A stretch of DNA of 64,000 bases from Myxococcales bacterium (lineage in GTDB: Bacteria; Myxococcota_A; Polyangia; Polyangiales; Polyangiaceae), in NCBI GenBank assembly GCA_004193285.1, contig SECP01000020.1, forward strand, positions 1-64,000. Direction: 5' to 3'. Positions 1 to 64,000 of the stretch are shown piece after piece; the first letter of the stretch is position 1; each line of letters opens with the position of its first letter. The position numbers were made by a program, and so were the translations under genes. The notes beneath the pieces were generated by a model. It saw only the letters and a list, made by a program, of their open reading frames with translations. It did no database searches and was not told the origin of the DNA.

Positions 1-119
1 TCAAAACCGACGAGATCGTGGACCCGCTGGGAACGTACGCGAACCAGCTCCGTCAATATGTCGAGGCCGTGAAGCAAGCGACGGGCGTGGATGCGTCGGG
101 CGTGCTGCTTCAGGTGTGA
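1..119 (+). CDS. 3' end of a CDS, possibly a RecB/AddA-type nuclease C-terminus
   Basis: The frame is open from the window edge to a TGA at 117-119 and gives about 38 residues (reading from base 3). The residues include YANQLRQYVEAV and end in GVLLQV. A 'QL..Y...' helix followed by a short strand is how PD-(D/E)XK nuclease domains of UvrD/AddA-like helicases often end, so that is a possible identity. The piece is too short to prove it. The rest of the gene lies upstream of the window. Confidence 0.5.
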   Translation, partial: KTDEIVDPLGTYANQLRQYVEAVKQATGVDASGVLLQV

Positions 120-227
120 GGGCGCCGGGAGCGAAGCTGGCCTGGATTCAGCAATGCTTCAGGTTTGTGCATCCGCGCTAGCGCGTTCGTTGGCCCTTGG
201 CCGACGCCTACTTCAACCCCGCCGAAA

Positions 228-785
228 TCAAGACGGTTGGCCGTAGCGGCGCAGCATGAAGAAGATCACCACGCCGGTTAGCGACACATACAGCCAGATA
301 GGCAAAAAAAAGCGGTTGAGCTTGCGGTGCCGGGTGAAGGAGCGAGTGAAGGCGAAGTAGAACGAGGTGAGCGCCAGCGGCACTACGCTGAGTGAAAGTG
401 TGACGTGGCTGATCAGCAAGGCGAAGTACACCAGCCGGATCGGTCCTACGCCCATGAACTTGGTGTCGCCGTGCATGAAGTGGTAGGTGAGATACCCCAC
501 CAAGAACAGCGCCGAGCTTGCGAACGCCGCAGTCATCAACGCACGGTGGAGGGCGACGCGCCGTCGACGAATGGCGACCCAGCCAACGAGCAAGCAGAGC
601 GCCGAGAGTGCGTTGAAGCCCGCGTTCACGCTGGGCATGAAGCCCAAGTCAGGCCCGGCAGCGCCCCTGCCGCGCAGCAAGATGAACGCGATGAACGCGA
701 GCGCAGCGCTCGAAAGCACCGCGTTGAAGACAAAAAATCGTCGGTCGGAGCGGGCGCTTACCAAGGCCTCGGAGCTTATGCCCAT
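228..785 (-). CDS. DUF420 family integral membrane protein
   Basis: 185 residues with about five hydrophobic segments. The order and the conserved polar residues (HRALM, LTYHFMHGD, SHVTLS, HRKLNRFFLPIWLYVSLTG) match the DUF420 (YozB-like) family. Members usually sit beside haem-copper oxidase or SCO/Cox assembly genes and are thought to help in cytochrome oxidase biogenesis. Here no oxidase gene is adjacent, so the link to respiration is only inferred. I chose the ATG at 783-785; an in-frame GTG at 845 would add 20 polar residues. It is an inner membrane protein. Confidence 0.8.
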   Translation of the reverse strand: MGISSEALVSARSDRRFFVFNAVLSSAALAFIAFILLRGRGAAGPDLGFMPSVNAGFNALSALCLLVGWVAIRRRRVALHRALMTAAFASSALFLVGYLTYHFMHGDTKFMGVGPIRLVYFALLISHVTLSLSVVPLALTSFYFAFTRSFTRHRKLNRFFLPIWLYVSLTGVVIFFMLRRYGQPS

Positions 786-845
786 CGGGTATCTTGGCTT
801 TATTACCCTTTCTACGCGCGTGACGCCAAGGTTGCCCGCGCCCAC

Positions 846-1138
846 TAGGACCGAGCCGGCGCGGTATTTCGGCTGGAACGCTCAAGTACAAATACGTTCC
901 TACTCCCCTTCGCCAGCGCCCGTGGGCCGTGGGTGTTCGGCTTGCGCGAAGGAACCTAGCGCCTGTCCGCGCGGCACGTCCGGCGGCACACCCCCGTGAA
1001 AGATCACGGACCTCCAGCGGACCAAGTCCGTCGAGACGTCACTAGCTCTTGCCGCAGCGCACAGGGGGCGCCGACCCGTGCGGAACATGGGGAGCGACGC
1101 TGGCGTGGCCACTTGGCGCGCGGTAGGAGTTGGGGACC
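846..1138. other. Intergenic region between divergent genes
   Basis: About 290 bases separate the DUF420 gene (minus) from the lipoprotein gene (plus), so promoters for both should lie here. I see no convincing -35/-10 pair, repeat or RNA gene. The only clear signal is the ribosome-binding sequence AGGAG at 1125-1129 before the plus-strand gene. Confidence 0.5.
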
Positions 1139-1861
1139 GTGCGGAGACTAGGGTTGGTCGCAAGCGCAGCGATAGCCATGTTGGGCTGCGCCGAACCGCT
1201 TCGCCTGACGGAGCGAGGAGCGAGCGCTGGAGTCTCGCCCTACTCATTCTGGCCGCCGCCACCGAACAGTAGACTCTGGCTGCCTCAGCCCTCGTCAGCA
1301 GGCAAACACGTCGCACTTGGCGCCGTGGCTTCGGACTTGGAGGTGAGCCTCGTCCGAGCCGGGTACACTGAAGTTCGTTGGTATCCGATCGGAAGCGACT
1401 ATCAGCACGGCTTTGCGATGACGACTCGGCTTGAGAGGCTGGACCTTCGCGCCGGCTCAAACGCGGATCGCTATGCCGCGATGTATCCGGAGCCGGCAAG
1501 TCTGCGTTGGCTCACGTTCGCGCACGCGCCCAGCCTACCTGAGCCGGCCCAGTACCGCGCCTTCCTGATCGCCTTCACCGACCTGCCGATGCCGAGCGGC
1601 CCTTCTGCGCCGACCTGGAACGAACAGACGCTGATGGATGGCCCTGGCGCGCCCGAGCTCCGCAATGCCGCGCAAGCCGCGGCGCGACGTCATGCCACGC
1701 CCAACTATCGCTTCGGAGTCTACGAGTACCAATACGAGTGGGATGAGGCGAGGAAGAGCGGCAGGCTTACCCAGACCGCCGACTCGGGCGCCATGCCAGC
1801 GTGGCCGCCGGCCCTAAGCGGCTTGGGCTTCAGCGCGAGGTCGGAAACTCCCGAACGCTGA
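1139..1861 (+). CDS. Putative lipoprotein of unknown function
   Basis: About 240 residues beginning with a short signal peptide (RRLGLVASAAIAMLGC) whose MLGC fits a lipobox, so an outer- or inner-membrane lipoprotein is likely. The mature part is rich in Pro, Trp and Tyr and shows no domain I recognise. The GTG at 1139 lies 9 bases after an AGGAG sequence; a TTG at 1130 directly abuts that sequence and is less likely. It stands alone between the DUF420 gene and a convergent hybrid kinase. Function unknown. Confidence 0.7.
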   Translation: MRRLGLVASAAIAMLGCAEPLRLTERGASAGVSPYSFWPPPPNSRLWLPQPSSAGKHVALGAVASDLEVSLVRAGYTEVRWYPIGSDYQHGFAMTTRLERLDLRAGSNADRYAAMYPEPASLRWLTFAHAPSLPEPAQYRAFLIAFTDLPMPSGPSAPTWNEQTLMDGPGAPELRNAAQAAARRHATPNYRFGVYEYQYEWDEARKSGRLTQTADSGAMPAWPPALSGLGFSARSETPER

Positions 1862-1914
1862 GAGCTCGCCGTGCAGTCCTTCCCTGGCGGACGTTACGAA
1901 GCCTCCACCCGTCC

Positions 1915-4900
1915 TCATGGGCGATTGAACTTGCCGGCGAGCGCGGCGACTGCTGCCAGGAGCTCCTGGGGCTCTGTCGGCTTTGCCACGTGATTCTGAA
2001 ATCCCTCCATGAGTGCGCGCGTGCGGTCCGCCATCGAGGCGTAGGCCGTGAGGGCAACGGCCGGGACGCGCCCTCCCTTTTCTGCCGGCAGCGCCCGAAT
2101 TCGGCGTATCAGATCGTAGCCTGACGCCTCGGGCATGCCGATATCGCTGATGACGACGTCTGGAATATGCTCGGAGAAGCGATCCAGAGCCTCGGCGACG
2201 GAGCCCGCCAGCGTGACCCTCGCTTTACAACCGGTGAGAATGGATTCGAGCAGCTCGCGCGCATCGGGCTCATCCTCGCAGACCAGCACGCGCAGTCCCT
2301 CCAGCTCCGGTGGGCACTGCAGAAGCGCGTGCGCCTCACCGCGCCGCGACACCGGGGTCGCCAGCGGAGGCATCGACGAGGAGCGAAGCGGGGAAACCGG
2401 CAATCGGACCACGAATGTCGCGCCCTTTCCCACGCCATCACTACGCGCTTCGATGCTGCCGCCATGAAGCTCGACGAGGTGCTTCACGATTGCAAGCCCG
2501 AGCCCCAGTCCCCCATGAGAGCGCGTGGCGGTAGCGTCTTGCTGCCTGAATGGTTGAAACACGTGCGGAAGGAAGGTCGCCGCGATCCCCGCCCCTGTGT
2601 CCGCCACGACGATCTCGACGTGCGAATCCTCTCGCTGCATTCGGATGTAGACGCGGCCCTCCTTCGGTGTGAACTTCACCGCGTTCGACAGTAGATTCCA
2701 AACGACCTGCTGCAGCCGCTCGGCGTCGCCATTCAAGATACCCGCATCTGGATCCAGCAGGACCTGAAGCCGTACGTTCTTCGCCTCCGCAGCGGGGCGG
2801 ATGACCTCGACCGCCGCTTCGACGACGTCCGCAGGCTCCAGCGGCGCCAAAGCCAGCCGCAGTTTGCCCGTAATGACTCGATTGAAGTCGAGCAAGTCTT
2901 CGACGAGTTGAACTTGGATCTTGACGTTGCGCTCAATCGTCTCGAGCGCGCGCTCTCGCTTGTCGTCAGTAAGATGACCTGAACGCAGCATTCGGACCCA
3001 TCCAAGAATGGCGCTCAGCGGTGTTCGGAGCTCGTGGGACGTGACACCGAGCAACTCATCCTTGGCGCGGCTCGCCTCCTCGGCCCGTCGGCGAGCCAGC
3101 TGCGTCATCTCGAACAGCCGAGCGTTGTCGATGCTCGCTCCTACGCGCCGCCCTATTTCTTCGGCGATATCGACGTCTCGCTGCTCGAAGAGTCTTCCTG
3201 ACTCGGATGAGGCGAGAGAGAGCACACCGATCGTACGCCGGTCTACCTTGATCGGGACCGCCATCCAGGAGCGCAGCGCCAGAAGCCGCATCAGCTCGAG
3301 GTGGTGGAGATCGCGTGAGCTAGCAACCAGCATGGCGTCCGTAAGCTCGTGAACGTGCTCCGAAACCCCGGTGCGGACGATGCGCCGGGCGGCGTCGTTC
3401 TCGTCGGCGGGGTACTGGTGCTCGATCTCGCGGATCACCTCCAGCCGGTGGGGGTCCGCATGGGCAACCGCCACGCGTTCCAGAGCGTCCTTGCTGTCCA
3501 GGAGTTGTATCGAGCACCAATCAGCCATGTGCGGCACGGCGAGGCGCGCCAGAGCAGGCAAGGTCTGCCGGTGGTCCAGCGAGGACGCGAGCAGAGCACC
3601 CGCTTCGGCGAGGAAGCGGTGCGTCTCTTCCGACCTTTTGTGGTCATCGATATCCGTGCAGGACCCAACCCAACGCACGATGCGCCCCTCGCCGTCTCGA
3701 ACGCAGGCGCCCCGGGCGAGAAACCAGCGATAACTCCCATCGGAGGCGCGGCGGAACCGGTACTCGACTTCGTACGGTTCTCCGGTCGCCAGCGCGCGGG
3801 TCCAAGCGTCCGTCGCCTGGGCCATATCCTCGGCATGGACGAGGACATGCCACTTGGGCTCGCTCCGCATCTCTTCCAGCGACAAGCCCACATAGGCGAG
3901 GAATTGCGGGTTGCAGTACTCGACTCTACCGTCGGGCGTCGTGGTCCAAACCAGCTGCGGGGAGGATTCTGCGAGCGCGCGGTACTGCTGCTCCGCGGTG
4001 ATGCTCGCGGCGTGCAGGCGGGCGTTGTCGATGGCGACGGCGGCTTGTGCCGCGATCGCTACGATCATGCGCTCGTCTCTTTCCGTGAATACGGCCGCCT
4101 CCGCATGACCGAAGAAGAGCCCGCCATGAACTTCACCGGCGCGCGAAACCACCGGCACCGCCAGGTAGCTACACACTGGCAAGTGACCCGCGGGCATGCC
4201 GTGATACGGAGCGCTCTTGCCGTATCGCGAGTCCTTCGTGATGTCATCCGAACGAACCACGCCGTCGCCGGCGAAGGTCGGCGCGAACACTTCCGTGTTG
4301 CGGGGCATGGGAAAGCCCGCGAATTTCTCGCTCGGCACGCCAGCAAGCGTGTACAGCATGTACTGGCCGCGTTCTGGATCATCGACGTTATAGAAGAACG
4401 CGCCGAACTGCGCGCGGCACAGTGCGGTCGCCTCGTCGGTCAGCCGCGCGAACACCGTGTCCAGGTCGAGGTCCTGCGCAAGCGCGGTGCCAACGCGATA
4501 CAGCGTCTCGTTGATGCGGGCTTCCTCGGCCAGACGTTCTTCGGCCCGCTTCGCGTCCGTCACATCGAGCACCAGGCTCACGTACCCCTGGATGTTCCCA
4601 TTCGTGTCACGGTCGGGGATGTATTGGGCGCTCACCCACCTCGCCCCGCCCGAAGCGTACGGGACCTCTGATTCGAAGGACACCGCTTGGCCTGCCAAGA
4701 CGGCTGCGACGTGCGGGCGGACTGTCTCGTACGCCTGCGGACCAAGTGCGTCAGAGATGTGTTTGCCGATGAGCTCCGCAGCCGGGCGACCGAACCACTC
4801 CTCGTAGGCGCGGTTGACTTGCCGGTACCGTTCGTCCGGCGACATGTAGGCCACCAACCCGGGGATCGCGTCGAGGATGAGACGAAGCTCGGACTCGCGG

Positions 4901-5433
4901 CGCTCGAGAGCCTTGCTCAGCTTGCGATAGCGCGTGCGGTCTTGGGTGACTTTGACGAAGCCGACCGGCTCGCCGGAATCGTCTTGCAGGCGCGACAGTG
5001 AAACTGCCGCATAGAACCGCGAACCATCCTTGCGTTCGCGCCACCCCTCCCCTTCATAACGCCCTTGTTCCCGGGCGGTCCTCAGCTCCAGCTCGGGGAG
5101 CCCGGAGGCGCGATCTTCAGGGGTAAAGAAGATACCGAAATGCTGGCCGCGCACATCTTCCAGAGCGTGCCCCTTGATCTGCTGGGCCGCTCGATTGAAC
5201 GTGATGATCCTACCGTCTGGGTCGAGCATCGAGATGGCGTGATCCCGAACCCCCTCGACGATCAGATGCAGCCGCTGCTCCTGCTGCCTCAATTCCCGTT
5301 CGATGCGTTGGCGCTCCACCGTGACATCTGCAGACGCGCGTCGCGACGCCGCGTCTTCCAAAACTTCGAGGCGGCTGCGCATCGTGCGTAGCTCCTCGAT
5401 GAGCGCCTCTTTTGTCTTCGCTTCGTCGTTCAT
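1915..5433 (-). CDS. Hybrid sensor histidine kinase (PAS-PAS-GAF-PAS-GAF-HisKA-HATPase-REC)
   Basis: 1172 residues, no membrane segment, so probably cytoplasmic. In order: a short coiled coil (1-55); PAS domains about 55-170 and 180-295; a GAF about 305-475; a third PAS about 480-600; a second GAF about 605-775; HisKA with phospho-acceptor His800 in SHELRTPL; HATPase_c 900-1015 with N-box NLLSNAVK and HGGLGLGL; and a C-terminal receiver 1045-1165 with Asp1097 in DIGMP and Lys in AKPTEP. No DNA-binding output domain is present or adjacent, so phosphate probably moves on through a phosphotransfer protein encoded elsewhere. Its catalytic core and receiver closely resemble the kinases at 20863, 24757 and 52699. 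Confidence 0.95.
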
Positions 5434-5519
5434 AAGATAAGGGGCGCGAACGATAGCCGATTCGAAGTCTCGAAACTACCGCGTGCGCTCGAGAGGTCGC
5501 TCGCGCCGGGGCGAATTTG

Positions 5520-6737
5520 TCACGGCGCGCGCGCTCCTTCCATGGCTACGCCGCTGGGGGCCAGTCGACGTTGAAGCAGCTCGCGTATAGCAGCCGTCGG
5601 TGATGAAGCCAGGGCTCTTGCACCGTGCTGCTCTGCGGCGACTTGATTTCCCGCGCGGCGATTGAGGTCGCTCAGGACCGCATCCCAGAGGTACGACCCG
5701 GCGAGCCATGAAGGGGGCGCGACGTCTTGCAGAACGGCTAGCGCTGCAACGGGCCCCTGCCACTCGGCAACCGCAACCGCCTTGTTCAGCGTATGCAGCG
5801 GCGACGGCGCGACGCGCTCCAACAGGGCGTAGAGCTCGACGATCTCCTGCCATCTGGTCTCGGCGAAGGCTGGCGCCAGACAGTGCTCGGCGGCGATGCC
5901 TGCCTCGGCGTGGTAGCGAGAGAAGGTCTCGCCGACCGCCGATCGCTCTAGCCACTGGATGCCGAGCTGGATCTGTTCGGGGTCCCACAGCGCGCGATCC
6001 TGGTCCTCGAGTAGCAGTAGTCCGCCGGCTACGTTCTGGCGGGCCGGTAGCCTGCTTGCATGCAGATGCATGAGCGCCAGCAACGCGGAGGTCTCGGGAG
6101 TCGCGCCCAAGGGGTGTTCTGCCAACAGGGTCGCGAGCCGGATCGCCTCTTCGCACAGCTCGCGCCTGATTGCTTGTTCTGCGTGGGCAGACAGGTAGCC
6201 CTCGTTGAAGAGCAGGTAGAGCACGTCGTGCACGCTGGAGAGGCGTGACACCAGCGCCGAGAGCGGGGGCGTCTCCAATTCAGGCAAGTCTTCGCGCAAT
6301 CGAGCTCGGGCGCGAGCGAGGCGCTTGTACACGTTCGCCTCCGTGGTGAAGAGCCGCAGCGCGATCTCGGACGCGCTGAAGCCGCAGAGCGTCTTGAGCG
6401 AAAGCACGATCCGGGAATCTCGTGGAATGGCGTCACCGCAACAGACGAAGAGCATCCGCAGCAGGTCGTCCTTCACCTCGCTGTCGAAGCGAGCGACGGC
6501 CGGAGTGGCTTCCGCCTCCCAAACGGGGGTAGCTCGTTCGAGCAGCCTGAGTCGACCGGCATCCTGACGTAGAGCGTTCGCCAGCCGATTGTGGGCTACC
6601 CGGTAGAGCCAGGCGGCGGGATCTTCGGGTAGCCCCTCGGTGATCCACGCGGTGAGCGCCGCCATGAGCGCGGACTGCACCGCGTCTTCCACCAATTCGA
6701 GGTGCCGCATCCCGACTTTGCGCGAGAGCACCGCCAC
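5520..6737 (-). CDS. ECF42-type RNA polymerase sigma factor
   Basis: The protein has sigma region 2 (VEDAVQSALMAAL...PAAWLYRVAHNRL), region 4 (GFSASEIALRLFTTEANVYKRLARAR) and the long C-terminal TPR-like/DUF6596 extension typical of ECF42 sigma factors (FNEGY, LLALMHLHASRLPAR). It lies directly downstream of a YCII/DGPF gene, the standard partner of this group. The first usual start codon is the GTG at 6737, but region 2 clearly continues upstream in frame (DLVEHFFRREYGRL), with no ATG, GTG or TTG before it. The real start may be a CTG at 6789-6791 overlapping the TGA of the upstream gene. Confidence 0.9.
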   Translation of the reverse strand: MAVLSRKVGMRHLELVEDAVQSALMAALTAWITEGLPEDPAAWLYRVAHNRLANALRQDAGRLRLLERATPVWEAEATPAVARFDSEVKDDLLRMLFVCCGDAIPRDSRIVLSLKTLCGFSASEIALRLFTTEANVYKRLARARARLREDLPELETPPLSALVSRLSSVHDVLYLLFNEGYLSAHAEQAIRRELCEEAIRLATLLAEHPLGATPETSALLALMHLHASRLPARQNVAGGLLLLEDQDRALWDPEQIQLGIQWLERSAVGETFSRYHAEAGIAAEHCLAPAFAETRWQEIVELYALLERVAPSPLHTLNKAVAVAEWQGPVAALAVLQDVAPPSWLAGSYLWDAVLSDLNRRAGNQVAAEQHGARALASSPTAAIRELLQRRLAPSGVAMEGARAP

Positions 6738-6787
6738 GAGCCGGCCATATTCGCGCCGGAAGAAATGCTCGACGAGATCCGAAGCGC

Positions 6788-7135
6788 TCAGGAGGTCGCG
6801 ATCTCCCGGATCTCCAGGGTCGCTCCCGGCATGAACCCCGGGCTCTCCTTCGTGACCTCGAGCGCCTGCTCGTAGCTTTCAGCGGCGATGATCATGAAAC
6901 CGCCCACAATCTCCTTCGCCTCGACGAACGGCCCGTCCGTCACGCCGGAGGTCGTCAGGATCTTGCCGCCGGGCTTGAGCTTGCCGCCCATGTCCAGGAT
7001 GTTCGCCCTGAACTTCTCCTTCCAGGCGCTGAACGCGGCGTACATCTCCTGCATCTGGGCTGGTGAAGGCGGCTGCCGAGCTTCGGGTTGGCTAGGCTGG
7101 CTGCGAAGGACGACCAGGTACTTTTGCATGGGCAT
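6788..7135 (-). CDS. YCII/DGPF-domain protein (partner of the ECF42 sigma factor)
   Basis: 115 residues starting MPMQKYLVVL, with the family signature GVTDGPFVEAKEIVGGF near the middle and a C-terminal LEIREI strand. The family is a ferredoxin-like alpha/beta fold of unknown biochemical role that is almost always encoded next to ECF42 sigma factors and is thought to act in the same signalling pathway. A good ribosome-binding sequence (AGGAGA) precedes the ATG at 7133-7135. The stop at 6788-6790 abuts or overlaps the sigma gene, so the two are translationally coupled. Confidence 0.92.
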   Translation of the reverse strand: MPMQKYLVVLRSQPSQPEARQPPSPAQMQEMYAAFSAWKEKFRANILDMGGKLKPGGKILTTSGVTDGPFVEAKEIVGGFMIIAAESYEQALEVTKESPGFMPGATLEIREIATS

Positions 7136-7263
7136 TTCGATTGTCTCCTGATTGGCGCCGATCGTCGACCGGCACTCCCAAGACCTTCGAGGACCGTCCA
7201 ATTGGACACTCGGTCTCTGTTTTTGTTTCGGCGCGCACGGGGGCCAAGGGCCGCTCCCGGCGC

Positions 7264-7956
7264 TCAGCGACTCGTGAAGTACGGGCGCGCCGCGTCGTCT
7301 GCCTGGCTGCGGTACGCGGCGACGCGCGCGTGGTCCGCCTCCGCGAGCGACTTCTTCATGGCGGCAGCGCCGTAATCTTTGCAGTAGCAGGGGGTACCGG
7401 GCTGCTGGCGCCAGGACTCGGAGAGGGGGCCCGCGTCCACCGGGTCGAAGCCTATCTGGTCCACGATACGAAGGACCTGCTCCCGCGCCGCCGGTGAATC
7501 GCCAGCGACCGACAGAGCGAGGCGGCCCGGAGCCCCCGGGAGGGCTGCTTTCTCCAAGAGGCTCGGCGCCACGATGTTGTTGAACGCTTTGATGACGGGA
7601 CGCCCCAACTGCGCCGCGACCCATTCGCTCTCGACCTGCCCGTCGTCGAGCGCCGCGATCCGGCCGTCTCGCGAGGGATAGTAGTTGTTGGTATCGATGA
7701 CGATGGTGTCAGCACCAAGGGCCGCAAACGCATTGGCAAGCGCGGGCGTCGCCTTCTGGGGGACGGAGACCACCACGATGTCCGCTCCCTGCACGGCTTC
7801 ATCGACCGTGCCCGCGCTCGCGCCTGTTTCGGCGGTCAGCTCACGGAGCGACTGCGGCCCTCTCGAGTTTGCAACCGTGACCTGGTGCCCCGCTCGCACT
7901 AGATGACGCGCGAGGGTGCTGCCGATGTTCCCTGATCCAATGATTCCGAACTTCAT
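7264..7956 (-). CDS. NADPH-dependent reductase of the F420:NADP oxidoreductase family
   Basis: 230 residues with an N-terminal Rossmann motif (MKFGIIGSGNIGSTLARHL) and an NADP-type site (VANSRGPQ). Residues IVVVSVPQKA, DTNNYYPSRDG and KAFNNI are typical of the NADPH-dependent F420 reductase (FNO-like) group found in many bacteria that lack F420. The physiological substrate is therefore uncertain; a ketone or flavin reductase role is possible. It lies 128 bases upstream of the DGPF gene on the same strand and about 90 bases downstream of the alcohol dehydrogenase. Confidence 0.88.
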   Translation of the reverse strand: MKFGIIGSGNIGSTLARHLVRAGHQVTVANSRGPQSLRELTAETGASAGTVDEAVQGADIVVVSVPQKATPALANAFAALGADTIVIDTNNYYPSRDGRIAALDDGQVESEWVAAQLGRPVIKAFNNIVAPSLLEKAALPGAPGRLALSVAGDSPAAREQVLRIVDQIGFDPVDAGPLSESWRQQPGTPCYCKDYGAAAMKKSLAEADHARVAAYRSQADDAARPYFTSR

Positions 7957-8049
7957 GCTGCTCTCCTTGGGCGAAGACCTCGTGGCGCGAGATGACTGCA
8001 GACTAACATCAGTATGAGTTGACGTCCTCGATAGGTGGAGCTCTTGCCT

Positions 8050-9066
8050 CTACACACGCAACAGCGTCTTGATGGCGCGCCGCTCGTCCATCGCGCGGTA
8101 GCCCTCCGCGGCCTGCTCGAGGGGCAGCGTGAGGTCGAAGACCTTGCCCGGCTCGATGCCGCGGCTCTCGATGAGCTCGATCAAATGGGGCAGGTAGCGC
8201 CGCACCGGAGCCGGCCCGCCATGCAGGTGAACGTGACGGAAGAACAGATTCTGACCATCCAGCTGAACGTCGTGGGGGACGCCGACGTAGCTGAGGTAGC
8301 CGCCCGGCCTGCATGCCCCAATCGCTTGAGTCATGGCTTGCTGCGTGCCGACGCACTCGAGCACCGAGTCAGCGCCCACTCCCTTCGTGAGCTCCTTGAT
8401 TCGAGCGATGCCCTCGTCGTCTCGCTCGGTCACGATGTCCGTCGCGCCGAATTCGCGGGCCAGCTTCTGCCTCGACTCATGGCGGCTCATGGCAATGATG
8501 CGCTCCGCGCCCATTTGCTTAGCGCACAGAATCGCCAGCAGGCCCACGGCGCCGTCGCCCACGACCGCGACTGTTTTGCCCGGCTTCACGTTGGCGGCGT
8601 CCGCGGCGAACCAACCCGTGCCCAGCACGTCGGACGCGGCCAGCATGCTGGAAATCTGCTCTTCAGCCGGGTGCTCTCGCGTTGCCACCAGCGTGCCGTC
8701 GGCAAGGGGAACGCGCAATAGCGGAGCCTGCGCGCCGCCCACCAGCTGGCGGTGCTCACACGAGGTTTGGTAACCCGCCTCGCAGTGCGGGCAGGTGTTG
8801 TCGGATGCGAAAAACGAGCCAATCACGAACTGACCTGGCTTCACCGAGGCGACGCCCCGACCTACCTCCTCCACGAACCCGCAGTATTCGTGACCCATGG
8901 GCGTCGGCGACTGCGTGGGACTGATGCCGCGGTAGGGCCACAAATCCGAACCGCAAATGCACGTAGCCGCCAGTCGAATGACGGCGTCGGTTGGTTCCAC
9001 GATCTTGGGGACTTCCCGCTCCTCGACCCGCACGTCCCGGGGCCCGTAGAGAACTGCTGCTTTCAT
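8050..9066 (-). CDS. Zinc-dependent alcohol dehydrogenase (MDR superfamily)
   Basis: 338 residues. Catalytic-zinc ligands are visible in [12 protein letters not shown] and [12 protein letters not shown]. The four structural-zinc cysteines are in the segment from [16 protein letters not shown]. The NAD(P) site is [22 protein letters not shown]. The ATG at 9064-9066 follows AAGGAAAGG and overlaps the TGA of the upstream cupin gene (ATGA), showing translational coupling. It oxidises or reduces an unknown alcohol/aldehyde in the cytoplasm. Confidence 0.93.
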
Positions 9067-9470
9067 GGCTGCACCTTTCCTTCGTACTGTTCGTCGCTCA
9101 CCTTTTCGAGCCACTCCACTGCCTTACCGTCGAGCGCCTCCTGAATCGCGATGTGGGTCATGGCCGTGGTGGCCGATGCCCCGTGCCAGTGCTTCTCGTC
9201 GGGTCCCACCGTGACCACATCGCCCGGTCGGATTGGCTCGATCGGACCTCCCCAGCGCTGGTGGAGACCGCAGCCAGACGTGACGATGAGCGTCTGCCCC
9301 AGCGGATGGGTATGCCAGTCACTCCGAGCGCACGGCTCGAACGTCACGTACGCTCCGGCGGCGCGCCCTGGAGGCAGGGCCTGAAAGAGCGGGTCGATGC
9401 GTACCGCGCCCGTGAAGTGCTCGGCAGGTCCTTTTTGCGACGCTTGGGAGCCGCTGCGTTTGATGTCCAT
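9063..9470 (-). CDS. Cupin-domain protein
   Basis: 135 residues starting MDIKRSG. A single cupin barrel carries the metal-binding motifs [14 protein letters not shown] and [17 protein letters not shown]. Such small cupins are found with alcohol dehydrogenases and SDRs in small detoxification clusters and may act as a metal-dependent lyase or isomerase; the substrate cannot be read from sequence. It is the first gene of the cupin-dehydrogenase pair, with a 4-base overlap. Confidence 0.88.
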
Positions 9471-9556
9471 CTCGAACCTCGAAGCAATAAATGCGCCTCT
9501 CCATCGGGCTCGAGTAGCCGCCATCGTCGCGACAAGCCGTTAAGCGGGGCTAAACA

Positions 9557-9799
9557 ATGCCGCCGCATCCAAGCTTTCCGCGCCGCTGGGTTCAGCGGGA
9601 TCCGAACAGCAGCCGAGCTGCAAACGCAAACCTGATACGACTCGTGGGCGCGATGCTGGCGGTGGGTCTGGATTGCGCTGCTTGCGGCGGTCAGAGTACT
9701 TCGAAAGGCGACGCGCGCGCCGCCGCGGGAACTGATACAGCCGCTGGATCACCCGTTGCTTCCGGCGGAGCTGCAGGCGGCGTTGGCACAGGTGGCTGA
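9557..9799 (+). CDS. Small Gly/Ala-rich putative lipoprotein, possibly a truncated remnant
   Basis: 80 codons. A hydrophobic stretch (LIRLVGAMLAVGLDCAACGG) could serve as a lipoprotein signal, followed by Thr/Ser/Gly/Ala-rich sequence ending GGVGTGG at a TGA. This is how the linker of a myxobacterial secreted lipoprotein begins, but no domain follows the linker. It may be the decayed 5' end of a larger gene, or a short surface lipoprotein. No good ribosome-binding site was found. Confidence 0.4.
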   Translation: MPPHPSFPRRWVQRDPNSSRAANANLIRLVGAMLAVGLDCAACGGQSTSKGDARAAAGTDTAAGSPVASGGAAGGVGTGG

Positions 9800-9924
9800 G
9801 CACTTGCCAATAGTCGCAGGTCGCCTCCGCCGCCCTGCCGTGCTCGCGCCCCTACGTACGGCTTTCGCTCCGGGTGCCTGGGTGATCGGCGGTGGCAGCG
9901 CCCCGCGTGCTATGGGAGAAAAGA

Positions 9925-11037
9925 ATGTCTAGTGCTCCGCCAAACGCCCGCAATGAACGAGACGAGACAGACAGCAGCCTTCGTTCGGAGCGTGAGAAGT
10001 CTGACGACGAGCTGAGCAAGCGTGGCGCGGCGATCGAGGAGGACTCGAACGAGGTGGTCGATCACGCGCGCCAGCGGGCGGACGAGGTACTCGGCAGGGC
10101 TCGCGAGCTCGCGGACGAGAAGCTGTCGGGTTCGGTCGCTCGGGACGCCCTCGAGGAGGAGCGCGAGCTCGAAGACGCCGCTCTTCGTGAAGAGCGACTG
10201 GTAGATGACAAGGCTCTAGCCCGAGAGCGTGAAGAGCGGAGGCGCGCCCTAGCCAGTCTCATGCGCTTCGAGCGGGAGCAGACGGACGAGCACCTCTTGA
10301 GCGAGCGCTCGCGAGCGGACGATTTGCTCGCGGCGAGGGACGAGTTCATGGCGATGGTCAGCCACGACCTGCGCACGCTGCTCGGCGGCATAGCCCTGAG
10401 CACCGCACTTCAGATGCGGCATGCGAAGGACGACGAGGCAGGCCGGCAGACGGTTGATGCAGCGCGCAAGATCCAGCGCAGCACCGCGCGAATGAACCGC
10501 CTGATCGGCGACCTCATCGACGTTACCAGCATCGAGGCCGGGCGGCTGTCGATGGAGCTCGAGCTGCGCGACGTGGTGGCTCTGATTCGCGAGACGGTGG
10601 AGGCCTTTCAGCCAGCCGCGTCGACCAAGGGCATCGCCCTGGAGGTAGAGCTGGCAGAAGGTACGGTGCTCGCGAGGTTCGACCACGGCCGCATCTTGCA
10701 GGTGCTTGCGAACCTCCTGAGCAACGCCATGAAGTTCACGCGGGAAGGGGGCAGGATATCGCTCCGAGTCGCGCCGGCCGGCAGCGATGTCCTCTTTTCG
10801 GTGAGCGACACCGGCAGCGGCATTCCCCCCGACCAGCTGGAGGCCATCTTCGAGCGCTTCTGGCAGGTAAAGCAGCACGACCGCCGGGGGCTAGGCCTCG
10901 GCCTCTTCATCGCGCGCTGCGTGCTGGACGCTCATGGGGGGCGCGTTTGGGCAGAGAGCGAGCTCGGCAGAGGCAGCCGCTTCTTCTTCACGCTGCCCGC
11001 CGAGAAGCCGGAAGTCAGCCATAGTCTCGCCGAGTAG
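9925..11037 (+). CDS. Sensor histidine kinase with N-terminal charged coiled coil
   Basis: 370 residues without membrane segments. Residues 1-135 form a continuous, highly charged helix (Arg/Glu/Asp/Ala with recurring ADE/ARE steps), likely a coiled coil. HisKA follows with His147 in VSHDLRTLLGG and HATPase_c about 245-355 (NLLSNAMKF, DTGSGIPP, GLGLGLFIA). In the H-box the usual Pro after Thr is Leu152. The start ATG at 9925 is preceded by GGGAGAAAAG; an ATG-less extension upstream is less likely. No partner response regulator is adjacent. Confidence 0.9.
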   Translation: MSSAPPNARNERDETDSSLRSEREKSDDELSKRGAAIEEDSNEVVDHARQRADEVLGRARELADEKLSGSVARDALEEERELEDAALREERLVDDKALAREREERRRALASLMRFEREQTDEHLLSERSRADDLLAARDEFMAMVSHDLRTLLGGIALSTALQMRHAKDDEAGRQTVDAARKIQRSTARMNRLIGDLIDVTSIEAGRLSMELELRDVVALIRETVEAFQPAASTKGIALEVELAEGTVLARFDHGRILQVLANLLSNAMKFTREGGRISLRVAPAGSDVLFSVSDTGSGIPPDQLEAIFERFWQVKQHDRRGLGLGLFIARCVLDAHGGRVWAESELGRGSRFFFTLPAEKPEVSHSLAE

Positions 11038-11110
11038 CTACGCGACTGGCGCGCGTGAAGCGACAGGGAAGGGGCCGCTCACGACTGTTCGTGCCAATCG
11101 AGATGGCAGA

Positions 11111-12037
11111 CTAGCGTCCCGCTGCCCCCGATGCCGCGTTGAATGAGTCGACCGTGGTCTCCCGTATCGAGAGCAGGGGGATGGACATGCGGTTGCGCAA
11201 AGTAGCCGCGAGGCCGCGAGTCAGGCGCGCTGCGTCGCGCGGTGGGCCGGTGAGGCCGAGCACGAGCAGATCGAACTCGCCGCGATCGTTGTAGTCGGTG
11301 ATGCCGTTGACGACGCCGCCCGCGATGACCACGTCGCTCGTTGCGCGAATACCCTCGCCACGGAGTCGTGCCGCCAGCTCGGCGCTCAGGGTGCTGGTGT
11401 TCGCCGGGATGCTCGAGGAGCGCGTGACCTTGCCCGAGCGCTCGACCGCGCGCTCGGTCTGCTGCTCGCGGGAGACCACGTGCACGATGTGCACCTCGGC
11501 CGCGAAACGCTGGGCGAAGAGCAGTGCCCACGCGATAGCGCTGTCAGTGACAGGACCGAAGTCGATCGGCACGAGGATGCGCTCGATCTTGTCTACCCCA
11601 TCCCGGTCATGCACCGTAAGCGTTGCACAAGGGGCCAGCGCGGACACCTGCCGAGCGATGTCATCGCGAAATTGCCAGCCCAGGTCGGAGCGCTGCCGCG
11701 CGCCTAGCACGATCAAATCGTTTTCGGACACCGCGCAGCGCTCGAGGATACTCGCGACCGGGCTGCCCGACGCGAGGCGCGTGGTGGTGGATTCCGGGCC
11801 GCCTCGCCCGGAGACCAATTCCAGGAGCCGCTGCCCCAAGTTGTGCGAGGCCATCAGCTCCGCGACCCGGTTGGCCCTGCTTTGAAGAGGGCCGGCGCCG
11901 CGGCTCGCTTCCACGTGCATGACCTCCAGCGGGACGCCGAAGCGCGTCGCGATGAGGCCCGCGAGCGAGACCGCGCCCACGATGGGATGCTCCACATCGA
12001 GAGCACACAAGACGCGCTCGATGGTCGGCGGCTGCAT
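11111..12037 (-). CDS. Universal stress protein with two tandem UspA domains
   Basis: 308 residues. UspA repeat 1 covers about 5-145 (VLCALDVEHP... NDLIVLGARQR) and repeat 2 about 155-295 (ILVPIDFGPVTDSAIAWALLFA... DLLVLGLTG). The ATP-binding G-x2-G-x9-G pattern is incomplete in both halves, so nucleotide binding is uncertain. Cytoplasmic stress protein. I start at the ATG at 12035-12037; the open frame extends upstream to 12175, but that part is Arg/Pro-rich and not family-like. It is divergent from the small gene at 12176. Confidence 0.88.
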   Translation of the reverse strand: MQPPTIERVLCALDVEHPIVGAVSLAGLIATRFGVPLEVMHVEASRGAGPLQSRANRVAELMASHNLGQRLLELVSGRGGPESTTTRLASGSPVASILERCAVSENDLIVLGARQRSDLGWQFRDDIARQVSALAPCATLTVHDRDGVDKIERILVPIDFGPVTDSAIAWALLFAQRFAAEVHIVHVVSREQQTERAVERSGKVTRSSSIPANTSTLSAELAARLRGEGIRATSDVVIAGGVVNGITDYNDRGEFDLLVLGLTGPPRDAARLTRGLAATLRNRMSIPLLSIRETTVDSFNAASGAAGR

Positions 12038-12175
12038 GGGGGGAGGCACCCTAGCACGAGGATTCGCTCGTTTAGGTCCCGCCCTGGCGCTGCAGCTTGC
12101 GTTTGCGGCGGTCCCGTGAGGTATTGAGTGATTGGCGCGCCGTCGGGCCTTCGCCACTAACGAAAGCGAACGCAC

Positions 12176-12394
12176 ATGACGACCCCCATTCCCGATGAGA
12201 TCCAGGTTGCCAAGCTGAGCATCGAGGCCGCGTACACGGCTCTGGACTCACTGTTCGAGCGCTTGCGGGTCATGCCGCGAGGCGAGAAGGTGATCCTGAG
12301 CGACACCGTGCACGAGGCGTGCTTGCGCTTGAAGGCGGCGAAGGACGTGCTGACCCGGCTAGAAACGCTTCCTCCTGACGGAGAGGGTGCCTAG
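12176..12394 (+). CDS. Small helical protein of unknown function
   Basis: 72 residues, predicted almost all alpha-helical (AAYTALDSLFERLRV, EACLRLKAAKDVLTRLE). No recognised family. It directly precedes the desaturase gene and may overlap it by 8 bases if that gene starts at the GTG at 12387, so the two are probably co-transcribed. Confidence 0.65.
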   Translation: MTTPIPDEIQVAKLSIEAAYTALDSLFERLRVMPRGEKVILSDTVHEACLRLKAAKDVLTRLETLPPDGEGA

Positions 12395-12416
12395 AGAGCC
12401 TCGCGACCATTCCAGA

Positions 12417-13463
12417 ATGGCCAGCCCATTTTTGAAGCGCGTTCTGCGCGCGCCCGGCTACGGCTGGTCACGCGGCGAAGAGCTCTACGTACCGACCCAG
12501 CGCGAGATTTTGAGCGAGTGGGCGCACCGGCTGAACTTGCTGCACAGCCGCAAGGCCTGGCTTTCGGTCATGGTGTGGAGCTTCACGTTGTTGCTCCTGC
12601 CGTTCGGGGCAGTGTTCTTGCTGCACTACTTCAGCTGGAAGCTCATGCTGGCAGGCTTCCTCTACAGCATGGTGTGGCTGGGGACTCACGGCACCGTCTA
12701 CTTGCACCGCTACGGCACGCACCGGGCTTTCACGTTCACGAACCGCTACTACCGGTTCGTGTGCCAAAACCTGGCCATCAAGATCGTGCCCGAGGAGGTG
12801 TACATCGTGTCGCACCACGTGCACCACGCGTACTCGGATCAAGCGGGGGATCCGTACAACGCCAAGGCCGGCTGGCTTTACTGCTTCCTCGCCGCTGACC
12901 TGCACCAGCAGATTAGCCCCACGCTATCGACCAAAGACTACGCTCGCGCCGCGGCGCTCTTGAACCACACCGGCGTCCGAGCGAACCGCTACGAGCAGTA
13001 CCTTCGCTGGGGCTCAATCACCCACCCCGCGCGGTTGCTGTGCAATTACCTGCTGAACTGGGCCTTCTGGTACGGCGCTTTCTATTGGCTCGGCGGTCAC
13101 GCGCTGGCGACCGCGATCTTCGGCTGGGCAGCGGTCTGGGCCTTTGGCATTCGCGCGCACAACTACGACCTGCACGCGGGCGGTAAGGACCGGCGACGCG
13201 ACGGGCTCGATTTCGATCGCGGCAGCCTGGCGATCAATGCGGTGTGGCCAGGGCTGGTCGCAGGCGAGTGGCACAACAATCACCACCTGTTTCCGACCAG
13301 CGTTCAAGCCGGCTTTCTGCCCTGGCAGCTCGACTCGGCCTTCGCCTTCATTCGCTTCTACCGGCTGCTCGGAGGGGTGAGCTCCTGGCGCAACTTGCGC
13401 CCCAAATTCTACGAGCGTCACTACCGTCCTCGCTTGCAGCGCAGCGCAATACCGGAGGGTTGA
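12417..13463 (+). CDS. Acyl-CoA / acyl-lipid desaturase (membrane di-iron)
   Basis: 348 residues with four or more hydrophobic segments. It has the three histidine boxes of membrane desaturases: HRYGTH (residues 97-102), SHHVHHAYSD (around 133-137) and EWHNNHHLFP near residue 285. The layout matches delta-9-type fatty acid desaturases, which introduce a cis double bond using O2 and an electron donor. The likely role is membrane fluidity under stress. Start: ATG 12417; a GTG at 12387 (overlapping the upstream stop) is a credible alternative. Confidence 0.9.
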   Translation: MASPFLKRVLRAPGYGWSRGEELYVPTQREILSEWAHRLNLLHSRKAWLSVMVWSFTLLLLPFGAVFLLHYFSWKLMLAGFLYSMVWLGTHGTVYLHRYGTHRAFTFTNRYYRFVCQNLAIKIVPEEVYIVSHHVHHAYSDQAGDPYNAKAGWLYCFLAADLHQQISPTLSTKDYARAAALLNHTGVRANRYEQYLRWGSITHPARLLCNYLLNWAFWYGAFYWLGGHALATAIFGWAAVWAFGIRAHNYDLHAGGKDRRRDGLDFDRGSLAINAVWPGLVAGEWHNNHHLFPTSVQAGFLPWQLDSAFAFIRFYRLLGGVSSWRNLRPKFYERHYRPRLQRSAIPEG

Positions 13464-13494
13464 CCAGCGCGCCGTCGAGAAAGAAACTCGGCGG

Positions 13495-14052
13495 ATGGGC
13501 CTGCTGACCTTCACGCTCAATGTCACTCTAGACGGCTGCATCGACCACCAGGAGGGCGTCGCGGACGACGAGACGCACGCGCTCTTCACCCGCCTGATGG
13601 ACGAGAGCGGCGCCATGCTGTGGGGGCGCGTCACGTACGAGATGATGGAGGGCCACTGGCCGGCGGTCGCCCGCGGGGACGTGGAGGCGACTCCGGCGAT
13701 GCGTGACTGGGCCCGCAAGCTCGAGGCGAAGCCCAAGTACGTGGTCTCGTCCACACGTCAGGAGTTCCCGTGGACCAACACTCACCAGATCGCTGGCGAT
13801 CTGCGCAGGGGCGTGCAGAAGCTCAAGGACGAGACCCCCGGGGGCGTGCTGCTCGGTAGCGCCAAGCTCGCGGCCGAGCTGGACCGCTTGGATCTCATCG
13901 ACCAGTACAAGTTCCTGGTCCACCCCAGGCTCGTCGGTCACGGGCCGACCTTGTACCAGAGCGGCTTGCCGGCCACGCGTCGGCTGGAGCTGGTGTCGGC
14001 CAAGCCCCTCCGCTGCGGCGCAGTGGCGATGGACTACCGGCGCGCGCCCTGA
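13495..14052 (+). CDS. Dihydrofolate reductase family protein (RibD C-terminal-like)
   Basis: 185 residues with the RibD-C/DHFR-like fold: N-terminal LTFTLNVTLDGCID, central MLWGRVTYEMMEGHWP, and C-terminal GGVLLGSAKLAAEL...DLIDQYKFLVHPRLVGHGPTLY. This matches the YyaP/YwjB type of stand-alone NADPH-dependent reductases with unknown substrate, not true folate enzymes. It stands 31 bases after the desaturase on the same strand. Confidence 0.9.
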   Translation: MGLLTFTLNVTLDGCIDHQEGVADDETHALFTRLMDESGAMLWGRVTYEMMEGHWPAVARGDVEATPAMRDWARKLEAKPKYVVSSTRQEFPWTNTHQIAGDLRRGVQKLKDETPGGVLLGSAKLAAELDRLDLIDQYKFLVHPRLVGHGPTLYQSGLPATRRLELVSAKPLRCGAVAMDYRRAP

Positions 14053-14446
14053 CGTAAAAGAGAGCTCGGGCGCTGACGACGCACCTGGCGCATGGGTGCG
14101 CGTGACAGCGCCGTGCGCCGCCGGGGGTCAGGTGCCTACCCGCTTCGCGGCATCCGAGCAGTAAAACGGGCCGCGGTCGCGACCAGGAGAGCCAAGGGGC
14201 CCGTGGACCTGCGCGACGATTGTAGAGCTCTGCTTAACAGCTTGTCGCGTTTGTGCAGCCTACTCAACGGGTCCGTGCGGGTTTACTTCTTGCTCGTCGA
14301 CGCCGCAGCAAACGCTCGTGGCGTCCGGAGGTTTCCGGACGTGGCGACAATGATGAGGTGACGAAGATGCAGAGCACATCCCTGACGACCAATCCGATGA
14401 CTCTTGGGAGCAAAGCCATGACGACGGCAAACCGAGAGGTGACCCC
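14053..14446 (+). other. Gene-poor stretch upstream of the SDR genes, with a possible short upstream ORF
   Basis: No convincing protein gene is present in these 394 bases. A short frame at 14367-14450 (27 codons, ending MTTANREVTP) finishes with ATGA overlapping the SDR start at 14447. It could be an upstream translated leader or a leftover of a deleted gene. Promoters for the SDR operon should lie here, but I cannot assign -35/-10 boxes. Confidence 0.45.
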
Positions 14447-15211
14447 ATGAGCCGCGTGCTCGTGACCGGCTCCGCCGACGGGCTCGGCAAAGCGACCGCT
14501 CAGACCCTCCTGCGGGAAGGGCATCAGGTTTTGGTTCACGTGAGGGCCCCGCATCGCCAGGAGGCGGTCAAGGAGCTGGTGGCGCAAGGCGCAGCCGTCG
14601 TGACCGGTGACCTCGCAGACTTGGAGCAAACTCGGGGGGTCGCGAAGCAAGTCAGCGCATGGGGTCCGGTGGACGCGGTGATCCACAACGCGGGCGTGTA
14701 CTCCGGAGCGGCGGTGCTGCCGGTCAATGTGGCCGCACCGTATGCGCTGACGCTGCTGATCCCTGGCCCCAAGCGGCTCATCTACCTGAGCAGCGGCATG
14801 CATCGCGGAGGGCAGCCGCGACTGGATGGCATGGATTGGAGTGGAGGTCGCGAGACCGGCACCTACTCCGATAGCAAGCTATTCGTGAGCACGCTCGCGG
14901 CGGCGGTGGCGCGGCGCTGGCCGGCGGTGCTCAGCAACTCCGTTGACCCAGGCTGGGTGCCCACGAAGATGGGCGGGCCGAACGCGCCGGACGATCTCCG
15001 ACTCGGCCACCTCACCCAGGAGTGGCTCGCCACCAGTGACGCGAGCGAAGCGTGCACGAGCGGCGGCTACTGGCACCACCAGCGGCGCATGGAGCCCCAC
15101 CCTTCCGTCAACGACGTGAATTTTCAAGACAAGCTGCTCGACGAGCTCGCACGCGCAACCGGCATCGGCTGGCGCGATGAGCCCCAGCTCGACGAGCCCA
15201 ACGCGAGGTGA
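14447..15211 (+). CDS. Short-chain dehydrogenase/reductase
   Basis: 254 residues. NAD(P)-binding VLVTGSADGLGKATA at the N-terminus, IHNAGVY in place of NNAG, and the catalytic Tyr-x3-Lys as YSDSK with a preceding LSSG serine. NSVDPGWVPTKMGG follows as in classical SDRs. The substrate is unknown. Its ATG overlaps the stop of a short upstream frame, and its stop is 4 bases before the next SDR start, so the two SDRs are coupled. Confidence 0.9.
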   Translation: MSRVLVTGSADGLGKATAQTLLREGHQVLVHVRAPHRQEAVKELVAQGAAVVTGDLADLEQTRGVAKQVSAWGPVDAVIHNAGVYSGAAVLPVNVAAPYALTLLIPGPKRLIYLSSGMHRGGQPRLDGMDWSGGRETGTYSDSKLFVSTLAAAVARRWPAVLSNSVDPGWVPTKMGGPNAPDDLRLGHLTQEWLATSDASEACTSGGYWHHQRRMEPHPSVNDVNFQDKLLDELARATGIGWRDEPQLDEPNAR

Positions 15212-15215
15212 AGCG

Positions 15216-15995
15216 ATGACGACTGCGAACGGCACAGGGAAATTTCATGGCAAGGTGGCATTCGTTACGGGCGGAGCTAGCGGCATCGGCCGCGCTGCCG
15301 CCCTCGCCTTCGCGCGCGAGGGCGCACACGTCGCGGTTGCGGACGTGAGCGAAGAAGGTACGCAGCAGACGGCGCGCCTCATCGAAGAAGCCGGAGGAAA
15401 AGCGCTGGCGCTGCGGTGCGATGTCACGCGCGCCGCCGAGATACAGGCAGCGTTACAGAAGACGACGGGCGCCTTCGGGCGGCTCGACTTCGCCTTCAAC
15501 AACGCGGGCATCGAGCCGAAGAAGCTGGTGCCCATCGCGGAGGTGGAGGAAGAGGAGTGGGATCGCATCCACGGCGTGGACCTGCGGGGAGTCTTCCTGT
15601 GCATGAAGTACGAAATCCCTCTGATGCTCGCCCATGGCGGCGGCGCCATCGTGAATACTTCCTCCGGCGCGGGCGTGATCGGTATCAAGAACAACGCCGC
15701 CTACACCGCCGCCAAACATGGGGTGATCGGCCTCACCCGCGCGGCCGCCTTGGAGTACGCAGCGAAGAACGTGCGAATCAACGCCGTGTGCCCAGGCTAC
15801 ATCGACACGCCGATGATCGAGCGTTTCGCCGGCCGCAGTGAGGAAGCGCGTGCCAAGGTCATCGCGGAAGAGCCGATCGGCAGGATGGGGACCCCGGAAG
15901 AGATCGCGGCGACCGTGGTCTGGATGTGCTCGGACGCGGCTGGCTTCATGGTGGGCCACGCGCTCGTCGTCGATGGCGGCCAGACGATCATCTAG
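15216..15995 (+). CDS. Short-chain dehydrogenase/reductase (classical, glucose-1-DH/FabG type)
   Basis: 259 residues. Complete classical SDR motifs are present: TGGASGIGRAAALAF, NNAGIEPK, Ser in NTSSGAG, YTAAKHG, and CPGYIDTPMI. The C-terminus MVGHALVVDGGQTII is typical of the family. Start ATG at 15216 follows GAGGTGAAG. Probable NAD(P)H-dependent oxidoreductase of unknown substrate in the same operon as the SDR before it. Confidence 0.93.
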   Translation: MTTANGTGKFHGKVAFVTGGASGIGRAAALAFAREGAHVAVADVSEEGTQQTARLIEEAGGKALALRCDVTRAAEIQAALQKTTGAFGRLDFAFNNAGIEPKKLVPIAEVEEEEWDRIHGVDLRGVFLCMKYEIPLMLAHGGGAIVNTSSGAGVIGIKNNAAYTAAKHGVIGLTRAAALEYAAKNVRINAVCPGYIDTPMIERFAGRSEEARAKVIAEEPIGRMGTPEEIAATVVWMCSDAAGFMVGHALVVDGGQTII

Positions 15996-16058
15996 GGCGC
16001 AGCCAGCGACGCAGCTCAAGCCACTTTCCTTTTCTGAATCAAGAACGGAACCAACAAA

Positions 16059-16160
16059 ATGACTGACAACGTTGCAGGAAACGTAGTCATCATCACCGGT
16101 GCGTCGAGCGGCATTGGCGAGGCCGCGGCGCGCCATTTAGCAGCGCTGGGCGGCGCTTCG
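16059..16160 (+). pseudogene. Truncated 5' end of a third SDR gene, fused in frame to the next gene
   Basis: The first 32 codons (MTDNVAGNVVIITGASSGIG..., ending in HLAALGG) are the start of an SDR with the glycine-rich NAD(P) motif. The rest of the enzyme is missing: the frame runs directly into a lipoprotein signal sequence. An internal deletion has probably joined the two genes. A ribosome-binding site of the intact type is not obvious. It cannot be an active dehydrogenase. Confidence 0.75.
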
Positions 16161-16637
16161 ATGTGCGCACTTTCCGTCCTGTTCGCGGCCCTGTGCTGGA
16201 GCTGCGCGAGCCAATCGCCGCTCGGGTCCGACGATCGGCCTGCACTCGCGAGCACCGCCCCCGCTCATCAACCCACCCGAACCCCGACATCAACCGCCAT
16301 GCAGATCACCGTTGGCTCGGCGGCGTTCACGGCCGTCTTCGACGACAATCAAACCGCTTCCGCCTTCAAGGCGCTGCTGCCGCTGACCTTGAAGATGACC
16401 GACCTTCACCGCAACGAGAAGTATCACGACCTCCCTCAGGCTCTCCCTGCGGATGCGACGAATCCGGGGACCATCCATGCCGGGGACGTGATGCTCTACG
16501 GGTCGAGCACGTTGGTGCTTTTCTACGACACCTTTCCCACCGCCTACCGCTACACGGCCATCGCCAAGGTAATCGACCCTTCGCGCCTCGCTGCGGCCTT
16601 CGGGACGGGTGATGCGACGGTGACGTTCTCGCTCTAA
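16161..16637 (+). CDS. Cyclophilin-like fold lipoprotein
   Basis: 158 residues from an internal ATG at 16161. A signal peptide (MCALSVLFAALCWSC) is followed by a Pro/Thr linker and then a cyclophilin-like domain (MQITVGSAAFTAVFDDNQTASAFKALLP...; HAGDVMLYGSSTLVLFYD). Family members are small beta-barrel proteins often clustered with SDRs, reductases and LysR regulators; the active-site residues of true prolyl isomerases are not evident. If translation starts at 16059, the product is an SDR-tag fusion with an internal signal. It ends overlapping the stop of the convergent LysR gene. Confidence 0.8.
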   Translation: MCALSVLFAALCWSCASQSPLGSDDRPALASTAPAHQPTRTPTSTAMQITVGSAAFTAVFDDNQTASAFKALLPLTLKMTDLHRNEKYHDLPQALPADATNPGTIHAGDVMLYGSSTLVLFYDTFPTAYRYTAIAKVIDPSRLAAAFGTGDATVTFSL

Positions 16638-17563
16638 GGAGCCTTGGGCCGGGATTTTGCGGGGCGCTTGGCGATCAGCTCGCGCAAAGTCTCCACGAAG
16701 ATGCGGAGAGGCGCGGAGCTCTGCGAGCGGCTGGGATAGAAGAGAAAGAATCCGGGGACGGCAGCGGCGTACGGCTCCAGCACGCGGCGCAGCACCCCCT
16801 TCGCGAGCTGCTTCTCCACCAAGGGCTCCATCACGTACGCCAAGCCGAGCCCCTGCTCAGCCCACGTCGCGCAGAAGAGCCCGTCGTTGACGACCAGGCC
16901 GCCGCGAACGGGCACCCGCCACGTGCGGCGGCCGCGTTCGAGCTCCCACGCGTACAGGGAGCCGTTCGTTTCTGAGCGAAATGTCAGGCATTCGTGGTGG
17001 CTGAGGTCCTCCGGGCGCTCGGGGGTGCCACGCTCGGCCAGGTACGCGGGAGCACCGACCACGACGAAGCGAAACGCTTCGGTGAGCCGGACGCTCACCA
17101 TGTCCCGCTCCACGAACTCGCTCAGCCGAATGCCCGCGTCGTAGCCCTCGCGGACGAGGTCCACCCTGCGATCTTCGAACACCAGCTCCACTTCGATACG
17201 AGGATGCCGCTCGCGGAGCTTGGGCAAGACGGGCTCGATCACGAAGTGGAAGGCGGAGCGCGGTACCGTCAACCGCACTCGACCGACGACTTCCCCGGGC
17301 TTGCCGCTCGCTCCTGCCAGCGCGGCGTGCACTTGCGCCACGGCTGGGCCCCCGGACTCCAGGAGCAGCCGGCCCGCCTCGGTCAAAGAAACGCTGCGGG
17401 TCGTACGGGCGACCAGGGTCACCCGCAGCTCGCCCTCCAGTTGACGCACACTCTGACTGACCGCCGAGCGGGAGACGCCAAGGTCGCGCGCGGCCCCGCT
17501 GAAGCTCCGTGCCCGAGCGACGGCCAGGAAGGCTTGGAGCTGGGAGAACAGCGCTGCGTTCAC
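16634..17563 (-). CDS. LysR-family transcriptional regulator
   Basis: 309 residues. N-terminal winged helix-turn-helix (FLAVARARSFSGAARDLGVSRSAVSQSVRQLE) and a LysR substrate-binding domain (GRVRLTVPRSAFHFVIEPVLPKLRERHP...). The lineage resembles CrgA/DsdC-type regulators of oxidoreductase genes. It converges on the SDR/cyclophilin-like operon, with the two stop codons overlapping, and may regulate it, though the binding site cannot be seen. Confidence 0.93.
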   Translation of the reverse strand: MNAALFSQLQAFLAVARARSFSGAARDLGVSRSAVSQSVRQLEGELRVTLVARTTRSVSLTEAGRLLLESGGPAVAQVHAALAGASGKPGEVVGRVRLTVPRSAFHFVIEPVLPKLRERHPRIEVELVFEDRRVDLVREGYDAGIRLSEFVERDMVSVRLTEAFRFVVVGAPAYLAERGTPERPEDLSHHECLTFRSETNGSLYAWELERGRRTWRVPVRGGLVVNDGLFCATWAEQGLGLAYVMEPLVEKQLAKGVLRRVLEPYAAAVPGFFLFYPSRSQSSAPLRIFVETLRELIAKRPAKSRPKAP

Positions 17564-17607
17564 GCGGCTAGTCTACAGCAAGGTTCTGGGGCCGAAGTGC
17601 GGCAAGG

Positions 17608-19548
17608 GTGGCACCAAAAGCTCTCCAGCGGGCACTTCACTGCATGCTGCCCTCGCGCGGTCCGCGCTCCCTCTACCTCGTCGCAATCTTTGGTGCCTCG
17701 AGCCTCGTGCATTGTGGAAGTAGCGGCTCGACCGCAGCGCCGCCGAGCCCGGGGGGCACGTCTTCAGGCGGCGGCTCCGACGCTGCAGGAACTAGCTCCG
17801 CGGGAGTCGGCGGCGCGGCCGCTGGCGGAACCGGCAGCGGTGGAACCACTTCGGTAGCGGGCGCCGCCGGGGCCGCCGGTACCGCCGGCACGTCCAGCCG
17901 CTGCACTCCGGTGTGCGACGGCGCGAGCTGCGGTGATGACGGCTGCGGCGCGCTGTGCGGCGTTTGCGCCTGGGAGGAGCTTTGCTCGAACAAGCAGTGC
18001 GTTCCCGCGGGCAGCGCGGCGGACGTGGTCGTGGCCGTGATGAGCGTCACCCACGCGATCAGCCCTGAAATCTACGGTGTCGCGTTGGCGAGTGAGAAGG
18101 GTCTACTCGACAGCGGCGCGACGTTGAACCGGTGGGGCGGCAATGCGGCCACCCGTTACAACTGGCAGAGCGGCGTGACCAACACGGCTCGAGATTGGTT
18201 TTTTCAAAATGTGCTGGCGACGAGCCCTTACGGGGTGGAGGGCGAGGGAGCCCCCGGCCAGCCTGGCTTCGTGCCATTCGAGGAGGTGCTCCTGCGCGGC
18301 ACGCTCGCGGCCGGTGCCAGCACGCTCACCACCATTCCGACCATCGGCTACGTTGCCAAAGCGGACGACAAATCCTGCGGATACCCGAGCTCGCAGTACC
18401 CGGAGCAGCTGCGCTTCGACATGTGGCGGCCCCAGTGCGGTAACGGGGAAAATGCCGCCGGCCTCATCCTGGGCAGCGAAACGACTTGGCAAAATACGAG
18501 CGTCGCGGTCGGGCCGGAATATGCGGCCATGCACGTCACGGAGCTCATCCAGAAGCTCGGCGCAGAGTATGCCCAGCGACCCCGGTTTTACGCGCTGGAT
18601 AACGAGATGATGCTTTGGCCGCACACCCACAGCGACGTGCACCCAAGTCCGGTCGCGTACGCGGAGGTGCTGCAGAAGACGCTCGATTACGCGCCTGCGA
18701 TCCGGGCCGCCGATCCGGGCGCCACCATCCTCGGCTACGGCACCTGGAACGTGGCGGACACGTTGGAGGCCGGTGTCGACGGAGAAGCACAGCAATACGG
18801 CGCGGCTCTCCTTCCGTGGTACCTCTCCGAGCTCGCCAAGTACGAAGCCGCCCACGGTCAGCGCCTCGTGGATTGCGTGGACCTCCACTACTACCCGCAA
18901 CAGGACGCCGCGCAGGCGGCACGGCGGCTGGAAGCGCCTCGGTCACTGTGGGATCCGGACTACGAGGAACCGGATTGGCTGGGCGGACTGTTCGAGGACA
19001 AGTCCGTGCACATCCTGCCGCGCGTCAGGCAATGGATTCGGGAGAACTATCCCGGCACCGGCATTTGCGTTTCCGAATACAACTTTTGGCCCGGCCAGCC
19101 CGAAGCCGCCATTCTCCAGGCGGACGTGCTCGGAATCTTCGGCCGAGAAGGCGTTCGCCTCGCCGCGTGGTGGCAATTTCCGTGGAACACGGAGACCGAC
19201 GCGCCTACCCCCGTCTATTGGGCGTTTCGTCTCTATCGCAACTACGACGGCGCGGGCGGCAAGTTCGGGGATCGAGCGCTGGCCGCCGCCAGCAAGGTGC
19301 CGGACCTCGCTGCGTACGCCGCCCAGCGCAGCGAGGACGGGGCCACCACGGTCGTCCTCGTCAACCGTGCGGCCGAGGAGCGCACGGCGACGCTCGAGCT
19401 GACGGGCTCGAGCGCGACGTCGGCCAAGGCGTACTCGCTTCAAGTCGGCAGCACTTCGCTTAGCGAGCTACCGCCCGTCGCGATCACGGGCGGGGCTCTC
19501 AGCGTGACGGTTGCTGGGCCAGGCGCGCTGCTTTTGGTCACTCCCTGA
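17608..19548 (+). CDS. Secreted GH44-type glycoside hydrolase lipoprotein
   Basis: 646 residues: signal peptide with a possible lipobox (SLVHC, Cys36), a Gly/Ser/Ala linker about 37-97, a cysteine-rich module 98-135 (CTPVCDGASCGDDGCGALCGVC...), then a GH44 catalytic barrel. GH44 landmarks are LNRWGGNAATRYNWQ, the acid/base Glu333 in LDNEMMLWPHTHSDVHP and the nucleophile Glu490 in CVSEYNF, followed by a C-terminal beta domain. GH44 enzymes are endoglucanases/xyloglucanases, so plant cell-wall or related beta-glucans are the probable substrate at the cell surface. Start GTG 17608; ATG 17644 is an alternative. Confidence 0.9.
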   Translation: MAPKALQRALHCMLPSRGPRSLYLVAIFGASSLVHCGSSGSTAAPPSPGGTSSGGGSDAAGTSSAGVGGAAAGGTGSGGTTSVAGAAGAAGTAGTSSRCTPVCDGASCGDDGCGALCGVCAWEELCSNKQCVPAGSAADVVVAVMSVTHAISPEIYGVALASEKGLLDSGATLNRWGGNAATRYNWQSGVTNTARDWFFQNVLATSPYGVEGEGAPGQPGFVPFEEVLLRGTLAAGASTLTTIPTIGYVAKADDKSCGYPSSQYPEQLRFDMWRPQCGNGENAAGLILGSETTWQNTSVAVGPEYAAMHVTELIQKLGAEYAQRPRFYALDNEMMLWPHTHSDVHPSPVAYAEVLQKTLDYAPAIRAADPGATILGYGTWNVADTLEAGVDGEAQQYGAALLPWYLSELAKYEAAHGQRLVDCVDLHYYPQQDAAQAARRLEAPRSLWDPDYEEPDWLGGLFEDKSVHILPRVRQWIRENYPGTGICVSEYNFWPGQPEAAILQADVLGIFGREGVRLAAWWQFPWNTETDAPTPVYWAFRLYRNYDGAGGKFGDRALAAASKVPDLAAYAAQRSEDGATTVVLVNRAAEERTATLELTGSSATSAKAYSLQVGSTSLSELPPVAITGGALSVTVAGPGALLLVTP

Positions 19549-19590
19549 GCGGAAGCCGGCGGCGCGGCGGTGGGCGAGGCCGCCTCCGCT
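19548..19590. terminator. Possible bidirectional terminator between convergent hydrolase genes
   Basis: An imperfect GC-rich inverted repeat (AGCGGA at 19548 pairing with TCCGCT at 19585, with further internal pairing) fills the gap between two convergent stop codons. No T tract, so the call rests on position and stem only. Confidence 0.35.
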
Positions 19591-20668
19591 AACCCGGTGG
19601 CAACACGCCCTTCAGGGCCGTAAACCAATGCTGGCCCATCTTCTGAGCCCCCACGTCGTTCGGGTGCACGCAGTCCAGCGTTTCGGCCATGCTCCAATCC
19701 GAGCCTGTCCACAGGTCCGCAACGAACACGGGTGACTGCGAGGTGCTCACCTGCTGCGCCCAAGCCGGCACGGCCTTGACGAGCTCCTCAGCGCGCTTCT
19801 GCACGCTGTCGTCCGTCCCGCAGTTGGGGCGAATCTTCTGAATTTGCGCAACGAAGACGACGATACGGGGATTATTCGCGCGGGCTTGCTCGATGAGCGT
19901 CTTGTAGCGACCCAGCGTGGTGCCGGTCGGAGTGCCGCCCCAGACGTCGTTGACCCCGAGCTGCAGCATGATGAGGTCCGGGTGGTGCTTGGTCACGAGC
20001 GGAGCCATGCCGGCAAAGCTCTTGCCTTGCTGGCAGTTGGACATCATGAACGTGTCGTGGGTGTACTGCTCGGCGTTCGAGCAGCTCACGGCGCTGTGAC
20101 GCACGCCGCCGCCGCAGTCATCAGCGTACTCACCCACGAACTCCAGCTTGCTATAGCCACCGTCAGTGAGGTTCTTCAGCAGGTACTTTTTGTAGCAACC
20201 TGGGCCCGCGGAGATCGAGTCTCCCACGATCATGATGCGCGGCTTGGTGACGCCCGGTGGGAACGGCCCCGTCCCAGCACCTCCGGCGCCCGACGCGCCT
20301 CCGCTCGAAGCACCGCCTCCGCTGGAAGCGCCGCCTCCTCCAGTCGAAGCACCACCGGCGCCGCCCGACGAGCCTCCGCCACCGGTCGAAGCACCACCGC
20401 CGCCGCCCAACGTGCCTCCGGCGCCGCCCGACACGCCTCCGCCGCCGTTGGGTTCGCCGGAAGCGGCAGCCGCGCCGGCAGATGACGCGATTCCTGCACT
20501 GCCGGAGCCGCCGCTCGGTGCGCTCGTTCCGCCGTTCGACGATGCTCCGGCGCTCGTGCCGGCGCTTCCGCCAGTGCTCTGCTGCTCCGTGCCCTCATTG
20601 CCTTCGCCGCAAGCGGCGAGGAATACGGCCGTGATAGCGATGAGCCGCGCGGTTCGCGCGAGACTCAT
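19589..20668 (-). CDS. SGNH/GDSL hydrolase lipoprotein
   Basis: 359 residues from the ATG at 20666-20668. Signal peptide with lipobox FLAAC (Cys20), a very long Gly/Ser/Ala linker (about 25-135), then an SGNH esterase domain with block I GDSISAG (Ser about 151), LQLGVNDVWGG as block III and the catalytic pair DCVHPND near the C-terminus. Such domains deacetylate or de-esterify polysaccharides; together with the convergent GH44 lipoprotein this suggests a surface polysaccharide-degrading set. The start ATG follows no strong ribosome site; an upstream open region to 20803 looks non-coding. Confidence 0.9.
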   Translation of the reverse strand: MSLARTARLIAITAVFLAACGEGNEGTEQQSTGGSAGTSAGASSNGGTSAPSGGSGSAGIASSAGAAAASGEPNGGGGVSGGAGGTLGGGGGASTGGGGSSGGAGGASTGGGGASSGGGASSGGASGAGGAGTGPFPPGVTKPRIMIVGDSISAGPGCYKKYLLKNLTDGGYSKLEFVGEYADDCGGGVRHSAVSCSNAEQYTHDTFMMSNCQQGKSFAGMAPLVTKHHPDLIMLQLGVNDVWGGTPTGTTLGRYKTLIEQARANNPRIVVFVAQIQKIRPNCGTDDSVQKRAEELVKAVPAWAQQVSTSQSPVFVADLWTGSDWSMAETLDCVHPNDVGAQKMGQHWFTALKGVLPPG

Positions 20669-20862
20669 CGACTCGAGATCCAGGACGCCGGCGCTGCGGT
20701 TGCTCATGGCCGTCTGCCAATGCAGCGCGCGGCGCGGATCCTTCCACGGCCGCGTTCGAATCATCAGCTCCGACGCCGCCCGGTTGAATAGTTCGGCCGG
20801 CATCGCAATCGGGCGTGAGCCGCGCGACTGCCGAAGAGCCGGCCGCGCGCTGAGGGGGACGT

Positions 20863-23800
20863 TCAGCCGGGGCGTGCGGCGCCGGCCAACTTGGCGACCA
20901 GAGTTGCGAGCTGCGCGGGCTCGGCGGGCTTGGAGAGGTGCGCTTGGTAACCGGCGTCCAGCGCACGAGCGCGGTCAGCGTCGCGTGCGAACGCGGTCAG
21001 GGCCAGCGCGGGCGTGCTTCCGCCCTCCGGACCGCCGAGCGCGCGCACACGCCGAATCAGCTCATGGCCGTCCATGCCCGGCATGCCAATGTCGCTGACG
21101 AGGACCGCGGGAGGCAAGCGCCGCAAGGCCTCGAGCGCTTCCGGCGCGGAGGCGGCGACGGTGACGGTCGCGCCGCATCCCTCGAGTACCAGCTGCATCA
21201 AATCCCGGGCGTCCGGCTCATCGTCCACCACCAGCACGCGCACCCCCGAAAGCCGGGGCGCTTCGGGCGGCAAGGTACTGCGAGTGACGTTCGGCGCGCG
21301 CGCCGGCTGATCTTGCTCGCGATCGAGCGAGCTCGCGCCGAGGGTAGCGGGCAGCGTCACCACGAAGCGGGCTCCTCGACCGACTCCTTCGCTCGACGCG
21401 CTTACCTCCCCGCCGTGCAGCTCCACCAGCTGCTTCACGATCGCGAGCCCCAGGCCAAGCCCTCCGTGGCGCCGGGTGGTCGTGCCGTCCGCCTGGCGAA
21501 ATCGGTCGAAGACGTGGAGCAGGAAATCCGGACGAATCCCCTCCCCGGTGTCTTCGACGATGATGCGCGCTTCGTCCACCGTCCGCTCGAGTCGCACCCA
21601 GACCGAGCCGCCGCGGGGGGTGAACTTCACGGCGTTGTTGAGGAGGTTCCACGCAACTTGCTGGAGCCGGATGGGGTCGCCCAGGAGCGGGTCCGTCCTC
21701 GCGTCGAACGCCCGCTCGAGGCGTACCCCCTTGGCGTCCGCGCCCGGCTTGACCGCTTCGCATGCGGCCTCCATAACCTGGCGCAGGTCTACCGGCTGCA
21801 CCTCGAGCGGGATGCGGCCGGAGATGATGCGGCTCATATCCAGCAAGTCCTCGATCAACTTGGCTTGCGCGCGAGCGTTGCGCTCGATGACCTGCACGCC
21901 GTCGTGCACGAGCTTCTCCGTCAACGTGCCGCCACGCATGAGGGTGCTCCAGCCCAGAATTGCGTTGAGCGGAGTGCGTAGCTCGTGAGACAGCGTCGCC
22001 AAGAACTCGTCCTTGAGCCGCCCTTCCTCCTCCGCCCGCTCGCGCGCGGCCTTCTCCGAGGCGAGTAGCTGTTGGCGCTCGCTCAGCATGCGCTGCTGCT
22101 CGCTGACATCCGTATTGGTGCCGAACCAGAGCGCCAAGTTGCCTGCGCTGTCGTGCACGGGCGCGACTCGGGTGAGGAACGTCCGAGAAACTCCGTCCGC
22201 GCCGCGTAGCGCGAACGTCATGTCGAAGCGCTGGCCGCTCGCGATGGATGCTTGCCAGCGCTGGAGCACGGCCGGCAGGCTCTCTGGCTCCACGAGGCTT
22301 TGCCAGCCGCGGCCCTCCACGTCCTCCGTCCTAGTACCCGTGTACTCGTACCAGCGGTCGTTGTACCAGAGGATCCAACCGTCCGGCCGCGCCACCCACG
22401 CCAGCTGTGGAATGCTATTGGCGAACTGCCGAAAGCGCTCTTCGCTCTCCTTGCGCTCCGTGATGTCCAGGTAGGTTCCGACGAGGCGGGTGGCGCGTCG
22501 CTCGCTGCCGGCGCCCTCGAGCTCCGCCCGCCCCCGCACGCGAATCCAGCGGATGGCGCCGTCTTGGCGCACGATGCGCTGTTCGACCTCCAGCTCGCCG
22601 CTGCCACCCGGAGCGAGCGCGGCCTGCACCTCGGCGACTACGCGGTCGCGGTCCTCGGGGTGAAAGAATTCCTGCACCCGAGCGAACGTGAGCGCCTCGT
22701 CGGCGGCCCAGCCATAAATGCGGCGTCCCAGGTCGTTGACGGTGACCGCGTCGGTCTGCAAGTCGATGTCGAACGTGCCAAGTTGTGCGATCTCGATCGC
22801 CAACCGGAGCCGCGCTTCCGCTTCTCTTCGACTGTGCACGTCGATCACCGAGCCGACGAAGCCCACGAACTGCCCGTGCTCGTCTACGCGAGGTCGCCCG
22901 GTGTCGATGACCCAGCGGTAGGCTCCGTCCGCCCTTCGAAGCCTGAAGTCGATGGCGTAGTCGGTACGGCTCGCGCTCGCTTCGCGGAACGCGGCTCCAG
23001 CCGCTTCGCGATCTTCGGGATGCACCGCCAGCGTCCAGCCGAAGCCGAGCCCTTCCTCGAGCGTTTGGCCGGTAAAATCGTACCAGCCGCGCGATAGAAA
23101 CGAGCATTGACCATCCGGCTCGGTGATCCAGAGCATGGCCGGCGCCGCGTCGGCCATCTCGCGAAAGTGCCGCTCACTATCGCGCAGCGCCATCTCCGCG
23201 CGCTTGTTGGGGGTGATGTCGATGGTGATGCCGTCGAAGCGGCGCGGCGCGCCAGCGGCGTCGTAAAATCCGCGGCCCCGAGCGCGGATCCATTTGACCT
23301 GGGTGCCGTCCGCGGAGACCGTTCGGTACTCGATGTCGTAAGCCTCCCGCGTCGCGATACTGAGCTCGATGGCCTGACGAGTTGGCTCCCGGTCCTCCGG
23401 GTGCAGCCGCTGGTAAAAGATGTCGATGGTGACTTCGGTTTCCGGCGAGAGGTGAAAGTGGTCCTTCACCGTGTCGTCCCAGATCAGTCGGTCGAAGGGC
23501 AGCGGGCAGTACCAAACCCCGACGTTGGCGCCCTTGACCACGATCTCCATCTGCCGCTGGTTGTGCTCGAGCTGCTCCTCGGCGAAGCGGCGCGCGGTGA
23601 TGTCTCGAATCGTGAGCAGCCCCAGAATGACGCGCCCGTCGTCCCCGCGGACGCTGGTCCCCGCGTAGGAGAGCTGCTTGACCCACCCTCGCGACCGATG
23701 CCGGAGCGAAATGTCTAGCCCCGAAAATGTTTCACCACGGAGGGCGCGGCTCATGGGCCATTGCTCCACGGAGAGCACCTCACCCGCAGGCGTTCGGACC

Positions 23801-24570
23801 TCGAACACGGAGGCAAAGTCCGTCAGCTGCCGCTGAGCTTCCTCGAGATCGGCCAGCTCGTGGATGGCGAGCGCGGCCGCGTTCCATTCGACGACCCGGC
23901 CCTGAACATCGGCGGCAACGATGCCTTCCGAGGCGCTCGCGAGCACCGCCGCCAACTGCGCCATCTGCAGCCGTTCTTGATGCCGCTGAACCTGCTTACG
24001 GTCACTGAGATCGTGCATCCGCACGACCGCCCCCAGCACCGCGCCGTCCCTCCCGCGTATCGCGCGGCCGCTCGCCGAGACGCGCCGGGGAATACCCTGG
24101 CGCGGCACTACCACCAGCTCTGCGTCATCCACCCGGCCCTCGCGGAGCGCGCGGGCGAGCGGGCTTTGCTCGGGCTCGACAGCCGTGACCCCATCCGCGC
24201 GAATCAGCTCATGGCATTGCGACCAGGACGCGGACGGCGACGCCAGCTCCGCTAGGCCGTGCATGGTGCGAGCGGCGCGGTTGACATAGCGCACCACCGC
24301 CCCCGCATCGCACGCGACGATGCCGTCCTCCGCGCTGTCCAGGACGGCTCGCAGCACCTCTGCGGCGGGGCCCTCGGCCAGCAGCGCGCCGAAGGCGAAC
24401 GAGTCATCCGCCGCTGACTCCTGAGCGGACGTGGGCAAGGCCCCCGAGTGAACGAGCGAGCTCACACGCTCAGGGTTACCGCTCCTCGGCGCGACTGCAA
24501 AGGGGGCGCGCAACACATGATCGAGGGGTCGAGCCGCGTAGTTAGACAGACTTTTTGCCCCAACCCCCAA
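20863..24570 (-). CDS. Hybrid sensor histidine kinase with six PAS domains
   Basis: 1235 residues, soluble. Six PAS modules at about 70-190, 205-325, 335-455, 465-585, 590-705 and 712-825 (for example HPEDREPTRQAIE, HPEDREAAGAAF, HPEDRDRVVAEV), HisKA with His862 ([10 protein letters not shown]), HATPase_c 960-1080 ([27 protein letters not shown]) and a receiver 1110-1230 with Asp1160 in SDIGMP. PAS domains may bind haem, flavin or small ligands; none can be assigned. Divergent from the kinase at 24757 and about 195 bases upstream of the SGNH gene on the same strand. Confidence 0.95.
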   Translation of the reverse strand: MGVGAKSLSNYAARPLDHVLRAPFAVAPRSGNPERVSSLVHSGALPTSAQESAADDSFAFGALLAEGPAAEVLRAVLDSAEDGIVACDAGAVVRYVNRAARTMHGLAELASPSASWSQCHELIRADGVTAVEPEQSPLARALREGRVDDAELVVVPRQGIPRRVSASGRAIRGRDGAVLGAVVRMHDLSDRKQVQRHQERLQMAQLAAVLASASEGIVAADVQGRVVEWNAAALAIHELADLEEAQRQLTDFASVFEVRTPAGEVLSVEQWPMSRALRGETFSGLDISLRHRSRGWVKQLSYAGTSVRGDDGRVILGLLTIRDITARRFAEEQLEHNQRQMEIVVKGANVGVWYCPLPFDRLIWDDTVKDHFHLSPETEVTIDIFYQRLHPEDREPTRQAIELSIATREAYDIEYRTVSADGTQVKWIRARGRGFYDAAGAPRRFDGITIDITPNKRAEMALRDSERHFREMADAAPAMLWITEPDGQCSFLSRGWYDFTGQTLEEGLGFGWTLAVHPEDREAAGAAFREASASRTDYAIDFRLRRADGAYRWVIDTGRPRVDEHGQFVGFVGSVIDVHSRREAEARLRLAIEIAQLGTFDIDLQTDAVTVNDLGRRIYGWAADEALTFARVQEFFHPEDRDRVVAEVQAALAPGGSGELEVEQRIVRQDGAIRWIRVRGRAELEGAGSERRATRLVGTYLDITERKESEERFRQFANSIPQLAWVARPDGWILWYNDRWYEYTGTRTEDVEGRGWQSLVEPESLPAVLQRWQASIASGQRFDMTFALRGADGVSRTFLTRVAPVHDSAGNLALWFGTNTDVSEQQRMLSERQQLLASEKAARERAEEEGRLKDEFLATLSHELRTPLNAILGWSTLMRGGTLTEKLVHDGVQVIERNARAQAKLIEDLLDMSRIISGRIPLEVQPVDLRQVMEAACEAVKPGADAKGVRLERAFDARTDPLLGDPIRLQQVAWNLLNNAVKFTPRGGSVWVRLERTVDEARIIVEDTGEGIRPDFLLHVFDRFRQADGTTTRRHGGLGLGLAIVKQLVELHGGEVSASSEGVGRGARFVVTLPATLGASSLDREQDQPARAPNVTRSTLPPEAPRLSGVRVLVVDDEPDARDLMQLVLEGCGATVTVAASAPEALEALRRLPPAVLVSDIGMPGMDGHELIRRVRALGGPEGGSTPALALTAFARDADRARALDAGYQAHLSKPAEPAQLATLVAKLAGAARPG

Positions 24571-24756
24571 GGCCCACTGTGGTGATTGGCCTCACGGCAG
24601 GCTCAAATTCGTCGCAATTTCGGCGCCTCTCCCTGGGTTGTCGCGGCACACGCGGTGCAAGTGCCGATGAGAGCACACCGTCGGCTCTGGTTGGGGCCAG
24701 GCGGTCAGGTGCTCTCGGCCTCTCGTTACGCGGTGTGCCCGTCCTCCGTCTTTGCC

Positions 24757-26886
24757 ATGTCCCTCCAAGAGCTGCTCCGCGATCGAAGAGACGAAATTTT
24801 AACGAGGTTCATCGGCGAGGTGGAGCGCAAGGGGCTCGCGCCTCCCGGCTTGTCCCCGTCGGTCCTCGCGGATCACATCCCGCTCTTTCTCGACGAGATC
24901 AGCGACGAGCTCTCTGCCGGGTCCGAAGCGCGGCTGAGCATGGACGCCGCGGATGTCACGAGCACCGCCCGCCAACACGGCGAGCAGCGGTGGAACGTTG
25001 GGTACGACGTGGAAGCGCTCGTGCGCGAGTACGGAGTGCTTCACCACGTCATCTTGCAGACCGCGCGCTATGCGGGGGCTCCGCTGAGTGCGGAAGAGGC
25101 GGACTCGCTCTCCCAATACCTCAACGTGGGCATCGCCGCGGCCCTCGCCGAGTACGTCAGCTCGCGCGACGAAGAGGCGAAGAAGCGCCAGTCCGACCTA
25201 CAGTTTTTGACCGAAGCGGGGGAGCTCCTCGGCTCCTCGCTGGACCTACCGTCCACGCTCGCAAGGCTAGCTCGAGTGCTGGTGCCTCGACTCGCGGACT
25301 TCTGTGTCGTTCAGCTCGACGGCGCGCCGGCCGAAGAGGCCGCCATTCTGGACGTGAACGCGCCAAGAGCGGACCTGCTTCGGGAGCTCGTGAAGACCTT
25401 CCCGCTACCCATTGGCCAGAATCGCCACGTGGAGGTCATTCGGAACGGAAAGGCGCTGCTGGTCGACGCGACGCAGGACGAGCTACTGGCGGCCATGGCC
25501 CAGTCCCCCGAGCACCTCGCGCTGCTCCGTAGGCTTCGAGCTCGGTCTTGGTTGGTGGTGCCGCTGAAGATCAAGACCAGCGCCTTCGGCACCATGACCT
25601 TGGGTAGGGGCGAGTCGAGCCGGCCCTTCGAGCCCGATGAGGTAGTCCTCGTCGAGGATTTGGCGCGCCGGGCCGCCGCGGCCGTCGACAACGCTCGCCT
25701 GTACGAGCTCTCCAAGGCGGAACGAGCGCGCGCGGAAGGTGCAGCCCGCGCCAAAGACGAGTTCGTGGCTACGATTTCGCATGAGCTCCGCACGCCACTC
25801 AACGTGATCATCGGCTGGGTGCGGCTCCTGAGAAGTGGCACGTTGCCGGAGGACCGACGAGAACAGGCCCTAGCGGTCGTCGAACGCAACGCCAACGCGC
25901 AGAGCCAACTGGTAGCCGACCTGCTCGACATCAGCCGCGCCATCACCGGTAGCATTCGGCTGGATCCGGCCCAGGTGGACCTCGGCAACGTCATCGACCT
26001 CGTCGTGGAGGACGCTCGCTTGGCGCTCGAGGCGAAGCGAATGAAGCTGAGCGTCGAGGTCACGGCGGAGGATACGGTGCTGCGCGGCGACGGTGAGCGC
26101 CTCAAGCAAGTGGTCGCGAACCTGCTGCTCAACTCGATCAAATTCACGCCTAAAGGCGGAGAAATCTCGCTCAAGCTGCGACGCGTCGATTCGGAGCTCG
26201 AGCTCACGCTGGCGGATACGGGCATCGGCATCGCCCCTGATTTTCTGCCTTACGTATTCGAGACCTTCCGTCAGTCCGACTCGCGAAGCACGCGCACCCA
26301 CGGAGGCCTCGGCCTGGGGCTCTCCATCGTCAAGCACCTCGTCGAGCTTCATGGGGGGCGCATCGAGGCGTCCAGCGCGGGTCCCGGCGCAGGCGCAACG
26401 TTCGTGGTCCGGCTTCCGATCAGCCCTGTCATCTCCACGACGGTCGGCATCGGGCGGCTGCCTGCGACGGCACCTCAGCACTCGGCGCTGTCTCGACCGG
26501 AGGTCCTCGCCGGCCGGAGCGTGCTCGTCGTCGACGACGAGCCGGACGCGCGCGCGCTCTTGAGGGTGGTCTTGGAGTCCTGCCGCATGACGGTGCTAGA
26601 TGCGGCCAGCGCCCCCACCGCGTTGGCGATACTGGAGCGCGAGCGGGTGGACCTGCTCGTCTCCGACATCGGCATGCCGGAAGAGGATGGATATGCGCTC
26701 ATCAAGCGGGTGCGGGCGCTGGCCAACGAAGAGAAGGCGTCGGTTCCGGCCGTCGCTCTCACCGCGTTTGCTCGTAACGAGGACCGCACCCGGGCTCTGC
26801 TGGAAGGCTTCAACTTCCACATGACGAAGCCGGTAGAACCAGCCGAGCTGGTGCTGGCGCTCGCGGACCTGGCTACCGGCCTGTAA
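24757..26886 (+). CDS. Hybrid histidine kinase with RsbRD-type N-terminal domain
   Basis: 709 residues from ATG 24757. Residues 1-140 match the RsbT co-antagonist RsbRD N-terminal domain (LQELLRDRRDEILTRFIGEV..., HGEQRWNVGYDVEALVREYGVLHHVI), a helical sensor of Bacillus stressosome proteins. A GAF follows (about 150-315), then HisKA with His342, HATPase_c about 440-555 and a receiver about 585-705 with Asp637 (SDIGMP). In Bacillus this input domain controls RsbT; here it drives a kinase. No ribosome site is obvious at this start; in-frame starts occur upstream to 24586, but the added sequence is not conserved-looking. Divergent from the six-PAS kinase. Confidence 0.93.
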   Translation: MSLQELLRDRRDEILTRFIGEVERKGLAPPGLSPSVLADHIPLFLDEISDELSAGSEARLSMDAADVTSTARQHGEQRWNVGYDVEALVREYGVLHHVILQTARYAGAPLSAEEADSLSQYLNVGIAAALAEYVSSRDEEAKKRQSDLQFLTEAGELLGSSLDLPSTLARLARVLVPRLADFCVVQLDGAPAEEAAILDVNAPRADLLRELVKTFPLPIGQNRHVEVIRNGKALLVDATQDELLAAMAQSPEHLALLRRLRARSWLVVPLKIKTSAFGTMTLGRGESSRPFEPDEVVLVEDLARRAAAAVDNARLYELSKAERARAEGAARAKDEFVATISHELRTPLNVIIGWVRLLRSGTLPEDRREQALAVVERNANAQSQLVADLLDISRAITGSIRLDPAQVDLGNVIDLVVEDARLALEAKRMKLSVEVTAEDTVLRGDGERLKQVVANLLLNSIKFTPKGGEISLKLRRVDSELELTLADTGIGIAPDFLPYVFETFRQSDSRSTRTHGGLGLGLSIVKHLVELHGGRIEASSAGPGAGATFVVRLPISPVISTTVGIGRLPATAPQHSALSRPEVLAGRSVLVVDDEPDARALLRVVLESCRMTVLDAASAPTALAILERERVDLLVSDIGMPEEDGYALIKRVRALANEEKASVPAVALTAFARNEDRTRALLEGFNFHMTKPVEPAELVLALADLATGL

Positions 26887-26911
26887 CGAGCGCCGCCTCG
26901 GGCGGGCTGCG

Positions 26912-27097
26912 TCAGGCCGTCTTCTTGTTCTCGACCAGGCGCAGCACGGGAGGATCCCGCTCGGTGCCATACCAGCTGCACCGCGGCGAATGATCCGGGA
27001 CTGCTTCGCCGGCTTCGTCCTGGTGCTGCAGCCAGTAGCAGCGGCCGCACTCCCAGGCAGAGGCTTTCTTGGGCGGCATCCGTTCCATGAAGGCCAT
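26912..27097 (-). CDS. Small cysteine-containing protein of unknown function
   Basis: About 61 residues from the ATG at 27095-27097. It contains WECGRCYWLQHQ and DHSPRCSW, a C-x2-C plus His/Cys arrangement that could bind zinc. No family recognised. Codon and amino-acid use looks real (few Arg runs). It lies between the kinase and the permease on the opposite strand; the exact start is uncertain. Confidence 0.5.
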   Translation of the reverse strand: MAFMERMPPKKASAWECGRCYWLQHQDEAGEAVPDHSPRCSWYGTERDPPVLRLVENKKTA

Positions 27098-27185
27098 GGG
27101 GATGCAGCTGTCGTGCCGAGGGCCTCGCCGACCTGCGCTCCTCGTCGTTGGCTTGGCGGTCAACCCAGGCTAGCTTGCCGCCGCC

Positions 27186-28463
27186 GTGAGCTCGGAAGCT
27201 GCTGCGCCAACTCGACTCGCCCGGCGGCTCGGCTTCGTGGATGCAGTCGTGATTGGGCTCGGCTCGATGATCGGCGCGGGCGTTTTTGCGGCCTTCGGCC
27301 CGGCGGCGCGCGCGGCCGGTAGCGGGCTGCTGCTCGGCTTGGTGCTGGCCGCGCTCGTGGCCTACTGCAACGCAACGTCCTCCGCGCAGCTGGCGGCGCT
27401 CTATCCCGAATCCGGCGGCACCTACGTCTACGGAAGGAAGCGCCTAGGTGCCTTCTGGGGCTACTTGGCCGGGTGGTGCTTCGTCGTGGGCAAGCTCGCG
27501 AGCTGCGCGGCCATGGCGATGACGTTCGGCGGCTACGCTTCGCCGACTCTGGCCCGGCCGTGCGCGGTCGTCGTGGTCATCGCCCTCACCGCCCTGAATT
27601 ACACTGGGATCCAGAAGACCCTTGCGCTCACGAAAGTGCTGCTCGGCGGGGTCTTGCTGGCGCTGACTGCGGTCGTCGCGTGCGTGTGGCTGGGAGGTGA
27701 GGCCGACCCGGCACGGCTGGCCTCATTTGCCGGGGTGACCGCGTGGGGCGTTGCTCGGTCCGCTGGCTTTCTCTTCTTCGCGTTCGCCGGCTACGCGCGT
27801 TTGGCGACCCTCGGCGAGGAGGTGATCGAGCCGGCGCGAACCATCCCGCGGGCTATCCCGCTCGCCCTGAGCATCACGCTCGTCATCTACGCGGTGGTCG
27901 GCGTCAGTGTGCTGGCCGGCGTGGACGCGCGGGACCTCGCGGCCTCGGCCGCTCCGCTCGCGACCGCGGTCGAAGCCGGGCGCTTCGCTTCCCTCTCATC
28001 GGTAGTGCGACTCGGGGCCACTTTGGCGTCGCTAGGAGTCTTGCTGTCGTTGATCGTCGGAGTGAGCCGCACCGCCTTCGCGATGGCCGTCGGCGGCGAC
28101 CTGCCCAGCTTCTTTGCCGCCGTGCACCCGCGCTTTCGCGTCCCTCACCGCGCGGAGGTCGCGGTCGGCGTGGTCGTCGTCGCGGTCGTGATGGTCGCGG
28201 ACGTGCGCGGCGCGATCGGCTTCAGCTCCTTCGCCGTCCTCCTGTACTATGCCATCGCCAATGCCGCGGCGTGGACGCTCCGGGCCCACGAGCGGCGGTG
28301 GCCACGTGCCCTGGCCGCTCTAGGACTGGTGGGGTGCATCGGCTTGGCAGCAGCGCTGCCCACGTCCTCGGTGGGCGGCGGAGTGGTGGTGCTCGGCCTC
28401 GGAGCGCTCGCCTATGCCTTGCGGTACTCCAGGCACGGCGACGGCGCACCACCCTCCGGGTAG
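27186..28463 (+). CDS. APC-family amino-acid permease
   Basis: 425 residues with about 12 transmembrane segments. The N-terminal LGFVDAVVIGLGSMIGAGVFAAFGPAA is the substrate-binding TM1 motif of the amino acid-polyamine-organocation superfamily, and GFLFFAFAGYARLATLGEEVIEPARTIPRAI is the conserved TM6-loop region. Imports an unidentified amino acid or amine at the inner membrane. Starts with GTG at 27186. Confidence 0.93.
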   Translation: MSSEAAAPTRLARRLGFVDAVVIGLGSMIGAGVFAAFGPAARAAGSGLLLGLVLAALVAYCNATSSAQLAALYPESGGTYVYGRKRLGAFWGYLAGWCFVVGKLASCAAMAMTFGGYASPTLARPCAVVVVIALTALNYTGIQKTLALTKVLLGGVLLALTAVVACVWLGGEADPARLASFAGVTAWGVARSAGFLFFAFAGYARLATLGEEVIEPARTIPRAIPLALSITLVIYAVVGVSVLAGVDARDLAASAAPLATAVEAGRFASLSSVVRLGATLASLGVLLSLIVGVSRTAFAMAVGGDLPSFFAAVHPRFRVPHRAEVAVGVVVVAVVMVADVRGAIGFSSFAVLLYYAIANAAAWTLRAHERRWPRALAALGLVGCIGLAAALPTSSVGGGVVVLGLGALAYALRYSRHGDGAPPSG

Positions 28464-28592
28464 GCCCAGACGACGCGGGAGGCCGGCGTCAGGCGATTTG
28501 GCCGAGGTGTAGCGCGACGACGCGAGCGCACGCCGGGCAAAGCGAGAGAAGGCCTCCTGTTGAGCCGGCACGTGGTTTGCAACCCTTCGCTC

Positions 28593-29288
28593 ATGATTCT
28601 GTTGACGTCTACCGGCCGCCACCTCGAGCGCGCCCTCGATGAGGGGCTTTCGCGTGAGGGTCAGTCCGTGCGGTCCCCCTTCACGAGCAGCTCGCTCGAG
28701 CTGCTCGTGGCGGCGATTGGCTGTCGAGCCATTGTCTACACCGCGGCGAACACCATGCTGGCCGGGCACCTCACGCCGCGGCCGTCCGCAACTCGCGTGC
28801 GTCAGGTGTTGCTCGCCGCCGCGGTCCCTGGGGTCGAGCTGGTGGTGGGGATCGTGCCCGCCGGAGACGCGTACGTCGACGAAGAGAAGCTGCTGAAGGC
28901 GGGAGACGTTCCCGCCGTGGTGCTGCGCTGCGCGCCCCTCGTGGAAGAGCTAGAGGGTGAGGCTGCGTGGAAGGGCCCGCCGGGTTCAGCCCGAGTGACG
29001 ACCGGCGAAATGCTTTCGACCACGGTGCTGCGGGCGCTGGAAGATACATCCTGGCGGGGCAACACGATCGAAGTGCCGACCCTCCGTTTGGATCCCTCGT
29101 GGCGTGCGCCTCGCGTCATCCGCCGCTCCTCCGTGACAGGCTTGCACGGGTTGCCCGCGATAGCCTGTTTGGCGGGTGAACCGAGTGATGAGGCTGCCGG
29201 TGATCCACGGACTCCGTCAGGAAAAGCCCGGTCAGGGATCGACACGACTCCGCAGCTTCTGTGTGTGCGTGAACTATTTTTCATATGA
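28593..29288 (+). CDS. Unknown protein with NmrA/Rossmann-like features
   Basis: 231 residues from ATG 28593 (a TTG at 28560 is in frame). It begins with a short hydrophobic strand (MILLTSTGRHLERALDEGL), then alternates helices and strands (CRAIVYTAA, VELVVGIVPAGDAYVDEEKLLKAGDVPAVVLRCAPLVEEL), resembling an atypical NAD(P)-binding NmrA-like fold, but the glycine motif is absent. Function unknown. The C-terminal 30 residues are polar. Its stop overlaps the next start (ATGA), so the two genes are coupled. Confidence 0.6.
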   Translation: MILLTSTGRHLERALDEGLSREGQSVRSPFTSSSLELLVAAIGCRAIVYTAANTMLAGHLTPRPSATRVRQVLLAAAVPGVELVVGIVPAGDAYVDEEKLLKAGDVPAVVLRCAPLVEELEGEAAWKGPPGSARVTTGEMLSTTVLRALEDTSWRGNTIEVPTLRLDPSWRAPRVIRRSSVTGLHGLPAIACLAGEPSDEAAGDPRTPSGKARSGIDTTPQLLCVRELFFI

Positions 29289-29776
29289 ATGACGAGCAAG
29301 CGCGAGTTACAACCCCCGACATGACACTCCTTCCCGGACTGTGTGTGGAGTGCGCGCGCGTGCAGCTCGTTCCGATAGACGAAGCCCGTGTTCGTTCGTG
29401 CAGCTGTGAAAAATGCGGGGCCCCGGTACGAGTCGTACCCGGGTGTAGCTATGCCGAAAGTGAGCGTGAGCACTTCCGCGAGCTGTGCGACATCGTCGGG
29501 GAGGCTCACGTCTCCGCTGCGGAAGCGAGCTCGCTCGCCCAAGAGCTCGAGCGCGCAACGTGGAAGGGTTCTTACCTGCGCTTGTTCGATACGCTGACCG
29601 CGCGCCTTCCCGGCCTCGTTCCTTTGCAGGTCTCCGCCGGCCGCAATCCGGCCGCGCAGCAACGCGTGCTGGAGATGCTCCGAAACGTATTGGAAGCCGC
29701 TGCTTCCGCGTGCCACGCGAGCTCGCAGTACCCGGTGGTGGCTGACCCTACCGTGCCGCATTCGCGTAGAGCCTAG
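29285..29776 (+). CDS. Small protein with N-terminal zinc-ribbon-like cysteines
   Basis: 163 residues. Two cysteine pairs near the start (CVECAR and CSCEKCG) suggest a zinc ribbon; the rest is helical (EREHFRELCDIVGEAHVSAAEASSLAQELERA...). No known family. Translationally coupled to the preceding unknown gene by a 4-base overlap and convergent with the glycosylase gene 7 bases away. Confidence 0.65.
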   Translation: MNDEQARVTTPDMTLLPGLCVECARVQLVPIDEARVRSCSCEKCGAPVRVVPGCSYAESEREHFRELCDIVGEAHVSAAEASSLAQELERATWKGSYLRLFDTLTARLPGLVPLQVSAGRNPAAQQRVLEMLRNVLEAAASACHASSQYPVVADPTVPHSRRA

Positions 29777-29782
29777 CGAGCC

Positions 29783-30436
29783 TCAGGGGCCAAGCAGCTT
29801 CTTGACCGCGCGCAGATCTGCGACCAGCTCATCGAAGACTTGCTTGCGGGTTTCGGAATCTGGCGCTCGCAATACCGCCGAGGGGTGGTGGGTGGCGATG
29901 ATGGCGGCCGCGAGCTCGCCTGACTTGACGACTCCGCGCTCCTTCGTGACGCGAAACGCAGGCCCCCAAACTGACTGCGCCGCGACCGCGCCCAGCAAGA
30001 CGAGCACGTCCGGCTTGACCACGGCCAGCTCCGCGCGCAGCCATGGCGAGCAGGCGCGCACTTCGCCCACTCGCGGCCGCTTGTGGAGCCGCGCCTTGCC
30101 GCGTGGTTCGAAGCTGAAGTGCTTCACCGCGTTCGTGACGTAAGTCTCAGTGCGCTCCACCCCGGCCGCGGCCAGCGCGTCGTCGAAGACTCGCCCCGCA
30201 GGCCCGACGAACGGTCGGCCCTGAAGATCCTCCGAGTCGCCGGGTTGCTCGCCCACGAACACCACGCGCGCGCGCGAAGAGCCTTCCCCGAAGACGGTTT
30301 GAGTCGCGGCGAGGTAAAGGTCACACCCCCGACAGTCTCGAGACGCCTCGCGCAGCTTGGGGAGGCTGAAGCGCTCCGGCAAGAACGGGGTCGCGTCCCC
30401 AGGAGTCCGGCGTTTGGTCGCCACTGAACCGCTCAA
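29783..30436 (-). CDS. UdgX-type uracil-DNA glycosylase
   Basis: 217 residues of the family 4/UdgX group. Features: CRGC (Cys35, Cys38) and Cys129 as Fe-S cluster ligands, the uracil pocket GEQPGDSED, TNAVKHFSFE, the loop KARLHKRP with His118 and motif HHPSAVLR. In Mycobacterium UdgX the equivalent His in a KRRIH loop becomes covalently linked to the abasic sugar after uracil removal. Here the loop is KARLH, with the His kept. Probable role: removal and capping of uracil in DNA. ATG overlaps the stop of the upstream iron-enzyme gene. Confidence 0.88.
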   Translation of the reverse strand: MSGSVATKRRTPGDATPFLPERFSLPKLREASRDCRGCDLYLAATQTVFGEGSSRARVVFVGEQPGDSEDLQGRPFVGPAGRVFDDALAAAGVERTETYVTNAVKHFSFEPRGKARLHKRPRVGEVRACSPWLRAELAVVKPDVLVLLGAVAAQSVWGPAFRVTKERGVVKSGELAAAIIATHHPSAVLRAPDSETRKQVFDELVADLRAVKKLLGP

Positions 30437-31344
30437 CCCGCGCTATTCGCCACCCGCATGAGGCCGGAATCACACGGCATGAGCTCGGCTCGGTACCGCT
30501 CGAAGCAGCGCAGCCCTGCCCGCAGACGGATGAGCGCCCCTTCAGCAAGGAGGGGAGCGACGTCCGGGCTCGCTTCCACGAGTGGCACGAACACCTCGCG
30601 GTTCCACGTCTGGCTGTGTCGCACGTCCAGCGTAGCGTGCAGAGCGTAGTAGCGGCGGACCGCGCCATCGAAGCCGAGGCGCTTGAGGCCCGCGTTGACG
30701 AGCTCCGCGCGGCCGGGCGCGGTGAGCTCGATGGCGCCGAGCGCGCCAATGGACTGGTAGGCGTAGGCGCGGTTCGTGGCGAGCGCCACCATGAGGTTAC
30801 CGAGCGCGAGCGTCTCCCAGCAGGGAGGCTCCTGCGTCGGCGGTAGCGCCGCGCCCAGGCGCGCCAGCATCGGCCCGTGCATTCCACCTTCGTGGCCTTG
30901 GCCCATCTCGTCCCAATAGTTGCGGGCCAGCTCGAGCTTGGGGCGTGCGGGCAGCTTGAGCTGAGCGAGCGCAACGAGGTCCTCGAAGCCGGCTTCCCCC
31001 GCCATCTCTTGATGGAGGAACCAGCACATCTCCTCGTAGCTCGCTTGCTCGGCGAGCCACGGAAAAAGCGGGTCCCCCTGGCCGGGGCCGGTTTGCTTCA
31101 ACTCCTCGAGCCAGGCGAGGAAGCCCTCAGCGTCCCGGGGCACGCGGCGAATTTGCGGCGCGAGCGCATAGCGCTCACGCTCGACCAGGGTTCGCTCGAG
31201 CCTTCGGCACAGCACTTCTTCCTTGAGATTTTGCTCGAACTCCGCGGACGCCGTGGAAGGCGCCAAACGCAGGTGGTGCGAGCTCGCGAGGCGCCGATGC
31301 AGCGCCTCGACGCCGCTGGAGGCGCTGGGGATCGTCGACAACAT
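30433..31344 (-). CDS. Iron-containing redox enzyme family protein (haem-oxygenase-like fold)
   Basis: 303 residues, all helical. The metal-site pattern of the family is visible: FLHQEMAGEAGFEDLVALAQ, NYWDEMGQGHEGGMHGPML and LHATLDVRHSQTW supply Glu and His ligands. These haem-oxygenase-like di-iron proteins oxidise diverse small molecules; no substrate can be named. It overlaps the UdgX gene by 4 bases (ATGA), a strong sign of joint expression. Confidence 0.85.
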   Translation of the reverse strand: MLSTIPSASSGVEALHRRLASSHHLRLAPSTASAEFEQNLKEEVLCRRLERTLVERERYALAPQIRRVPRDAEGFLAWLEELKQTGPGQGDPLFPWLAEQASYEEMCWFLHQEMAGEAGFEDLVALAQLKLPARPKLELARNYWDEMGQGHEGGMHGPMLARLGAALPPTQEPPCWETLALGNLMVALATNRAYAYQSIGALGAIELTAPGRAELVNAGLKRLGFDGAVRRYYALHATLDVRHSQTWNREVFVPLVEASPDVAPLLAEGALIRLRAGLRCFERYRAELMPCDSGLMRVANSAG

Positions 31345-31380
31345 GCTGGCGGTAAGGGCAAGCCTCGTGCCACTCGTGCG

Positions 31381-32766
31381 TCATTGCCCGTGCGCTGCCG
31401 CCAGCGGCGCTGTCCAACGGCGCAAGCGGTCCAGGAACCACGAGCCGGAGTTGGCGAAGATGACTCCCCCCTCGAGCGAGCGGCTCGGCGAGCGACGCGA
31501 GGGAGCGCTGGGGAGCACGCGCCCGATCGTCGAAAACAGCAAAGACCACAGCTCGGGAGCGTGGTCATGCAGCCAAATGCCGACGCGCGCAGCCGGCGTG
31601 AAGGTCAAAAACCGATCGCCGTGCGCAATGGCCCGGACGATTTTGCGAGCCGCAACGTCCGCGTCGATGCTCAACAAGGGTGCCACGGCAGAGGCACCGA
31701 ACCACGCGAGCTCGCGCTCCGCGTCACCCTTGTAAGTAGCGTGCAGATGCGAGCCGGTTCGCATGAGGCCCGGCGCGACGGTGACAACCCGCAGACCGTC
31801 TTTGCTCACCTCCGCTTGAAGCGCTTCCGCAAAGCCGACTTGGGCGAATTTTGCGGCGGAATACGGCGCCAGATGCGGAACCCCGAGCCTGCCCCCTACG
31901 GAGCTGATGACCGCGACCGTGCCCTCGCCGCGCGCTTGCATGGCAGGCAGGGCCGCGAGCGTGACGTTCACGGCGCTCCCGAAGATCTCTTTCATCGCGC
32001 TCTGGAAATCCTCCGGAGTGAGTGACTCGATGGGCGCGACCTCGATCGTGGCTGCGTTGGCGATGACGACGTGGATGGGTCCGAGCTCGCTCTCCACGCG
32101 TTGAACGAAGAGGCGGGCTTGCTCCGGTTGCCGCAGGTCGCAGATGTCCGCGAGCACGGGCGCGCCAAAAGGTCGCAGGAAGTCCCGCGTCTGCTCGAGT
32201 GATTGCGGAGAGCGACCGCAGATGGCGACCTTGGCGCCGGCTTCGAGCAGCGCGCGCGCCAGGCATCGGCCCAGTCCTCGCGTGCCGCCGGCGACGAGCA
32301 CCACCTTTCCACGCAGCGCGTCCGCCTCGGTCCACAAGCGACGGTGTGAAGCCGCGAGCGCGGCGCCGTACACCAAATGGGCAGCGATCATCGAGGACGG
32401 GCGGCCCACGCGGTCGCGACCCGCGGGCGGCATCAAACCCGCCTTCGGCAGTACGCCCGCGTAGTTGACGGCCCACACGCCAGCGCCGAAGAGCAGCCCG
32501 CCGCCCTGGCTCCTCGCCCGCGGCGGCAGCGTCGCGAAAAGGGCACCCATGCCCGCGCCGAACGCGACGTGAGCGGCCAGCGCCGCCACGTCCAACGAAG
32601 CCCCTCGCGGCGCCCGAGGGCCGAGCAGGCGACGCACGATGCGCCGCGGAGGCGGCTCGCCCAGGGCGCCCAGCTTCTTGGCTCCGAGCATCAACAAAGA
32701 CATCGCCGCCGTAGCTGCAACGCCCGCGGCCGCTCCGCTCAACCATCGCAGCACTAGCCTTTTCAT
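31381..32766 (-). CDS. Membrane-anchored short-chain dehydrogenase (multi-TM N-terminus fused to SDR)
   Basis: 461 residues from the ATG at 32764-32766. Residues 1-145 hold about four hydrophobic segments resembling DUF6789/DUF1440-type membrane domains (AAGVAATAAMSLLMLGAKKLG, HVAFGAGMGALFATLPP, GGLLFGAGVWAVNYAGVLPKAGLMPP). From about 155 a full SDR follows (VVLVAGGTRGLGRCLARALL, ANAAT, ISSVGGRLG, YSAAKFA). The C-terminal 90 residues are hydrophobic/basic. Probable membrane-bound oxidoreductase acting on a lipid. Divergent from the DUF4142 lipoprotein gene. Confidence 0.82.
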   Translation of the reverse strand: MKRLVLRWLSGAAAGVAATAAMSLLMLGAKKLGALGEPPPRRIVRRLLGPRAPRGASLDVAALAAHVAFGAGMGALFATLPPRARSQGGGLLFGAGVWAVNYAGVLPKAGLMPPAGRDRVGRPSSMIAAHLVYGAALAASHRRLWTEADALRGKVVLVAGGTRGLGRCLARALLEAGAKVAICGRSPQSLEQTRDFLRPFGAPVLADICDLRQPEQARLFVQRVESELGPIHVVIANAATIEVAPIESLTPEDFQSAMKEIFGSAVNVTLAALPAMQARGEGTVAVISSVGGRLGVPHLAPYSAAKFAQVGFAEALQAEVSKDGLRVVTVAPGLMRTGSHLHATYKGDAERELAWFGASAVAPLLSIDADVAARKIVRAIAHGDRFLTFTPAARVGIWLHDHAPELWSLLFSTIGRVLPSAPSRRSPSRSLEGGVIFANSGSWFLDRLRRWTAPLAAAHGQ

Positions 32767-32846
32767 GCACGGGGGCCTGCACGCGGCGTTCCAGGGCACG
32801 TTTGCTGCAGCTGGCCGCCTCCCGCCACCAGAAAGGAACAGCATAG

Positions 32847-33581
32847 ATGTCCCATCTTTCGCACCGCACCGTCTTCACTTTGGCCGCTCTGTCCGCGCTC
32901 GCGTCCGCTTGCGCCGGCGATCAGCGGGAGCCCGAGACTCCCGCCGGCGAGGCCGAGCAGGCGCCGGTCATGAAGACCACTCCGTCTCCCGGCGAAGAGT
33001 CAGCCCCCGCTCCCAATGGCCAACCGGCCGGGCTACCGCAAGCGGAGCCGCAGAGCATGCAGGGCAACTCCCAGAACAACGTCGTCGCCGCCCCGGCCGT
33101 CCAACCCGCCCAGGCCAAGCTGAGCGAAGACCAGATCGCGCGGGTCGCCGAGCTCGTGAACACCGCCGAGGTCGACCAGGGCAAGCTCGCCCAAAGCAAG
33201 GCCCAATCCCCCCGGGTGAAGGCGTTTGCGACCAAGATGGTCAACCATCACAGCCAGGCTAAAGCCGAGCAGGCCAAGTTGGTAAAGCAACTGAACCTGA
33301 CCGCTGCGGAGAGCCCTGAGGCAGCCGCGCTGAAGAGCGACGGGGCGCAGACGTTGTCCACCTTGAAGACGACCCCTGCAGCAGACTTCGATCGGGCGTA
33401 CATCGACAGCCAGGTGACTGGTCATCAGAAGGTGCTGACGACCATCGACGAGCAGCTCCTGCCGTCCGCGAAGAGCGAGCGCGTGGTGAGCGCGCTCAAG
33501 CTGGGGCGAGAAGCGGTAGCTGCACACCTGGCTGAGGCGAAAGAGATTCAAGACGAGCTGTCGAAGACGACCGGCAAGTAA
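32847..33581 (+). CDS. DUF4142 domain lipoprotein
   Basis: 244 residues. Signal peptide with lipobox ALASAC, a Pro/Glu/Gln-rich spacer to about 90, then a helical DUF4142 domain (DQIARVAELVNTAEVDQGKLAQSKAQSPRVKAFATKMVNHHSQAKAEQ... YIDSQVTGHQKVL). The family is a periplasmic ferritin-like four-helix bundle with unknown role, common in stress regions of Proteobacteria. Start ATG 32847. Confidence 0.9.
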   Translation: MSHLSHRTVFTLAALSALASACAGDQREPETPAGEAEQAPVMKTTPSPGEESAPAPNGQPAGLPQAEPQSMQGNSQNNVVAAPAVQPAQAKLSEDQIARVAELVNTAEVDQGKLAQSKAQSPRVKAFATKMVNHHSQAKAEQAKLVKQLNLTAAESPEAAALKSDGAQTLSTLKTTPAADFDRAYIDSQVTGHQKVLTTIDEQLLPSAKSERVVSALKLGREAVAAHLAEAKEIQDELSKTTGK

Positions 33582-33599
33582 GTCCCGTCGAGCTCTGCC

Positions 33600-33640
33600 G
33601 CCGCCCTTGCCCTAGCCGCGTGGTTCAGGGTGAGGGCGGC
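33600..33640. terminator. Probable bidirectional terminator hairpin
   Basis: A 14-base stem (GCCGCCCTTGCCCT against AGGGTGAGGGCGGC, two G-T pairs) with a 13-base loop lies just after the DUF4142 stop and overlaps the end of the convergent small membrane gene. No T run, but the stem is strong and its position suits two-way termination. Confidence 0.55.
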
Positions 33641-33837
33641 TTCTGCTCGCCCGCGCTCGTCGTGCCGCTCGTGGTTCCAGGGCGCTCAGGGGGCGAGACA
33701 TACTGCCGAATGCCGGCGGCAAGCGCGACGCCGCCGACGATCACGACGGCAGCGATGCCGAGGATGACGATCGCGGTGTTCTTGCCTCCGCGGGAAATGT
33801 CTCGCTCCTCAGCATCTTTGAAATGGGGCTCGGTCAT
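33625..33837 (-). CDS. Small single-pass membrane protein
   Basis: 70 residues from the ATG at 33835-33837. Polar N-terminus (MTEPHFKDAEERDISRGGKN), one transmembrane helix (TAIVILGIAAVVIVGGVALAAGI) and a Pro/Thr/Ser-rich C-terminus. No family recognised. The open frame extends upstream to 34026, but that part overlaps the promoter region of the plus-strand gene and looks non-coding. Confidence 0.6.
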   Translation of the reverse strand: MTEPHFKDAEERDISRGGKNTAIVILGIAAVVIVGGVALAAGIRQYVSPPERPGTTSGTTSAGEQKPPSP

Positions 33838-34024
33838 GTGGAGCGAGCTTGCAACTCGCGTTCCGGGCTCTCCCACCGTGTCGGGGCGGTTTCGTGCGGG
33901 CGCGACAAAAAGGCTGAGGAACCCGCGCAAGAAGCGAGCTTTCGCTCCCGCGCCGCTGGTGTTCTGACCAGGATCGCTTGTTGCACCCAGGGGCAGTCCC
34001 TTGCCCAAGGAGCAAAAAAAACCC

Positions 34025-34387
34025 ATGCCGCAAACTTCCCCCCAAAAGAATCGTCAGTCGATGGCCCGCCCCGTCGCGCCGAAGCCGGTGCCGGACGCAG
34101 AACCGGCGGAGACCGCGGATCATGAGTACGCGCTCGTTAGCGTGCTTTACCACGCGCTGCAGGGCGTGCAGGCCTGCGAGCAATACATTGCTGACGCGGA
34201 GCGCGCCGGCGATGAAGAGCTGATCAAGTTCTTCCAAGAGTGCCGCGATGAGCAGACTGCACGCGCCTCCCGCGCGAAGCAGCTGCTCGCCGGCGTCATG
34301 GAAGTCGAAGACGAGGATGAAGACGACGAGGAGGACGAGGACGAAGACGAGGATAAAGACGACGAGTCCGAAGACGACGAAGCGTGA
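34025..34387 (+). CDS. Helical protein with a long acidic C-terminal tail
   Basis: 120 residues from ATG 34025, which follows AAGGAGC at a long but usable distance. The core (HEYALVSVLYHALQGVQACEQYIADAERAGDEELIKFFQECRDEQTARASRAKQLL in outline) looks like a two-helix ferritin-like hairpin. The last 35 residues are almost all Asp/Glu. Function unknown; the tail could bind cations or basic partners. Convergent with the gene for a very basic protein. Confidence 0.75.
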   Translation: MPQTSPQKNRQSMARPVAPKPVPDAEPAETADHEYALVSVLYHALQGVQACEQYIADAERAGDEELIKFFQECRDEQTARASRAKQLLAGVMEVEDEDEDDEEDEDEDEDKDDESEDDEA

Positions 34388-34398
34388 CCTTTGCTGAA

Positions 34399-34437
34399 GA
34401 CGGAGAGGGCACCGCGCCTGCGGCACCCTCTCCCGTC
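34399..34437. terminator. Hairpin between convergent acidic-tail and basic-tail genes
   Basis: GACGGAGAGGG pairs with CCCTCTCCCGTC with one bulged base, with partial pairing continuing toward a short loop. It fills the 58-base gap between two stop codons and likely ends transcription from both sides. No T tract. Confidence 0.5.
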
Positions 34438-34445
34438 AGCCTAGC

Positions 34446-34760
34446 TCAGCGGCCCCCGCGCTTGGACGCGCGCTTCTTGGAACCCTTCTTGGCTCCTTTT
34501 TTGGATCCCTTCTTCGAACCTTTCTTCGAGCCCTTCTTCGAAGACTTCTTGCGCGCCGGAACGTCCGCGCCCTCGGCGCGTGCCTCGGAAAGACCGATGG
34601 CGATGGCCTGCTTGCGGCTCGTTACCTTCTTGCCGGAGCGGCCCGACCGCAGCGTGCCGCTCTTCATTTCCTCCATGCTGCGCTGGACCTTTTTGCCCGC
34701 CTTTTTGCTCGAGCTTTTCGAGGTCTTCTTCTTTCCAGATGACTTTTTGCTAGTAGCCAT
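34446..34760 (-). CDS. DUF6496 protein with histone-like Lys-rich tails
   Basis: 104 residues from the ATG at 34758-34760. The centre (VQRSMEEMKSGTLRSGRSGKKV, then SRKQAIAIGLSEARAEGADVP) matches the DUF6496 family. Both ends are Lys/Ser-rich; the C-terminus carries repeated KKGSKKGS units like histone H1 or Ku tails. Likely nucleic-acid binding. The repeats are also visible in the DNA as direct repeats of TTCTTCGA-like units near 34480-34560, so length changes by slippage are plausible. Confidence 0.85.
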   Translation of the reverse strand: MATSKKSSGKKKTSKSSSKKAGKKVQRSMEEMKSGTLRSGRSGKKVTSRKQAIAIGLSEARAEGADVPARKKSSKKGSKKGSKKGSKKGAKKGSKKRASKRGGR

Positions 34761-34855
34761 GGCGCCGCGTGTCAGCAATGCGCGTGCCAACTAACCAGTA
34801 ACAGCGCTCGTGCACACTCGAAGGCATGCGCGTTGCACCCCCTCGAAGTCCGACC

Positions 34856-36628
34856 ATGACGAGCAAGAAGGTCAGTGACTTTTTGATCGAGCGCCTGACC
34901 GCTTGGGGTGTGGAGGTCGTCTACGGCTACAGCGGCGACGGCATCAACGGGATTTTGGGCGCGCTCGGCCGCGCTGGCAATCGACCTCGCTTCGTTCAGC
35001 CGCCCCATGAGGAGCTGTGCGCGCTCATGGCGACCGGATACGCCAAGTACTCCGGCAAAGTTGGAGTGTGCCTCGTGACTCAAGGCCCCGGCGCCGTGCA
35101 CGCTCTGAATGGTCTGTACGACGCCAAGCTCGATCATCAGCCAGTGGTGGCGATTTTGGGGCAGGTGTCGCAAAGCGCGGCTGGCTCGTACTACCAGCAA
35201 GAGATCGACTTGGTATCACTGTTCAAGGACGTGGCGCATGAGCACGTGCACGTGCTGGCGAGCCCGGAGCAAGCGCACCACCTGATCGACCGCGCCTTCC
35301 GTAGCGCGCTGGCGGAGCGAACCGTCGCCGCGATCATCGTTCCCCACGACGTACAACAGAAGGACGCCGTAGCCATGCCGGCGCCTGAGCACGGCAAGCT
35401 CTCCAGCTCCGCCGGGTACGTCGCTCCGCGGGTCCTACCGCAGCAGTCCGAGCTGCAGCGCGCCGCGGAGGTGCTCAACGCGGGCCGCAAGGTCGCGCTG
35501 CTGGTGGGCGCGGGCGCGCTGGCCGCGGGCGACGAGGTGCTCCGGGTTGCCGAGCGCCTGGACGCGGGCATCGCCAAAGCGCTCCTGGGTAAGGCGGCGG
35601 TGCCGGACGACCTTCCGTGCGTGACCGGTTCGATAGGCTGGCTCGGCACGCGCGCCAGCAATGAGATGATGAAGCAGTGCGACACCCTGCTCATCGTGGG
35701 CTCGCAATTCCCCTATACCGAGTACTTGCCGAAGCCGGGGCAGGCGCGTGCAGTCCAGATCGATATCGATGGCAAGGCGCTCGGAGGCCGCTACCCAACC
35801 GAGGTGGACTTGGCGGGCGACAGCGCGGAAACCCTACGCGCGCTGCTACCACTCCTGGAGCCGAGGGCAACGAGCCCATTCCGCGAGCAGGTACGCGCGC
35901 TCATCGCGGAGTCCCGGCGCGAGCAGGACGAGCTGGCCATGGGCGAAGCGCATCCGCTCAACCCCGCGCGCGTCTTCTGGGAGCTGAACCGCGTCTTGCC
36001 GGACGACTTGGTGATCGCCGGCGACTGCGGCACTGCCACCTTCTGGTACGCGAAGTACCTGGATCTCCGGAAAGGCATGCTCGCATCCCTCTCGGGCACG
36101 CTCGCGACGATGGGCTCGGCTTTGCCCTACGCGCTCGCGGCGAAGGTCAGCTTTTCGGACCGCCCCGTGCTCGCGCTCGTGGGAGATGGTGCGATGCAGA
36201 TGAACGGTTTGAACGCGCTCATCACCGTGGCGCAGCACTGGAAGGACTGGAAGGACCCACGCTTGGTCATCGTGGTGCTGAACAACCGGCAGCTCAGCTA
36301 CGTGACGTGGGAACAGCGCGCCATGGAGGGAGACCCCAAGTTCGGCCCCTCGCAAGACCTCATGGATTTCCCCTTCGCGCGCTACGCGGAGCTACTCGGC
36401 TTGGAAGGGGAGCGCGTCGCCACGATAGAGGACCTGCAGCGCGCGTGCGAGCGCGCCTTTCACGCCAAGCGCCCTCTGCTCATCGAAGCCGTGACCGACC
36501 CGAACGTACCGCCCCTGCCCGCAGAGCTCACGACCAAGCAGCGAGAGCTGCTGAAGAAAGCCTTCGCGCAGCCGGACGAGGACCTACCGGGCGCGCTGCA
36601 GCAAGCCGAGAAGCTAACCAATCTGTGA
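34856..36628 (+). CDS. Thiamine-pyrophosphate-dependent enzyme (pyruvate oxidase/acetolactate synthase-like)
   Basis: 590 residues from ATG 34856 with the three domains of the ALS/POX superfamily: N-terminal PYR domain (VEVVYGYSGDGINGILGAL, activating Glu in PPHEELCALMATGYAKYSG), central FAD-like domain about 200-330, and PP domain with the TPP/Mg motif GDGAMQMNGLNAL...VVLNN. It matches the common 'thiamine pyrophosphate-requiring protein' group near pyruvate oxidase; the reaction (oxidation or decarboxylation of pyruvate) is not certain. Followed by the BON gene after 20 bases, probably in one operon. Confidence 0.9.
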   Translation: MTSKKVSDFLIERLTAWGVEVVYGYSGDGINGILGALGRAGNRPRFVQPPHEELCALMATGYAKYSGKVGVCLVTQGPGAVHALNGLYDAKLDHQPVVAILGQVSQSAAGSYYQQEIDLVSLFKDVAHEHVHVLASPEQAHHLIDRAFRSALAERTVAAIIVPHDVQQKDAVAMPAPEHGKLSSSAGYVAPRVLPQQSELQRAAEVLNAGRKVALLVGAGALAAGDEVLRVAERLDAGIAKALLGKAAVPDDLPCVTGSIGWLGTRASNEMMKQCDTLLIVGSQFPYTEYLPKPGQARAVQIDIDGKALGGRYPTEVDLAGDSAETLRALLPLLEPRATSPFREQVRALIAESRREQDELAMGEAHPLNPARVFWELNRVLPDDLVIAGDCGTATFWYAKYLDLRKGMLASLSGTLATMGSALPYALAAKVSFSDRPVLALVGDGAMQMNGLNALITVAQHWKDWKDPRLVIVVLNNRQLSYVTWEQRAMEGDPKFGPSQDLMDFPFARYAELLGLEGERVATIEDLQRACERAFHAKRPLLIEAVTDPNVPPLPAELTTKQRELLKKAFAQPDEDLPGALQQAEKLTNL

Positions 36629-36648
36629 CCCCAAGACAGGAGCTGGAC

Positions 36649-37359
36649 ATGAACGACGACTTCCGACGCAAAGGTGGCCTCCGCGACGATCGTTTTCGCA
36701 ACGACCCTCAGTACACGCGCAGCCGCGAGCCGGAGGGCGGCTTCTGGCAGCACGGGGAGGAGGACCGGGTGGCGCGCAGCCCGGACCAGGAGTTCGAGAC
36801 CTCCGGCAATTATCGCGAGCCTCGCGACGACTATGCCAATCAGGGTCGCGGCTCGGCGCGAAACGGGGCGCCCGGCTATCGCAGCAATCTCACGGATTAC
36901 GCGAACGGCGCGTACGACCGCAATCGCTTCGGCGGCGGGCACGCGCCTTCCTACCCTACCAGCCCCTCCTACGGCCGCGAGCCAGCCGGGGCGCCGCGCG
37001 GCGGTCACGCCGGGCGCGGCCCGAAGGGCTACACGCGCACGGACGAGCGGATTCGAGAAGACGTTTGCGACCGGCTGAGCTGGAACGACGAGGTGGACGC
37101 GACCGACATTGCGGTCCGCGTGGACCAAGGCGAGGTCACCCTCGAGGGCAGCGTTGAAACGCGGCACATGAAGCGGCTCGCCGCGCATCTCGTGGAAGAC
37201 GTGCCAGGCGTGGTGGACGTTCACAACACCATCCGCGTGCAGAAGCCGATGCTGACCGAGATCAAAGAAAAGCTGACCGGTGAAGCGAGCCACGATCACT
37301 ACGCCAACACGGGCACCAAGACGACTGGCACGTCACCGGTGCGCAACGGCGTGACCTGA
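36649..37359 (+). CDS. BON-domain protein with long disordered N-terminus
   Basis: 236 residues from ATG 36649 (ribosome site ACAGGAG). Residues 1-120 are Arg/Gly/Tyr/Asp-rich and without predicted fold. A BON domain follows (about 130-198: DERIREDVCDRLSWNDEVDATDI..., GEVTLEGSVETRHMKRLA, VPGVVDVHNTIRV). It ends in a short tail with HYANTGTK. BON domains bind membranes or hydrophobic ligands. There is no signal peptide, so it would be cytoplasmic. A close paralogue is at 51661, sharing the block GRGPKGYTRTD-RIREDVCDRLS. Confidence 0.9.
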   Translation: MNDDFRRKGGLRDDRFRNDPQYTRSREPEGGFWQHGEEDRVARSPDQEFETSGNYREPRDDYANQGRGSARNGAPGYRSNLTDYANGAYDRNRFGGGHAPSYPTSPSYGREPAGAPRGGHAGRGPKGYTRTDERIREDVCDRLSWNDEVDATDIAVRVDQGEVTLEGSVETRHMKRLAAHLVEDVPGVVDVHNTIRVQKPMLTEIKEKLTGEASHDHYANTGTKTTGTSPVRNGVT

Positions 37360-37376
37360 CCTGAAGGACATGTCGG

Positions 37377-37652
37377 ATGAGATGGACGGAGCGCTCCGGC
37401 TTGTACTGCGGCCTCGCGGCCTGCGCGCTGCTCTTCGCGGCGTGCGGCCACGGGGGCGATCGCCCGCCGGAAAATGGCGGTACGCAGCTGAACCGACCTG
37501 AAAGCTCGCGCGGCGTCGACGGCACACCGCCCGTGAGCAAGCCGCCGGATGTCCCCGCCGAGACGTTCGAGGGCAATCCCGGCAAAGCGGGCGGCGACGA
37601 GCCGCAAACGCCGGCGCCCGCGGGCTCCGCGCCCCCTACGGGCGGTCTCTAG
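37377..37652 (+). CDS. Small Pro-rich lipoprotein
   Basis: 91 residues. Signal peptide with lipobox LFAAC, then a Pro/Gly/Glu-rich disordered mature chain (PPENGGTQLNRPES, PVSKPPDVPAE). No domain recognised. Lies 17 bases after the BON gene and is probably in the same transcript. Confidence 0.75.
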   Translation: MRWTERSGLYCGLAACALLFAACGHGGDRPPENGGTQLNRPESSRGVDGTPPVSKPPDVPAETFEGNPGKAGGDEPQTPAPAGSAPPTGGL

Positions 37653-37702
37653 AACGTTCAGGGCTTGCGGGAGCCAGGCGGCGGACACACAGACGGTTCG
37701 TT

Positions 37703-37909
37703 ATGGCCGTCAATTCAATGCCTGAAGCACTGGAATCGATCGACGCGGACTCGGACGAACGCATCAGCCTGTCGGACGCTGCCCAGGTCCAGCGCGTCGC
37801 GGTCAGGCTCGGGGTGAGCGCAGAGCGCCTTCGGGACGTCGTGGCCCAAGTAGGGCCTCGGTTGCAGGACATCGCCACCAAGCTCACCCAGCGCGACAGC
37901 GTGGATTGA
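37703..37909 (+). CDS. DUF3606 domain protein
   Basis: 68 residues. The DUF3606 pattern is clear: RISLSDAAQVQRVAVRLGVSAERLRDVVAQVG. These small helical proteins are found near stress and BON genes and have no known activity. Cytoplasmic. Confidence 0.85.
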   Translation: MAVNSMPEALESIDADSDERISLSDAAQVQRVAVRLGVSAERLRDVVAQVGPRLQDIATKLTQRDSVD

Positions 37910-37941
37910 ACGGGCGGCACGGGCATTGCTAGCGAGCGGCC

Positions 37942-38193
37942 ATGCGGACGACTGGTGCGCTGCTCGTCATTTTGACCCTGGCCTGCGGGTGCGCTCAACG
38001 CAGCGTCCCGCCCGCCGAAGGGCCGTCATCTGCAGGTAGCGCTTCTGCCCCTCAAGGTACTCCGCCGGAAGCCACGCCGATGTCCACGCCGACTCCGAGC
38101 GCAACCGGCAGCGAGAACGAGGAGGAACAGCCCGCGGACCGCACACAAAAGCTCGCTCAAGCCCGCGCCATGGGTTGCGTGGGCATTCGATAG
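37942..38193 (+). CDS. Small lipoprotein of unknown function
   Basis: 83 residues. Signal peptide with lipobox LACGC, Ser/Pro/Thr-rich middle and a short C-terminal helix (DRTQKLAQARAMGCVGIR). No recognised domain. It lies between the DUF3606 and YihY genes on the same strand. Confidence 0.7.
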   Translation: MRTTGALLVILTLACGCAQRSVPPAEGPSSAGSASAPQGTPPEATPMSTPTPSATGSENEEEQPADRTQKLAQARAMGCVGIR

Positions 38194-38324
38194 GGCGGCC
38201 TCGAACAGGCCTGTTCGCGCGACCACGCCGCCCCACCAGGCGCGTTTCGCACCAGCTCGGCACTGAGCCGCTGCGCGCGTTCGAACGTGACAGCGGGGCA
38301 CGCACGTTGCAGAGCCCCGGAGCG

Positions 38325-39275
38325 ATGCTGCGCGAGCTTTGGCAGACGGCAAAGGAAACGATCAGTGACTGGGTGGACGACAACGCGGCGCGTTTAGCAG
38401 CGGCGCTGGCCTACTACGCGCTGCTATCGCTGGCGCCCCTCCTCGTCATCACGATGGCCGTGGTCGGTTGGTTCGTCGGTGAGGACGCCGCGCGTGGTCG
38501 CGTCGCGGGCGAGCTGGGCGCGGTGGTTGGAGGTGAAGCCGCGCAGGGCATTCAGGCGGTTGCCGAGAGCGCGCAGTCGCCCGCAGCCGGCATCGTGAGC
38601 ACCATCGTCGGCGTCGTGACGCTGTTCGTGGGCGCTTCGGGCGTATTCGGTGAGCTGCAGAGCTCGCTCAACACGGTCTGGGAAGTGGCGCCCAAGCCGA
38701 ACCGCGGCCTCATGGGCCAGCTGCGCGATCGCTTTCTCTCCTTCACGATGGTGCTCGGCGTCGCGTTCCTCTTGCTCATCTCGCTGGTCGTGAGCTCGGC
38801 GCTCAGCGCCGTGGGTTCGTTCATGGCCGGGGCGCTCCCGGGCGGAGAAGCAGTCTGGCAGATCATCAACACCGTCTTGTCGCTGGCGATCGTGACCGGC
38901 CTGTTTGCCCTCATCTTCAAGGTCATTCCGGACGCCAAGATCCAATGGCGAGACGTTTGGCTCGGCGCGGCCGTCACCGCGGTGCTGTTCACCATCGGCA
39001 AGTTGCTGCTCGGCCTGTACCTGGGTAAGGCTGCGGTCGGCTCTTCTTACGGCGCGGCCGGCTCGATCATCGCGCTCGTGGTTTGGGTGTACTACGCGGC
39101 CCAGATCTTACTCATCGGCGCCGAATTCACGCAGGTGCAGGCCCGCCGGCGCGGCCGGCAGATCGAGCCCAGTGAAAACGCGGTCACCGCCGAAGAGGCG
39201 CGGGCCGCAGAAAAATCCGACGGCAAGGCCGAACAGAAACCCGTCGTGCCGCGGCGCGTGCCTTCGAACGCGTGA
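38325..39275 (+). CDS. YihY/virulence factor BrkB family membrane protein
   Basis: 316 residues from ATG 38325 with about six transmembrane segments. Family marks: LAAALAYYALLSLAPLLVI near the start, LNTVWEV, VIPDAKIQWRDVWLGAAVTAVLFTIGKLLLGLYLG, and the C-terminal YYAAQILLIGAEFTQVQA. The N-terminus and cytoplasmic tail are charged. The old name RNase BN is considered wrong for this family; the present role is unknown, possibly lipid or envelope related. The stop at 39273-39275 is 7 bases before the trehalose gene. Confidence 0.92.
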   Translation: MLRELWQTAKETISDWVDDNAARLAAALAYYALLSLAPLLVITMAVVGWFVGEDAARGRVAGELGAVVGGEAAQGIQAVAESAQSPAAGIVSTIVGVVTLFVGASGVFGELQSSLNTVWEVAPKPNRGLMGQLRDRFLSFTMVLGVAFLLLISLVVSSALSAVGSFMAGALPGGEAVWQIINTVLSLAIVTGLFALIFKVIPDAKIQWRDVWLGAAVTAVLFTIGKLLLGLYLGKAAVGSSYGAAGSIIALVVWVYYAAQILLIGAEFTQVQARRRGRQIEPSENAVTAEEARAAEKSDGKAEQKPVVPRRVPSNA

Positions 39276-39282
39276 GGTTAGC

Positions 39283-41514
39283 TTGACAGACTCCACTCCC
39301 CCAGGTCCGCCGCGCGGGCGCCTGCTCGTCGTATCCAATCGATTGCCGTTCTCGGTTCAACGCTCGCCGAGCGGTGAGGTGGAGCTGGTACCTTCGTCCG
39401 GCGGCCTCGTTTCGGCGCTCGTAGGGTACCTGGAGAGCCGAAAGGCAGAGCAACCGGAGCTCGAGTTCATCTGGGCCGGCTGGGCCGGCGCGGAGCTGAG
39501 CGCCGAAGAGACCGAGAGCCTGCGCAAGACGGCGGTGGAGCGCCAGGGCGGCTACCCGCTGCGGCTCGCCGGCGCGGACATGGACAGCTTTTACCACGGG
39601 TTCTGCAATGGCACCTTGTGGCCGCTGTTTCACTACTTTCCGAGCTACGCCAGCTACCAAGAGGAGGAGTGGGAAACGTACCGGCGCGTCAACCAGCAGT
39701 TTTGCGACGAGCTGCTGGAGCTCGCTCGGCCCGGCGACGAAATTTGGGTCCACGACTACCAACTCCTGCTGCTGCCCGCGCTCCTTCGTCAGCGCCTGCC
39801 GGAAGCGAGCATCGGCTTTTTCCTCCACATTCCGTTTCCGTCCTTCGAGGTATTCAGACAGCTTCCGACCAAGTGGCGGCGCGAGCTGCTGGAAGGAGTA
39901 CTGGGCGCGGATCTGATGGGTTTTCACACCCATGACTATTCGCAGCACTTCCTTCACTCGGTATTTCGGACCCTCGGCTACGAGCACTACCTCGGGCGCA
40001 TCAACGTGGATGGGGTGGTGAAGGCGGTCGAAACCTTTCCCATCGGCATCGACTTCGAACGCTTCTGGAGAGCATCCAGCAGCCAAGAGGTGGTGGACGT
40101 ACGCGCGCGCATGGCCTCTGGCCTCGGCGGCCGGCGCGTGATCTTCTCGGTGGACCGGCTGGATTACTCCAAAGGGATTTTGCACCGCCTGCGGGGCTTC
40201 GAGGCGTTCCTTTCGTCCTTTCCCGAGTACGCCGGGCAAGTCACGTTCGTGCTGCTCGTCGTCCCTTCGCGCGAGGAGGTCTCCGCCTACCAGCGCATGA
40301 AGCAGGAGCTGGACGAGCTCGTCGGTCAAATCAACGGGCGCTACGGCTCGGTGGACTGGGTACCCATCGTGTACCAATACCGTTCGGTGCCGTTTCAGGA
40401 GCTGGTAGCGCTCTACGGCTTGGCGGACGTGGCGCTGATCACACCACTACGCGACGGCATGAACTTGGTGGCGAAGGAATACATCGCCAGCAAGCCCGAG
40501 GGTGACGGCGTCCTCATCCTGAGCGACATGGCGGGCGCGGCTCGAGAGCTGGGGGAGGCCCTTCAAATCAACCCCAACCACACTCGTGAGATCGCAGAGG
40601 CAATCCAACAAGCGCTCACGATGCCCGCGAGCGAGCAACTGCCGCGGATGCGAGCGATGCAAGGCCGAGTCCGCAGCTACGACGCCACCCGCTGGGTGGA
40701 TACGTTTCTAGCGGCCCTGAGGCGCACGAAAGAGCGGCAGGGGCGCCTGGCGACGCTGCACCTCGGCGGCAAACCGCTGGCAGAGGTCCTGGAGCGTCAC
40801 CACCGAGCGGCGCAGCGCACGCTGCTGCTGGACTACGATGGGACGCTGGTACCGCTCGCAGGGACTCCTGGGGAGGCCGTTCCAGACGCCGAGCTGCTCG
40901 CTCTGCTGAAGGGGCTGCAAACCCCTTCGCAAAAGGTCGTCGTGATCAGCGGGCGCGACCACCGCAGCTTGGGAGACTGGTTTCGCGACGTGCCGATTCG
41001 GCTCGTCGCCGAGCACGGCGCTTGGCAGCGTGACGAGCACGGCGAGTGGAGCATGCCCAAGCCCTTGCCGGACCACTGGAAGAAGCAGCTCGGGCCGCTA
41101 CTGCAATCGTACGTGGAGCGCGTACCCGGCTCTTCGTTGGAAGAGAAAGACTACGCGCTCGTTTGGCACTACCGGCTCGCGATCGATCAGGAGCTCGCGC
41201 TGGAGCGCGCGAAGGAGTTGACGGACGACGTCGTCTCCTACACCGCCAATTTGGACGTTCAGGTGCTCGAGGGGAAGAAGGCCATCGAGGTCCGGAACTC
41301 GGGCGTCAACAAGGGCGTCGCCGGCAACGCGAGTCTCGCGAATAACCCAGATTTCGTGTTTGCCGCGGGGGACGACGCGACCGACGAGGACCTGTTCCGT
41401 GCTCTCCCCCGAGAGGCCGTCACCGTGTGCGTCGGGGGCTCGCACTCCTACGCAACGTACCGCCTCTCCGGGCACCGCGAGCTGCGAGCGGTGCTGCGCT
41501 GCATGTTGCCGTAG
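39283..41514 (+). CDS. otsA-otsB: Bifunctional trehalose-6-phosphate synthase/phosphatase
   Basis: 743 residues from the TTG at 39283 (the only start near the first family motif, SNRLPF). The GT20 synthase part (about 1-480) shows [26 protein letters not shown] and [15 protein letters not shown]. The HAD phosphatase part (about 510-740) shows [15 protein letters not shown] and GDDATDED. It makes trehalose from UDP-glucose and glucose-6-phosphate in two steps on one chain; fused enzymes of this type occur in several bacteria. Trehalose protects against drying and osmotic stress, which suits the neighbours. Confidence 0.95.
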
Positions 41515-41670
41515 CTGCCGAAAGCGCGGCTATCGGCGCGGCGCTGTCCGTAAATCTACTGACTAGAGGCTGCGCTGTTCGTGCCGTTGGGTTCGATGAG
41601 GCTGGGGCCCGAGCTCGCCCTTCGCGATCCAATCCCTACGCGACTGCAACTTGGGCCCGCTCCGGAATCT

Positions 41671-41700
41671 CGCCGCGCAGCACCTGCGCGGCGAGGTTTC
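41671..41700 (+). terminator. Perfect hairpin upstream of a response-regulator gene
   Basis: A perfect 10-base stem (CGCCGCGCAG against CTGCGCGGCG) with a 3-base loop is followed by a T-rich stretch (GGTTTCATTTTCC). It lies 157 bases after the trehalose gene and 45 bases before the response regulator. Likely the terminator of the upstream transcript, or a structured leader of the next gene. Confidence 0.6.
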
Positions 41701-41744
41701 ATTTTCCTGTGCGACGCCGTGCTACCTTCGCACCAAGGAGTTGC

Positions 41745-42140
41745 ATGACCGACGCCTCCATCATCCTCGTGGCCGAGGACAACGAGAAGTTGCAGGCGCT
41801 GGTGAAGCGCTCGTTGGAGCGGCACGGCTACATTGTAGTCCAGGCATTCAATGGGGCACAAATGCGTGCAGAGCTCGCCCGCGTGAAGCCGGACCTCATC
41901 GTTCTCGATTTGGGCCTGCCGGATGCGGACGGTCGCGACGTCCTCTCCGGGCTCAAGAAGGACCCGAAAACGCTCAATATTCCCGTGTTGATCTGGTCCG
42001 GGCGGGACGCCGGCTCGGAGCGGCGCATCGCGCTGGAGCTCGGGGCCGAGGACTTCATCGAAAAGGGCTCGGCTTCGGAGCTCGCCAGCAGAATCGAGCG
42101 AATACTGCTGCGCCTCAGCGAGCGCTTCCCGCTTCCGTAG
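41745..42140 (+). CDS. Single-domain response regulator
   Basis: 131 residues, a stand-alone receiver. Acidic pocket AEDN, phospho-acceptor Asp in IVLDLGLPDADG, Thr/Ser switch WSGRD and the Lys in IEKGS. No output domain. The ATG at 41745 follows AAGGAG. It probably shuttles phosphate or docks to partner proteins; the kinase three genes on (43524) is the nearest candidate partner. Confidence 0.93.
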   Translation: MTDASIILVAEDNEKLQALVKRSLERHGYIVVQAFNGAQMRAELARVKPDLIVLDLGLPDADGRDVLSGLKKDPKTLNIPVLIWSGRDAGSERRIALELGAEDFIEKGSASELASRIERILLRLSERFPLP

Positions 42141-42288
42141 CGCGGCCCAGGGTAGGTTGTCGAAAAGCGGCTCGCCCCTCGTCCATTTCCTAAAGAGCGG
42201 CGGCCCGCGCCCGTTCAGATAGGACGATGCCGCAACCGGATGGGATCAGGCCGGCTCGTCGACGCGTGGGCTCTGGGAGCTCGGGAGA

Positions 42289-43527
42289 ATGAGTCGGAAC
42301 GGCTCTATCCCCGCGGCCACCAGCACGGAGGCACCCTCCGGCGTGCAGCCGCTGGCGACGCGCGCCAAGCGACGCATCCTCTTCGTGGACGACGAGCCCT
42401 CCATCGTCGAAGGCTTGCGCTCGGCGCTGCGACCTCAGCGGCGAGAGTGGGAGACTTCTTTCGCTCTCGGCGGGCCAGCGGCGATCGAACAGGTGAAGCT
42501 GAACCAGTTCGATGTGGTCGTGACCGACATGCGCATGCCGATCGTGGACGGCGCAGAGCTGCTGCGTCAGGTCAAGGAGCTGCAGCCGCGCGCGGTGCGG
42601 ATCGTGCTAACCGGCCAGACGGACGCGGAAACGGCGATGAAGACCGTTTTTACCGCGCATCAATTCTTGGCCAAGCCTTGCGAGCTGGATCGACTGCGCT
42701 CGCTCGTCACGCGGGCCTGCAACCTCAACGAGCTCGTGGCAGGCGAAGAGCTCCGCTCATTGGCTGGAGACGCCAGTTTGCTGCCGAGCGCGCCCCGCAC
42801 GTACATGACGCTCACGCAGGCCTTGGCGAACCCGACCTGCAATCTGAATACGGTAGCGGGCGTGGTCGAGCGAGACCCGGCGCTCTGCGCGAAGGTCCTG
42901 CAAGTCGTCAACTCGGCTTTTTTCGGCTTACCGCGCAGCGTGAGCAGCGTGACCCAAGCCGCCAATTTCCTGGGCACCTTGACGCTCCGGAATCTCGCCC
43001 TCGCGATGGAGAGTATGTCGCTCGCCAAGCGCTTGCCGCTGCCGCTCACGACTGCGCAGCTCTCCGCTTTTCAGACCAACTCCCTGCTCGTTGCGCTCCT
43101 GGGGCGGCACTGGTTCGCCGGCGATCGACGCAAGGCAGACGACGCCTTCGTGGCGGGCATGCTGCGGGATATGGGCCACCTGCTGCTGGCACGACGACCA
43201 GAGGTGGCGGCGCTACCGACGACCAGCCACGCTTCCCTGAGCGCGTACTTGCTCGGGCTGTGGGGCATTCCTCATAGCGTCCTCGAGCCGGTCGCTTTTC
43301 ACGAGAACCCAGAGGCTATCGAGCACGACTCCTTGGAGGTCGTAGACGTCGTGCATCTGGCGGATCGCCTGGCCGCAGAGCTCGCCCCCTCGCCCTTTCA
43401 GGCGAGCCCACCGGACTTGAACCTCGAGCGGCTCCAGCAGTTGGGGGTGGACGCAGCGCGCATCGACGACTTCCGAACGGACGCCAAGTCCCTCCTCACG
43501 CACGCGCGGGAGCTCCTTCGAGCATGA
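42289..43527 (+). CDS. Response regulator with HDOD output domain
   Basis: 412 residues. Receiver about 25-145 (ILFVDDEPSIVEGL, Asp in VVTDMRMPIVDG, LTGQT, AKPCE) followed by an HDOD domain about 165-370 (RDPALCAKVLQVVNSAFFGLPRSVSSVTQAANFLGTLTLRNLAL). HDOD proteins are found in stress, motility and second-messenger signalling and usually lack hydrolase activity. Its stop overlaps the start of the next kinase (ATGA), so kinase and regulator are a likely pair. Confidence 0.94.
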   Translation: MSRNGSIPAATSTEAPSGVQPLATRAKRRILFVDDEPSIVEGLRSALRPQRREWETSFALGGPAAIEQVKLNQFDVVVTDMRMPIVDGAELLRQVKELQPRAVRIVLTGQTDAETAMKTVFTAHQFLAKPCELDRLRSLVTRACNLNELVAGEELRSLAGDASLLPSAPRTYMTLTQALANPTCNLNTVAGVVERDPALCAKVLQVVNSAFFGLPRSVSSVTQAANFLGTLTLRNLALAMESMSLAKRLPLPLTTAQLSAFQTNSLLVALLGRHWFAGDRRKADDAFVAGMLRDMGHLLLARRPEVAALPTTSHASLSAYLLGLWGIPHSVLEPVAFHENPEAIEHDSLEVVDVVHLADRLAAELAPSPFQASPPDLNLERLQQLGVDAARIDDFRTDAKSLLTHARELLRA

Positions 43528-45155
43528 CTATTCAGGGTACGGAGCTCGCCGCCAAAGCGGAGCTGCTGGAGCTTTTGCTGAGCGCGACCCAAGACGGCAT
43601 CCTCGATTGGAATCTCATCAGCGGCAAGGCCCGCTACAACCCGCGCTGGCAGCTGCTCCTCGGTTTCGATAACGGAGAGCTACAGGGCCGAGCCGAATCT
43701 CCCGAGCTATGGCAGGAGCTCGTGCACCCCGACGATCGCCCGGCGGTGCTTCGGCTGCTCGGTGACCACCTCGACCAAGGTTGGCCCTTCTCCACTGCCG
43801 TCCGCATGCGGCATCGCTCGGTGGGTTACCGGCATATTCTGTGTCGCGGCACGTCTCACCGGGACGAGCGAGACCGCGCCGTGCGCATGGTCATCATTTT
43901 TTCGGATATCGACGAGCGAATCCGCGGCGAGGGGCGGCAACGGGCGCTCGTGTCCGCGCTGCCGGACACCTTGTTCCGCGTGCGTGCGAACGGCACGATC
44001 TCGGGCGTGAAGCACGGCCGCGAGCGCGCCGGCTCCCCTTTCGCAGCGCTACGGGAGGGCGTCACCCTCGCCAGCAGCTTCAGCGAGGGCGTCTTGAAGC
44101 GCCTGCGCCCGGCCCTTTCGAGGAACGACGCTACCGACCCGAATGGCGCCGCCACCGTGCAGGTCGCCTCCGTCACGGCGGACGGCGCCACGATCCATCA
44201 CGAGGTACGGGTGGTACCCAGCGGCGAAGACGAGTGCGTGTGTATCGTGAGGGACGTCACGGAGCAGCGGGAGCTGGAGGAACGGCTGCTCGAGAATCAG
44301 AAGCTCGGCGCCATCGGCCAGCTTGCAGCAGGCGTGGCCCACGAAATCAACACGCCGATGCAGTTCATCGGCGACAACTTGCACTTCGCGACCGCGGCCA
44401 TCGGGGACCTGATGAGGCTCCTGGACCAGTACAAGCAAGTGGTGCAAAGCCACGCCAATTCGCCGATCGGCGCGCCGGCGCTGGAGGCGCTCACCAATGC
44501 GGAGGCCGAGGCCGATTTCGAGTATTCGCGGGAAGCGCTGCCCCAGGCCTTGACCCGCTCCTTGGAAGGGGTCGAGCGCGTCTCCGCGATCGTGCGCGCC
44601 ATGAAGGCCTTCGCTCACCCGGGCGGGGCCGAGCTCGCGCCAACCGATCTCAAGGGGCTGGTCGAAAGCACGGTCATGGTCGCCACCAACGAGTGGAAGT
44701 ACGTGGCCGAGATGGTCCTGGAGCTGGACCCCACGCTGCCGCTCGTGCCTTGCATCGCCGGGGAGCTCAACCAGGTCGTGCTCAACCTGATCGTCAATGC
44801 TTCCCACGCCATCACGGACACCGTCGGCGCCACCGGCCGCAAGGGCCGCATCACGGTGCGAACCAGCAGCGACGACACCCACGCGGAGATTCGAGTCACG
44901 GATACGGGCACCGGCATCCCCGAGCACGTGCGGCCCAAGGTTTTCGAGCCGTTTTTCACCACGAAGGAAGTGGGCAAAGGCACCGGGCAAGGCCTGGCGA
45001 TGGCCTACAACTGCATCGTCAAGCGGCATCGAGGCAGCATCACGTTCGAAACGGAGCTGGGCGCCGGCACGACGTTCATCGTGCGGCTTCCCCTCGTCCG
45101 CGGTGCCACGGAGGACCGCAGGTCCGAGCACACGTTGACCGGCTTCCCGAACTGA
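43524..45155 (+). CDS. PAS sensor histidine kinase (HEINTP type), partner of the REC-HDOD protein
   Basis: 543 residues, soluble. PAS about 10-135 ([14 protein letters not shown]..., [11 protein letters not shown]), a second PAS-like part about 140-245, then a dimerisation helix with His273 in [12 protein letters not shown], a motif typical of kinases paired with HDOD or CheY-like regulators. HATPase_c about 380-525 ([28 protein letters not shown]). The ATGA overlap with the REC-HDOD gene supports a cognate pair. No receiver domain of its own. Confidence 0.93.
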
Positions 45156-45178
45156 GGTTTGGCGGCTCGTTCAGCAGC

Positions 45179-45718
45179 TCAAGCGACCCATTCGCCGACG
45201 GCCTCCGGCGGGCGTTCGGGACCGGCATGGGCGAGGGCGGGCGCCCGAAGCGACTCGTCGTCCACGAAGCACAAGCGCACCCGGAGCGGCTTTTCCTTGC
45301 CGGCCAAGACCGCGTCGTCCGCAAGCCGGACGAGCGCCTCGCGCTGCGTGAAGTCCACCGCGGAAGGGGCGCAAAGGATGAGCTCGTTGAGGCTATGAGC
45401 GGCGTCCGCGTGAGCAGCGATACCCAGCGTCATGAGGCGACGTGCCGCGCGTGTTGCGGATTGGTCGGTGCCGGCGGTGCATAAATAGGCCTCATGAAAC
45501 GGCTGACCCAGGCGCTCCGCCAGCGCGATGCGATGAAGGGCGCGCTGCGCCAGCTCGGAAGGGTGTTCGCCGGCGAGCTGCGCGACGACGACCGCTTCTT
45601 CGAAGCCCTTGTCACCCGTGCAGGTGATACTGGGCGCGTCCTGTTCGATGATGATGAGGCGACGACGGCGGGCAGACCGAGGAGAAGAGCGCGTGACCTT
45701 TGGCAACATTGCCGACAC
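45179..45718 (-). CDS. Protein of unknown function, possibly UspA-like
   Basis: 179 residues starting at a GTG (an ATG three codons later is also possible). The chain alternates strands and helices (RRRRLIIIEQDAPSITC, FEEAVVVAQLAGEHPSELAQRALHRIALAERLG, FHEAYLCTAGTDQSATRAARRLMTLG, LNELILCAP), which could be a small alpha/beta fold like universal stress proteins, but no signature motif supports a name. Divergent from the MEDS gene; convergent with the kinase at 43524. Confidence 0.6.
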   Translation of the reverse strand: MSAMLPKVTRSSPRSARRRRLIIIEQDAPSITCTGDKGFEEAVVVAQLAGEHPSELAQRALHRIALAERLGQPFHEAYLCTAGTDQSATRAARRLMTLGIAAHADAAHSLNELILCAPSAVDFTQREALVRLADDAVLAGKEKPLRVRLCFVDDESLRAPALAHAGPERPPEAVGEWVA

Positions 45719-45861
45719 ACCGAAGCAAGCGGCGTTCCATGGCCGTCAGACCTCGCGGACTCGGCTCGTCGCGAGTCGAGTGACACATGGCCACGACACG
45801 AGCGCCACGGCCCATCAACTCGGCATCATCGATTAACGACTACGCGGCCCTTGACTTGCTC

Positions 45862-45890
45862 GAGGAGGGTGCGAGTCTCCGAGACTCTCA
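45862..45890 (+). promoter_or_regulatory. Palindrome between ribosome-binding sequence and start of the MEDS gene
   Basis: GAGGAGG at about 45862-45868 is the only good ribosome-binding sequence, but it is over 20 bases from the ATG at 45891. Between them lies a 7-1-7 palindrome, GAGTCTC-C-GAGACTC (45873-45887). As DNA it could be an operator; as RNA a short stem would bring the ribosome site to normal distance. Either way it may control translation or transcription of the MEDS gene. Confidence 0.4.
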
Positions 45891-46559
45891 ATGAACGGAG
45901 CCGGGTTACCCAACCTCATTCAGCTTCAAGCTGGAGACCACTATTGCGGGATTTACCGTACGGATGAGGACTACCGCTCCGTGCTGGTGGACTTCGTGCG
46001 TCAGGGAGTAACCCGACACGAAAAGCTCTTCTACATCGTCAACCTCCAGAGTGCGTCTCAATTAAAGGAGACGCTCGCAACCGCGGGAGTGGACGTGGAG
46101 CAGCTGGCCGCGCGTGGTCAGCTCGTGATCATGACTGCCAAGGAGGCTTACCTGAAGGAGGGCTTGTTCGATCCGGACAAGATGGTGACGCTGCTCCGTG
46201 AGGAGACGAACAAGGCCCTAGCGGAGGGTTACACCGCGCTGGGCGTCACCGGTGACATGACTTGGGCGCTGGCTGGCGAACCCGGCTCCGAGCGGCTCGT
46301 CGAGTACGAAGCCAAGCTCAACGCGTTTTTTCCCACCAGCCGCTGCTACGGCATCTGCCAGTACGACCACCGCCGCTTCGATCCGGAAATCTTGGTGGAC
46401 GTGCTGCACACCCACCCGAAAGTCATCTGCGGCCAAGGCGCGTACGACAACGCGGACATGTACTACGTGCCGCCGGAACAGTTCTTGAAGGACGACCGGC
46501 AGAGCGCCATCCTGGACCAATGGCTTCATAACCTTGCCCGCAGACCCGCCTCCCCTTGA
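45891..46559 (+). CDS. MEDS-domain sensor protein (DcmR-like)
   Basis: 222 residues made of one MEDS domain: AGDHYCGIYRTDEDYRSVLVDFVRQGVTRHEKLFYIVN, YLKEGLFDPDKMVTLLREETNKAL, and a C-terminal CQYDHRRFDPEILVDVLHTHPKVI...NADMYYVPPEQFL. MEDS is a predicted small-molecule (methyl/halomethane-type) sensory domain related to RecA-like KaiC folds, normally fused to kinases or regulators. Here it is a separate protein directly before a hybrid kinase, which suggests a sensor subunit for that kinase. Confidence 0.9.
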   Translation: MNGAGLPNLIQLQAGDHYCGIYRTDEDYRSVLVDFVRQGVTRHEKLFYIVNLQSASQLKETLATAGVDVEQLAARGQLVIMTAKEAYLKEGLFDPDKMVTLLREETNKALAEGYTALGVTGDMTWALAGEPGSERLVEYEAKLNAFFPTSRCYGICQYDHRRFDPEILVDVLHTHPKVICGQGAYDNADMYYVPPEQFLKDDRQSAILDQWLHNLARRPASP

Positions 46560-46654
46560 GCCAGCTCAAAACCCGCAGCCTGCGCTGCTCGCGTTAGCCG
46601 CGGAGCTCTTCCGGCTCTCCAGCCCCGCGGACGATAGCGCACTCGTGCCGGCGC

Positions 46655-48577
46655 GTGCAGGCGCTCCTGGCCGCGTCCCACGCTTACGGCAGCTACGTCG
46701 CGCCGGGAGCTCTGTGGACAGAAGGCGCGCACCTCAAAGTCAACGCGGAGACGGTCCCTGCGCCCCCTGCCGACGTTTCGGCGCTGTTCGCCCTACACCG
46801 CCGGCTAGCGATGGGCGATGGACCCGTCACCCTCGCTCGCGGCGCCGAGCACGAAGCCATCTTCCGCGGCCTGGGGCTGGAGCCCGCCACCCAATTCTTG
46901 TGTGCGGCCCCGGTGCGCGGTGGAGCCGGAAGGGTGCTGGGGGCCATCGTGCTCGCTGCCGCCTCCGCGCCGCAGCTGGAGACGAGCCTCGCCACGCTCG
47001 CGGAGGTCGCGAAGCTCGCATCCACGGCGTCGGAGGGCTCGCGCCAGCTCTTGCGAGCTCGCAAAGAGCAGGAGCGCCTGCAGCTGCTGAGCGAAGCTAG
47101 CCACGAAGCGCTGTGGGACTGGGACGTGAAGCGCGACGTGGTTTGGTGGGGCGGCGGAGTGCAGAGCTTGCTCGGCGCTGGCGAAGACACCGAGCCGCGC
47201 GGCAGTTCCTGGCGGCTGGAGCGCCTGCATCCGGAGGACGCGCGGCGTGTCGAGCACGGGCTGCGCGGCGCGCTCGGCTCCAGCGCCTCGGCGTGGAGGG
47301 AGGAGTACCGCTTCCGCCGACAAGACGGCTCCTGGTTGACCGTCGAGGAGCGCGCTTACTTCCTGCGCGACGCGGACTCGCGCGCCTACCGAGTCATCGG
47401 CTCCATTCGGGACATTAGCCAGCTCAAGGTCTCGCTCCACAGCGAGCGGCAGGCGCGCGCGGAGGCGGAGGCCGCCAATCGCGCCAAAGACGAGTTCTTG
47501 GCGATGCTGAGCCACGAGCTCAGAAACCCTCTCGCCCCCATCATCGCCGCCCTAGACCTCATGCGCCTCGGCGGTGAGACTACGGCGGAGCGCGCCCGTG
47601 CGGTGATCGATCGCCAGGCGCGTCACCTCGTGCGGCTGGTGGAAGACCTCATGGACATCTCTCGCATCACGCGCGGCAAGATCGAGCTCGTGCGCGAGCC
47701 GGTGCTGCTCCGACAGGTGGTAGCGCGCGCGGTGGAGATGACGCAGCCCCTCTTCGACGAGCGCCGTCACCGCCTCACGACCCGCATCGAGCCCGGCGAC
47801 CTCGTAGTGAACGTGGACTCCTCGCGCATGGCGCAAGTTCTCAGTAACTTGCTGAACAACGCCGCCACGTACACGCCCCCGGGCGGGCAGGTCGCGCTCA
47901 AAGCGGAGCCGAGCGCCGAGGGCGGGGTGACGATTCGCGTTGCCGACAGCGGAGCGGGGATCGACCCCGCCATGTTGTCGGAAGTCTTCGGTATGTTCGT
48001 CCAGCAGCCGCAGGCCCCGGACCGCGCGCAGGGCGGCTTGGGGTTGGGCCTGGCGATCGTGCGCAACTTGGTAGAGCTTCACGGCGGGCAGGTTTCGGCG
48101 CACAGCGCGGGTGGCGGGCGCGGCGCCGAGTTCGTGATCCAGCTGCCCCCTTACCTTGTCCCGCCTCCAGAAGGGCTAGAAGCGTCCTCGCCTCGGACGA
48201 CGACGAACGCTCCCAGACCGGCAAGGGTGCTACTCGTAGACGACAATCAGGACGCCGCCGACACGCTCGCGGAGCTGTTGGAGGATTGCGGCTACTCCTG
48301 CAGCGTCGCTTACGACGGCCCCTCCGCCCTCGAAGCGGCCCGGCGCTTTCAGCCGAGCGTGGCCATCCTAGACATCGGGCTGCCCGTCATGGATGGCTAC
48401 GAGCTGGCGCAGCGCTTGCGCTCGGAGCACTCCGCGGTGCGCCTCGTCGCGCTCACCGGCTACGGGCAGGAGAAGGACCGGCGCGCCGCGCGCGAAGCCA
48501 AGTTCGATCGACACTTGATGAAGCCCGCCGAGCCTGAGCGGCTGCGTCAGGTGCTCTCCGAGCTGCTCCTCGCGTGA
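46655..48577 (+). CDS. Hybrid sensor histidine kinase (GAF-PAS-HisKA-HATPase-REC)
   Basis: 640 residues from the first start in frame, GTG 46655, which has no ribosome site. A GAF-like part covers 1-125, a PAS about 140-258 (WDWDVKRDVVWWGGGV, HPEDARRVE), HisKA with His287 (SHELRNPL), HATPase_c about 395-500 and a receiver 520-640 (LLVDDNQDAADTL, Asp in LDIGLPVMDG, MKPAEP). Protein-like sequence upstream (ALLALAAELFRLSSPADDSALV, 46585-46650) is in another frame, so the true N-terminus may be separated by a frameshift. Linked to the MEDS gene. Confidence 0.9.
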   Translation: MQALLAASHAYGSYVAPGALWTEGAHLKVNAETVPAPPADVSALFALHRRLAMGDGPVTLARGAEHEAIFRGLGLEPATQFLCAAPVRGGAGRVLGAIVLAAASAPQLETSLATLAEVAKLASTASEGSRQLLRARKEQERLQLLSEASHEALWDWDVKRDVVWWGGGVQSLLGAGEDTEPRGSSWRLERLHPEDARRVEHGLRGALGSSASAWREEYRFRRQDGSWLTVEERAYFLRDADSRAYRVIGSIRDISQLKVSLHSERQARAEAEAANRAKDEFLAMLSHELRNPLAPIIAALDLMRLGGETTAERARAVIDRQARHLVRLVEDLMDISRITRGKIELVREPVLLRQVVARAVEMTQPLFDERRHRLTTRIEPGDLVVNVDSSRMAQVLSNLLNNAATYTPPGGQVALKAEPSAEGGVTIRVADSGAGIDPAMLSEVFGMFVQQPQAPDRAQGGLGLGLAIVRNLVELHGGQVSAHSAGGGRGAEFVIQLPPYLVPPPEGLEASSPRTTTNAPRPARVLLVDDNQDAADTLAELLEDCGYSCSVAYDGPSALEAARRFQPSVAILDIGLPVMDGYELAQRLRSEHSAVRLVALTGYGQEKDRRAAREAKFDRHLMKPAEPERLRQVLSELLLA

Positions 48578-48646
48578 GCAGATCTCAACCTTTCTGGGGC
48601 GAATCGCCTCATGAACCGACCGGCGCGCCTGGGCTATCGTCCGTCA

Positions 48647-49450
48647 ATGTCCGTACGTGAGCGAAACAACGTTCAAGTGGCTGGAAACGGTCCCGCCACC
48701 TTGGTGTTCGCGCACGGGTTCGGCTGCGATCAAAACATGTGGCGGCTCCTCGCGAAGCCGTACGCCGAGCGGTACCGAACCGTTCTTTTCGACCTGGTGG
48801 GCAGTGGCAGGTCGGACCTCGCCGCCTACGACTCGAAGAAATACGGCACCTTGCAGGGGTACGCCGACGACGTGAACCAGATCGTGGAAGAGTTCGCGTC
48901 CGGCCCGGTCGTCTTCGTGGGGCATTCCGTGAGCGCGATGATCGGTATGCTCGCGGACCTGAGCTCCAAGTCACCGTATGCGGCCCAAGTCATGATTGGC
49001 CCCTCTCCTTGCTACATCAACGATGGCGACTACGTCGGCGGCTTCAGCCGCGCGGACATCCAGTCGCTGTTGGAGACGTTGGAAGGCAACTACCTCGGCT
49101 GGTCCAGCAACATGGCGCCGACGATCATGGGCGCCCCCGATCAGCCCGCGCTGAGCGCCGAGCTCACCAACAGCTTCTGCCGCACGGACCCGGAGATCGC
49201 CAAGCAGTTTGCGCGCGTCACGTTCCTCTCCGACAACCGGCGGGACCTGCCGCGGCTTCAGACCCCCACCCTCGTCGTGCAATGTGACGACGATCCGATC
49301 GCCCCCGTCAGCGTCGGCCAGTACTTGAAAACGCACCTGCCGCGCTGCACTCTGGAGGTCATCGACAACGTCGGGCATTGCCCTCACCTGAGCTCGCCCA
49401 GCCAATGCGCCGGCGCCATCGACCGATTCTTGGCCGCGCAGGGTATGTAG
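48647..49450 (+). CDS. rsbQ: RsbQ-type alpha/beta hydrolase
   Basis: 267 residues from ATG 48647 (an ATG at 48611 would add 12). It matches RsbQ and plant KAI2/D14 in length and signature: NNVQVAGNG, FAHGFGCDQNMWR, and a triad Ser94 (VGHSVSAMIG), Asp216 (CDDDPIAP) and His244 (NVGHCPHLS). In Bacillus RsbQ is needed by the PAS-PP2C protein RsbP to signal energy stress and is thought to supply or bind a small hydrophobic ligand. Here the next gene, 7 bases on, is a PAS histidine kinase. Cytoplasmic. Confidence 0.92.
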   Translation: MSVRERNNVQVAGNGPATLVFAHGFGCDQNMWRLLAKPYAERYRTVLFDLVGSGRSDLAAYDSKKYGTLQGYADDVNQIVEEFASGPVVFVGHSVSAMIGMLADLSSKSPYAAQVMIGPSPCYINDGDYVGGFSRADIQSLLETLEGNYLGWSSNMAPTIMGAPDQPALSAELTNSFCRTDPEIAKQFARVTFLSDNRRDLPRLQTPTLVVQCDDDPIAPVSVGQYLKTHLPRCTLEVIDNVGHCPHLSSPSQCAGAIDRFLAAQGM

Positions 49451-49457
49451 GTCCCGC

Positions 49458-50582
49458 GTGAGCTCGACGCAGGCCCTCTCGGCGGAGGAGCAGGCGCTGT
49501 TCGATTCGGCAGCGTGTGGGCTCATGCGCACGCGCCCGAACGGCACCTTCTTGCGGGTGAACGCGACGTTCGCCAGCTGGGTCGGCTACGCGCCGCACGA
49601 GCTGCTCTACCAGCGGCGGTTTCAGGAGCTGCTCACCGTGGGCGGGCGCATCTTCCATCAGACCCACTGGGTGCCTCTGCTTCAGATGCAAGGCTCCATC
49701 TCCGAGGTGAAGCTCGAGCTCGTCCACCGGGACGGCACGCGCATCCCGGTCGTGCTGAACGCGATCGTTCGCAAAGACGGCGAGCCGGTGCACGACCTAG
49801 CTGCGTTCGTGGCGCGCGATCGAGACAAGTACGAGAAGGAGCTGGTCGCCTCACGCCAGCGGCTCGAGCAGCTGGTGCACGAGCTTGCGACCCTGCACGA
49901 GGAAGCCAAGGACCGCGCGCTCTTCGCGGAGCAGATGATGGGCATCGTCAGCCACGACCTTCGCAATCCCATCGGCACCATCCGCATGGGAGCGGCGCTG
50001 CTCGAGCGAACCGCGCCCGCCGCGCGCCCAGTGATTCAGCGCCTCGCGCGCGCCGCGGATCGGGCCGACCGCCTGATCACGGACTTGCTCGACTTCACCC
50101 GAGCGCGTTTGGGCGGAGGCTTGACCGCTTCTTGTCACCCTTTGGAGTTGCACGCGCTGGTGAGCGCAGCGGTCGAAGATCTCCGCCTCGCCCACCCCAC
50201 CCGTGTGCTCCAACACCGCGCGCTCGGCAGCGGCGCATGCGAGGCGGACTCGCATCGGCTCGAGCAGCTGATCGGCAACCTCGTCTCGAATGCGGTTGCC
50301 TACGGAGACCCAGCCCATCCTATCGTGGTCGAGTCGAGCATCGACCCCGACTCGTTCTCGGTCTCCGTGAACAACCGCGGAGCTCCGATCCCGAAGGAGC
50401 TTCACGAGCGACTCTTTCACCCGATGACGCGCGGGTCCCAGGGCGGCTCGGCGCGCAGCGTCGGTCTGGGCCTGTTCATCGTGCAGGAGATCGCGAAAGC
50501 GCACGGCGGCCGAGTCGACCTGAGCTCCACCGAAGAGGCGGGCACGACCTTTCGCGCGACCTTCCCGAGGACGCGCGGGTGA
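49458..50582 (+). CDS. PAS histidine kinase linked to RsbQ (RsbP-like input)
   Basis: 374 residues, GTG start. The PAS domain (about 10-125: NGTFLRVNATFASWVGY, LTVGGRIFHQTHWVPLLQMQGSI in part, VKLELVHRDGTRIPVVLNA) looks like the PAS of RsbP/RsbQ-linked proteins. A coiled linker leads to HisKA with His166 (VSHDLRNPIG) and HATPase_c about 265-370 (NLVSNAVAYGD, SVGLGLFIVQEI). The PP2C phosphatase of Bacillus RsbP is absent; a kinase takes its place. Stop codon overlaps the start of the ligase gene (GTGA). Confidence 0.92.
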   Translation: MSSTQALSAEEQALFDSAACGLMRTRPNGTFLRVNATFASWVGYAPHELLYQRRFQELLTVGGRIFHQTHWVPLLQMQGSISEVKLELVHRDGTRIPVVLNAIVRKDGEPVHDLAAFVARDRDKYEKELVASRQRLEQLVHELATLHEEAKDRALFAEQMMGIVSHDLRNPIGTIRMGAALLERTAPAARPVIQRLARAADRADRLITDLLDFTRARLGGGLTASCHPLELHALVSAAVEDLRLAHPTRVLQHRALGSGACEADSHRLEQLIGNLVSNAVAYGDPAHPIVVESSIDPDSFSVSVNNRGAPIPKELHERLFHPMTRGSQGGSARSVGLGLFIVQEIAKAHGGRVDLSSTEEAGTTFRATFPRTRG

Positions 50583-51460
50583 GCTCGCGATTCCCTGACT
50601 GGCTCACGCCGATGGCGGCGACCCTAACGCGCGAGCGCTTCGTCGGCCCCGAATGGGTGTTCGAGCGCAAGCTGGACGGCATTCGCCTGCTCGCCTTCAA
50701 GCACGGGGCGGACGTGCAATTGCTATCGCGAAACCGCTTGCCGCAAAACGCTGCGTACCCTTCCTTCGTGAGCGCGATCGCGAAGCTACCGGCCAAGAAC
50801 TTGATCTTGGACGGTGAGGCCACCGGCGTTTGGAACGCGCGGGACCCGCTCGGCTACCACGTGTTCGACGTGCTGTGGCGAGACGATCGCGACCTCACGT
50901 CCCAGCCGCTGGACGTGCGACGCGAAGAGCTGCTGAAGCTGGAGTTGAAGGCCCCGCTGCAAGTCGTGCCGCGACTGGACGCCCCGGAGCCGTGGGAGCT
51001 GGCGCGGCGTCAGGGCTGGGAGGGAGTGATCGCGAAGCGTGCCGACTCGCTCTACGAGCACCGCCGCTCCCCACATTGGCTCAAGATGAAGGTGGAGGCC
51101 TCACAAGAGCTGGTGGTTGGCGGCTTCACCGAGCCGCAAGGAAAGCGCGTGGGCCTGGGCGCGCTCTTGGTGGGCTACTTCGACGCCGCTGATTTCGTCT
51201 TCGCGGGGAAGCTCGGTACCGGGTTCGACAGCAAGCTGCTGGTCACGCTTCGGCAGCGTCTGGACGCTCTGGAGGTGGCTACCACCCCCTTCACTCGTGC
51301 GGAAGGCTTGCCCAAGAAGGGCGTGCACTGGGCCCGGCCGGAAGTCGTGGTGCAAGTCGCCTTCATGGAGTGGACGTCCCATGGCAAGCTCCGGCACCCC
51401 CGGCTACTCGGGTTGCGAGAAGACAAGTCGGCCCGTGAGGTAACTCGCGACGCGGGATAG
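50579..51460 (+). CDS. ATP-dependent DNA ligase (stand-alone LigD/LigC-like)
   Basis: 293 residues from GTG 50579. Nucleotidyltransferase motif I is FERKLDGIR with lysine 31 as the AMP-accepting residue; DGEATG (III), GWEGVIAKR (IV) and SPHWLKMKV (V) follow, then an OB-fold domain ending in VVVQVAFMEWTSHGKLRHPRLLGLREDK. It lacks the polymerase and phosphoesterase parts of full LigD, and no Ku gene is in the window. Probable role in repair of strand breaks. Coupled to the RsbQ-kinase pair by a 4-base overlap. Confidence 0.92.
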   Translation: MSSRFPDWLTPMAATLTRERFVGPEWVFERKLDGIRLLAFKHGADVQLLSRNRLPQNAAYPSFVSAIAKLPAKNLILDGEATGVWNARDPLGYHVFDVLWRDDRDLTSQPLDVRREELLKLELKAPLQVVPRLDAPEPWELARRQGWEGVIAKRADSLYEHRRSPHWLKMKVEASQELVVGGFTEPQGKRVGLGALLVGYFDAADFVFAGKLGTGFDSKLLVTLRQRLDALEVATTPFTRAEGLPKKGVHWARPEVVVQVAFMEWTSHGKLRHPRLLGLREDKSAREVTRDAG

Positions 51461-51660
51461 AAGCGCACGCGACGACACCGCTCGGCATGGCGAAAAGGTG
51501 CAGGCTCGGCGCAGTCGCGGCGCCGTTGGGCGGCGCAAAGACCAATCACGCGTGGGCATGAGGATTGCTCCATCAACCGGCGTCGCGTGTGACTGGGCGC
51601 GGGCCGAGTCGCCGCATTTGCTGCGTCAGCTACTGCGCTGACGTCCCAAGGAGCACGGCA

Positions 51661-52536
51661 ATGAACAACCGTTTTGGACGAGATCGCGACGATTACCGAA
51701 ACTATGGCCGCTCGAACGAGCAGCGTCCCCAGCGCCGCTCGGAGGAAGAGGAGCGAGCAGCGCGAGCCCAACCGTACCTACGGGACGACGACGCAGAGAG
51801 CTACAATCGCGACTTCGAGCGCGACGGCACGCGCCCGCCGGCGCCCGGAGGCGGCTACGGGCAGCAGGGAGCGTATGGTCAGCGCCCGGAGAGCCGGCCC
51901 GGCTGGTACTCGCGCGGCCACACGGGCACCTACGGCTCGGGCGGCGGCGGCTACCACGGCGGGCACGCCAGTGGCGGCTACGGCGGCAGCACCGGCACGG
52001 ACTACAGTGGCGGCAGCCACGGGGGCTACGCCGGTGACGACGTGGGCTACGGCGGCAACCAGGGTTCCAACTACGGCACCGGCAATGCAGCGAGCCGCGG
52101 CGCCTACGGCAGCGGCGTCGATCAGGGCTACCGAGGGCGCGACTTCGGCAGCCCGAGCCGCGACCTGAATGAAGAGCGGCGTGGTGGAGGTTTTGCTGGT
52201 CGAGGGCCGAAAGGCTACACGCGAACCGACGACCGCATTCGCGAAGACGTGTGCGACCGCCTGAGCGTGGACGACGACGTAGACGCGACCGAGATCGAAG
52301 TACGGGTCGAAAATGGCGAGGTCACTCTAGAGGGCACGGTCGAGACGCGCCGTATGAAGCACCAAGCCGAGAACCTGGCCGACGAGGTCTCCGGGGTGAA
52401 GGACGTTCACAATCGGCTGCGCGTCCTGAAGGGTTTCTTGAACGAGCTGAAGGACAAGGTGAGCGGTCACGAGGAAGCTCACTACGCCAACACCGGCACC
52501 AAAAACTCGCCCGTCGCCGCGAACGGCCGCGCGTAG
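51661..52536 (+). CDS. BON-domain protein with Gly/Tyr-rich disordered N-terminus
   Basis: 291 residues, ATG after AAGGAGC. Residues 1-55 are charged; 60-175 are low complexity, rich in Gly, Tyr, Ser and His (GSGGGGYHGGHASGGYGGS-like); the BON domain is at about 185-255 (DRIREDVCDRLSVDDDVDATEI, GEVTLEGTVETRRMKHQAENLADEVSGVKDVHNRLRV). The tail again has AHYANTGTK. It is a paralogue of the protein at 36649 with a longer and glycine-richer N-terminal part. No signal peptide. The low-complexity region suggests condensate formation, which is inference. Confidence 0.9.
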   Translation: MNNRFGRDRDDYRNYGRSNEQRPQRRSEEEERAARAQPYLRDDDAESYNRDFERDGTRPPAPGGGYGQQGAYGQRPESRPGWYSRGHTGTYGSGGGGYHGGHASGGYGGSTGTDYSGGSHGGYAGDDVGYGGNQGSNYGTGNAASRGAYGSGVDQGYRGRDFGSPSRDLNEERRGGGFAGRGPKGYTRTDDRIREDVCDRLSVDDDVDATEIEVRVENGEVTLEGTVETRRMKHQAENLADEVSGVKDVHNRLRVLKGFLNELKDKVSGHEEAHYANTGTKNSPVAANGRA

Positions 52537-52598
52537 GGCAGCGTCGTCTAACTTCGACGCGGCGCTCCGGTCCGAGAGCGCAGGAGCGATGCCATTGC

Positions 52599-52629
52599 CG
52601 CTCGGTGCTCGAGAAGCGAGCACCGAGCG
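52599..52629 (+). terminator. Strong hairpin after the second BON gene
   Basis: A perfect 13-base stem (CGCTCGGTGCTCG against CGAGCACCGAGCG) with a 5-base AGAAG loop, about 60 bases after the BON stop and 70 before the next kinase. No T run follows. It may end the BON transcript or structure the kinase leader. Confidence 0.5.
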
Positions 52630-52698
52630 AGCGCCAACTCCCGCGTACCGAGACCTCGCTTTGACCCAGCCGAGCCGTGCGCTAGCCTGCGCGCTCGG

Positions 52699-55695
<2,997 letters not shown>

Positions 55696-55708
55696 GCCAA
55701 GGCAGCCG

Positions 55709-56806
55709 CTAAACGGCTGAAGGGACGGTTGCCAGATCACTCTGCAGTGCGAGAGCGGGCGACTGGCTGGGAGCCGCTGCAGCTCGAACCCGGGGTACGA
55801 GGGTCGGCCACACGCTCCCTGTGCGCGGGTCCAGGAGCTGGGTGCTGGTTTCATAGACGCGCGGCGAGCGATGCAGCGCAAGGAGCGCGCGCAAGTACGG
55901 CAGCTGCTGGTAGCGCTCTGGCCAGAGCCGCTGCACCACCGTCTGCAGCTCCCGCGCGTGGCGACCGCTCACGGCGGGGAACAAGTGATGCTCGACGTGG
56001 AAGCCAAAGCCGAGCGTGAGCCACTCGAAGAAGCGTGGTCCCGAGACCGAGAGCGAGTTGACGAGAGGATCGTTGACGTTGGTGTGAGGGCTCAGGGTGT
56101 GATTCGTCAGGATGAAGCTCATGATGATCACGTTGGCGACGATCAGCGGAATCGCGAACGCGAGCAGGAACGTCGTCGCGCCCAGCACCACGAAGAGGCC
56201 CGCGATGAGCGCCCAAGTGACGGCCGCCTCGAGCAGCGCGCGGCGGTGCTGCGCGGCGCTCAAGAACTGCTTGCGACGCGCGGCGAGCAGCATGTGCGTG
56301 CTCTGGACCGAAAAGCCGATGAGCAAGCTGATAGCGCCGGCCAGGCGACGTCGGCCCGGCGCGAGCCAGTCGGTGAGGCGGCGGAGCGAGGCGCTACGAT
56401 TGTATTCGTCCAAGCTCGGGTAGGCGTCCGGATCGACACCAGCATGGTTGGTGTTGTTGTGGTGCACTCGGTTGTGCCAGGCCTCCCACAAGCTGGGCGC
56501 CACCGCGAACGGAAGGAACCCGAGCCGGCCAACGAGGCGCCGCAGCGGCAAGCTACGCACCAGCGCTCCGTGCAGCGCTTCGTGCCCCACGAAGGTGAGC
56601 CCGGCCATGCTCGCCCCCATCACCAGAGAGAGCAGGAGCTGCGCCGGCAGGGGAAGCCAGCCCTTGGCGAGCGCTACCGTGCCGAGCGTGAGGACGGCGT
56701 AGTGGAGCGGTAGCCAGAGCAGCCGCAGCGGCGCAGTCGCAAAGACCTGACGCCTGAGCAGCGGCCGTAGCTCGGCCGCGTAGCTGGAAGTTGTGCGTAG
56801 TTTCAC
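55709..56806 (-). CDS. Fatty acid desaturase family membrane protein
   Basis: 365 residues with four or more membrane segments and the three histidine boxes of the DesA/omega type: GHEALHG, WHNRVHHNNTN and HVEHHLFP. These di-iron enzymes desaturate or hydroxylate acyl lipids, and this one differs in box spacing from the delta-9-type enzyme at 12417. ATG start at 56804-56806. Convergent with the hybrid kinase, 13 bases between stops. Confidence 0.92.
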   Translation of the reverse strand: MKLRTTSSYAAELRPLLRRQVFATAPLRLLWLPLHYAVLTLGTVALAKGWLPLPAQLLLSLVMGASMAGLTFVGHEALHGALVRSLPLRRLVGRLGFLPFAVAPSLWEAWHNRVHHNNTNHAGVDPDAYPSLDEYNRSASLRRLTDWLAPGRRRLAGAISLLIGFSVQSTHMLLAARRKQFLSAAQHRRALLEAAVTWALIAGLFVVLGATTFLLAFAIPLIVANVIIMSFILTNHTLSPHTNVNDPLVNSLSVSGPRFFEWLTLGFGFHVEHHLFPAVSGRHARELQTVVQRLWPERYQQLPYLRALLALHRSPRVYETSTQLLDPRTGSVWPTLVPRVRAAAAPSQSPALALQSDLATVPSAV

Positions 56807-56916
56807 TTACGGTAACTTAGCTTGCGCGGCGCCTGTCTGCCGTCACACCCGCATCACGAACGGCGGATCCCCTCTCGGTTTCGCCCGATCGTCCGCTCAT
56901 AGCGGCCTCTCCGCAT

Positions 56917-56951
56917 AAAAAAACGCGGCGCGGAATCAATCCGCACCGCGT
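56917..56951 (-). terminator. Rho-independent terminator of the minus-strand stress genes
   Basis: Read on the minus strand: ACGCGGTGCGGA, a 5-base loop, TCCGCGCCGCGT (12-base stem with one G-U pair) and then seven T residues. A textbook intrinsic terminator placed 23 bases after the GSP17M-like stop. Confidence 0.9.
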
Positions 56952-56973
56952 CCTACTGATTACCGGGCTCGGG

Positions 56974-57525
56974 TCAGGCTCGGGCTTGCGAGCTCGAAGG
57001 GCCGGGGACCGAGGCCTCGCTGGTGGAGGAGATGTCGTGCGCGCCTTCGCGACGGAAGATCTCCTTGGCGCGCTTCTCCTCGTCACCGTCGTCCACGTGG
57101 GCCGCGATCAGGATGTTCCCACCGCGCAGCTTGCCCTCGTACTTCTTCGCCTCGATCTCGGGGATGCCGAGGCCGATGAGAGCGCCGGTGACGCCACCGA
57201 CCGCTGCGCCGGCAGCTGCACCGCTGAGCGCCGCCATCAGCGGACCGGCGGCGATGAACGGCCCGAGGCCGGGAATGGCGAGCGCGCCGATGCCGGCGAG
57301 CAGACCGATGGTGCCGCCGAGCACGCCGCCGCTAGCAGCGCCGACGACGGTGCCCTCCGGCGCCTTGGTGTTGTGCTCGTGGGCGAAGTCCTTGGTGCCA
57401 TGCTTGTCCGGGAAGATCGCCGAGATGTCCGAGTTGTGGAAGCCGCTCTTGTTGAGCGCTTGCACGATGTTTTCGGCTTGAACCTCTGCGTCGACGATAC
57501 CGATCACGACTTTATTTTTGCTCAT
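56974..57525 (-). CDS. General stress protein 17M-like protein
   Basis: 183 residues. N-terminal ferredoxin-like part (VVIGIVDAEVQAENIVQALNKSGFHNSDISAIFPD), a long Gly/Ala-rich hydrophobic centre (about 60-125) resembling glycine-zipper segments, and a charged C-terminal part (EAKKYEGKLRGGNILIAAHVDDGDEEKRAKEIF). This is the layout of the 'general stress protein 17M/DUF3341-like' family of proteobacterial stress loci. It may insert in membranes. Starts after AGGAAGC, 10 bases after the BON lipoprotein stop. Confidence 0.88.
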   Translation of the reverse strand: MSKNKVVIGIVDAEVQAENIVQALNKSGFHNSDISAIFPDKHGTKDFAHEHNTKAPEGTVVGAASGGVLGGTIGLLAGIGALAIPGLGPFIAAGPLMAALSGAAAGAAVGGVTGALIGLGIPEIEAKKYEGKLRGGNILIAAHVDDGDEEKRAKEIFRREGAHDISSTSEASVPGPSSSQARA

Positions 57526-57535
57526 GGCGCTTCCT

Positions 57536-58171
57536 TTACTTCTTCACTTCGATTTGGTTGTCGACCTGCGAGACACCAGCCACCTTGCGTGCGGCGGCTT
57601 CGATGGCGCTGCGCTCGGCATCGGTCTTGACCGGACCGCGCAGCGTGACTTTGCCGCCCGCGGTGATGATTTTGACGTTCTTGGCCGTGAACGACAGCGA
57701 GCCGTCGGCCATCACGCTTTGGCGAATCTGTTGGGTAATCTTCAGATCCGTCTGGTTTTCCTTCTGATCCATCGGGGTGAGAGCGCCCGCGTTCCGATCG
57801 CGCTCGTTCACCTTGGTGTTGTCCGGCTGGGTGCCAGGGTTGGCGGGCGCGGGGGTCGTCGCCGGCGCCGCATTGGTGGTCGGAGCGTCGGACTTGGGGG
57901 CGTTAGAGCTCGTACCCTTCGTGTCGGCCACGAGGGGAGCGCGCGTGTCCGCGGGAGCGTCCGTCCGTGAAGGCGCAGGCGTGGTCGACGTCGCGGCGGC
58001 GCCGTCAGCGCGCGCGGTCCCGTCGTTGTCCAGCGATGCCGGCGTCAACGTGGGCTCCGTGCTCGCCTGCGCCGGTTCGACGTAAGAGGGGTCCTTGGCG
58101 GTTTCGGAGTTGTGTGAGCAAGCGGCTACTGCGCCGGTAAGGCAAAGTAGGGCTGCGAGGCGAAAGTTCAT
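57536..58171 (-). CDS. BON-domain lipoprotein
   Basis: 211 residues from the ATG at 58169-58171 (AAGGAGA ribosome site). Lipobox AVAAC, a long Ala/Pro/Thr/Asp-rich linker (about 20-135), then one BON domain (TDLKITQQIRQSVMADGSLSFTAKNVKIITAGGKVTLRGPVKTDAERSAIEAAARKVAGVSQVDNQIEV in outline). This type (OsmY-like) is periplasmic or outer-membrane bound and linked with osmotic stress. A hairpin lies in its leader. Confidence 0.9.
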   Translation of the reverse strand: MNFRLAALLCLTGAVAACSHNSETAKDPSYVEPAQASTEPTLTPASLDNDGTARADGAAATSTTPAPSRTDAPADTRAPLVADTKGTSSNAPKSDAPTTNAAPATTPAPANPGTQPDNTKVNERDRNAGALTPMDQKENQTDLKITQQIRQSVMADGSLSFTAKNVKIITAGGKVTLRGPVKTDAERSAIEAAARKVAGVSQVDNQIEVKK

Positions 58172-58190
58172 GAATGTCTCCTTGCGACTC

Positions 58191-58217
58191 GCTGAGTGCG
58201 AGAGCCCGTCACTCAGC
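58191..58217 (-). promoter_or_regulatory. Leader hairpin of the BON lipoprotein gene
   Basis: GCTGAGTG pairs with CACTCAGC around an 11-base loop, just upstream of the ribosome-binding site. An RNA structure or operator at this place could control expression under stress. Only the inverted repeat is seen; the role is inferred. Confidence 0.35.
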
Positions 58218-58335
58218 AAGACATGTGCCGCACCGCGCGGCCCGATTTGAGAGCGTGGAATCACGGACCGTCCGCGACGAGCGCACGAATCCCCGACGCC
58301 TTACGCCCCGACTCATCGAAAACGTCACGCGAAAC

Positions 58336-58659
58336 TCAGGCATGACGCGCGCGTGATCGCCAGATGAGCAAGAGCAGACCCGCGCCGAACGCCACCGCGA
58401 CCGGGACAGGATTGCGACGAGCGAGATCCAACGCGGCATAGGCGCGCTCCTGCAAGGAGCTCACGAGTTGGCGTTTGATGTTCTCGGGTTTGATCTTCTC
58501 CGCGATCGCGTCTACTTCCGAGGCGACTCGCTGCCTCGTCATCGCGATCTGCGCCTGCAGTCGCTGAGCGGCCGCAGAAGGTTCATTGCTCGGAGCGGAC
58601 TCCTCGGTCGTTCGCTCGAGCTCCGTGCGCGCTTCGGGTACCAGGCGTTCGTCGCTCAT
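58336..58659 (-). CDS. DUF3618 domain membrane protein
   Basis: 107 residues. The DUF3618 helix (RLQAQIAMTRQRVASEVDAIAEKIKPENIKRQLVSSLQ in outline) precedes one transmembrane helix (VPVAVAFGAGLLLLIW) and a basic end. Coupled by a 4-base overlap to the upstream holin-like gene. This pair is common in proteobacterial envelope stress operons; biochemical role unknown. Confidence 0.9.
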   Translation of the reverse strand: MSDERLVPEARTELERTTEESAPSNEPSAAAQRLQAQIAMTRQRVASEVDAIAEKIKPENIKRQLVSSLQERAYAALDLARRNPVPVAVAFGAGLLLLIWRSRARHA

Positions 58660-59096
58660 TCGGCAGCCTCCTTCACGGCCCGCACGTCACGTTTGACGCT
58701 GCCCACTACCTGCTTGGGCGCCATATCTAGCTGGCTCAGGCGCTTTTTGGCCTTCACCAACAGGCCCGCGCCCACCGCGAGCAGGGCCGCCCCCGCAATC
58801 AGCGCCGCCAGGTAGGGAGGCAGCACCTCCGCGAGCGCCAAAATGACCCCCGCCAACAGGGCCAGGATGCCGGAGTGCAGCAGCACGCCGCCGACTGCGA
58901 CTCCCACCGCCTCGTTTTTGACGACGCTCACCTTGTCGGCGAGCTCTTGCTTGGCCAGCGCTACTTCCTGCTGCGCGAGCAAGGATGCGTCGCGGGAGAG
59001 GTCGGAGACGAGGTCCGCGAGAGGTTGATTTTCGAGCGCCGGCCGGGGTGCATGCCCCAAGCTGGCCACACCGCTGTTCTCTTCATGCCGTTCCAT
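58656..59096 (-). CDS. Phage-holin-family (PF07332-like) membrane protein
   Basis: 146 residues. Amphipathic N-terminal helix (LVSDLSRDASLLAQQEVALAKQELADKVSVVKNEA) and two transmembrane segments (GGVLLHSGILALLAGVILALAEVLPP and ALIAGAALLAVGAGLLVKAKKRL). Despite the family name it is chromosomal and occurs with DUF3618 genes, so a structural role in the inner membrane is more likely than lysis. First gene of the pair. Confidence 0.9.
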   Translation of the reverse strand: MERHEENSGVASLGHAPRPALENQPLADLVSDLSRDASLLAQQEVALAKQELADKVSVVKNEAVGVAVGGVLLHSGILALLAGVILALAEVLPPYLAALIAGAALLAVGAGLLVKAKKRLSQLDMAPKQVVGSVKRDVRAVKEAAE

Positions 59097-59152
59097 GCTG
59101 CGGCTCCTGCAGCATTCGTTCCGCGGCGCGCCCAGGCATGCTTGGTGCTTTT

Positions 59153-59380
59153 ATGAGGAGCATGCAGCGCCTCGTCATCTGCCTCGTCTCGCTATCAGTT
59201 GGGCTCGCCGTCGCTTGCAGTCAGTCCGCGCCTGTCATCGATACGCCGGCCACCCTGCCCCCCGCCGAGCCTCCGGCGGACGTGAGCCGTGATTCCCCGA
59301 GCGCCCCACCAGACAAGGCCGCGGAGGCGGGCAAGCAGGACTCCCAAGCCGAAGACTCCGGGCCTCCGGCTAAGCCCTGA
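59153..59380 (+). CDS. Small Pro-rich lipoprotein
   Basis: 75 residues. Signal peptide with lipobox LAVAC, then Pro/Ala/Asp/Lys-rich sequence with no domain. The ATG at 59153 is used; an ATG at 59162 is also possible. Similar in style to the lipoprotein at 37377. Convergent with the AsmA-like gene. Confidence 0.7.
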   Translation: MRSMQRLVICLVSLSVGLAVACSQSAPVIDTPATLPPAEPPADVSRDSPSAPPDKAAEAGKQDSQAEDSGPPAKP

Positions 59381-59386
59381 GCGGCG

Positions 59387-61312
59387 TCAGGGCTTTTCTT
59401 TCATCCGCACCGCGGGCTTGGGGAAGCGAGCCAGCTGCTCGTTGAGCCAGTCCGTCTTGGCCAGGGGCCGAATCTTCAGGCCGTCCCCCAGCTCCGCCAC
59501 GCCGACGGACACCGCTTGCCCGCCCACGACCAGGGCCATGAAGGTCTGCTTCGGCGTGGTGTAGACCCGCCCCGCAACGTCCCAAATGTCACTTTCGGAC
59601 TCGATCGTCATATCGGTGTTGTCGCCGACTTTTCGGAACGTCGTCTTGGCGCGGAAGTCGTCCAGCCGCGTGAGCACGGGCACGATGTCACTGATGACGT
59701 CCTTTTCCGCCAATGCCTCCAGGGCGGGCTGGAGGTTCTTGGTGCGAACGCTGACGCTGCCTTCGGCGCTGGGCGGTTCCGTGTTGCGGTAAGTCAGCTC
59801 TTTGGCAATCACGTTCATCCACCAGCCGTCGACGTTCTCGTCCCCCGCGTTCATGCTCGCGTTGCGGATGCGCACGCTCATGTCGTCCAGCGTGTTCACT
59901 TTCTTCTTGGGATTGATGCGCACGCCCGCGTTCAGCCACGTATTGCCGGCCAGAGTGACGCCGGCCACGACCGCCTTGGTGCGTAGAATCTCCGCCTTGA
60001 GCGGCCCCTTGGCCCAGTAGTTCTCGTCCATGTCTAGGTTGAGGGACGCCTTGGCTTCCCCGCCCTTCACGCTGACGGGAGACGGGTCGGAAAAGACGAC
60101 GTCCAGATCGTCCAAATCGTTCGAGACGATGCTCGGCATGCGCAGGGCGGCCCGCTTCAAGTCCGTCGCTCCGCCGAGGCGAATCGTGTCCAGCGCCGCC
60201 TCCACGTGATGACCGTGGCTTTGAATCGTGAGCTCCCGGTCACGCTTGGCCACCGAGAAGTACGTAGACTTGAAGTCGGATTTGCCGAGGGGGAAGCCGC
60301 CGGGCTCCGCGGCGGCGTCGAACGTGAGTAGCCAGTCCGTCGCCACGCCGAAGCCATTCCCCTTGATGCCCAGAGCCTCCGTCTTGAAGTCCAGATGGCT
60401 CTTTTTACCGAGGAAACCCTTCTCCATGAACAGGTCGAAGGCGAGCGGCCCCGCGCCCTTGGAGATAGACATGTCCGGCGGCAAGTAGGCGGTCACGTGC
60501 TGGAGCGTCGCCACGTTGGCCCGGAGCATCAGCCGCGCACTGACCAGCTCCAGGAAGCTCGCGTCGGCGTGCGCTTCCGGGTCCACGGCGGGGATTTCGC
60601 AGTTGATCTGCCCGCGCAGGTTGTTGGCAATCAGCTGCTTCTCACCGAAGCGCAGCTCTCCCGGACCCAAATCCTGCACCGCCGTGCGCACCTCCATGAG
60701 GTGGGGGCCGACCGTGAACCCACCGCGCAGCCTTCCGCCGCCCAGGTAGCGGTATTCGAAGAACCACAGCTCCTGGACGCTGATGTCGATGCCGTCCACC
60801 TGCACGGTCCAAGAGGCTTCGCGCTCCTCGGATTTGGCGGCCGTCTCCACCTTGACCGTGTTCGTTCCGGGCAGCCCCTCGAGCTTGGGGTACGCGGCCA
60901 GGCGCTTCTCGCTGCCTTGGGTGTCCTTCACCTGCACGCGCATGCGATAGATGACGTGGTGAGTCGCCAGCCGCTTGACGTGAATGCGATGGTGGATAAG
61001 GTCCCAGATGCTGATGCTGGCGAAGAGATCATGCCCTTCCAGCACGAACTGGGTGTCTCCGTTCATCCAGATCACGACGCGCTTCAGGTGAACGCGCCCG
61101 GGCCAGATCGTATAAGACGGGTTGTCGATCTCGAGCCGTAGGTCTTCTGACTCGGCAATCCACTCCACGAATCCGGTCCAGAGCGCGAGCGTGCCGAGGA
61201 CCGGGTACGCCAAAAGCGCCACTATCGCGGCAGTAAGGGCGCGACGCTTGCCCTTGGGCGTCTTCAATGAAGCCTTGGTTTTCTCCCAAAATCGACGAAA
61301 GCGCGCTCGCAT
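59387..61312 (-). CDS. AsmA-like/DUF748-type periplasmic protein
   Basis: 641 residues. Basic N-terminus, one membrane anchor (ALTAAIVALLAYPVLGTLALW) and a long periplasmic part rich in beta strands (LRLEIDNPSYTIWPGRVHLKRVVIW..., SVQELWFFEYRYLGGGRLRGGFTVG). This layout is that of AsmA/DUF748 proteins, which are thought to help lipid transport across the envelope. Exact subfamily uncertain. Last gene of the PPK2-methyltransferase group, 14 bases after the methyltransferase stop. Confidence 0.75.
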   Translation of the reverse strand: MRARFRRFWEKTKASLKTPKGKRRALTAAIVALLAYPVLGTLALWTGFVEWIAESEDLRLEIDNPSYTIWPGRVHLKRVVIWMNGDTQFVLEGHDLFASISIWDLIHHRIHVKRLATHHVIYRMRVQVKDTQGSEKRLAAYPKLEGLPGTNTVKVETAAKSEEREASWTVQVDGIDISVQELWFFEYRYLGGGRLRGGFTVGPHLMEVRTAVQDLGPGELRFGEKQLIANNLRGQINCEIPAVDPEAHADASFLELVSARLMLRANVATLQHVTAYLPPDMSISKGAGPLAFDLFMEKGFLGKKSHLDFKTEALGIKGNGFGVATDWLLTFDAAAEPGGFPLGKSDFKSTYFSVAKRDRELTIQSHGHHVEAALDTIRLGGATDLKRAALRMPSIVSNDLDDLDVVFSDPSPVSVKGGEAKASLNLDMDENYWAKGPLKAEILRTKAVVAGVTLAGNTWLNAGVRINPKKKVNTLDDMSVRIRNASMNAGDENVDGWWMNVIAKELTYRNTEPPSAEGSVSVRTKNLQPALEALAEKDVISDIVPVLTRLDDFRAKTTFRKVGDNTDMTIESESDIWDVAGRVYTTPKQTFMALVVGGQAVSVGVAELGDGLKIRPLAKTDWLNEQLARFPKPAVRMKEKP

Positions 61313-61326
61313 CGTGCGCTAGACGG

Positions 61327-62250
61327 TCAAAAATCGTGCCCGACGCGCGCGTGGAGTAGCACCGCGGCGATGCGTTCGGCATCTTGGTAGGCCGGCTCCG
61401 CGAGCTCGCTTCCGAAGATGTCGGGGTCGAGCTCCTCGTAGCTGTATTTCGCGCGGCTCTGCTGCAAATCCTCGCGGATGGAGGCGAGAAACGGATCATG
61501 GCCCTCCACGATCGCGACGCCGGTGTACAGCAGGAGCGAGCCGCCGCCATCCCGGTCCAACCGGGCGAGGGACTCCCGAACGATCCGCGTCGAAAGCGCC
61601 TCACCGTGCGCGCCCCCGCCGTGCCGGTAGGCGCGCTCCCCACGATCCACCAAGTAGGGTGGATTGGAGATGACGAGGTCGACCCGCCCGTCCACCCCCG
61701 TCAGCACGTCGCTCTCGATGACCTCGGCTGGCACGTGCGCCAGCTCCGCATTGACCCCAGCCAAGGCGAGCGCGCGCGCGTTGATGTCCGCAAGCACCAC
61801 CGGGCTGGAAAGGGCGCCGAAGTGAGCCAGCGTGATACCGCCCACTCCGCTCCCGCACCCCACGTCCACCGCGCGAGTCGCGGTCGCCCCGAGCTGCCGA
61901 ATCGCCCGCACGAAACGGTAGCTGTCAGGCCCAAAGAAGACCGCGTCTGCCTCCACCGTCGGGAACGCCGAGTGCGCAAACAGCAGGTGCCCGACCGTGG
62001 AGACACGCACGGTCGCCCGCCAGGACCCGTTCGGTAGCGGCTCGCAGGCTCCGGCGCCCTGCAACGCTTGCCACAGCCCCGGAGGCAAAATGCTGGGCTC
62101 GAAGGGGAGATTCCAGCCGAACACGTCGCGGAGCGACCGCGCCCCCGGGCGCCGGGATAGGACGAGCGCGTGAGTATCCGGCGTCACGGTGGTGAAGCGG
62201 TACTCGAGCTTCGCGAGCTCGAGCAGTAGGGTCTTCAGCTCCGTGCTCAT
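61327..62250 (-). CDS. Class I SAM-dependent methyltransferase (PrmC/HemK-like)
   Basis: 307 residues. A long N-terminal domain (1-120), then the SAM-binding motif VDVGCGSGVGGITLAHFG and the N-methyltransferase motif SNPPYLVD, typical of enzymes that methylate glutamine or adenine nitrogen. It differs from PrmC in its N-terminus, so the substrate remains open. Begins 3 bases after the PPK2 stop, so it is translationally linked with it. Confidence 0.85.
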   Translation of the reverse strand: MSTELKTLLLELAKLEYRFTTVTPDTHALVLSRRPGARSLRDVFGWNLPFEPSILPPGLWQALQGAGACEPLPNGSWRATVRVSTVGHLLFAHSAFPTVEADAVFFGPDSYRFVRAIRQLGATATRAVDVGCGSGVGGITLAHFGALSSPVVLADINARALALAGVNAELAHVPAEVIESDVLTGVDGRVDLVISNPPYLVDRGERAYRHGGGAHGEALSTRIVRESLARLDRDGGGSLLLYTGVAIVEGHDPFLASIREDLQQSRAKYSYEELDPDIFGSELAEPAYQDAERIAAVLLHARVGHDF

Positions 62251-62253
62251 GGC

Positions 62254-63111
62254 CTACCGTACGTTCGGCACGAAGCGCATGGACTCAATCGGGGGCCGAA
62301 CATAAGCGGGGTCAGGCTCTTGCGGATCCGGCAGCGTGATCTCGATGGGAGTGAGGTCGTGGTAGTCGATTTGCTTCAAAAAGTGCGCGATGCAGTTCAG
62401 CCGCGCGCGCCGCTTGTCGTCCGCCTCCACCATGTACCAGGGCGAGTCATCCAGATCGGTGCGCTTGAACATCTCGTCTTTGGCGCGGGAATAGTCGAAC
62501 CAGCGCTTGCGCGATTCGAGGTCCATCGGGCTCAGCTTCCAACGCTTGATGGGGTTCTTGTTGCGCGCTTGAAAGCGTCGCTCTTGCTCTTCGTCGCTGA
62601 CCGAGAACCAGTACTTGACGAGGATGATGCCGGAGCGAATCAGCATGCGCTCGAACTCGGGAGCGGTGCGGAGGAACTCCTCGTACTCCTCGTCCGTGCA
62701 AAACCCCATGACGTGCTCGACGCCGGCGCGGTTGTACCAACTGCGGTCGAACAGGGCAATTTCCCCGGCCGCTGGCAGGTGCGCGACGTAGCGCTGGAAG
62801 TACCACTGGGTCTTCTCACGCTCAGTCGGCGCCGCGAGAGCGACGACTTGACAGAGCCGGGGGCTGATCGCTTCCGTGATGCGCTTGATCGCTCCACCTT
62901 TGCCGGCCGCGTCGCGCCCTTCGAAGAGCACCACCACCTTCAGGCCCTTCCCCTTGACCCAGGCCGCTAGCTTCACGAGCTCGGTTTGCAGCCGCAACAG
63001 CTCCTTTTCGTACACCCGGACGTCCAGCTTGCGCTTCGCCCGTTTGCGGCGTTTCCCGTTCTTGTCGTCGTTTCCGGCTCCGTCCCGTTCAGGCTCTTGG
63101 TCCATGCTCAT
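62254..63111 (-). CDS. ppk2: Polyphosphate kinase 2
   Basis: 285 residues with one PPK2 domain. Walker A FEGRDAAGKGG, lid region, Walker B FDRSWYNRAGVEHVMGFC, and conserved YWFSVSDEEQERRFQAR...IKRWKLSPMDL. A single domain of this length and the basic N-terminal tail fit class I PPK2, which makes ADP/GDP or ATP/GTP from polyphosphate. Role in energy and stress physiology. First gene of a three-gene minus-strand operon, 51 bases after the truncated kinase. Confidence 0.94.
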   Translation of the reverse strand: MSMDQEPERDGAGNDDKNGKRRKRAKRKLDVRVYEKELLRLQTELVKLAAWVKGKGLKVVVLFEGRDAAGKGGAIKRITEAISPRLCQVVALAAPTEREKTQWYFQRYVAHLPAAGEIALFDRSWYNRAGVEHVMGFCTDEEYEEFLRTAPEFERMLIRSGIILVKYWFSVSDEEQERRFQARNKNPIKRWKLSPMDLESRKRWFDYSRAKDEMFKRTDLDDSPWYMVEADDKRRARLNCIAHFLKQIDYHDLTPIEITLPDPQEPDPAYVRPPIESMRFVPNVR

Positions 63112-63162
63112 GACACGGAATGCAACATGTGCGCCGCGTCCGGCGCGCCTGTGGATGTCGGT

Positions 63163-64000
63163 TCAACCCGTACAGGCGCGGGGCCACCGCACCGAGAACG
63201 TCGTCTCAGCGCCGTCGCTCGACACGTCGCAGTCGGCGCCGTGCGCTTTGGCAATGAGCGAGGTCACGTAGAGACCCATGCGCGCGTTCGAGCCGCTGGA
63301 CACCTTGGGCTCCGCGAGCGGGTTGAGGCTCTTGATGCTACCCGGCGGCACCGTCTGTCCGCGGCTCGTCACTCGGGTCACGATGACGGGGCGGCCTTCG
63401 CCCGCCTCCTCCAGGACCGCGAGCTCGATCGGATCTTTGCCGTGCTCGAGCGCGTTGCCGAGCATGTTGCAGACCGCTTGGCGCAACCGCTCACGGTCGA
63501 ACGCGCCGGACAGATTGCCGGACTTGGTCAAGACCAACTGGCGCTCGGGGTTCTCGGCGCGAACCTCCTCGAAAACGGCCTCGCACACCTCGCCCCAGTC
63601 CCCCTCTTCGAGCAGGAGCGGCAGGTTGCCGCCGAAATAGCTGCGCGCGAAGTCCAGCATGTTCTCGATGAGGCGACCCATCCGCGCGTTGGCCCGCGCG
63701 ATCGTGGAGAGGCGCTTCTGCCCGCGGTCGCTGAGCGCTTCGGAGCGGTTCAATGCGTCCGCGGCAATCGAAGCGGCGTTCAGTGGATTTCGCAGATCGT
63801 GACCGAGCAGCCGAACGAAGCGCTCACCTTGCGAGCTGCGCTGCTCTTCGTAGCAGCGCACCGCTAGCTCCGTGGCGTGGTCCAGCGCTTCGTTCAAGCG
63901 CACGAAGCCCTCGAGCGAGGGCGCGGCGGGCTCGGCGCTCTGCAGCTGCTCGAGCAAGACCTTGCGAAGGAGCGCGTACTCCAAACTGAGCTCTTCGAGG
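63163..64000 (-). CDS. Histidine kinase with RsbRD-like N-terminus, cut by the window edge
   Basis: At least 278 residues; the frame is open to base 64000, so the true start is outside (a TTG at 63984 is probably not it). The visible N-terminal part (LEELSLEYALLRKVLLEQL, LNEALDHATELAVRCYEEQR) matches the end of an RsbRD-type sensor domain. HisKA follows (LGHDLRNPLNAASIAADAL) and a HATPase_c with N-box NMLGNALEHG. The glycine motif of the ATPase is weak (SGSNARMGLYVTSLI). No receiver domain. Confidence 0.88.
   Translation of the reverse strand, partial: LEELSLEYALLRKVLLEQLQSAEPAAPSLEGFVRLNEALDHATELAVRCYEEQRSSQGERFVRLLGHDLRNPLNAASIAADALNRSEALSDRGQKRLSTIARANARMGRLIENMLDFARSYFGGNLPLLLEEGDWGEVCEAVFEEVRAENPERQLVLTKSGNLSGAFDRERLRQAVCNMLGNALEHGKDPIELAVLEEAGEGRPVIVTRVTSRGQTVPPGSIKSLNPLAEPKVSSGSNARMGLYVTSLIAKAHGADCDVSSDGAETTFSVRWPRACTG

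Follow-up and report, generated by a model that had tools for sequence, protein, structure and literature searches.

The closest described relative of the locus studied here is the RsbQ/RsbP-PAS sensing module, for which 45 adjacent gene pairs have been reported, with a phosphatase, a histidine kinase or a diguanylate cyclase as output (Nadezhdin, Brody and Price 2011, PMC3183031). According to the main text of that paper, a coiled-coil linker leads to the output domain in 36 of the 45 pairs, and functional work is limited to the Bacillus subtilis pair. Direct contact between the two proteins is supported there: B. subtilis RsbQ binds the PAS domain of RsbP, and the F55A substitution inhibits binding. 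The cue of RsbQ is termed "mysterious", and two models are offered, with RsbQ acting either as the source or as the sensor of a small ligand for the PAS domain. The same text gives the class-specific residues of the B. subtilis PAS domain as C10, L13, L48, Q53, F55, C56, Y59, E72 and P86, and the class consensus as C/L/E/P, hydrophobic, basic, aromatic and His/Tyr.

We analyzed a stretch of 64,000 nucleotides (hereafter the window) from a draft genome of the family Polyangiaceae (G000; 119 contigs, 98% complete, 7.8% contaminated), in which an RsbQ-type gene, a PAS kinase gene and a DNA ligase gene follow one another on the same strand, with these features:

48647..49450, + strand: RsbQ-family alpha/beta hydrolase, 267 aa, catalytic triad S94/D216/H244
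49458..50582, + strand: RsbP-PAS sensor histidine kinase, 374 aa
49491..49820, + strand: RsbP-class PAS domain (aa 12-121), with C20, F66, H70, P73, E83 and P97 and without the terminal DIT motif
49821..49931, + strand: linker with heptad pattern (aa 122-158), a candidate signaling coiled coil suggested by a crude heptad scan
49932..50108, + strand: HisKA phospho-acceptor domain, H166 in SHDLRNP
50247..50573, + strand: HATPase_c domain (Pfam)
50579..51460, + strand: ATP-dependent DNA ligase, 293 aa, of the LigD ligase-domain type (TIGR02779), KLDG at residues 31-34

The layout agreed with the original prediction, which had claimed these three reading frames and their starts in a tight array. 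The hydrolase and kinase genes are separated by 7 bases, the kinase starting with GTG at 49458, and the kinase stop (TGA, 50580-50582) overlaps the ligase start (GTG, 50579) by 4 bases (GTGA). An in-frame ATG also lies at 48611, upstream of the called RsbQ start at 48647, and seven of the nine aligned family homologues start at or adjacent to the first methionine of the window RsbQ. The same order of three genes is kept in a sister genome (G076), where the kinase and ligase genes again overlap by 4 bases (ATGA). Protein identity between the two genomes is 85% and dS exceeds 1, so that the dN/dS values of about 0.07 (RsbQ), 0.12 (kinase) and 0.09 (ligase) are rough; by these values all three genes are apparently under purifying selection. 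Since the sister genome keeps both gene order and overlap, with low dN/dS, the locus is no chance artefact of open reading frames. A scan of 48300-51700 returned no promoter-like sites, and two terminator-like sites against 2.4 expected. Judged from their spacing, the three genes are probably co-transcribed.

Pfam placed the hydrolase among the alpha/beta hydrolases, and its closest PDB relative among the matches listed was B. subtilis RsbQ (1wom, E 2e-84), to which 126 of 264 aligned residues (48%) are identical. In that list RsbQ was followed by the bacterial protein 3qvm and then by plant KAI2/HTL/D14 chains (E 3e-56 to 4e-42). Residues S94, D216 and H244 were invariant in ten aligned family sequences, drawn from 10 of the 17 family loci described below. 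Both the assignment of the hydrolase to the RsbQ type and the naming of Ser94 as a catalytic residue therefore held, given the 48% identity and the intact triad. The source genome encodes a second RsbQ homologue with 39% identity (contig C94:28352-29119, locus L024), which is likewise followed by a PAS histidine kinase.

In the kinase, Pfam recognized PAS, HisKA and HATPase_c domains, the PAS match (21.6 bits) falling slightly below its cut-off of 22.6. We used an RsbP-PAS profile HMM trained on 76 RsbQ-adjacent PAS domains of other loci, with the window and its sister left out. The window PAS domain scored 168.2 bits, while the second-best match in the window reached 10.5 bits; with this score to a profile that excluded it, the predicted RsbP-type identity of the domain was borne out. 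The RsbQ-adjacent PAS domain on contig C94 scored 80 bits and is a divergent member of the class. Class positions were paired with those of B. subtilis by spacing, without the B. subtilis RsbP sequence, and under the letter-to-position pairing that we infer in this way all nine window residues (C20, M23, L59, R64, F66, H67, H70, E83 and P97) fit the consensus given in the main text of PMC3183031. F66 pairs with B. subtilis F55, and the phenylalanine is kept. The PAS domain is the most N-terminal one (about aa 12-121) and is followed by AFVARDRDKYE, with the DIT motif absent, and a crude scan found a heptad pattern between PAS and HisKA.

The output domains of the kinase are HisKA and HATPase_c, and a PPM (PP2C) phosphatase domain is absent by Pfam. 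No receiver domain was found in its 374 aa and no DNA-binding domain by Pfam, nor could a response regulator be assigned to it, which we count against the explanation favored below. The sister genome has a gene for a REC-HD protein some 0.8 kb upstream of RsbQ, in the same orientation; at that position the window instead carries a hybrid kinase gene and a MEDS gene.

To place the gene pair among its relatives, we surveyed RsbQ neighbors in named genomes, using the best 80 of at least 578 RsbQ-like stretches, selected by likeness to the window RsbQ. In 78 of these best 80, from records of several phyla, a PAS domain matching that of the window (tblastn E ≤1e-3) lies directly behind RsbQ; the matching gene is missing at the other two (L092 and L123). 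One apparent RsbQ-PAS fusion protein (L147) was rejected, a stop codon separating both genes. Domains were then counted in 78 proteins, namely the window kinase and 77 others, with L092, L123 and the truncated L150 left out. Among these proteins, all from the best 80 of at least 578 apart from the window's own, HATPase_c occurred in 69, HisKA in 66, a receiver domain in 34, SpoIIE in 8 and GGDEF in 1. By these counts the kinase form is the commonest output among the surveyed loci, which were picked by RsbQ likeness. The original prediction had spoken of energy sensing "rewired" to a histidine kinase, a description that does not fit a partner with HisKA in 66 of 78 and HATPase_c in 69 of 78 RsbQ-adjacent proteins.

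Within the family Polyangiaceae, RsbQ homologues (E ≤1e-40, a cut-off that we set) were present in 14 of 108 genomes, at 17 loci in total. Nine of the 17 have an RsbP-class PAS kinase as partner, seven have a kinase without the RsbP-type PAS domain, and one (L031) has neither. Because of these seven loci with another kinase, and of L031 without a PAS neighbor, RsbQ and the RsbP-type PAS domain are not inseparable. At the seven variant loci (L033-L038 and L039; for example L036:8173-11870), RsbQ is 40-46% identical to that of the window and lies directly upstream of the kinase gene. Domain scans of two variant kinases, 965 and 982 aa long, showed HisKA-HATPase-REC-REC-Hpt hybrids in which the first 300 or so residues contain no RsbP-class PAS domain and hardly any Pfam match; the remaining five have N-termini 84-87% identical to that of L036. 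Such a partner swap is not among the output classes named in the main text of PMC3183031, and RsbQ with a hybrid phosphorelay kinase that lacks the RsbP PAS domain is possibly the more interesting variant. At a further locus (L032; G011, contig C3), an RsbP-class PAS domain is joined to an HWE-type histidine kinase, and the adjoining RsbQ match holds one TGA.

We then considered the ligase. Pfam assigned DNA_ligase_A_M and DNA_ligase_A_C domains, and the protein narrowly passed the model for the NHEJ LigD ligase domain (TIGR02779, 229.5 bits against a curated cut-off of 227.75). K31 lies within KLDG (residues 31-34), which we take to be the adenylation motif, with K31 as the adenylation lysine. 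To check linkage in the family, we covered the window and 16 further loci with 6.6 to 18 kb of sequence each, contig ends truncating three of them (L027, L028 and L030); within the stretches covered, a ligase was linked to RsbQ at 2 of 17 loci, those of the source genome and its sister. Among the named loci (best 80 of at least 578), a clear ligase lay within 6 kb of RsbQ at one, L084 (MAG Polyangiaceae bacterium C_No_T20_C_bin.74), which is the sister genome again, and at L105 a weak 29% ligase match was seen about 3 kb upstream of RsbQ on the other strand. Absence of the three-gene set from relatives had been named beforehand as counting against the original prediction, and the set was indeed absent from all loci examined except that of the sister. 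Since the link and the 4-base overlap have survived a dS above 1, the linkage is not a single chance event, and there may be selection for co-expression.

A different neighbor emerged from orthologue searches. Prokaryotic NHEJ is known to occur with Lig, Pol and PE encoded as separate genes of an operon (PMC4797286). At cut-offs that we set after a first result (ligase E ≤1e-60, polymerase E ≤1e-80), ligase orthologues were present in 6 of 108 family genomes (G000, G076, G074, G075, G098 and G037) and polymerase orthologues in 7, including all six with the ligase. In three of the six (G075, G098 and G037), a LigD primase-polymerase gene (LigD_Prim-Pol, PF21686) directly follows the ligase gene. 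The two genes lie on separate contigs in G000, G076 and G074, the polymerase orthologue of G000 being on contig C7; in G074 the ligase, the polymerase and the RsbQ-PAS kinase genes occupy three different contigs. At E ≤1e-40, RsbQ is absent from G075, one of the genomes with the ligase. Co-occurrence gave P = 4e-9 for ligase with polymerase and P = 0.028 for RsbQ with ligase, values that ignore kinship and depend on the cut-offs we set; RsbQ and ligase shared a genome in 3 of 108 cases against 0.8 expected, and in two of those three they are linked. The simplest history, by parsimony judged by eye, is that an ancestral ligase-polymerase operon was broken up in the genus and that the ligase landed behind the kinase gene in one sub-lineage.

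We also considered this ligase as the sole NHEJ ligase of the source genome, an idea rejected in view of further LigD-type loci and two Ku genes there. Frames on contigs C59 (874 aa) and C97 (853 aa) hold both ligase and polymerase matches, each with a Ku gene about 1 kb or less away. Contig C7 carries a ligase-polymerase tandem (C7:135128-137098), with one TGA within the polymerase match (C7:136154); C33 has a weaker ligase match and a polymerase match on opposite strands, and C91 another weak ligase match. These extra LigD-type loci on C7, C33, C59 and C97 were recorded as L168-L170, L176 and L177, and at C7:31979 a LigD polymerase gene stands with no ligase beside it.

Together, we consider it very likely that 48647-50582 is an RsbQ/RsbP-PAS sensing module with a histidine-kinase output, and that the ligase is the relocated half of a split LigD, a bystander to the module. 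By analogy with the B. subtilis work, the Ser-Asp-His pocket of RsbQ would bind or turn over a small molecule, and RsbQ occupancy or product would be read by the PAS domain through contact with the F-alpha helix of that N-terminal domain. This contact would alter the PAS dimer, and the change may pass through the helical linker to H166 of HisKA and from there to an unlinked response regulator. A role of the hydrolase in supplying or sensing a small ligand for the PAS domain, as the original prediction had proposed, would match both models set out in the main text of PMC3183031. The ligase would derive from a split LigD (NHEJ) operon, its gene having come to lie behind that of the kinase in an ancestor shared by the source and sister genomes; it is probably co-transcribed with the module, yet would be no partner of the sensor. 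Most likely, then, an NHEJ gene has changed its place here and is carried along on the transcript of the kinase, without being a conserved part of the module.

The main competing account makes the ligase the functional output, with RsbQ-PAS kinase signaling determining how strongly a repair ligase in its own operon is expressed, as a lineage-specific recruitment of NHEJ ligation by a stress sensor. The 4-base overlap in both genomes with this arrangement speaks for such a role, as does the apparent purifying selection on all three genes, and so does the neighborhood. The genes at 30436-63984 of the window include heme-oxygenase-like, DUF4142, fused trehalose-phosphate synthase/phosphatase and REC-HDOD genes, a stand-alone MEDS sensory domain (45891-46559), two BON proteins, YflT, a fatty acid desaturase, PPK2 and several histidine kinases, most of which we take to be of a stress type. 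With trehalose synthesis, BON, YflT, PPK2 and several kinases in the surrounding 30 kb, joint expression under stress is plausible, and this neighborhood suggests co-expression at most. Against a ligase output, the arrangement is confined to two sister genomes, the orthologous ligase stands with the LigD polymerase in three genomes and apart in one, and LigD-type loci occur elsewhere in the source genome, two lying about 1 kb or less from Ku. Moreover, Pfam detected no DNA-binding domain in the kinase, and a close same-strand gene (≤60 bases) follows the PAS protein in only 15 of 77 named loci (crude gene calls; best 80 of at least 578). We therefore regard the ligase as output as quite improbable. 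That a KAI2-like hydrolase/PAS kinase sensor captured a split-NHEJ ligase in one Polyangiaceae lineage, its signal setting ligase supply through a translationally coupled operon, is a bolder formulation that we consider unlikely. Control of strand-break repair by the pathway, as first suggested, is thus possible in two genomes and unsupported, nothing tying the kinase phosphorelay to the ligase.

It could also be that hydrolase and kinase are adjacent and act independently, and the RsbQ of L031 without a PAS neighbor, the other kinase at 7 of 17 family loci and the PAS gene missing at 2 of 80 named loci (best 80 of at least 578) would agree with this. However, RsbQ stands beside a matching PAS domain in the other 78 of that best 80, across several phyla, and B. 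subtilis RsbQ binds RsbP-PAS in an F55A-sensitive manner (PMC3183031, main text), the window equivalent, F66, being a phenylalanine. Independent action thus appears highly improbable, and a working sensor pair remains our preferred reading.

Set beside known systems, the window pair has much in common with the module of 2011 as described in the main text of PMC3183031: adjacent genes with RsbQ first, an RsbP-type PAS domain in the most N-terminal position, a histidine kinase output, the class residues and no DIT motif, and the crude heptad pattern of its linker may correspond to the coiled coil there. What sets the window apart is the ligase gene overlapping the end of the kinase gene. That main text contains no word beginning "ligase", "Myxococc", "Deltaproteobacteria" or "Sorangium", and an association of RsbQ with a ligase was absent from the titles and abstract openings listed for RsbQ in combination with kinases, cyclases, KAI2 or karrikins. 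The original view that no characterized system has this composition can accordingly be kept for the ligase alone, since RsbQ with a PAS histidine kinase is a published output class. The B. subtilis RsbQ-RsbP pair of the sigma-B energy-stress branch resembles the window in its RsbQ (48% identical) and PAS class and differs in output, a PPM phosphatase there and a HisKA kinase here; no sign of a sigma-B-like partner switch was seen at the window locus. Plant KAI2/D14 butenolide receptors share, by sequence, the alpha/beta hydrolase family with the window hydrolase, while their partners are MAX2/SMAX1 and its neighbor is a PAS kinase. The ligase resembles LigD and split NHEJ operons, passing TIGR02779 and having orthologues that adjoin LigD_Prim-Pol in three relatives, and differs from them in that the source and sister genomes place it behind a kinase gene, with the polymerase gene on another contig. 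RsbQ and PAS kinase here thus represent a recognized and widespread module, no new system, and the striking element, the ligase, is most likely a lineage-specific neighbor with relatives that form part of a split LigD operon.
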